Shown one piece after another: positions 1 to 25,603 of a stretch of 25,603 bases of DNA. This DNA is from a virus. The notes under the pieces were generated by a model. That model was not told where the DNA came from and did no database searches. It saw nothing but the letters and a program-made list of their open reading frames with translations. Each line of letters starts with the position of its first letter. Within the stretch, counting starts at the first letter, position 1. Location of the stretch: positions 1 to 25,603 of the IMG/VR virus record IMGVR_UViG_3300008259_000224; one strand, 5' to 3'. The position numbers and the translations under genes are program-made.

Positions 1-173
1 AATATACGTTACCTGAACACATGTCGTACAGTGCTTTCAGCACTTACCTAACTTGTGGATATCAATACTACCTTGGTAGATTATTGGAGAAGCAAGAGGA
101 GCCATCTGTTTGGTCAGTTGGTGGTTCAGCATTTCACCTAGCAACAGAAATGTATGATAGGGAGAATCTATGA
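1..173 (+). CDS. PD-(D/E)XK (RecB/Cas4-like) nuclease, N-terminal part, cut by window edge
   Basis: The reading frame beginning at base 3 is open from the window edge to TGA at 171-173. It encodes the typical front of a RecB/Cas4-type exonuclease: a Ser-Tyr-Ser-x-Phe-x-x-Tyr-x-x-Cys stretch (S-Y-S-A-F-S-T-Y-L-T-C), then a Tyr-Tyr-Leu segment, a Trp and the Gly-Gly-Ser-Ala-Phe-His motif whose His binds metal in this family. The frame then stops abruptly, and the catalytic remainder follows in the next frame (170-778). The two pieces together look like one normal nuclease domain. Either this is a real split gene joined by an ATGA overlap, or one base is missing near the GGG run at 160-162. The true start lies outside the window. 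Family assignment is from motif recognition only. Confidence 0.6.
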   Translation, partial: YTLPEHMSYSAFSTYLTCGYQYYLGRLLEKQEEPSVWSVGGSAFHLATEMYDRENL

Positions 174-778
174 GCCAACATTTATGGGACCAAGCATGGT
201 CTAAAGAATCTGAAGGTATAGATTTAACCAATGCTCGTGTAGGTGGCAGGGCTACCAAAATGTCTCCTAACAAGGAAGATGTAAAGTTTTGGCAAACTGC
301 AGGACCTATGTGGGTTGAGGATTATATCAATTGGCGTAAGGCTAATCCTAATTGGAAAATTTGGACAGCACCAGATGGTAGACCAGCAATTGAATTAGAA
401 CTGATGCCAGTAGTGGCTGATGTTCCGGTCAAGATGGTTATAGATAGAATTTTTGATGTTGATGGTCAATTAGTAATAGTTGATTTGAAGACATCAAAAA
501 ATACTCCAACTAGCACTTTACAGTTAGGTTTTTACAAACTTGGTTTAGAGCAAACCTTTAACATAAGTGTTAACTGGGGTAACTATTACATGTCTCGTGC
601 TAGTAATACTGTAGAAATGGTTGACTTATCAGGATATACATACGATAAAATGGAGTTCCTGATTAAAGGTTTTGACAAGGCTAGGAAGGCAGGTATATTC
701 TTGCCCAACACAAACTCTTGTCAGTACATGTGCGGACTCACCGCTCATTGTCAATTCTCTGTAAAGAAAGAAGGATAA
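170..778 (+). CDS. PD-(D/E)XK (RecB/Cas4-like) nuclease, catalytic C-terminal part
   Basis: This 202-residue product carries the second half of a RecB/Cas4-like exonuclease. The catalytic D-x-x-x-D region is around residues 90-105 (V-I-D-R-I-F-D), followed by the I-V-D-L-K-T motif in which Asp and Lys are the active pair. A conserved Q-x-x-x-Y-x-x-G segment follows, and Cys residues near the C-terminus (C-Q-Y-M-C-G-L-T-A-H-C) may hold a zinc or iron-sulfur centre as in Cas4/AddB proteins. Such enzymes process DNA ends for replication or recombination. The ATG at 170 overlaps the TGA of the upstream piece (ATGA) and has AGGGAG about six bases upstream, so translational restart is possible. The upstream piece supplies the N-terminal helix and metal-binding His, so the enzyme should be incomplete alone. 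Confidence 0.72.
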   Translation: MSQHLWDQAWSKESEGIDLTNARVGGRATKMSPNKEDVKFWQTAGPMWVEDYINWRKANPNWKIWTAPDGRPAIELELMPVVADVPVKMVIDRIFDVDGQLVIVDLKTSKNTPTSTLQLGFYKLGLEQTFNISVNWGNYYMSRASNTVEMVDLSGYTYDKMEFLIKGFDKARKAGIFLPNTNSCQYMCGLTAHCQFSVKKEG

Positions 779-1165
779 ATGGCAGAAGATTGGAAGTTAC
801 AAGTATCATATAAAACTCCTGGTGGAGATATGATTAACGTCAGAGCAAATACTGCTGATGAACTAAGCGTTTTACTAGAGGGCATAGGGGATTACTCAAC
901 TCAAATTGCCGCCGTTGGAAAGTTGGTGGTGGGAGCGAGTAATGCCACCCCTTTATCGACGCCCAGTACCACTCCAAGCATAAAGCCTCCGCAGTCCTCA
1001 GTTCCACCCCAGGCATCGGCTCCATCCGCTACCTCAGCGGGGCCGACATGTCAGCACGGGGCGAGGAAGTACAAGTCGGGAATCTCCAGCAAGACGGGAA
1101 ATCCTTACGCAATGTGGGTGTGTCCAATGCCTCAAGGGGCGGACCAATGCAAGCCAGTGAATTAA
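779..1165 (+). CDS. Small Cys/His protein with Pro/Ser/Thr-rich linker, unknown function
   Basis: The 128-residue product has three visible parts. A polar N-terminal segment (about 1-50) looks like a small beta-rich domain. A low-complexity Pro/Ser/Thr/Ala linker spans about residues 54-90. A C-terminal C-x-H-G ... W-V-C-P ... C segment has Cys91, His93, Cys115 and Cys124 as likely zinc ligands. The C-Q-H-G-A-R-x-Y-x-S-G pattern is common in small actinophage proteins of replication neighbourhoods, but I cannot name the family. Its place between an exonuclease and a replicative ATPase makes a role in DNA binding plausible; that is inference. The start ATG directly follows the stop codon of the nuclease gene (TAA-ATG) with GAAAGAAGGA upstream. 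Confidence 0.7.
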   Translation: MAEDWKLQVSYKTPGGDMINVRANTADELSVLLEGIGDYSTQIAAVGKLVVGASNATPLSTPSTTPSIKPPQSSVPPQASAPSATSAGPTCQHGARKYKSGISSKTGNPYAMWVCPMPQGADQCKPVN

Positions 1166-1209
1166 CAGCAGAACAATTTCCGTTTTAACAATTAGGTAGG
1201 GGCTTATAA

Positions 1210-1992
1210 ATGCGTACACTAGTTAGGTCAATAGGTAAAGCATCTATTGGGGGGGAACCCCTACCTTCTTGTTTTAAAGCGTTTGAAGCGTCCAAAATTA
1301 TAATACGGCGTTCAGAAGTTTCTATGTTTGCTGGTGCTCCTGGTGCAGGTAAATCAACACTTGCACTAGCACTAGCATTAAAAACTAATGTTCCGACTCT
1401 TTACATATCCGCTGATACCAATGCTCACACTATGGCTATGCGCCTAGCGTCAATGATATCAGGTAAGAGTCAAACAGATGTTGAGCATAAACTTAATACT
1501 GATGTTGGATGGACTAAAGCAGTCCTACAAAAAGGCAGTCATATAGTTTGGTCGTTTGAATCATCACCAACCCTGCAAGATATTGACGAAGAAGTACAAG
1601 CGTTTGAAGAGTTGTGGGGTTGTCCACCAACTTTAATAGTTTTAGATAACTTAATGGATGTAGCCACCGATGGTGGTGAAGAGTTCGCATCAATGCGGGC
1701 AATTATGAAGGAGTTAAAGTATCTTGCTAGAGCGACTAACTCGGCGATTGTTGTATTACATCACACTTCGGAGGCTGTACTTGGCTCACCTTGTCAACCA
1801 AGAAGTGCAATTCAAGGGAAGGTTTCCCAACTCCCTGCTCTCATCTGTACACTTGGCACTGTTGGCACATCAATGGGCGTGGCGTCAGTCAAGAACAGAT
1901 ATGGTAGAGCGGATGCTGGAGGAACACTTCTGACTTGGTTAGCATTCAATCCTGAATACATGTATGTAGAAGATATACCTGAGAATTCATGA
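1210..1992 (+). CDS. DnaB/RecA-fold ATPase (replicative helicase-like)
   Basis: The 260-residue protein is a RecA-fold ATPase of the DnaB/RepA-like helicase class. Walker A G-A-P-G-A-G-K-S-T lies at residues 42-50, Walker B L-I-V-L-D-N at 142-147, and a His-His pair follows in I-V-V-L-H-H. A V-K-N-R-Y-G-R-A-D stretch resembles the K-N/Q-R-x-G motif that inserts near the DNA and arginine finger in DnaB helicases. At 260 residues it lacks the N-terminal DnaB collar domain, as do many phage members. It would unwind DNA at the fork, working with the primase encoded just downstream. It begins after a short gap, with GGTAGGGGC upstream of the ATG, and overlaps the next gene by ATGA. Confidence 0.85.
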   Translation: MRTLVRSIGKASIGGEPLPSCFKAFEASKIIIRRSEVSMFAGAPGAGKSTLALALALKTNVPTLYISADTNAHTMAMRLASMISGKSQTDVEHKLNTDVGWTKAVLQKGSHIVWSFESSPTLQDIDEEVQAFEELWGCPPTLIVLDNLMDVATDGGEEFASMRAIMKELKYLARATNSAIVVLHHTSEAVLGSPCQPRSAIQGKVSQLPALICTLGTVGTSMGVASVKNRYGRADAGGTLLTWLAFNPEYMYVEDIPENS

Positions 1993-2354
1993 CAACTAGA
2001 AAAAGCCATAAGGCTAGAGGAGCAAACTTTGAAACCGACTTACGAGATTATTTTAGACGAATTGGATATGATAGTGAGAGACTTGCAAGAACAGGTGCAA
2101 GAGATGAAGGCGACGTTGTTGTCAGAGCGGACTTCTTTAACTGCGTTGGAGTCATCGAAGCCAAGGCTCCCGGTCAATCAGGTCGCATTGACTTATCTGG
2201 CTGGACCAAAGAGGCTCAAATTGAAGCAAAGCATTATGCGGAAGCAAGAGGCATTAAGAGAGAAGCCGTCCTTCCTGCGGTTATTATCAAAGCAAGAGGA
2301 AAAACAATAGCAGATTCCTACTTAGTATTGAGGTTAGGCGATGTCTTTAGTTGA
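1989..2354 (+). CDS. Holliday-junction-resolvase-like PD-(D/E)XK nuclease
   Basis: The 121-residue protein has the compact layout of archaeal Hjc-type or related phage resolvases: a basic N-terminus, R-G-A-N-F-E (Glu15), G-D at 41-42, and the E-A-K catalytic element at 57-59, followed by a W-T-K-E-A-Q-I-E-A helix. These are the expected E...D...E-x-K residues of PD-(D/E)XK nucleases. It probably cuts branched DNA from replication or recombination before packaging. The start codon overlaps the helicase stop (ATGA), and the C-terminus overlaps the primase start by 14 bases. An overlapping plus-strand frame at 2029-2310 is a shadow of this gene. Confidence 0.8.
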   Translation: MTTRKSHKARGANFETDLRDYFRRIGYDSERLARTGARDEGDVVVRADFFNCVGVIEAKAPGQSGRIDLSGWTKEAQIEAKHYAEARGIKREAVLPAVIIKARGKTIADSYLVLRLGDVFS

Positions 2355-2715
2355 TGATTTACCAGATATAGTTGCGGTATTAAAACATTATGGTGCTAAT
2401 TTTTCTAGAACAACTGGACAAGTTAACATCAAGTGTCCATTCCACGACGATACACACAGTTCGGCAAGTTTTAACACGAAGGAAAACATATTTAATTGTT
2501 TTGCTTGTGGCATGAATGGTAATAGTTTACAGATTATAGCAAAGCAAGAAAGGGTTGATATTCGTGAAGCAAAATCATTTGCAGAGGGAATTATTGGATT
2601 TGGCGACAACCAAATACGCAGCAAACATCTTTCAGGCGGAAGATTACCTCGCAAGCAGGGGAATAACAAGGGAAGCAGCACGTCTGGCTCGATTAGGCGT
2701 AGTAGGGGAGCCTGA
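2341..2715 (+). CDS. DNA primase, CHC2 zinc-finger N-terminal part (frame broken)
   Basis: The first 85 or so residues are the zinc-binding domain of a DnaG-type primase: Cys32-x2-His35 and Cys53-x2-Cys56 in the C-P-F-H-D-D ... F-N-C-F-A-C-G arrangement that recognises template DNA. After about residue 85 the sequence turns into basic, Ser/Arg-rich residues unlike a primase, because the real frame continues at +1 (2555-3190). The change point lies somewhere near 2580-2625; both frames are open from 2540 to 2715. The likely explanation is a one-base indel in the sequence, or less likely a real split or programmed shift. Alone, this part could bind DNA but not make primers. Confidence 0.75.
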   Translation: MSLVDDLPDIVAVLKHYGANFSRTTGQVNIKCPFHDDTHSSASFNTKENIFNCFACGMNGNSLQIIAKQERVDIREAKSFAEGIIGFGDNQIRSKHLSGGRLPRKQGNNKGSSTSGSIRRSRGA

Positions 2716-3190
2716 TGTTGGACATGAACAATTCCAAGGAAGATTATCCATACCGTATATTACCAAGACTGGCGTTGTCGATTTGCGTTTTCGCAGTCTT
2801 AATCCTGCTGTTGAACCTAAGTACATGGGAATGACAGGCGCCGAAACTAAAATGTATAATGTATTAGATGTTGAAAGGGCTGGTGATTTTATTGGAGTAT
2901 GCGAGGGTGAGATAGATACAATTACTGTATCTTCTTTAATTGGTATTCCATGCGTTGGAGTTCCTGGTGCTAACAGTTGGAAGAAACACTACACACGACT
3001 ACTTGCAGACTTTGAAAGAATTTTTGTATTTGCAGATGGAGACCAACCAGGTAAAGAGTTTGCAACAAGTCTTGCTAGGGAACTACCAGTAACTACTATT
3101 CAGTTGCCTGATGGGCATGATGTTAATTCGATGTTTGTGTTGGAAGGTGCATCATACTTCCATAAGAAAATAGGTTTCAATGAAATTTAA
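2555..3190 (+). CDS. DNA primase, TOPRIM catalytic part (frame broken)
   Basis: This frame encodes the catalytic core of a phage DnaG-type primase. Visible are Y-L-A-S-R-G-I-T near residue 31, G-R-L-S-I-P-Y at 62-68, L-R-F-R, the TOPRIM glutamate in E-G-E-I-D at 117-121, G-V-P-G-A-N-S-W-K, and the D-G-D motif in V-F-A-D-G-D-Q-P-G at 158-166. The only available start is a weak TTG at 2555 with no convincing ribosome-binding site. The first 20 or so residues look out of frame, and real homology seems to begin near residue 17. It is therefore best read as the continuation of the zinc-finger frame at 2341. The joined gene, about 280 residues, is a normal length for a phage primase without a helicase domain. 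Confidence 0.8.
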   Translation: MIFVKQNHLQRELLDLATTKYAANIFQAEDYLASRGITREAARLARLGVVGEPDVGHEQFQGRLSIPYITKTGVVDLRFRSLNPAVEPKYMGMTGAETKMYNVLDVERAGDFIGVCEGEIDTITVSSLIGIPCVGVPGANSWKKHYTRLLADFERIFVFADGDQPGKEFATSLARELPVTTIQLPDGHDVNSMFVLEGASYFHKKIGFNEI

Positions 3191-3548
3191 AAAGATACCT
3201 AAGTGCAAGATATGTGGTCAACAATTTGACAATATTTTTGAGGCTACAGACCATCTGCTAGATGATATTGGTAGTGAACCATTTGACCCTAAGTTAATAC
3301 TTCCTAGCGGGTATCAATTAATGATAGGCTCTCTATTGAGATGTCTTTATGATTATGCAGATAAACCTGAGAACATTAGAGAGATTACTCAATCTACTTA
3401 CGCCACATTATATGCAGCCGAAACTAATCCTGGTAAAATGAAACGTTTTATTGAAGACATGATAATACATGAACATATGTCTTCCTTCGACCAGGACCTA
3501 GTAAGTTTATTAGAAGAAGAGACCAACAATGAAGAAGATGGAGAGTGA
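3180..3548 (+). CDS. Small zinc-finger protein, unknown function
   Basis: The 122-residue protein opens with K-C-K-I-C-G-x-x-F ... D-H-L-L, a C-x2-C ... H arrangement like a C2H2-type finger with one ligand uncertain. The rest is acidic and helical, ending in a run of Glu/Asp/Asn. The start overlaps the primase stop by 11 bases, so it is probably translated together with the replication genes. Nothing indicates an enzyme. A role in binding DNA or a replication partner is only a guess. Confidence 0.7.
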   Translation: MKFKKIPKCKICGQQFDNIFEATDHLLDDIGSEPFDPKLILPSGYQLMIGSLLRCLYDYADKPENIREITQSTYATLYAAETNPGKMKRFIEDMIIHEHMSSFDQDLVSLLEEETNNEEDGE

Positions 3549-3554
3549 TGAAAT

Positions 3555-3920
3555 ATGGCAGATTATAACCCACTTGGAAACGCAAGGTTTCCATATAACC
3601 AAGACGCAGATAGAGCAGAAATCACTCATTTTGACGCTCAAAATACCACTTTTGAGTACCATGTCGGAAAGACCTATCAAGAATTATTAGATTTATTACT
3701 ATCTAAACATAGGGATTACGGCGCAAAGAATATTGCTGATGCACCAGGTGGTGCTATCAATGGACTGCGTGTTCGTATGCATGATAAGTTGGCACGAATT
3801 AATAATTTAGTTGATAATAAAAAAAGTCCAGAGCATGAGTCATTTGAAGATTCATTCAAGGATATGGCTAACTATGCAATCATAGGATTGCTAGTACTGA
3901 GAGGAGAATGGGACAAATGA
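3555..3920 (+). CDS. DUF1599 / Nmad1-type protein
   Basis: The 121-residue product matches my memory of the DUF1599 family, also called nucleotide modification associated domain 1. It shows L-L-x-K-H-R-D-Y-G-A-K-N-I, then L-R-V-R-M-H-D-K-L-A-R-I-N-N-L, and a C-terminal E-S-F-E-D-S-F-K-D-M-A-N-Y-A-I-I-G segment. The family is common in phages and linked by context to nucleotide or base modification; the biochemical activity is not established. No thymidylate-synthase-like or glycosyltransferase gene is visible in this window to support DNA hypermodification. It lies between replication genes and an HNH nuclease and ends in an ATGA overlap. Confidence 0.7.
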   Translation: MADYNPLGNARFPYNQDADRAEITHFDAQNTTFEYHVGKTYQELLDLLLSKHRDYGAKNIADAPGGAINGLRVRMHDKLARINNLVDNKKSPEHESFEDSFKDMANYAIIGLLVLRGEWDK

Positions 3921-4198
3921 AAATATTTGGACCTTACAAGGGCAGTAAACAAAATGGTGGTCGTCCAATCTACGTTATTAAACGTAAGAAAAAAGATGGC
4001 TCTACTGAAACTACATCTACCAATAAAGCACGTCTTGATTACAAGAAGGCTACTGGCAAGAAGTTAAAACGCAACCAAGAAGTAGACCATATTGATAACA
4101 AAGGTCGTAAGGGCAACGATAAAATATCCAACCTACGAGTTCTATCTAAGAAAAAGAACGTAGGCTTAGAGAATAAGAGACGAGCCAAAAAGAAATGA
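3917..4198 (+). CDS. HNH endonuclease
   Basis: This short, very basic protein (93 residues from this start) has a compact HNH motif: V-D-H-I-D at 56-60, N67-D, N72-L-R-V-L-S and N81. The D-H...N...N layout is that of single-domain phage HNH enzymes that nick or cut DNA. The N-terminal half is Lys-rich and may bind DNA. I prefer the ATG at 3917, which overlaps the upstream stop as ATGA and sits 10 bases after GAGGAG. An in-frame ATG at 3908 lies only one base after that ribosome-binding site. It may be a free-standing homing-type nuclease or a general phage nuclease. Confidence 0.8.
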   Translation: MKIFGPYKGSKQNGGRPIYVIKRKKKDGSTETTSTNKARLDYKKATGKKLKRNQEVDHIDNKGRKGNDKISNLRVLSKKKNVGLENKRRAKKK

Positions 4199-4935
4199 AA
4201 ACTATTGTTTGCATATCAGACCTCCAAGTACCGTACCACGATGCAGAAGCCGTGAAAGCAATTGCTAAGTTTATCAAGGCATACCAACCTGACACCGTAG
4301 TATCTTGCGGAGATGAAATGGATATGCAGACTATTAGTAAATGGAGTAAGGGCACCGAGTTAGAGTTTGAGCGTTCTATTGGACGTGACAGAGACACTAC
4401 TCGTCAAGTTCTTTATGACTTAACTATTGAGCATATGATTCGCAGTAATCATACAGATAGATTATTTAATACAGTTGCAATGAGGGCACCAGGATTACTT
4501 GGCTTACCTGAGTTGCAATTAGAAAATTTCTTAGGGCTTGATGAGTTAGAGATTAAATATCACAAAGACCCTTATGAACTGGCTCCCGGTTGGTTGTTAA
4601 TGCATGGTGATGAAGGCAACGTACAACCTACTGCTGGTGCTACCGCACTTGGATTAGCAAAGCGTTCAGGCATGTCTGTAGTGTGTGGACACACGCATCG
4701 TATGGGCTTGACACATCATACTCAAACATATCGTGGCGGTAAGCCTAAGACTATATGGGGTATGGAACTGGGCAATTTAATGAACTATGCTAGTGCTAAA
4801 TATATTAAGGCTGGATTGTTTACGTGGCAACAAGGTTTTGGTATTTTGCATGTTGATGGCAAAACTGTTGTGCCTCAATTAGTACCTATCGTAAATAGGT
4901 CTTTTACTGTGGAAGGCAAGACTTGGAAATGGTAA
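4195..4935 (+). CDS. Calcineurin-like metallophosphoesterase
   Basis: The 246-residue protein shows the five metallophosphoesterase signatures. They are I-S-D-L-Q-V-P-Y-H-D at 7-16 (Asp9; Gln replaces the usual His of D-x-H), G-D-E-M-D at 39-43, S-N-H-T-D-R at 84-89, M-H-G-D-E at 136-140 and G-H-T-H-R at 165-169. Members hydrolyse phosphomonoesters or diesters with two metals; phage versions are thought to act on nucleotides or DNA ends. The substrate cannot be read from the sequence. It overlaps the HNH gene by ATGA and the sigma-like gene by TAATG. Confidence 0.85.
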   Translation: MKTIVCISDLQVPYHDAEAVKAIAKFIKAYQPDTVVSCGDEMDMQTISKWSKGTELEFERSIGRDRDTTRQVLYDLTIEHMIRSNHTDRLFNTVAMRAPGLLGLPELQLENFLGLDELEIKYHKDPYELAPGWLLMHGDEGNVQPTAGATALGLAKRSGMSVVCGHTHRMGLTHHTQTYRGGKPKTIWGMELGNLMNYASAKYIKAGLFTWQQGFGILHVDGKTVVPQLVPIVNRSFTVEGKTWKW

Positions 4936-5648
4936 TGGACTGGACTAGCATTGAGAAGTGGGATTACATTGTAATTGCTGTTGCCTCTGAGTATCATAAA
5001 AAATATTCAATGGTTGAACTCGATGACATAAAGCAATCCCTATATCAATGGTTTGTAGAACATCCTAATAAATTAAAAGAGTGGGAAGCCATAGGCGAAA
5101 AAGATGCTAAGAATCTTATCTATCGTTCACTTCGTAATGATGCATTAGATTATTGTCAGAAGTGGAAAGCCAAATCATTAGGTTATGAAGCGTCAGATTC
5201 GTTTTTCTATGAGCCTGAAATTGTTGAGGCTTTACTGCCTGGTGTGCTTCGTGGTGAGTTTGGTGTGTCTCATAAGTTAAATCTTGCTGGTCCTTCAAGA
5301 CCTCCAGCACCTGCCGAAGGCGGCAACTTAATGATTATGATGATTGAAATAGATAAGGCGTACAATAAACTCAGCACAGAGGATAGAACTGTACTGTTTT
5401 ATAAGTACGCCGAATCTATGGAGTATGGCGAAATCGCTACAGAGATGAGTATAAGTAGCGAGGATGCTGTTCGCATGCGCCATAATCGTGCTATCAAGAA
5501 ACTCATAACTAGAATCGGTGGATTCCGACCTTGGTTAGACAGAGATTCTGGAGATGAAATATCCGAGCAGCCAGACGAGATTGTAGAAAGCGACAAGCCC
5601 GAAGATAAAGATGAACGGAACGAGGACAGCGATACTGAAAGTGAATAG
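4935..5648 (+). CDS. Sigma-70-like RNA polymerase factor (region 2/4 layout)
   Basis: The layout is that of a small ECF-like sigma factor. A helical front (about residues 25-80, with D-D-I-K-Q-S-L-Y-Q-W-F and R-S-L-R-N-D-A-L-D-Y-C-Q-K-W-K) resembles region 2. A Pro-rich hinge lies near 118-128. A region-4-like helix-turn-helix follows at about 143-195 (L-S-T-E-D-R-T-V-L ... Y-G-E-I-A-T-E-M-S-I-S-S-E-D-A-V-R-M-R-H-N-R-A). The last 45 residues are strongly acidic. Region 4 is convincing and region 2 is weaker. The start could be ATG 4935 (TAATG overlap), ATG 4929 or TTG 4923. As the last gene of the plus-strand early arm it could direct RNA polymerase to the repeated minus-strand promoter-like palindromes; that link is inferred. 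Confidence 0.7.
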   Translation: MDWTSIEKWDYIVIAVASEYHKKYSMVELDDIKQSLYQWFVEHPNKLKEWEAIGEKDAKNLIYRSLRNDALDYCQKWKAKSLGYEASDSFFYEPEIVEALLPGVLRGEFGVSHKLNLAGPSRPPAPAEGGNLMIMMIEIDKAYNKLSTEDRTVLFYKYAESMEYGEIATEMSISSEDAVRMRHNRAIKKLITRIGGFRPWLDRDSGDEISEQPDEIVESDKPEDKDERNEDSDTESE

Positions 5649-5653
5649 ATTTT

Positions 5654-6088
5654 TCAGATAGGGTACTCCTGTTCCATATAATTCTTGTATGCTTCTCCAG
5701 CCCTATCAAACTCTTCGTTCTTGACCCTCTTGTAATTGATTAACTGTGCTGGTGTAATTAGATGTCCCTTGGATTGATTTGGTGGTTGCTTATTCTCTAT
5801 TGGTCTACCATAGTCCCTAACTACATTTATTAAATGGTCTATTGGTGTTATGATTACATTGTTATCCAATATGAAAGCCCAATGAGTAGCCTTGCTTATT
5901 GCTAAACCTGATGGCTCCCATTGTCCACTTCCTTGATAGAAACAAGACTCTTCAATAAATAGATTACCTGTCTCTATCCAGCGTCTATCTGTCTTAACTT
6001 CTACTGTATCCATACGTAATAGGTCGGCAAGTTTACTCTCGCCTAACTCACCATCACGTAAGTCTAAGTCCCAATTAGAATTTTTCAT
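5654..6088 (-). CDS. Putative PD-(D/E)XK-type nuclease, phage family
   Basis: The 144-residue protein begins M-K-N-S-N-W-D-L-D-L-R-D-G-E-L-G-E and continues with T-V-E-V-K-T-D-R-R-W and G-N-L-F-I-E. This is a pattern I know from phage proteins with a restriction-endonuclease-like fold: Asp, then E-x-K, with T-G-N-x-x-I-E after it. The W-E-P-S-G-L-A-I-S-K-A-T-H-W-A-F stretch also fits. The start at 6088 is chosen because AGGAGG lies three bases upstream and the ATG overlaps the FmdB-like stop as TAATG. The gene is convergent with the sigma-like gene, with only five bases between their ends. Function is likely DNA cutting; target unknown. Confidence 0.68.
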   Translation of the reverse strand: MKNSNWDLDLRDGELGESKLADLLRMDTVEVKTDRRWIETGNLFIEESCFYQGSGQWEPSGLAISKATHWAFILDNNVIITPIDHLINVVRDYGRPIENKQPPNQSKGHLITPAQLINYKRVKNEEFDRAGEAYKNYMEQEYPI

Positions 6089-6264
6089 TATCCTCCTGTC
6101 GAATAGAATCCAGTCCCCTTCAATTTGAATGGAACCGCATTGATTACTCGTGTTGTTGGTTTGGTGCAATATTGACAATTAGGTACTTCATCTCTCTTGT
6201 CAACATGTCTATAATGTTCCTCTGACGTACTACAAGCATCACATTTATACTCATAGTTAGGCAT
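6088..6264 (-). CDS. FmdB-family zinc ribbon protein
   Basis: The 58-residue product starts M-P-N-Y-E-Y-K-C-D-A-C, has Cys8, Cys11, Cys30 and Cys33 as a zinc ribbon, and ends K-G-T-G-F-Y-S-T-G-G. This is the classic profile of the FmdB putative regulatory family, found in bacteria and many phages. The molecular role of the family is not settled. The ATG overlaps the stop of the upstream muramidase-like gene (TAATG) and has AGGTGG five bases upstream, so the three genes are probably co-translated. In-frame codons before this ATG would only extend it into its neighbour. Confidence 0.85.
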   Translation of the reverse strand: MPNYEYKCDACSTSEEHYRHVDKRDEVPNCQYCTKPTTRVINAVPFKLKGTGFYSTGG

Positions 6265-6647
6265 TAGTACCACCTATTCTTTTGCCAGAATTTCCAAGCC
6301 ATGCATGGAGTCCCGTATCGATGGGTGATATAAGCGAGTCCTCGGTCAATCTGCATTGGTGGGTTTGTGTCGGGTGAAAGCCCTAATATTTGAGGGATGC
6401 CACCAGCATTCTTACCCATGACCTTAACTTTATTATAGGCTTCCGGTCTCCAATTAGATTCCTTGGTCCATAATTTATCTAAACATTCCCATTGATGTTG
6501 TTGCCACGCTACTAAACTATCTTTAGCATAGTTTTTACTATCCTCAATAGTCCACTCACGCTTGGTTTCTTTTTCTATGTTGCTAGTTGGTACAAGGTGT
6601 AATAAAGTTATAAATATAACTAATAACAATATTAATCTTTTCCTCAT
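6264..6647 (-). CDS. Secreted lytic-transglycosylase-like wall hydrolase
   Basis: The 127-residue protein has a Lys/Arg start and a hydrophobic segment (residues 5-20), a signal peptide or membrane anchor. A compact muramidase-like domain follows: L-W-T-K-E-S-N-W-R with likely catalytic Glu63, A-G-G-I-P-Q at 81-86 and a G-L-A-Y-I-T-H-R-Y-G-T-P-C-M-A-W end. This resembles the short transglycosylase or aggregation-promoting-factor-type C-terminal domains of Actinobacteria. Being secreted and encoded beside WhiB and FmdB-like regulators rather than with virion genes, it may remodel host peptidoglycan during infection or serve in lysis. No holin was recognised beside it. It sits three bases after the WhiB gene. 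Confidence 0.75.
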   Translation of the reverse strand: MRKRLILLLVIFITLLHLVPTSNIEKETKREWTIEDSKNYAKDSLVAWQQHQWECLDKLWTKESNWRPEAYNKVKVMGKNAGGIPQILGLSPDTNPPMQIDRGLAYITHRYGTPCMAWKFWQKNRWY

Positions 6648-6650
6648 ATT

Positions 6651-7004
6651 TCACCGCCTTATTCGTTGCCCTAGTTTATTTCTTAAAGCATATGCCTTGG
6701 TGACCGCTTCACCACTACTAGTTCTTGGAGTGATTCCAACCATCTCTAATCTTTCATATGGCATAGTTCCTCCCCATATTCCGAAAGGTAGATTACCCCA
6801 AGCAACCACCTTCCCCCGCATGGTCTCGGTTTTCATACCTTCAGCCAAGCACTCTGCTTTGACAGGGCACGAGGCACATAATTGTAGCGCATAGTTGGTC
6901 TGTTTAGTAAGTACCTCCAAGGCACGAGCACCTATGGTATTTCTAGGCAGTTCAGGAAACCACCAATCAGGGTTAGCGTCGCCAGTACAGTTGCCATTAA
7001 TCAT
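6651..7004 (-). CDS. whiB-like: WhiB-family transcription regulator
   Basis: The 117-residue product has the four conserved cysteines of WhiB proteins: Cys6, then Cys43-x2-Cys46-x5-Cys52. They hold a [4Fe-4S] cluster. The G-I-W-G-G turn is at 75-79, followed by a basic C-terminal tail that contacts DNA. WhiB proteins are confined to Actinobacteria and their phages and regulate transcription by binding sigma-factor region 4. This is the strongest host clue in the window. The start ATG overlaps the stop of the upstream acidic small gene (ATGA). It may work with the phage sigma-like factor or the host primary sigma factor; the sequence does not decide which. Confidence 0.9.
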   Translation of the reverse strand: MINGNCTGDANPDWWFPELPRNTIGARALEVLTKQTNYALQLCASCPVKAECLAEGMKTETMRGKVVAWGNLPFGIWGGTMPYERLEMVGITPRTSSGEAVTKAYALRNKLGQRIRR

Positions 7005-7117
7005 TCGTCATCCTCCCACATGCGGTCAGGTAGCCCACTATCGTCATTCTCATCTACATCATCCTCAGTTCCCTTGAGTGCATACTCATCCCCCATTAGA
7101 TACATTGGCTCACTCAT
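7001..7117 (-). CDS. Acidic 38-residue protein, unknown
   Basis: A short frame lies between two ATG overlaps: TAATG with the gene before and ATGA with WhiB after. It encodes 38 residues, strongly acidic (D-D-V-D-E-N-D-D-S and W-E-D-D-E), with several Met and no basic tail. The exact fit between its neighbours supports a real gene. Acidic small phage proteins often mimic DNA or bind host proteins, but nothing here proves either. Confidence 0.55.
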   Translation of the reverse strand: MSEPMYLMGDEYALKGTEDDVDENDDSGLPDRMWEDDE

Positions 7118-7281
7118 TAGTTGTGCACCCCAAAGTCCCAGCATACTTTTTGTACGGCTATGCCTAGTGTATTGATGAATAGATTTCTCTCTTCATCATT
7201 CATATTTGGGATATCAGAATATCTAACAGTTGCTTGCCATGCGATATTCTTTTCTTCCATATCTTCATAGAAGTTACTCAT
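7117..7281 (-). CDS. 54-residue protein, unknown
   Basis: This frame encodes 54 residues beginning M-S-N-F-Y-E-D-M-E-E-K-N and ending C-W-D-F-G-V-H-N. Its ATG overlaps the previous stop (ATGA) and its stop overlaps the next ATG (TAATG), so it fills the space exactly. The protein is mildly acidic, with one Cys and no recognised motif. Function unknown. Confidence 0.55.
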   Translation of the reverse strand: MSNFYEDMEEKNIAWQATVRYSDIPNMNDEERNLFINTLGIAVQKVCWDFGVHN

Positions 7282-7523
7282 TGGTTATCCATCTCTGTTA
7301 TAGAGTCTAGTGAATACTCAAACTCAGGTCGGTCTGCTTCGGGCGCAGGTTTTGTATCCCATGCCATAGTGTAGCCATCATTAGAATCCCAATGAAGCCT
7401 ACCCGAGTACTGATTAGTCCCATCATTTAGTATGATAGATTTAGTAAAACCAGTACTAGTCTTGCCATCAGATGATATCATATATTTATCTAACAGTTCC
7501 ATTACCGATACTTCACCCGTCAT
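7278..7523 (-). CDS. 81-residue acidic protein, unknown
   Basis: The 81-residue product has alternating polar and aromatic residues (G-R-L-H-W-D-S-N-D-G-Y-T-M-A-W-D) suggesting a small beta-sheet fold, and an acidic tail. The ATG at 7523 overlaps the upstream stop (ATGA) and the stop overlaps the downstream ATG in the same way, supporting the boundaries. No family recognised. Confidence 0.6.
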   Translation of the reverse strand: MTGEVSVMELLDKYMISSDGKTSTGFTKSIILNDGTNQYSGRLHWDSNDGYTMAWDTKPAPEADRPEFEYSLDSITEMDNQ

Positions 7524-7741
7524 TTTATCCCCGCTTCGTCTAGTCGCTTTATTACTGTTATGGCAGTTGTATCATAACTTTCAGCACCTTCACCATCAGC
7601 ACCTTCAAGCCATAGTATTCTATTCTTGTAGCGTATTGTAGAGCCATTACCATATAGGCTCATTAGTAATGCAGCAGCAGCATAATCATACACATCTGCC
7701 ATCACATCACCTCTTGGGTCATGCACTTTTACTTTTTTCAT
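7520..7741 (-). CDS. 73-residue protein, first gene after a palindromic promoter site
   Basis: The 73-residue product begins M-K-K-V-K-V-H-D-P-R-G-D and ends with an E-S-Y-D-T-T-A-I-T-V-I-K-R-L-D-E-A helix. The residues between suggest a small alpha/beta protein. The ATG has AAAGGA six bases upstream and the palindrome at 7757-7769 directly before that, so this gene probably opens the transcript that runs on through WhiB to the nuclease at 5654. No family recognised. Confidence 0.65.
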   Translation of the reverse strand: MKKVKVHDPRGDVMADVYDYAAAALLMSLYGNGSTIRYKNRILWLEGADGEGAESYDTTAITVIKRLDEAGIK

Positions 7742-7756
7742 ATCTATCCTTTTCTG

Positions 7757-7769
7757 CTGTATTATACAG
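7757..7769 (-). promoter_or_regulatory. Palindrome site 1 (TATAAT-centred)
   Basis: This is CTGTATTATACAG on the plus strand, flanked by G and CG. On the minus strand it reads CTG-TATAAT-ACAG. A start about seven bases after the TATAAT would give a short leader that still includes the AAAGGA of the 7741 gene. It also contains the stop codon of the upstream small gene (7762). Confidence 0.65.
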
Positions 7770-7905
7770 CGTATAGTTTTTGTAGTAGTAGTCTTGCATT
7801 AGCAATTATAGCGTCATCTCTTTCGTCAGTCAAATTGGCGATAGAGATTAACTCTATAATTACTTTTCTGACTTCTTCCCTAGAAGCCAAAGTCATACTG
7901 TCCAT
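7762..7905 (-). CDS. Small helical protein after the amidotransferase
   Basis: From the preferred ATG at 7905 this encodes 47 residues with a single amphipathic helical region (R-E-E-V-R-K-V-I-I-E-L-I and A-I-I-A-N-A-R-L-L-L-Q-K-L). The frame is open further upstream to an ATG at 7983, but that would overlap the glutamine amidotransferase end by about 100 bases. The ATG at 7905 has GGGAG six bases upstream, and one at 7908 is also possible. The TAA stop lies inside the palindrome at 7757-7769. No family recognised. Confidence 0.5.
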   Translation of the reverse strand: MDSMTLASREEVRKVIIELISIANLTDERDDAIIANARLLLQKLYAV

Positions 7906-8716
7906 CATATGCTCCCGTCGTTTGTTTGTGTTGGTCGGAAGTCCACCTATCTCGCTCAGGTGTCCAGCATAGGCAACCATCATTTACTACCATGGCACAT
8001 TCATAGCAACCGCCACACTCGAAGCAGTAGTATGGATTACCATCACTCATCTCACCGCAGATATAACATATGGCTTGTTCGTCATCCTCTAAACCAGCAC
8101 CGCAAGCGGTAGGGTCATCAGTAGTACCCCAGTTCCAGTATTTGCCATAGTAGGTTGACTTGTATGAATCATTAGACCACCAGTTGCCATGATTGTCCCA
8201 AGAGCCTAAGTCTTCGTTGACAATATAGCAGTCATACTCGGCATTAGGGTCAAGCGTGAAGATAGCAATCTTGCTACCGACAGACCACTTTTCTATCATG
8301 CCGTATAGATTTGGATTATCTAATGCAGTAATACCACCCATTGACGGCAGGATATCCTCAGCAAAGATACGGGTATCGCTACGCTTGTCAGTAGGCTCGA
8401 TATGTACATCTAGAATACCATTGTGTGCAAGATATGTAAGGTCGCTACCACCCACCTTGAATGGATGACAATTCTCCTCATTCTTAACACCATGCGTAGC
8501 AAATCTAGCATGATACATAGCATAACTATTTGGGTATTGCTTGCGTACCGCTAAGAATTCTTTGATTACCTTCTTGGCGGACATACCCTTGCCAGTAATA
8601 ATTTTATTGCCAGCAATTACGGCATAGCCAAAGCCATGCGGATTATTACAAGAAGCATTATCTAAATCCTTCTTGCGTGGTGTGCTATTCGGGGAACTTA
8701 CTACTAATAGACACAT
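7880..8716 (-). CDS. Class II glutamine amidotransferase with Cys-rich C-terminal domain
   Basis: The 278-residue protein starts Met-Cys, so removal of Met would expose Cys as the N-terminal nucleophile of class II (Ntn) amidotransferases. Supporting motifs are N-N-P-H-G-F-G-Y-A at 24-32, Y-H-A-R-F-A-T-H-G at 68-76 (Arg contacts glutamine), C-H-P-F at 83-86 and L-A-H-N-G at 96-100. It would release ammonia from glutamine for transfer by a partner. A second part (about 215-250) has eight cysteines in C-x2-C pairs, a zinc ribbon-like knot not usual in this family. It overlaps the amidoligase gene by 32 bases, which strongly suggests that the amidoligase is the partner. Ribosome-binding site AGAGG precedes the ATG. 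Confidence 0.85.
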   Translation of the reverse strand: MCLLVVSSPNSTPRKKDLDNASCNNPHGFGYAVIAGNKIITGKGMSAKKVIKEFLAVRKQYPNSYAMYHARFATHGVKNEENCHPFKVGGSDLTYLAHNGILDVHIEPTDKRSDTRIFAEDILPSMGGITALDNPNLYGMIEKWSVGSKIAIFTLDPNAEYDCYIVNEDLGSWDNHGNWWSNDSYKSTYYGKYWNWGTTDDPTACGAGLEDDEQAICYICGEMSDGNPYYCFECGGCYECAMVVNDGCLCWTPERDRWTSDQHKQTTGAYDGQYDFGF

Positions 8717-9908
8717 TCTCTTTCCTCTCTATCCTAGATATCACGCTAGATAATCTATCTAGTCGTGCATTGAGGGCAGGATACAATTCGTTCCTGTCTC
8801 GGATGTATTGTATCAGGTTGATACAATCTAACTTATGATTACGAATCTCAGGTACACTCATCACCCGAGTGAACTCAACGCTGGCATGCGCTAAGTCAAT
8901 ACATGCTTTGATATAGTTTTGATTCAGACTACCTCTAAAGATTCGCATCTCTAAAGTATTTCTATTGTTAGTATTGACCGCAGAGTATCTATCGCTACCA
9001 TGTCGGTCAAACTTATGCTTAAAGGATTTCTGACCAGTATTAGGGTCAACATTGTCATCAAACTTAGCCCAATGACTAGATGACCTACCTGCCATAACCT
9101 CATAGAAGTCCTTGTTATTGTAGACTAATTGCAAGAATCTATGTTGATGTGAACCACCACTAAATCCATTACGAGAGATATGGATATGCAAACCGCAGGT
9201 CTGAGTACCCCAAGCCATCATGTCATAATCGGATTTAAGTTTGGTAATGGTGTCCCATAAAGTCCCAGCGTCATTCATAAAATAACTATGGGATAATGGG
9301 TGCGTTACTATCTCAAAGCCACACGCAAGAGAGCCGTCGGATTTAAGGTAGGCTAGATTCTCACTTTCTAATATGATACTAGCATACTCAGCAGATATTC
9401 TACGCTGGGTATAGTTTTGATTTCGGACTTCTGTCTCAACTTCTATACCAAAGTATAGTCGTGTCTGTTCGTCCTCGGAACTATGGAAGATAGGGTCAGG
9501 TCGATACGAATAATCATGTATCACCCTACCATCTGCCTCATCATCATGGTTGTACTCGCAACCATTTACATAGGTAGCATCACAATCCTCACAGTAAGTG
9601 GTGTTATTCTCATAACATCTCTCACACATGCAATCGCTAGTATCATCTGCACCATAGGTATAACCTGTGAAATAGTTTTCACACATGTCGCACCAATGAG
9701 CACTATCTGAGGTGCAACTTTGACACCATGTATCACCTTCTACATCATTGAACTCATCATTGGTAGATAATATATCATCACAGCGACGGCATATCACTAC
9801 GCAATCGTTGCAGACCATAACATCATAACGAGTTTTGATTACATCATCTAACTCAGAGGTGCAGACAGTACATTTGTACTTAATCTCTACCTCATCAACA
9901 GTATCCAT
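8685..9908 (-). CDS. Cys-rich amidoligase (COOH-NH2 ligase, PF12224-like)
   Basis: The 407-residue protein has two halves. Residues 10-120 contain about eight C-x2-C-type pairs or near pairs (Cys13/16, 33/36, 40/43, 62/65, 73/76, 93/95/98, 106/109, 117), a chain of zinc ribbons. Residues 150-330 show the putative amidoligase signatures: F-G-I-E-V-E-T-E at 153-160, K-S-D-G-S-L at 189-194, F-E-I-V-T-H-P at 198-204, C-G-L-H-I-H-I-S at 238-245 and T-L-E-M-R-I-F-R-G at 318-326. These belong to the glutamine-synthetase/GCS-fold ligases that join an amine to a carboxylate using ATP. The downstream amidotransferase could supply ammonia. Substrate unknown; a host or phage protein bound by the zinc ribbons is one possibility. 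The ATG has AAGGAA five bases upstream and the palindrome at 9920 just before. Confidence 0.82.
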   Translation of the reverse strand: MDTVDEVEIKYKCTVCTSELDDVIKTRYDVMVCNDCVVICRRCDDILSTNDEFNDVEGDTWCQSCTSDSAHWCDMCENYFTGYTYGADDTSDCMCERCYENNTTYCEDCDATYVNGCEYNHDDEADGRVIHDYSYRPDPIFHSSEDEQTRLYFGIEVETEVRNQNYTQRRISAEYASIILESENLAYLKSDGSLACGFEIVTHPLSHSYFMNDAGTLWDTITKLKSDYDMMAWGTQTCGLHIHISRNGFSGGSHQHRFLQLVYNNKDFYEVMAGRSSSHWAKFDDNVDPNTGQKSFKHKFDRHGSDRYSAVNTNNRNTLEMRIFRGSLNQNYIKACIDLAHASVEFTRVMSVPEIRNHKLDCINLIQYIRDRNELYPALNARLDRLSSVISRIERKENVSISSKFPE

Positions 9909-9919
9909 GCTATTCCTTA

Positions 9920-9932
9920 CTGTATAATACAG
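9920..9932 (-). promoter_or_regulatory. Palindrome site 2 (TATTAT-centred)
   Basis: This is CTGTATAATACAG on the plus strand, so the minus strand has TATTAT in the centre; it is the only one of six sites with the other central base. Its edge is 11 bases before the amidoligase ATG. If it is a -10 element the transcript would be nearly leaderless, starting at or inside the AAGGAA. Confidence 0.6.
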
Positions 9933-9963
9933 CGAAAGTATCTCTCTCGCTGGTGATACTATT

Positions 9964-10197
9964 TTAGACTAATTCCTTAGCCTTGTCAATCCTACGCTGA
10001 ACACTATCGAGAATAACATTCACGATTTTATCACGCAGGTCATCAGCATACTTAGCACGAGCCGTAAAGCCCTGCCTTGTATTATTTATGGAGAATTGCC
10101 TAAGAGATTCCCTTACTGTTTCTAGTTCATCTCTAGAAAGAGTAAGGATAATCTCATTGGCATAATCTACATTGTTAGCGGACACGCTTTTTGCCAT
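9964..10197 (-). CDS. 77-residue helical basic protein, unknown
   Basis: The 77-residue product looks all-helical with charged repeats (L-S-R-D-E-L-E-T-V-R-E-S-L-R-Q-F and R-A-K-Y-A-D-D-L-R-D-K-I-V-N-V-I-L-D). It resembles small DNA-binding or anti-restriction-type proteins in composition only. The ATG lies inside the end of the upstream 40-residue gene. No family recognised. Confidence 0.6.
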   Translation of the reverse strand: MAKSVSANNVDYANEIILTLSRDELETVRESLRQFSINNTRQGFTARAKYADDLRDKIVNVILDSVQRRIDKAKELV

Positions 10198-10297
10198 ATC
10201 CTATATCATATCCTTTGATATATTGCTCGACATCATCTGCCGAGTACCACTCAGCGTAGTTTTCACCACGCTTGATGAACCAAATACCTATGCTCAT
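10175..10297 (-). CDS. 40-residue protein, unknown
   Basis: The frame encodes M-S-I-G-I-W-F-I-K-R-G-E-N-Y-A-E-W and ends G-K-K-R-V-R, 40 residues. An ATG one codon upstream (10300) is equally possible. GGAAA lies a few bases before it, and it overlaps the following gene by 23 bases. The Trp/Tyr-rich front and basic end suggest a small folded protein. Low certainty because of its size. Confidence 0.45.
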   Translation of the reverse strand: MSIGIWFIKRGENYAEWYSADDVEQYIKGYDIGYGKKRVR

Positions 10298-10316
10298 CAT
10301 GGTATTTCCATATACC

Positions 10317-10445
10317 TTACTTAACACTTAACTCACGCAAGGCACGAGTTAATTTAGCATTTCTAATCGCAGTAGTAATTACCAGCGTGGTGCTAGTAGT
10401 TAATGCGATAATAATTGCTATCGTATCTGTTATTTCTATGTACAT
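10317..10445 (-). CDS. 42-residue single-pass membrane protein
   Basis: The product has one hydrophobic stretch (I-A-I-I-I-A-L-T-T-S-T-T-L-V-I-T-T-A-I, about residues 9-27) followed by a basic tail (R-N-A-K-L-T-R-A-L-R). This is the profile of a small inner-membrane protein with the tail in the cytoplasm. AAGGAG lies four to five bases before the ATG, and the palindrome at 10471 sits just upstream, so it is likely the first gene of its transcript. It could be a superinfection or lysis-related protein; no evidence decides. Confidence 0.6.
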   Translation of the reverse strand: MYIEITDTIAIIIALTTSTTLVITTAIRNAKLTRALRELSVK

Positions 10446-10470
10446 GTTTCTCCTTCGTGTTTAGTGCTTG

Positions 10471-10483
10471 CTGTATTATACAG
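10471..10483 (-). promoter_or_regulatory. Palindrome site 3 (TATAAT-centred)
   Basis: CTGTATTATACAG on the plus strand reads TATAAT on the minus strand. It lies between the cruciform element and the strong AAGGAG of the 10445 membrane-protein gene. The spacing allows a leader of about 20 bases. No TTGACA-like -35 element is seen 17 bases upstream. Confidence 0.65.
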
Positions 10484-10493
10484 CCAGCGTGGA

Positions 10494-10587
10494 AGTGTAT
10501 TGGTATCCACTATGGTACGGCAAGTGGCGACCTATCGCAACATCATTTCAGGTTTCCCTGCTGATTGACTACGCATACCAATACACT
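10494..10587 (-). ncRNA. Cruciform-forming element, possible structured RNA
   Basis: Two perfect 13-base arms (AGTGTATTGGTAT at 10494-10506 and ATACCAATACACT at 10575-10587) enclose about 68 bases that hold three further hairpins. These are CCACT/AGTGG (10507-10511 with 10523-10527), GCGA/TCGC (10527-10530 with 10535-10538) and CAGG/CCTG (10549-10552 with 10557-10560). On the minus strand the last has a GAAA tetraloop. A closing stem plus three arms gives a four-way junction. There is no coding frame of note on the minus strand. It may be a stable RNA, a processed leader or a protein-binding DNA cruciform. Identity unknown. Confidence 0.5.
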
Positions 10588-10589
10588 CG

Positions 10590-10634
10590 TGCCCACCGCA
10601 GGAATCGAACCTGCTCTTATACACCAGCGTGGGC
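10590..10634 (-). ncRNA. tRNA-like minihelix (T-arm plus acceptor stem, no anticodon arm)
   Basis: On the minus strand a perfect T-arm (GCAGG TTCGATT CCTGC) is followed by GGTGGGC and A. The 5' strand GCCCACG pairs with it at six of seven positions. Between the 5' acceptor strand and the T-arm are only 13 bases, so the D-arm and anticodon arm are absent. The bases after the discriminator A are CGA, not CCA. It could be a tRNA remnant, a deletion in the sequence, or a tRNA mimic used for processing or by an acceptor-stem-binding enzyme. Confidence 0.45.
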
Positions 10635-10644
10635 TGTCCAGTTG

Positions 10645-10788
10645 CTATTCGTAGTCCGAGTCCGAAGCAACATCCTCAAGTAAATCATCAAGGTTAGTCA
10701 TATCCACTTGGAATATATCCTCAGTCGCCATAATCTCGGCTATCTCATGCTCGGTCATGAAATCTAATGCAATATCATCGCCACTCAT
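10645..10788 (-). CDS. 47-residue acidic protein, unknown
   Basis: The frame encodes M-S-G-D-D-I-A-L-D-F ... N-L-D-D-L-L-E-D-V-A-S-D-S-D-Y-E, 47 strongly acidic residues likely to form helices. The ATG overlaps the end of the upstream gene by 14 bases, and the stop lies ten bases before the tRNA-like element. Acidic composition may mimic nucleic acid or target a basic host protein; this is a guess. Confidence 0.5.
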   Translation of the reverse strand: MSGDDIALDFMTEHEIAEIMATEDIFQVDMTNLDDLLEDVASDSDYE

Positions 10789-10921
10789 TAGATGCCCTAT
10801 CCATAGCATTAGCAGTTTTTGCTTTAATCTCAGCCTTGCGTTGCGCTTCGGCTTCGATATTCTTGCGTACTTCGTTGCGCTCTATAAGAGCCAGCAAAGT
10901 ATTACCTATTGCTATATCCAT
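10775..10921 (-). CDS. 48-residue coiled-coil-like protein, unknown
   Basis: The product is a long charged helix (L-L-A-L-I-E-R-N-E-V-R-K-N-I-E-A-E-A-Q-R-K-A-E-I-K-A-K-T-A) that could form a coiled coil. Start 10921 has GGAAGG at ideal spacing. A second ATG at 10936 would add five residues. It is the first gene behind both the sigma-70-like promoter at 10994-11022 and palindrome site 4. Confidence 0.55.
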   Translation of the reverse strand: MDIAIGNTLLALIERNEVRKNIEAEAQRKAEIKAKTANAMDRASNEWR

Positions 10922-10948
10922 TTTGCTACCTTCCATTTATCTAGCCTG

Positions 10949-10961
10949 CTGTATTATACAG
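10949..10961 (-). promoter_or_regulatory. Palindrome site 4 (TATAAT-centred)
   Basis: CTGTATTATACAG in a GC...CG context, TATAAT on the minus strand. It lies about 27 bases downstream of the predicted start of the 10994-11022 promoter, so it could be a second promoter or an operator blocking the first. The 10921 gene with its GGAAGG follows. Confidence 0.65.
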
Positions 10962-10993
10962 CGAGGCACAGGTGGTTTTTTCCCGTTAGCAGT

Positions 10994-11022
10994 ATTTTAC
11001 TCGCTATTTGGGGCTAGGTCAA
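10994..11022 (-). promoter_or_regulatory. Sigma-70-type promoter (TTGACC, 17 bases, TAAAAT)
   Basis: On the minus strand TTGACC (11022-11017) and TAAAAT (10999-10994) are separated by exactly 17 bases, a near-consensus housekeeping promoter. Transcription would start near 10987 and run leftward into the small genes. Palindromes 4 and 5 flank it on both sides, which looks like a controlled early promoter. Confidence 0.55.
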
Positions 11023-11037
11023 GTCTAAAACTATTTG

Positions 11038-11050
11038 CTGTATTATACAG
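11038..11050 (-). promoter_or_regulatory. Palindrome site 5 (TATAAT-centred)
   Basis: CTGTATTATACAG in a GC...CG context, just upstream of the 10994-11022 promoter. No ribosome-binding site or gene follows directly; the next gene on this strand starts at 10921. This suggests regulation of the neighbouring promoter rather than, or as well as, its own transcript. Confidence 0.6.
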
Positions 11051-11150
11051 CGACACCACGCCACCACCCCCACCGCCTCACCAAATCCGCCTCATCCCAG
11101 TTTGTGTTGAAAAAAATTGAGGGGTCGGCAGACTTCCGAACTTTCCGCAT
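11043..11150 (-). CDS. Possible 35-residue basic Trp-rich protein
   Basis: A 35-residue frame (M-R-K-V-R-K-S-A-D-P ... R-R-W-G-W-W-R-G-V-A-V) begins at 11150 with GAGGAG touching the ATG, which is too close to be convincing. It ends with a TAA inside palindrome 5. The G+C-rich, repetitive end may simply be non-coding. Given as a weak candidate only. Confidence 0.2.
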   Translation of the reverse strand: MRKVRKSADPSIFFNTNWDEADLVRRWGWWRGVAV

Positions 11151-11195
11151 CTCCTCACTAGTTTGTGTCGGTTTGTGTTGGAAAAATTTTTGGGC

Positions 11196-11233
11196 AAAAA
11201 AATAACCCCCACCGATTTCTCGGTGAGGGTTAT
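11196..11233 (-). terminator. Rho-independent terminator of the 11902 gene
   Basis: On the minus strand a 13-pair stem with one mismatch (bases 11202-11215 with 11220-11233, loop 11216-11219, containing CACCGA/TCGGTG) is followed by a run of seven T. It starts seven bases after the stop codon of the Lys-rich protein gene. This is a textbook intrinsic terminator and isolates that gene from the small genes further left. Confidence 0.85.
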
Positions 11234-11239
11234 CTTGCT

Positions 11240-11902
11240 TTACTTGCTTGCTTTTACTGGCGCTTCGGTCTTGCTGTTTTGGTAGATGGTGTAAAGAATA
11301 CCAATTACCTCATTTAGTTTTTGAGGCTCTGCGGTTTTCTTGTCTTTTAGATTGCCACATGCTTTCAGATAATCTCGAAGATTATCCACTACTGCTTCCA
11401 GTGTGATGTTTTTAGCAAGTGTTTTAGTGTCGGTCTTTACCTTGTTTCCAGCATCCCGATTTTGGCTCTCTTTTTTAGTAAGAATTTTCTCGTCGAGTTC
11501 GGCAAAAGTTTTGCAACCAGCGATTGCAGATTTTACGCCTGATGCTTTTACATCATAAAGAGTTCGAACGGCTAGGCTCAAAATCTCGCTAGTTTTTAGC
11601 GTTGCAAGTTCAGCCTCGAACTTTTGCATGATTAAACATGCGGTTGGAATTGCTGGAACATGATTTGGCAAAACTATTGGGCGAATGTTCACATCTTTTA
11701 ACAACGCCTTCATGCTCGCTTCTGCTTCTTTTTGGGTAGTTCCGTTTTGCATCTCATTACCAACCACAAAAAGAAACTTTTGGTTCATTTGGTTATTTGA
11801 TTTTCCAAAATCAATTACATTTTGGTAATCATTTTGTATTACTAGATTTTGCTTTACTGCTTCGGTCTTTTTTGTATCTTTTGCTTTTTTGGCTTTAGCC
11901 AT
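11240..11902 (-). CDS. Lys-rich protein of unknown function
   Basis: The 220-residue protein has a very basic front (M-A-K-A-K-K-A-K-D-T-K-K-T) and a mostly helical remainder (for example F-A-E-L-D-E-K-I-L-T-K-K-E-S and L-E-A-V-V-D-N-L-R-D-Y-L-K-A-C-G), with one further Lys-rich stretch near the end. No domain recognised. Start ATG 11902 is preferred because AGGTGG lies eight bases upstream; a GTG at 11914 sits inside that site. It stands alone, with its own leader hairpin, a palindrome site upstream and a strong terminator, so it is probably expressed separately and perhaps heavily. Nucleic-acid binding is plausible from composition only. Confidence 0.75.
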   Translation of the reverse strand: MAKAKKAKDTKKTEAVKQNLVIQNDYQNVIDFGKSNNQMNQKFLFVVGNEMQNGTTQKEAEASMKALLKDVNIRPIVLPNHVPAIPTACLIMQKFEAELATLKTSEILSLAVRTLYDVKASGVKSAIAGCKTFAELDEKILTKKESQNRDAGNKVKTDTKTLAKNITLEAVVDNLRDYLKACGNLKDKKTAEPQKLNEVIGILYTIYQNSKTEAPVKASK

Positions 11903-11927
11903 TTTCTTTACCACCTTTTTTATCGGA

Positions 11928-11947
11928 ACTAGGCGTTATTGCCTAGT
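11928..11947 (-). promoter_or_regulatory. Perfect inverted repeat in the leader of the Lys-rich gene
   Basis: ACTAGGC and GCCTAGT (7 bases each) are separated by six bases and lie about 25 bases before the start codon. As RNA it forms a hairpin just upstream of the ribosome-binding site. It could be an operator or a translation control stem. Confidence 0.5.
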
Positions 11948-12031
11948 AAGAGAATTCTCCCATTTATTCGGGGTTTATGCAACATTAAAACAACCAGCGT
12001 TTTATGCGGGTTTTATGGGGTTTTTTGCTCA

Positions 12032-12044
12032 CTGTATTATACAG
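12032..12044 (-). promoter_or_regulatory. Palindrome site 6 (TATAAT-centred)
   Basis: CTGTATTATACAG with A before and CG after on the plus strand; TATAAT on the minus strand. It lies about 130 bases upstream of the Lys-rich gene, giving a long leader that contains the 11928-11947 hairpin. This is the rightmost copy found. Confidence 0.6.
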
Positions 12045-12230
12045 CGGGCTTTAAGCGGGTTTGTGTTGGTGGCATAGATTTAGCAGCCACCCAAAAAAGA
12101 AGCTCTTTTTATAGGGGTTTTTGGCATGTTTTTATTTATGGCTTATTCCACCGATTTATTCTTTATTCATTTATTTATTCATGAGCCAATTATTCCAGAT
12201 AGGCAAATCAAATCTTATTAAGTATTTATT

Positions 12231-12252
12231 CATGCGGTTATCCATGCGGTTA
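12231..12252. repeat. Direct repeat CATGCGGTTA, two copies 12 bases apart
   Basis: CATGCGGTTA occurs at 12231-12240 and 12243-12252, the first preceded by TTATT. Short ATTTATT-type stretches repeat just upstream (12160-12230). This could be part of an iteron-like origin. Confidence 0.45.
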
Positions 12253-12410
12253 AGTCTTACCGATTGGGTTAGGTGTAATCGCTTAACAATTATTTATTTA
12301 TTAATAGCCCGTAGAAAATCCTTTATTAGTAGCCCCGTTAAATATCTATGGGAGATAGTAAACCGCTAACAATTAGCCAATATCAATTAGACGGCAACGA
12401 ATAGTCTAAA

Positions 12411-12616
12411 GGGGGGGAACAAAACGACAGTTTTGAGGGGGGGTTTATTAATTCCGAAGGAATCTACTACTATAGTATCCCATAAAAAATTACTGTTATA
12501 TAATATAGGGGGGTATATATACGCTCAGAATGAGCGTGATTATCACCTATCTGTTCGCTTTTACCTGTTTGAACAGGTTATCTATAGTATATATATAATA
12601 TACGGAGTCGCTCCGT
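12411..12616. repeat. Cluster of five perfect short hairpins and three G-runs
   Basis: Hairpins with tiny loops: CAAAAC/GTTTTG (12420-12435), ATTCC/GGAAT (12451-12463, loop GAA), ACGCTCA/TGAGCGT (12521-12537, loop GAA), ACCTGTT/AACAGGT (12563-12578, loop TG) and ACGGAG/CTCCGT (12602-12616, loop TCG). G-runs of 6-7 lie at 12411-12417, 12437-12443 and 12508-12513. Five different perfect hairpins within about 200 bases is unlikely by chance. Confidence 0.65.
12569..12599 (+). promoter_or_regulatory. Possible late promoter overlapping an operator-like palindrome
   Basis: TTGAAC (12569-12574) and TATAAT (12594-12599) are 19 bases apart; an alternative TATATA at 12592-12597 gives 17. The TTGAAC lies within the 16-base palindrome ACCTGTTTGAACAGGT, so a dimeric repressor could block it. 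Transcription would run right toward the terminase, with the 12602-12616 hairpin at its very start. Confidence 0.4.
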
Positions 12617-12678
12617 TTAAGACTCCGCTCCTCCTATAGTATTATTAATAATTTATAATTATAATGGGGATAGTCTGC

Positions 12679-12714
12679 CCGTTTATAGGGACCGTTAAAT
12701 AACCGTTTATAGGG
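12679..12714. repeat. Direct repeat CCGTTTATAGGG, two copies 24 bases apart
   Basis: The 12-base unit is at 12679-12690 and 12703-12714, with a related ACCGTTAAATA between them. The second copy supplies the AGGGGG ribosome-binding site of the terminase gene. Possible terminase or regulator binding site. Confidence 0.5.
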
Positions 12715-12721
12715 GGCAATC

Positions 12722-14590
12722 GTGGGTCGTAGACCAGGGGTACAAAACATCCCTAAGGATGCCGCCCAACTGCAGGTGCTAGAGTTACTGAGCCAAGGCT
12801 CAACCGTAGTAGATGCTATGAAGGCTGTAGGTAGGAACGATGTTACCTTCCGGCAATGGTCCATGGCAGACCCAGAGTTTAAAGATAAAGCGGACAAGGC
12901 CCGCCTATCTGGTAAAGGCATCAAAGCAGACCTAGCCAACCTAAAGGATATCTCCTTTGAGGATTTCTCAGAGCAATTCCTAGAGACTAGGTTGTTTGAC
13001 CATCATAAGTCCTGGATTGATTTGGTAGAGGGTAAAGAGCCAAGGTTCATCCACCCTAGTATGACCTATGAGCAAGCAGCAACCAATCGTATCTTAATTA
13101 ACGTACCACCAGAGCATGCTAAGTCTACAGTGCTTACCATCAACTATGTTACCTACCGTCTTTCTATAGACCCTAACATAAGAATCATTATTGTATCAAA
13201 GACGCAAGGTATGGCACGCAAGTTCCTATCTGCGATTAAGACAAGATTAAGCCATCCTAACTGGACCAAGATGCAAGTATCCTTCGGACCTAACGGTGGC
13301 TATAAAGCAGATTCACCAACCTGGTCTGCTGACATGATTTACCTGGGTGCAGGACGAGACTCGGGCGAGAAGGACCCTACAGTACAAGCATTAGGATTCG
13401 GGTCACAGATTTACGGTGCAAGAGCCGACCTGATTATCCTTGACGATGTGGTGATGAATGCAAATGCCCATGAGTGGGAGAAGCAAATTGAATGGCTTCA
13501 AAAAGAAGTCATCACCCGCCTAGGGCGACATGGCAAACTGCTTATAGTAGGAACCCGTGTCGCACCTATAGATTTATATAAAATGATTAGAGACCCCGAC
13601 CAATGGACTGGCGGGAAATCTCCTTTCACATACATGGCCATGCCATCAGTATTAGAATTTGATGAAGACCCTAAGAATTGGAAAACACTCTGGCCTTGGA
13701 CAGACAGAGCAGAAGGTGATGCAGATGAACCTAACGAGCAAGGGCTATATCCCAAGTGGGATGGACCCTCGTTATTTACTAGACGCTCTGAGGTCGCTCC
13801 GTCAGTCTGGGCTATGGTCTACCAGCAAGAAGACGTCCAGTCCGACTCTATCTTCTCGCCAACAATTGTTGCTGGATGTGTTAACGGTATGCGAAAGCGT
13901 GGACCGCTTAAACAAGGTACAGCAGGCCACCCCAAAGACACACAATCAACCTACACCATTATTGGATTCGACCCAGCCGTAACAGGACGTTCTGCTTTCG
14001 TAGCAGTATCTTATAATCGTGCCGATGGTCGTATATATGTTTTAGATTGCGTCAACATGGTTGACCCTTCCCCTCAAAAAGAGAATGCTCTTATCAAGGA
14101 GTGGGTAGAAAGATTTAAGCCACAAGAGTTCCGGGTTGAAATCAACGCCCACCAGAAGTACTATGCTATGGATACAGAACTACGTGAGTACCTTGCATCC
14201 TATGGATGTCAACTTAACTCACACTTTACTGGTAAGAATAAATGGGATGTTGGATTTGGTGTAGCATCTATGGCAAGCCTCTTTGGTTCAGCCAAGGATG
14301 GACGATTCCAAGATAACAACCTAATAGAGTTTCCAAGCAATGAAGGCTCAGAAGGACTTAAGTCTTTAATACAGCAACTTATCATTTGGAAGCCAGACAC
14401 TAAGAACCCTACCGACTGTGTAATGGCACTATGGTTTGCTATCATTAGATGTAGAGAACTTATGCAGACTTCAAGCAGAGTTGGACAGTACCAGAATAAT
14501 AGATGGGCCACTAGAGCACAGAAGTCTCATAGAGGTTCACTTAATTTAGATGAGGCCTTTGCAGAGCAATGGCAAGAAACTTACAGTTAG
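12722..14590 (+). CDS. terL: Terminase large subunit with N-terminal helix-turn-helix
   Basis: The 622-residue protein is the DNA-packaging motor. The ATPase half has P-P-E-H-A-K-S-T (Walker A variant, 129-136), L-I-I-L-D-D (Walker B, 237-242) and G-K-L-L-I-V-G-T-R (coupling motif, 271-279). The RNase H-like nuclease half has catalytic acids in I-G-F-D-P-A (Asp417), V-E-I (Glu473) and T-D-C (Asp565). The first 60 residues (A-A-Q-L-Q-V-L-E-L-L-S-Q-G-S-T-V-V-D-A-M-K-A-V-G) read as a DNA-binding helix-turn-helix like that of small terminases, so part of the small-subunit role may be fused here. No separate small terminase was recognised. Start is GTG 12722 with AGGGGG upstream. Confidence 0.92.
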   Translation: MGRRPGVQNIPKDAAQLQVLELLSQGSTVVDAMKAVGRNDVTFRQWSMADPEFKDKADKARLSGKGIKADLANLKDISFEDFSEQFLETRLFDHHKSWIDLVEGKEPRFIHPSMTYEQAATNRILINVPPEHAKSTVLTINYVTYRLSIDPNIRIIIVSKTQGMARKFLSAIKTRLSHPNWTKMQVSFGPNGGYKADSPTWSADMIYLGAGRDSGEKDPTVQALGFGSQIYGARADLIILDDVVMNANAHEWEKQIEWLQKEVITRLGRHGKLLIVGTRVAPIDLYKMIRDPDQWTGGKSPFTYMAMPSVLEFDEDPKNWKTLWPWTDRAEGDADEPNEQGLYPKWDGPSLFTRRSEVAPSVWAMVYQQEDVQSDSIFSPTIVAGCVNGMRKRGPLKQGTAGHPKDTQSTYTIIGFDPAVTGRSAFVAVSYNRADGRIYVLDCVNMVDPSPQKENALIKEWVERFKPQEFRVEINAHQKYYAMDTELREYLASYGCQLNSHFTGKNKWDVGFGVASMASLFGSAKDGRFQDNNLIEFPSNEGSEGLKSLIQQLIIWKPDTKNPTDCVMALWFAIIRCRELMQTSSRVGQYQNNRWATRAQKSHRGSLNLDEAFAEQWQETYS

Positions 14591-14598
14591 GATATAAC

Positions 14599-14913
14599 AT
14601 GCCACTACCATTAGGTCCAGCAGCACTAGCCGCTTTAAGGGTTATTTCTGCAGCAAAAGCAACAAGAACAACTGGCGGAATTGTTGGCGCAGGTTCTAAG
14701 TCTGTAAATCCAGTCTACAAAAATATGACAGATAAAATTCAGAGCAATTCAGTTAAGGTAACAAAAACCCAAGCACAGATTAACGCAGAGGGTGCAGCCA
14801 AGGCTAGAGCGGCTATGGGTTTATCTCCTAAACCAAGTGCTCAAGAAGTTGCGTCTCGTGCAAGCAAAGAAAAAATAGCCCTTATGAAAAATAGAATTAA
14901 AAGAGGCAATTAG
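14599..14913 (+). CDS. 104-residue protein between terminase and portal, unknown
   Basis: This small, basic, Ala-rich product (L-G-P-A-A-L-A-A-L-R-V-I-S-A-A-K-A-T-R and later A-A-K-A-R-A-A-M-G-L-S-P-K-P-S) has a hydrophobic N-terminal helix and basic tail. The start at 14599 follows the terminase stop, with AGGA upstream; earlier in-frame codons overlap the terminase. It ends in a TAGTG overlap with the portal gene. It could be a minor head protein or a packaging accessory. Confidence 0.7.
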   Translation: MPLPLGPAALAALRVISAAKATRTTGGIVGAGSKSVNPVYKNMTDKIQSNSVKVTKTQAQINAEGAAKARAAMGLSPKPSAQEVASRASKEKIALMKNRIKRGN

Positions 14914-16679
14914 TGATATTAACAATTGAACAGATAGCGGCACGAGTACAATCGCTCCGTTATCGTAATAGCGAGAGAGATGCTCGCAACCTAGACGTTC
15001 TTGCTGTCCGCAAGGGTAAAATTTCCGAAGTCTATCCTGACTTCTTTCCAGATGGTGTAGATGCTAATGTCGTTGCAAATTTTATTGATATCGTTGCCAG
15101 GGACCTTTCTGAGGTCATGGCACCTCTTCCGGCGGTTAACTGCTCAGCCGCTAATCAAGTCTCTGACCGTGCTCGTTCTTTTGCCGATAAGCGTACTCGT
15201 ATTGCTAGCAATTATTTTTCACACTCTGACCTCTCGGTCCAAATGTACTCAGGAGCAGACTGGTACCTAACCTACGGTTTTGTTCCATTTGTTGTTGAAC
15301 TAGATGATGAGGCTAAACTTCCTCGTATCCGTATTGAGAATCCAATTGGTGCTTATCCAGAGTTTGACCGTTATGGTCGATGCGTAGCATTTGCTAAGAG
15401 ATACACACTAACCCTTGGTGAGTTAGTAAGCCAGTTCCCAGAGTTTGATAATATTCTTCTTGGCGGCATGGGATACAAGCAAGACCTAAATGGTACAATC
15501 GAAATGATTCGTTATTACGATAAAGACCAGTCAGTTGTATACATCCCATCAAGAGATAATTTAATCCTATCACAGGCCAAGAATCCTCTTGGCAAAATGA
15601 TGGTAATTGTTGCACGCAAGCCATCTATTGATAGCGAACTACGTGGACAATTTGATGATGTACTTGGTATTCAATTACTTCGTAACCGTTTTGCTTTACT
15701 GGCAATGGAGGCTGCAGAGAAATCTGTACAAGCCCCAATCGTACTTCCACAAGATGTACAAGAGTTACAACTTGGTGGCGACGCTGTTATTCGTACCGCT
15801 AACCCAGCAGGTGTACGCCGAGTAGAACTTACTCTACCACAGGGCGCATTTACAGAACAACAATTATTAAATCAAGAACTTCGAGTTGGTGCTCGTTATC
15901 CAGAATCTCGTACTGGTAACATTGATGCATCTATCGTTACTGGTCAAGGTGTACAGGCTCTTATGGGAGCATTTGATACACAGGTTAAATCAGCACAGGC
16001 TATTTTTGCTGCAGCACTTCGTGATGTAATCAGTATCTGTTTTGAAGTTGATGAATCAATCTATCCGGATGAGAAGACAATCCGTGGTGTAGACTCTGGC
16101 TCACCATATGAAATTACATACAAGCCAACTAAAGATATTAAGTCTGATTATTCAGCCGATGTACGTTATGGAATGCTTGCAGGTCTTAACCCAGCCCAAG
16201 GTCTTATCTTTATGCTACAAGCACTTGGAGGCAAATTAATCTCTAAGGATATGGCTATGCGTGAGTTACCATTTACAGTTAACGTAACTCAAGAATTAGA
16301 AAAAATTGAAATTGAAGATATGCGGACAGCGTTACTAGGTTCATTAACTGCTTACACACAAGCAATACCGCAAATGGCAACACAAGGACAAGACGCCTCT
16401 GATGTTGTACGAAAGATTGCTGCGGTTATCAAGGCTCGCCAAAAGGGACAAGCATTAGAAGATGCTATAGAGGCAACCTTTGCACCGCAACAACAGGTTC
16501 CTCCTACTGGCGCTTCTAATCCTATGGTTGAGCAAATGTCCCCTGCTCCCGCTGGTGCCCCAGTAGGAGGTCCTTCTCCAATGGGAATGGAATCTCAACC
16601 CCCAGTAGATATTCAATCAGTCCTATCAAGTCTAACCGGTAGTGGAAAAGCAAACGCAAGAGTAGTCACGAGAGGTTAA
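14913..16679 (+). CDS. Portal protein
   Basis: The 588-residue product sits where a portal is expected, directly after the terminase, and has portal-like composition: an N-terminal helical region, a central alpha/beta core (Y-L-T-Y-G-F-V-P-F-V-V and the aromatic-rich I-E-N-P-I-G-A-Y-P-E-F), a long helical region near 260-290 (L-L-R-N-R-F-A-L-L-A-M-E-A-A-E-K) and a Pro/Gln-rich flexible tail (about 525-575). Portals form the dodecameric ring through which DNA enters and leaves the head. GTG start with TAGTG overlap and AGAGG upstream. The family call relies on context plus general features. Confidence 0.8.
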   Translation: MILTIEQIAARVQSLRYRNSERDARNLDVLAVRKGKISEVYPDFFPDGVDANVVANFIDIVARDLSEVMAPLPAVNCSAANQVSDRARSFADKRTRIASNYFSHSDLSVQMYSGADWYLTYGFVPFVVELDDEAKLPRIRIENPIGAYPEFDRYGRCVAFAKRYTLTLGELVSQFPEFDNILLGGMGYKQDLNGTIEMIRYYDKDQSVVYIPSRDNLILSQAKNPLGKMMVIVARKPSIDSELRGQFDDVLGIQLLRNRFALLAMEAAEKSVQAPIVLPQDVQELQLGGDAVIRTANPAGVRRVELTLPQGAFTEQQLLNQELRVGARYPESRTGNIDASIVTGQGVQALMGAFDTQVKSAQAIFAAALRDVISICFEVDESIYPDEKTIRGVDSGSPYEITYKPTKDIKSDYSADVRYGMLAGLNPAQGLIFMLQALGGKLISKDMAMRELPFTVNVTQELEKIEIEDMRTALLGSLTAYTQAIPQMATQGQDASDVVRKIAAVIKARQKGQALEDAIEATFAPQQQVPPTGASNPMVEQMSPAPAGAPVGGPSPMGMESQPPVDIQSVLSSLTGSGKANARVVTRG

Positions 16680-16693
16680 CTAGGTAGGGGACA

Positions 16694-17236
16694 ATGACAA
16701 CCATTATAGGTATTGAGCATCAAGACCGCTGCTTTATAGTTGCCGATAGTAGAACTACAGATAATGATGGAAGAATCTATAGCCATCCTGAAGTAAAAAA
16801 AATTTCAGAAAACGGAATGTTTTTAATTGCTGGCTCAGGCGAGACATTGCCTTGCGATATAGCACAGCATGTTTGGGAGCCACCAGTTCCAAGCAAACAA
16901 GACCGAGAAGATTTATATCATTTTATGATTACAAAGGCAATGCCTTCTCTTCGTAAGTGTATGACAGATAATGGTTATAACTTTGATGAAGATACTAAGG
17001 AAACTCGCTTTCAGTTTATAATTGCTGTTGGTGGAGAAATATTTGATGTTGACCAAGAACTATCTATAAGTAAATCTGCAGATGGAGTATACGCTGCAGG
17101 CTCAGGAGCAGCATACGCACTTGGTGCTATTCATGCTGGTGCAGATGCATATGAGGCAATGGAAATTGCATCTAAACTAAATGCTTTTACTGCAGGACCA
17201 TACATATCAAAAGAACAACCTAGAAAAATTAAGTAG
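16694..17236 (+). CDS. HslV/proteasome-beta-like threonine protease
   Basis: The 180-residue protein looks like HslV, the bacterial proteasome-type subunit. It begins M-T-T-I-I-G-I, so loss of Met exposes the catalytic Thr. A-D-S-R at 17-20 supplies the conserved Asp, E-V-K-K-I at 33-37 the conserved Lys (HslV Lys33 position), and A-A-G-S-G-A-A-Y-A-L-G at 134-144 the conserved Gly-Ser-Gly loop. Length matches HslV (about 175). Such proteins form barrels cutting peptides inside. No HslU-type ATPase is visible. Placed between the portal and virion-protein genes with AGGGG before the ATG, it may act in head maturation in place of a usual prohead protease; this is inference. Confidence 0.85.
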   Translation: MTTIIGIEHQDRCFIVADSRTTDNDGRIYSHPEVKKISENGMFLIAGSGETLPCDIAQHVWEPPVPSKQDREDLYHFMITKAMPSLRKCMTDNGYNFDEDTKETRFQFIIAVGGEIFDVDQELSISKSADGVYAAGSGAAYALGAIHAGADAYEAMEIASKLNAFTAGPYISKEQPRKIK

Positions 17237-17244
17237 GAGGAATC

Positions 17245-17679
17245 ATGGGCGGAGTAGGTAGCGGAGGTCCTAATGGAGGACCACAGTACAATCCAGCAAA
17301 TGTTAATTTGTTAGGTGGCAATGGTACCAATGGAGATTATTCAGGTTTTGCTTACGGACAAAATAAAGCATTGAATGAATCAAGAGTTGCAGGTAACGCA
17401 GCAGTTTCTAGTATTAGTGGTTCTAGAACTCCACAAATGGAAACCACAGCATTAACCCCAATTACTGCAGAGACTCAATTACCAGGTCAAAGTATTTTTG
17501 ATGGTGCGCCAACAGGCCCAGGAGCAAACTCAATTCCTGGCTTACCTAAGAATCCATCTGGTGACCCAGACATTGACATCATTATTGACCAATATCCAAT
17601 GATGCAAGCATGGGCTAGTATGCCAGGTACAACTAGGGCAACAGCCGATTTAATCAATTATGTAGGAACAATTATTTAA
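17245..17679 (+). CDS. Gly/Pro/Asn-rich virion-region protein, unknown
   Basis: The 144-residue product has a glycine-rich, low-complexity front (M-G-G-V-G-S-G-G-P-N-G-G-P) and a more ordered C-terminal third (D-I-D-I-I-I-D-Q-Y-P-M-M-Q-A-W-A-S-M-P-G). AGGAGG five bases before the ATG makes strong expression likely. It overlaps the next gene by TAATG. Probably a minor head or linker protein. Confidence 0.7.
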   Translation: MGGVGSGGPNGGPQYNPANVNLLGGNGTNGDYSGFAYGQNKALNESRVAGNAAVSSISGSRTPQMETTALTPITAETQLPGQSIFDGAPTGPGANSIPGLPKNPSGDPDIDIIIDQYPMMQAWASMPGTTRATADLINYVGTII

Positions 17680-20381
17680 TGGCCGTTTGGGATACAATAG
17701 CAAATATCCAAAACATCTTTAAGAAAAAACCAGATGTTACGGACACACCTACTCACAATCAAAATGGCTGGGTTAAATTTGGTGTGGCTCTTGATATTGC
17801 TAAAAAAATTCCAGTGTATCCAGGTTCAATCAACTTTATAATCAATGACGCTAAAGACGCATTAAACAATGCAAAAAATAATATTGCAGGACCAAGATTT
17901 AATGACCAAATTGAAAAAACAAGAGTTGCAGCATTAACTGGTGTTTCAGAAAATCTTGGTACTACACAAGGTCTTAAAACATTACCCGCTACTGGAGCGG
18001 CATTAGGAGCAGCAGGAGGCGCTGTATTTGGCGGCGTTGGTGCAATACCAGGTGCAGTCGGCGGTGCTCTTGCTGGTGGTGCTATCGCTGGTACTACATA
18101 TGGAATTTCTGCGTTAGATAAAGCCTCTGATGGTAGATTAATTAACGCTTTAATGAGCGGGTCAAAAGGTTTACGTTCTAACTACGCATACATTCGTGAA
18201 TCAGCAGACGCTAGTTTAGCATTAGGATTACTTGCTGGATTGCAACAAGTTGGTGGAGCAGCCATCGGAGCAACAATAGCGGCAGGAATTACTGGAGCAG
18301 CAGCAGGTTCTATTATACCTGGAGCCGGAACAGTTGTTGGCGGAATTACTGCAGCAGGAGCAACATTGGGCGCATACCTGGGCGGAAAACAATCTAGAGT
18401 AATGGCCGAAAAAGGTATTCTGGGGCAAGAGTTAAAAGAAGCGGCGGAAGCAGCCCAGTCTAAAGAAGGTCAAGAAAAATATAATTTTGGAAGAGATACA
18501 ACTAGATTTGCTGGTAAAATATCCGGAATTAAAACACTAGAAGAAACAGATAAAGGTATTGGTGCTATAACATCTGGTGTTATTAATGTGTTTTTTGAAG
18601 GAACACAAGCACCTGAAATTAAAGGATTGCAAATTGCCGGCAAGACAACAAAGGCTGCAGTATCTGGTGGCGTCACCGCAAAGAGCCAAGGTATAATCGG
18701 CGATAAACTTCAAAGCATTATTGATACACCAATGAATAAAGCAGACCGTCTTGAAGCAGATGTAGATTTGCTTAAGCGTACTGCTGCTGGAGAAAAAACT
18801 GTTTACACACCAATGTTTGAGTTTTTAAATAAATCAAATATTGCAACAGTAAAGAGCCGAACAGAATTTAGACTTGGAGATGATAACGCAAATTCTGGTG
18901 CCGCTCTTTTGGCTGGTAAAAGTTATGAACAAATTTCCCTTATTCTTAGAGTTGGCAGAGGTGACGTTTCCGCTGTAGATGAATTAGCGATAAAGCATGC
19001 TGATGTATATGCCCAAGTGTTAAGAGCAGAAGGTAAATTAACTACAGCCGAAGCAGGACTATCACAATTCCCAAATTATAACAAATCTCTTACTCCGCAA
19101 AGTAAGGTATTAAAAACCAAGGCAATAGACAAGGTTAAGGTTCTAGACAACGAACTTGAGAGCCTAAGAAAACAATATTCAGAATTAGATAACATTTTAA
19201 AACTAGACAGTGCTCTTCAAGAGCGAACCGTATCAATTATTCCTATGGTTGAAAAGTTAAGAAATGATATAGCCAAGCAAAGAACTGCAAATAAATTAGG
19301 ATTTAATAAAATTGATGATGTACCAAGAGATACCTACATTGGTACAATTAAACAAAAAGTATGGCAGAGTAATCCGCTTGGTGCGACAATTCGCATTATT
19401 GAAAGATATTCAGATGATGCCCCACACAGCACGGTTAACTTTAATGATGTAATACAGTCATCTACACGTATGAGAACATCACTGCGTGCCGGTACTGAGC
19501 GACAACTGTTCACACCTGAGCAAGCAGATGTAATCTATAATCAATTTTTAAATGCCCGTTCAGAGGCTCAAAAATTAAGTATTATAGATGACTTGACTGA
19601 ATCAGTATTTAATGCTGTTGCTAAAAAATATAATATAGATGGTGTTAGTAAAGACTTAATTTTAAATAACTATGTTTATTTAATGAAGTCGACTAGGGAT
19701 AAAGCAAAAAACGCATCAGACAACAATAGAGCGTATATGATAGACACCGCTGGTGAAGTTATAGAGGATGCTCAGTTAATATCTCAACTAGCCAATGGCG
19801 CTTATCTTCCAGATATTATATTAATTGATAAAGCATTTGCTCGTTTTGCAAAACGTCAAAATGATGCCAACCCATGGTTAAAAGATACTGGTGTAAAATT
19901 AAAGGTTGGATATGATGAGTTAAACTCTCTTTGGAGAATGTTTACTCTTTATCGTACTGGTTACCCAATTAACATTATCCGTGACTCTACTTTCCGTGTT
20001 GCCGCTGATGGACAGTTCTTTAATGTAATTAAAAACCTCGGCAAAGAAACAATTGAAGATTTTACTAGCGTCAACAATAGCGTTGGAAAAATTAATCGCT
20101 GGACAAAAGGCGTCATAAATAAAGACAACAAAATTTCAGAGGTTAAAAAAGAACTTAATCTTAGAGCAAAAATATTAATAGATATAGAAAAAAATCTTAA
20201 AAATGCTGGTTACGATGTTGCAAAATGCTGGTTACGATGTTGCCAATCCTCCAAAAAAGGTAAAGGCAGATGTCCAAAGAATGTTGGATACTCGCAACCA
20301 AGTAAAAAGAAACGTAGACACATTATTGATGTACGAACAACAATTACTTGGCAAGATTCCAGCAAAAGTTGTTGGCAATAA
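17679..20381 (+). CDS. Large internal virion protein, N-terminal fragment (frame broken)
   Basis: This frame encodes 900 residues, of which about the first 850 look natural. Two Gly/Ala-rich hydrophobic blocks (about 103-143 and 179-236) resemble the membrane-active zippers of phage ejection proteins. Long charged helices follow (L-D-N-E-L-E-S-L-R-K-Q-Y). After the 22-bp tandem duplication at 20200-20243 the frame enters nonsense rich in Cys and basic residues. The true gene continues in the frame of 20203-21999 and probably on to 22612, making one protein of about 1,640 residues. It is probably an internal or ejected virion protein; this is based on size, position and hydrophobic blocks only. 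Confidence 0.7.
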   Translation: MAVWDTIANIQNIFKKKPDVTDTPTHNQNGWVKFGVALDIAKKIPVYPGSINFIINDAKDALNNAKNNIAGPRFNDQIEKTRVAALTGVSENLGTTQGLKTLPATGAALGAAGGAVFGGVGAIPGAVGGALAGGAIAGTTYGISALDKASDGRLINALMSGSKGLRSNYAYIRESADASLALGLLAGLQQVGGAAIGATIAAGITGAAAGSIIPGAGTVVGGITAAGATLGAYLGGKQSRVMAEKGILGQELKEAAEAAQSKEGQEKYNFGRDTTRFAGKISGIKTLEETDKGIGAITSGVINVFFEGTQAPEIKGLQIAGKTTKAAVSGGVTAKSQGIIGDKLQSIIDTPMNKADRLEADVDLLKRTAAGEKTVYTPMFEFLNKSNIATVKSRTEFRLGDDNANSGAALLAGKSYEQISLILRVGRGDVSAVDELAIKHADVYAQVLRAEGKLTTAEAGLSQFPNYNKSLTPQSKVLKTKAIDKVKVLDNELESLRKQYSELDNILKLDSALQERTVSIIPMVEKLRNDIAKQRTANKLGFNKIDDVPRDTYIGTIKQKVWQSNPLGATIRIIERYSDDAPHSTVNFNDVIQSSTRMRTSLRAGTERQLFTPEQADVIYNQFLNARSEAQKLSIIDDLTESVFNAVAKKYNIDGVSKDLILNNYVYLMKSTRDKAKNASDNNRAYMIDTAGEVIEDAQLISQLANGAYLPDIILIDKAFARFAKRQNDANPWLKDTGVKLKVGYDELNSLWRMFTLYRTGYPINIIRDSTFRVAADGQFFNVIKNLGKETIEDFTSVNNSVGKINRWTKGVINKDNKISEVKKELNLRAKILIDIEKNLKNAGYDVAKCWLRCCQSSKKGKGRCPKNVGYSQPSKKKRRHIIDVRTTITWQDSSKSCWQ
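20200..20243. repeat. Exact 22-bp tandem duplication inside a gene
   Basis: Bases 20200-20221 and 20222-20243 are identical (unit starts AAAATGCTGG and ends GATGTTGC). The flanking bases differ, so the unit is exactly 22 bp. Both copies encode N-A-G-Y-D-V-A but in different frames. Because 22 is not a multiple of three, the duplication breaks the gene; deleting one copy restores a continuous frame. Confidence 0.95.
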
Positions 20382-21999
20382 AACTTTTGTTATTAGCGAT
20401 TATGCCTTTGATGGCGCCTTTGGCGGACCATATGGTAGAATGACTATGCAAAAAATTCGTGGCAAAGATGACATTCGTGCATTATTAGCCTCTGACAAAG
20501 AATTGGCTATTGCTGACCTAAAGAGAGGCCGTGAAGGCGGTCAATGGATTGTTCCTACTTTAGAAAATAAAGAGATTCACATTAAGGCTTGGGAAAACGT
20601 ATTAGTTAACATCCTACCCAATGACCCTGTAGCAATGGCAATTATGAAGGGCACTCCTAAGGCTCAAGTCTTAAAACTTATTAAGAGTGAAGAACTAGGT
20701 ACCTATGTTGATAGGTTTGGCTACACCCCACAACTAAAGCGTGACATAAGAAGAAACGACGCAAAATACATTTACGAAAGAGTAAGTGCCGCTGTAAATC
20801 AATTTGCTCCAGACTTGAGATTACAAAAGATGGTTGCAGAAGGAAAAGTAAACGCAGTATCACTTGAAAAAATGTTTCCAGATGTAACAAAGCGTCCTGG
20901 CGTAAACAGCGACCTTGCCTTAGATTTATTGGCTCAAAGCAACGTAGTTAAAAATTTAAATAAAGTTACTAGAGATGCCGTAGCCTGGATGGCAACAGCA
21001 CCTACTAGCAAGTTGATATTCAACCCATATTTTAGAACTAGATATGAAGAAAAACTTCAGGGTATGGTTGCTATGGCAGGTGCTCAAGGAAGAGTTTTAT
21101 CTGTTCGTGAGATTAAAAGTTTTGATGCTACAGCAAGAGCATACGGCATAAAAGAATTACGTTCTAAGATTAACGGTTTTAACCGTGACATGAACTATCC
21201 TGCAATATTTAATTATCTATTCTCTTTCTTCCCAGCAATTGTGGAGCAATTTAGAGTATACGGTAGAATTGCTATGGAGAATCCAGAGTTTCCATACAAG
21301 GCTGCTCAGATGATTACCATACCTCAAAAAATGAGCGATGTTAAAATTGATGAATCTGGACAAGAGTATGTTGAAGTTGGTCTTCCATTATTCCCAGATG
21401 TAAAAGCAAGATTCTCTACAGACTGGTTTAACCCATTTAACCCTACTGGTGGTTATATAATTTCTACCAGCCCAGCGGTATCTGCGTTAACAAATGAAAT
21501 CTTAAAGGGTGCAAATAAAGAATTACCTAAGTGGATAGAAGAGGCTGTTCTTCCGTTTGGCGTACAGTCTAATAGTGCGAACATTCTTCTACCAACTACA
21601 ATACGTAGAATTGGACAAGCGTTTGGGGCAATTTTAGCAGAAAATCCAGCGCAGTTAAATAGAGATATTGCAATGTTATTGACTCAGAAACATTATGATT
21701 TCTTCCAGAACAATAATAGACAGCCAAGTCAAAATGAATTAACCCAAATGAATAATGATGCTAAACTGGATGCTATAGCCTTAGGATGGATTAGAGCAGT
21801 TGGAGCAGGTCTCCTGCCAAAGCAGCCACGATATGTAAGCCCTTGGCAAACATACGCAGATGTATTAAAAAAATACACAGATGAACTTGGACAAAATGAT
21901 GGAACCGATAAATTCATTGAGGATTATCCAGATTACTTTATGTTAATGGATAGAATCTCTGACCCATTGTCTGGTCTTAATATTAGGCGCAGTATTTAA
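20203..21999 (+). CDS. Large internal virion protein, middle fragment (frame broken)
   Basis: The 598-residue frame continues the 17679 gene after the duplication; natural sequence starts around 20222. The ATG at 20203 is created by the out-of-frame first copy and is not a real start. Features include a helical region (D-T-R-N-Q-V-K-R-N-V-D-T-L-L-M-Y), hydrophobic aromatic stretches (F-N-Y-L-F-S-F-F-P-A-I-V) and several P-F-N-P motifs. It ends at TAA 21997-21999 after S-D-P-L-S-G-L-N, where the sense frame appears to move by +1. No enzyme motif recognised. Confidence 0.7.
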   Translation: MLVTMLQNAGYDVANPPKKVKADVQRMLDTRNQVKRNVDTLLMYEQQLLGKIPAKVVGNKTFVISDYAFDGAFGGPYGRMTMQKIRGKDDIRALLASDKELAIADLKRGREGGQWIVPTLENKEIHIKAWENVLVNILPNDPVAMAIMKGTPKAQVLKLIKSEELGTYVDRFGYTPQLKRDIRRNDAKYIYERVSAAVNQFAPDLRLQKMVAEGKVNAVSLEKMFPDVTKRPGVNSDLALDLLAQSNVVKNLNKVTRDAVAWMATAPTSKLIFNPYFRTRYEEKLQGMVAMAGAQGRVLSVREIKSFDATARAYGIKELRSKINGFNRDMNYPAIFNYLFSFFPAIVEQFRVYGRIAMENPEFPYKAAQMITIPQKMSDVKIDESGQEYVEVGLPLFPDVKARFSTDWFNPFNPTGGYIISTSPAVSALTNEILKGANKELPKWIEEAVLPFGVQSNSANILLPTTIRRIGQAFGAILAENPAQLNRDIAMLLTQKHYDFFQNNNRQPSQNELTQMNNDAKLDAIALGWIRAVGAGLLPKQPRYVSPWQTYADVLKKYTDELGQNDGTDKFIEDYPDYFMLMDRISDPLSGLNIRRSI

Positions 22000-22000
22000 T

Positions 22001-22612
22001 GATGATGACTATGCTTTCTCTAGTAGTGCTCAGGCCTGGTTAACTACCAATACTATTCCTAATACAAAAAAGAAATTTAAAGACCAGCAATCTGCTCTTG
22101 AAAATACTCGCTCATCAGTCGTCAACAAAGGTTGGAAAGACTGGACGATATTAAAAGAAGCAGTAACTCAAGCAATTGAACAGAATGACCCACCGTACAG
22201 CGCAACTAAAGGTTTTGGTGCAGCAATATTGGATGGTTATAAAGAGGCATTTCTTAAGGAAATGGAAACTAAGAATCCAATATGGTTGAGCGACAAAGCA
22301 GATAGAGATACTAGTTCTAAGTTAAATAATATTATTGATGTATTGACTATAGCGGTTAACGATAAAAAACTTGGTCCAGATTTATTGAAGCAAGCCAAGT
22401 GGCATACTATTGTAGAGTATTTAAATTTTAGATACTATATGAAAGATAGATTAGATAAACGTGGTGTCACAATTGACTCAAAAGCAGCATCTGATTTAAA
22501 GGCTGAAGCAAATGACTTTGTACTTCAGTTACGTAAAGAAGATGTTAATTTTGGAAAATATTACGACAGATATTTAGAGAATGATAACTTTCAGCACATC
22601 ACTAGGGAATAG
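22001..22612 (+). CDS. Large internal virion protein, C-terminal fragment (frame broken)
   Basis: The frame from 22001 begins D-D-D-Y-A-F-S-S-S-A-Q-A-W-L and is natural-looking throughout, yet has no start codon near its beginning; the first is a TTG at 22229. It therefore fits as the end of the large gene, entered by a +1 change just before the TAA at 21997. The product is about 204 charged, helical residues (E-A-V-T-Q-A-I-E-Q, A-F-L-K-E-M-E). A one-base error in the T/A-rich stretch 21990-22000 would explain the break. Confidence 0.65.
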   Translation, partial: DDDYAFSSSAQAWLTTNTIPNTKKKFKDQQSALENTRSSVVNKGWKDWTILKEAVTQAIEQNDPPYSATKGFGAAILDGYKEAFLKEMETKNPIWLSDKADRDTSSKLNNIIDVLTIAVNDKKLGPDLLKQAKWHTIVEYLNFRYYMKDRLDKRGVTIDSKAASDLKAEANDFVLQLRKEDVNFGKYYDRYLENDNFQHITRE

Positions 22613-22620
22613 GTAAAATA

Positions 22621-23373
22621 ATGTCAACTACAAATCCAGTTGGTCCAGGAAAGTATACACCAGGTCCGATTGTTAGGCCAACACAAACTCCTGTTGCTAC
22701 CCCAGCATTAAACCCTAATAGCGTGTCCGGCCTTGATAAAGTACTTGGCAATAGATTTGGTGGGCTTACAATAACTCCCCAAATTCAATATGATGTATTA
22801 TTAGACCTAGCCAAATCAGATGCTAATATTCTTGCGCTTGGAAAAGTTCTTGATAAAATAGGATATACAACCAGAAATTCAAAAGCGACTATTTTATCAA
22901 TTTTAGCAGATGACCCAATAGTAAGTGTAATTGTTAAAAATAACCAGGCTGGTGGATTTATTGGTATTAGAGATGCTCTTTTAAGAGATTACACTCCAGT
23001 GAATGTAACAACGGATGAGCCAACTCTACCATCAAGGACTATCTCAAAGGTTGACCCAGAAGCATTTGGTAATGTGATAAGTAGCGTATTTGAGAAAGTG
23101 GCCATGAAAAAGGGCAACAAAGAACAAATTGATGCTTTGGTAAAAGAGTTTCTTCCAAAACTAGAGGGTGGAACATTAACAGAGGTTAAAAAGGTTAAGA
23201 ATCCAAAGACTGGAAAATTGGAAAACGTTACTACGGTAACTCCTGGCATGAGCCAAGAAACAGCCAAGATTTCAATTGAAGAAAAGATTAAAGAGTTGTA
23301 CCCAGAAGAGGTTGACGTTGCATCAAGAATTAACTTCAATTCATGGCTAGACAAAAACAGTAGGGGTGTGTAA
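22621..23373 (+). CDS. Virion-region protein, 250 residues, unknown
   Basis: A Pro/Thr-rich front (residues 1-35) is followed by mixed helices and sheets (L-D-L-A-K-S-D-A-N-I-L-A-L-G-K-V-L) and a charged C-terminal region with K-V-K-N-P-K-T-G-K-L-E-N. It overlaps the next gene by TAATG and stands in the same operon. No family recognised; a structural role is likely from context. Confidence 0.7.
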   Translation: MSTTNPVGPGKYTPGPIVRPTQTPVATPALNPNSVSGLDKVLGNRFGGLTITPQIQYDVLLDLAKSDANILALGKVLDKIGYTTRNSKATILSILADDPIVSVIVKNNQAGGFIGIRDALLRDYTPVNVTTDEPTLPSRTISKVDPEAFGNVISSVFEKVAMKKGNKEQIDALVKEFLPKLEGGTLTEVKKVKNPKTGKLENVTTVTPGMSQETAKISIEEKIKELYPEEVDVASRINFNSWLDKNSRGV

Positions 23374-24224
23374 TGGCAGATGGTCTTCAAACCGCAGCAT
23401 CGTATGGTATTAGCGAAGCGTTGCTTGCTACCTACCCAGAACTAAAGAATGTATACGCTTTATTCAAAGCAGGCGATGAGGGTGCCGCCCTTGAAGCATT
23501 ATTTAAGACAAATTACTACCGCACCAGCAACTCAACCGTAAAGACACGTCAGAAACAAAAATTAGAACAACCGCAGGTATATGCAGATTCTGTAACTAAA
23601 TACAAACTTGCTGCTCGTAAGCGTCTTGTAAGTTCAGGTATTCAAATTGATACAGCCACATTTGATAAGGTTGTAGAAGATGCATATGCTAGAGGATTAG
23701 ATGATAATCAATTAGACCAGGCTATCCTGTCATCAAATAAGATTACTGGATTTGGTGGAGAAATACTTGGTGACACTGTTGCGCTAAAGTCTTATGCAAA
23801 CTCATTTGGAGTTAACCAGTTACTAAATGATTCTTATTGGACTCAGAAATCTAAAGACCTATTTGCTGGAACTGTTACTGCTCAGGATATACAGGATGAA
23901 ATTAGAACACTGTCAGCATCTGCCTATCCAGCATATTCTGACCAAATCCTGGCTGGGGTGTCATTTGATTCTCAAACCTCAAACGTTAAACAAACAATTG
24001 CTACTTTCTTAGAAAAAGACCCAACAACAATTACCAACGATGATAAAACATTTAGAATGATAACTCAATGGGTAAATCCAAATACTGGAAAAGCAGAGAA
24101 AATGCCACAATGGTTAGTCGAGAAAACTGTTAAAAGTACAGATGAGTGGGGCTATACAAAGAATGCTTTGGCAACCCTAGATTCTATGTCTAAAAAAGTT
24201 CTCGAAGAATGGAGATTAGCCTAA
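23373..24224 (+). CDS. Virion-region protein, 283 residues, unknown
   Basis: The product is mostly helical and mildly acidic, opening with A-S-Y-G-I-S-E-A-L-L-A-T-Y-P-E-L-K-N-V-Y-A-L-F-K and ending with a Trp-rich helix (D-E-W-G-Y-T-K-N-A-L-A-T-L-D-S-M-S-K-K-V-L-E-E-W). The opening resembles the helical ends of phage internal proteins. Both ends join neighbours by TAATG overlaps, so translation is coupled. Function unknown. Confidence 0.7.
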   Translation: MADGLQTAASYGISEALLATYPELKNVYALFKAGDEGAALEALFKTNYYRTSNSTVKTRQKQKLEQPQVYADSVTKYKLAARKRLVSSGIQIDTATFDKVVEDAYARGLDDNQLDQAILSSNKITGFGGEILGDTVALKSYANSFGVNQLLNDSYWTQKSKDLFAGTVTAQDIQDEIRTLSASAYPAYSDQILAGVSFDSQTSNVKQTIATFLEKDPTTITNDDKTFRMITQWVNPNTGKAEKMPQWLVEKTVKSTDEWGYTKNALATLDSMSKKVLEEWRLA

Positions 24225-25162
24225 TGGCAACTAGGGCAAATCAAAGAGAAGATAGAGTTCCGGTTAAAAAAGAAGTTAAAAAAGAAGTTAAAAAACAAGA
24301 TGCAATTCCTGCAGGCGTAATTAATCCTCAAAAAATTTATACTCCAGCAGCAATTGCAGCAAATGCTAAAGTTCCCCTTACGGATTTACAATCTGCCTAT
24401 GTTGGCAAGGTGGCTTCAGAAAGACTTCAGGCAGAATCTAATGCCTTCTGGGCGGCTAATCCAGATTTAGACCCATTAACTGGAAAAAAGAAAGTAGTAG
24501 CCCCAACCCCCATATTAAGTGGTAGCACTATTGGTGGCCAACCAATTATAGAGCAACCTAGCATTCCGCAAACTGTCTCACCTAGTGGTAACATCAGCAC
24601 TGCTAGAGAAGAGGCGCCAACCTACACCCCACCCGTATTAAGTGCTGCAGAGATTCTTGCAACTCAACAGGCTAGAGCGGCAGAAGTAAGTAGATTAAAT
24701 GCTATTGATGTATTAAAACAAAGATTTTCACAATATGGCCTAGAGTCTCTTGCGACAGTAATTAAAAATTTAGCAGCAGAAGGTGCTAGCGACGCTACAA
24801 TTAGTTTTGCTTTACAAAATACCCCTGAGTACAAAGAACGTTTTAAGGCTAATGACTTACGTCTTAAAAAAGGTTTAGCAGTATTATCTCCTGGTGAGTA
24901 TATTACCTTAGAAGATACCTATCGCCAAGTATTACGTGCTTACGGATTAAGACAGTTTGATAATGATATATACGTATCTCAATTTATTGCCAACGATGTA
25001 TCTCCAACGGAGTTAACTGCAAGAGTACAAACTGCAACTGAGCGTGTATTAAACGCTTCTCCAGAGGTAGCCAATACTCTTAAGAGTTATTATAATTTAG
25101 GAGCACAGGATTTAGTTGCTTATGCACTAGACCCAGAATCTCAACTATTGCTCAAGGACTAG
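24224..25162 (+). CDS. Virion-region protein, N-terminal fragment (frame broken)
   Basis: From ATG 24224 (TAATG overlap) the product has a Lys-Glu-Val repeat (residues 14-25), a Pro/Ile/Ser-rich middle and then a well-formed helical domain (L-E-S-L-A-T-V-I-K-N-L-A-A-E-G). It ends A-L-D-P-E-S-Q-L-L-L-K-D at TAG 25160-25162. The frame immediately after (25141-25455) continues in a similar style, so the gene is probably one protein of about 410 residues disrupted by a frame change or small deletion near 25140. No enzyme motif recognised. Confidence 0.68.
   Translation: MATRANQREDRVPVKKEVKKEVKKQDAIPAGVINPQKIYTPAAIAANAKVPLTDLQSAYVGKVASERLQAESNAFWAANPDLDPLTGKKKVVAPTPILSGSTIGGQPIIEQPSIPQTVSPSGNISTAREEAPTYTPPVLSAAEILATQQARAAEVSRLNAIDVLKQRFSQYGLESLATVIKNLAAEGASDATISFALQNTPEYKERFKANDLRLKKGLAVLSPGEYITLEDTYRQVLRAYGLRQFDNDIYVSQFIANDVSPTELTARVQTATERVLNASPEVANTLKSYYNLGAQDLVAYALDPESQLLLKD
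24263..24298. repeat. Three 12-bp tandem repeats coding K-K-E-V
   Basis: GTTAAAAAAGAA occurs at 24263-24274 and 24275-24286, and GTTAAAAAACAA at 24287-24298. The unit is a whole number of codons, giving a V-K-K-E repeat without breaking the frame. Likely a flexible charged linker. Confidence 0.8.
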
Positions 25163-25455
25163 GTGTTAACAAAACAACAGCCGAAGAACTTAGAATGCAA
25201 GGCGTAACTCAGGAACAAGCACGAAAAGGTTATGCAACAATTGCAGATATCTTGCCTGGAGCACAAAAACTTAGCGAGATTTACGGCGGAATGGATGCTT
25301 ATGGTCAAGTCGAAGCACAGAAAGAAGTCTTTGGCGGATTAGCATCTGAAAAACGTAAGCGTGAAAAATTAACTCAGGCAGAAATCGGAACTTTTTCCGG
25401 TAAGTCTGGAGTTTCAAGAGGAACACTAGGCACTGAAACTAGAGGTTCCTTCTAA
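25141..25455 (+). CDS. Virion-region protein, C-terminal fragment (frame broken)
   Basis: This frame reads S-T-I-A-Q-G-L-G-V-N-K-T-T-A-E-E-L-R and then M-Q-G-V-T-Q-E-Q-A-R-K-G-Y-A-T-I-A-D-I-L-P-G-A-Q-K-L-S, ending in a Gly/Ser/Thr tail. The first ATG (25195) has no good ribosome-binding site, so it is more likely the end of the 24224 gene. The V-T-Q-E-Q-A-R-x-G-Y-A-T-I-A pattern seems familiar from actinophage proteins in this position, but I cannot name a function. Confidence 0.6.
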   Translation, partial: STIAQGLGVNKTTAEELRMQGVTQEQARKGYATIADILPGAQKLSEIYGGMDAYGQVEAQKEVFGGLASEKRKREKLTQAEIGTFSGKSGVSRGTLGTETRGSF

Positions 25456-25581
25456 CAAATAGAATCCTGACACGGACCCATCGGCCCCATGCAGTGTACA
25501 AGACCGATAGCAAGAGCCAACCAATTTCCCCGAATTGACTTGAGGCTTGCGACTACAACGAATAGAAAGGGTGGTGTTGCT
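25456..25581 (+). other. G+C-richer untranslated leader with nested stems
   Basis: These 126 bases are visibly richer in G+C than the surrounding coding sequence and hold ordered pairings. ATCGG (25480-25484) pairs with CCGAT (25504-25508). GCAAG-AG-CC (25510-25518) pairs with GG-CTTGC (25544-25550) and encloses CAATT (25522-25526) with AATTG (25533-25537). AAAGGG near 25566 is the ribosome-binding site of the next gene. It could be a structured leader of the capsid genes. One frame stays open to the next gene, so an N-terminal extension is not excluded. Confidence 0.45.
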
Positions 25582-25603
25582 ATGAGCAACAATTACTGGG
25601 ATG
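25582..25603 (+). CDS. Start of a gene cut by the window end
   Basis: An ATG at 25582, nine or so bases after AAAGGGTGG, opens M-S-N-N-Y-W-D before the window ends. Position after the portal and internal proteins suggests a scaffold or capsid-related gene, but seven residues are too few to say. Confidence 0.55.

Follow-up and report, generated by a model that had tools for sequence, protein, structure and literature searches.

An overlapping amidoligase and glutamine amidotransferase gene pair in a probable actinobacterial phage, and palindromes that co-vary with a candidate regulator

The stretch of viral DNA considered here, which we call the window, comprises 25,603 nucleotides of the IMG/VR record IMGVR_UViG_3300008259_000224. 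On its minus strand lie two genes, for an amidoligase and for a class II glutamine amidotransferase, that overlap by 32 nt; both open reading frames are present where the original prediction had put them (Table 1). A small ORF overlaps the 3′ end of the amidotransferase gene, and its real start possibly lies further in. Elsewhere in the window, the gene set includes WhiB-like and sigma-region-4 proteins, of kinds also known from isolated Nanopelagicales phages. Nucleotide matches among phage records were confined to two records, both named ct2KA10, one of which (OX376641) is taken to be phage F5 of ‘Ca. Planktophila’ (PMC10202952). Over the 19.7 kb of F5 that were compared, the helicase, sigma factor, WhiB and terminase genes are syntenic with the window. 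Because of the WhiB and sigma proteins and these gene matches to F5, the host is probably a freshwater Nanopelagicales actinobacterium. In that 19.7-kb stretch nothing in F5 matches the ligase, the amidotransferase or the family of the Lys-rich protein encoded upstream of them, and no perfect palindrome is repeated. Since F5 shares the flanking genes without a ligase or amidotransferase match, the operon is apparently dispensable in the wider group. Ahead of the window’s terminase gene, the region 12100–12700 is AT-rich and gene-poor, with G runs and short repeats.

Table 1. Features of the window at and around the ligase–amidotransferase locus
Feature	Coordinates	Strand	Basis or remarks
Metallophosphoesterase	4195–4935	+	
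Sigma-region-4 protein	4923–5648	+	
WhiB-like protein	6651–7004	−	
Palindrome copy	7757–7769		15 nt before gene at 7741
Small ORF, probable third gene of transcript	7762–7983	−	Conserved in relatives
Class II glutamine amidotransferase, 278 aa	7880–8716	−	Motifs, fold model
Eight-Cys tail of amidotransferase, residues 217–250	7967–8068	−	Invariant columns
Amidoligase PF12224, 407 aa	8685–9908	−	Cys-rich N-terminal module and glutamine-synthetase-fold domain
Glutamine-synthetase-fold ligase domain, residues 147–407	8688–9470	−	Z 12.8 to YbdK 1r8g
Cys-rich region of ligase, residues 13–117, seven CxxC pairs and C117	9558–9872	−	LIM-like (model), presumed zinc-binding
Palindrome CTGTATAATACAG, putative operator	9920–9932		Between ligase promoter and start codon
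Promoter-like TTGACA-17-TAAAAT before ligase	9961–9989	−	Sequence match
Palindrome copy	10471–10483		25 nt before gene at 10445
Palindrome copy	10949–10961		12 nt before gene at 10936
Palindrome copy	11038–11050		Next gene start about 100 nt downstream
224-aa Lys-rich protein, candidate palindrome-recognizing regulator	11240–11914	−	Covariation
Palindrome copy	12032–12044		About 118 nt upstream of 11240–11914 gene start

The ligase is a member of PF12224 with a predicted glutamine-synthetase-type fold. It scores 33 bits against the Pfam profile Amidoligase_2, for which the cut-off is 22, and its structure model (pLDDT 85.9) resembles YbdK 1r8g with an rmsd of 4.0 over 224 residues, while glutamine synthetases reach Z values of about 12; in structure comparison, residues 147–407 of the model also match glutamate-cysteine ligase and GmaS. 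Foldseek likewise placed GmaS and YbdK as the best matches, with PafA and Dop also among the matches. The ligase domain contains the motifs FGIEVE, GLHIHIS and RYSAVN...TLEMRIF, and in an alignment of 43 relatives E156, E158, H241, H243, R307, E320 and R322 are invariant. Searching solved structures with a profile of the ligase brought up nothing significant. Its front had been described as carrying about eight Cys pairs, which is close: there are seven CxxC pairs and C117. Among the same 43 relatives, the cysteines at positions 13, 16, 33, 36, 40, 43, 62, 65, 73, 95, 98, 106 and 109 are invariant, C117 is conserved in at least 90%, and position 76 is Cys or His in 97% (86% Cys, 11% His). Foldseek found weak LIM-domain matches for this front (FHL2 at E 0.0086, LMO2 and LMO4; E 0.0086 to 0.2), and by sequence it fits the LIM spacing CxxC-x16-CxxC-x3-CxxC-x18-CxxC loosely. 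The module presumably binds zinc.

By its motifs and fold model, the product of the partner gene is a glutamine amidotransferase of class II. Its catalytic set is complete: a Cys directly after the initiator Met, followed by RFATHG, NCHPF, HNG and RSDT. We take these motifs, like those of the ligase, to correspond to known active sites, of GlmS and glutamine synthetase, respectively. The scores against GATase_4 (22.1 bits, cut-off 23) and GATase_6 (22.4 bits, cut-off 27) lie just under the Pfam cut-offs, and a profile search of solved structures returned weak matches only, the best at E 0.0067. The structure model (pLDDT 72.1) matches the folds of GlmS, GFAT, EgtC and PurF; in it, residues 185–215 and most of 240–278 fall under pLDDT 50, and the tail is mostly below 60. 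Across 39 aligned sequences C2, R71, T74, H75, G76, H84, N99, G100 and D114 are invariant, as are the eight cysteines of the tail (C217, 220, 231, 234, 237, 240, 248 and 250). The identities given to both proteins by the original prediction thus hold, as does the eight-Cys tail, and structure predictions of the single proteins gave the expected folds; the catalytic residues have not been lost in close relatives, where they are invariant or nearly so.

Nor do the two genes occur apart in close relatives. Scans of viral contigs yielded 24 ligase relatives and 136 amidotransferase relatives, of which 80 were kept, and a profile scan yielded 207 ligase relatives, of which 80 were kept; these sets overlap, several contigs appearing under two or three different locus ids, and the counted loci include the window itself. 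In the first two scan rounds, in which some contigs are counted twice, the amidotransferase accompanies the ligase in each of the 104 loci that match the latter, and the sole locus without a ligase begins 29 bases before the amidotransferase gene. The later profile scans found both genes in 78 of 81 loci, and the other three end within 86 bases of the ligase. There were 77 distinct protein pairs, 36 of which overlap by the same 32 nt. With this many distinct pairs, and with both genes in 104/104 loci that have room for them, the pairing is not due to chance. A Podoviridae isolate has the pair too, and the two genes are adjacent in Marvin, MEP402, ctgrD200 and a contig from human faeces. The last of these (L112, 4161–6163), in which a ligase bearing Cys pairs adjoins the amidotransferase, carries an Lgt-like gene and is perhaps bacterial rather than phage; a scan of genome contigs gave a single match, in a bacterial bin. 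In Clostridioides phage AR1086-1 the ligase is not directly followed by an amidotransferase. Across more distant phages, then, the pairing is common but not universal.

A point missed by the original prediction is that the pair had already been described in other phages, namely Marvin, phages of OM43, LUZ24-like phages and Rhizobium phages. In Marvin and related Mycobacterium phages, gp105 and gp106 are likewise adjacent, with about 29% (ligase) and 38% (amidotransferase) identity. Marvin gp106 has nearly the same eight-Cys tail with near-identical Cys spacing, and gp105 also carries Cys pairs at its front, but fewer of them, and has a longer C-terminus than the ligase of the window; the Marvin pair differs in position as well, being located toward the right-hand end of the 65-kb genome. 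The OM43 (Methylophilales) phages MEP401 and MEP402 have an adjacent PF12224 ligase and amidotransferase (PMC10580990), although in MEP402 the amidotransferase is without the Cys tail and the N-terminus of the ligase is long and differently built. UFV-P2, a LUZ24-like phage, is listed with the pair together with ATP-grasp, COOH-NH2 ligase and AIG2/GGCT genes (PMC3890496); its amidoligase and class II amidotransferase lie in one block as here, but the accessory genes are extra. A block in Rhizobium phage N3_13 likewise combines ligase and amidotransferase with an ATP-grasp gene, the last being a difference from the window, and the Rhizobium proteins have neither the Cys pairs nor the Cys tail. 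Among 51 predicted proteins of one relative, covering about 40.0 of its 40.8 kb (the window itself being a fragment), we found no Pfam match to ATP-grasp, COOH-NH2 ligase or AIG2/GGCT cyclotransferase. What differs here is the Cys-rich modules and, judged from this one 40-kb relative, the absence of accessory ligase genes.

The palindrome ahead of the ligase is one of six exact sites of the 13-mer CTGTATNATACAG in the window, four of which lie 11–25 nt before an ATG. The original prediction erred in describing the palindrome site as the operon’s own, as it recurs before other leftward genes; with six copies in the window, a palindrome dedicated to the ligase operon is ruled out. Most relatives have a palindrome at the same place before the ligase, with a sequence that differs between phages. 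In 59 loci scored by the first of two palindrome-picking methods there are 31 distinct palindrome words, and a locus’s own word usually recurs several times within it, while the words of other loci are near zero. These first-method counts are unbiased, although the method failed or chose a non-recurring word in about twenty loci; the second method takes the palindrome within 75 nt that has the highest recurrence in the locus, a choice that rewards recurrence and biases its copy numbers. In 43 of 50 loci the palindrome is preceded, at a distance of 19–36 nt, by a TTGACA-like promoter that matches at 9 or more of 12 positions, the order being promoter, palindrome, start; matches at 10 or more of 12 positions occur in 86% of loci as against 2% of controls shuffled by mononucleotide.

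The window’s palindrome contains TATAAT, and we considered whether such palindromes are −10 boxes. As a general rule this reading was rejected, because TATAAT is often missing, many other phages’ palindromes being without it, and because separate TTGACA promoters lie upstream at the distance just given. An RNA hairpin is less likely, as the sequences of some variants would place C-A mismatches in the sense strand, and odd-centred sites occur in both orientations within the window, which would further weaken that reading. Some palindromes lie elsewhere with respect to the pair. In some relatives (L004, about 7087; L014, about 6385) a copy falls within the 3′-terminal part of the ligase gene, a short way ahead of the point where the amidotransferase begins. 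The window itself carries another palindrome-like sequence at the corresponding place, TTGTATCAGGTTGATACAA, at about 8811–8829. Where the genes do not overlap, in L067 (5642) and L092 (5969), the amidotransferase has its own palindrome 14–18 nt before its start.

It is informative to compare the palindromes with the Lys-rich protein encoded upstream of the ligase, which has no match in Pfam, PHROG or PDB. Homologous proteins in relatives are 200–225 residues long, and nearly all loci with enough flank have an ORF of 185–250 residues located 0.9–2.3 kb upstream of the ligase, these limits of length and distance having been chosen after inspection of the loci. The test took the 49 loci in which such an ORF occurs just once and the palindrome recurs. 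In these, the distance between the proteins is correlated with palindrome distance at a Mantel r of 0.77, none of 5000 permutations being as high. The test was not blind, as the covariation had first been spotted in a table of the window’s genes, in which identity to this protein fell with palindrome difference. The corresponding r is 0.52 for ligase distance and 0.47 for amidotransferase distance. In partial Mantel tests, the correlation of palindrome with Lys-rich protein is 0.69 when the ligase is allowed for, and that of palindrome with ligase is 0.23 when the Lys-rich protein is allowed for. Among 25 close relatives, with the 15% cut-off for ‘same palindrome’ and the ligase-identity limit of 0.6 each a single choice, identity of the Lys-rich protein averages 72% where the palindrome is the same and 24% (at most 50%) where it differs, compared with 78% and 72% for the ligase. 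Profile comparison joins the proteins of five palindrome classes into one family (E 1e-31 to 3e-5, probability 72.6–99.9%; under 1% for a control alignment). A contig scan with the window’s protein found only two contigs, and one with the protein of another palindrome class found 22, mostly already in the set.

Based on the covariation with the palindrome and the position of its gene, we infer that the Lys-rich protein is likely the cognate regulator of the palindromes, although linkage with shared recombination could contribute to the covariation. Several genome-specific sites co-varying with one protein is a trait of multi-operator immunity repressors, and it is seen here; no integrase is among the families listed for one relative. 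In the cluster A mycobacteriophages, each genome has many stoperators, and the sites and the repressor diverge together, with specific recognition (PMC6550527). The likeness lies in the multiple sites that co-diverge with a protein. However, stoperators are asymmetric and mostly away from promoters, whereas the sites here are palindromic and often between promoter and start codon, and the candidate regulator matches nothing in the libraries searched.

As to what the operon does, we think it fairly probable, from the motifs and fold models, that the pair is a glutamine-dependent, ATP-driven, amide-forming enzyme of two proteins in a freshwater actinobacterial phage. The operon would begin with the TTGACA/TAAAAT promoter, followed by the palindrome and the start codon, and would be one of the leftward genes probably controlled by the Lys-rich protein through binding at the palindromes. 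The amidotransferase would split glutamine, or a gamma-glutamyl amide, by means of its N-terminal cysteine; the ligase would use ATP to turn a carboxylate into an acyl phosphate, to which it would join either an amine or the ammonia released and passed on by its partner. The Cys-rich modules of both proteins probably bind zinc, and may serve to dock the two proteins onto each other or to hold the substrate. That they form the interface between ligase and amidotransferase is just as likely as that they are target-picking zinc knots.

The main rival to amidation is gamma-glutamyl transfer, in which the ligase would couple glutamate to an amine or amino acid, and the amidotransferase-like protein would hydrolyze or transfer the resulting gamma-glutamyl amide, protecting and releasing a group or carrying an amine. 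Its models by analogy would be EgtA and EgtC of ergothioneine synthesis, or GmaS together with the subunit of N-methylglutamate synthase that resembles an amidotransferase. That the best Foldseek matches of the ligase are GmaS and YbdK and that EgtC is among those of the amidotransferase speaks for it, as do the catalytic residues, which are common to glutaminases and gamma-glutamyl hydrolases. We nonetheless hold it unlikely: the third enzyme of such a pathway is not apparent in the neighborhood, and the partner in other phages is annotated as a glutamine amidotransferase, though by similarity only. A catalytically dead zinc scaffold would explain why cysteines are among the most conserved positions, but it is scarcely credible, as across 39–43 diverse relatives the catalytic motifs of the two enzymes vary little or not at all.

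Other alternatives concern the target rather than the chemistry. For the OM43 phage pair, suggestions of roles in the cell wall and in secondary metabolites are cited from earlier work in PMC10580990. The same paper reports, citing Iyer 2009, a suggestion that such operons of other phages modify the envelope of the host cell and prevent superinfection. The window’s pair might be a reduced form of such an operon with the same effect; the enzyme classes are the same and the genes are placed in the leftward block. Against this, the ATP-grasp, COOH-NH2 ligase and cyclotransferase of UFV-P2 were not found in the one 40-kb relative, and a target of protein or nucleic acid would go with the Cys-rich modules no less well, so that we regard this role as distinctly unlikely. 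The role put forward in the original prediction, in host takeover or anti-defence, gained no support of any kind as such. Protein modification to that end, with the Cys-rich modules choosing the target, would accord with the common use of LIM-like modules to bind proteins and with the presence among the ligase matches of PafA and Dop, whose targets are protein side chains; however, the pair is found in phages of very different hosts, and also in the faecal contig with its bacterial-looking neighbor gene, and we give this reading a slimmer chance still.

To return to amide formation as the favored chemistry, phages whose hosts are unrelated carry the pair with its active sites intact, and the literature consulted names no substrate, nor did we find there a measured activity for members with this architecture. 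The small two-protein version, for which accessory genes were not found in one relative, is a good candidate for finding that substrate. We would advance a broader proposal tentatively and with more doubt than conviction: that the Lys-rich protein is the first member of a new family of DNA-binding regulators, which change their specificity in step with palindromes of 12–18 bp located between promoter and start codon of leftward genes, and that its targets include the ligase–amidotransferase pair, the product of which would be a new amide on some protein or nucleic acid recognized by the LIM-like modules. No description of the covariation of palindrome and protein was found in the literature consulted on it, and it offers a testable system of regulatory specificity. 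The phages concerned infect what are probably very abundant freshwater bacteria and, if the proposal is true, closely related freshwater actinobacterial phages would differ in the specificity of their control.
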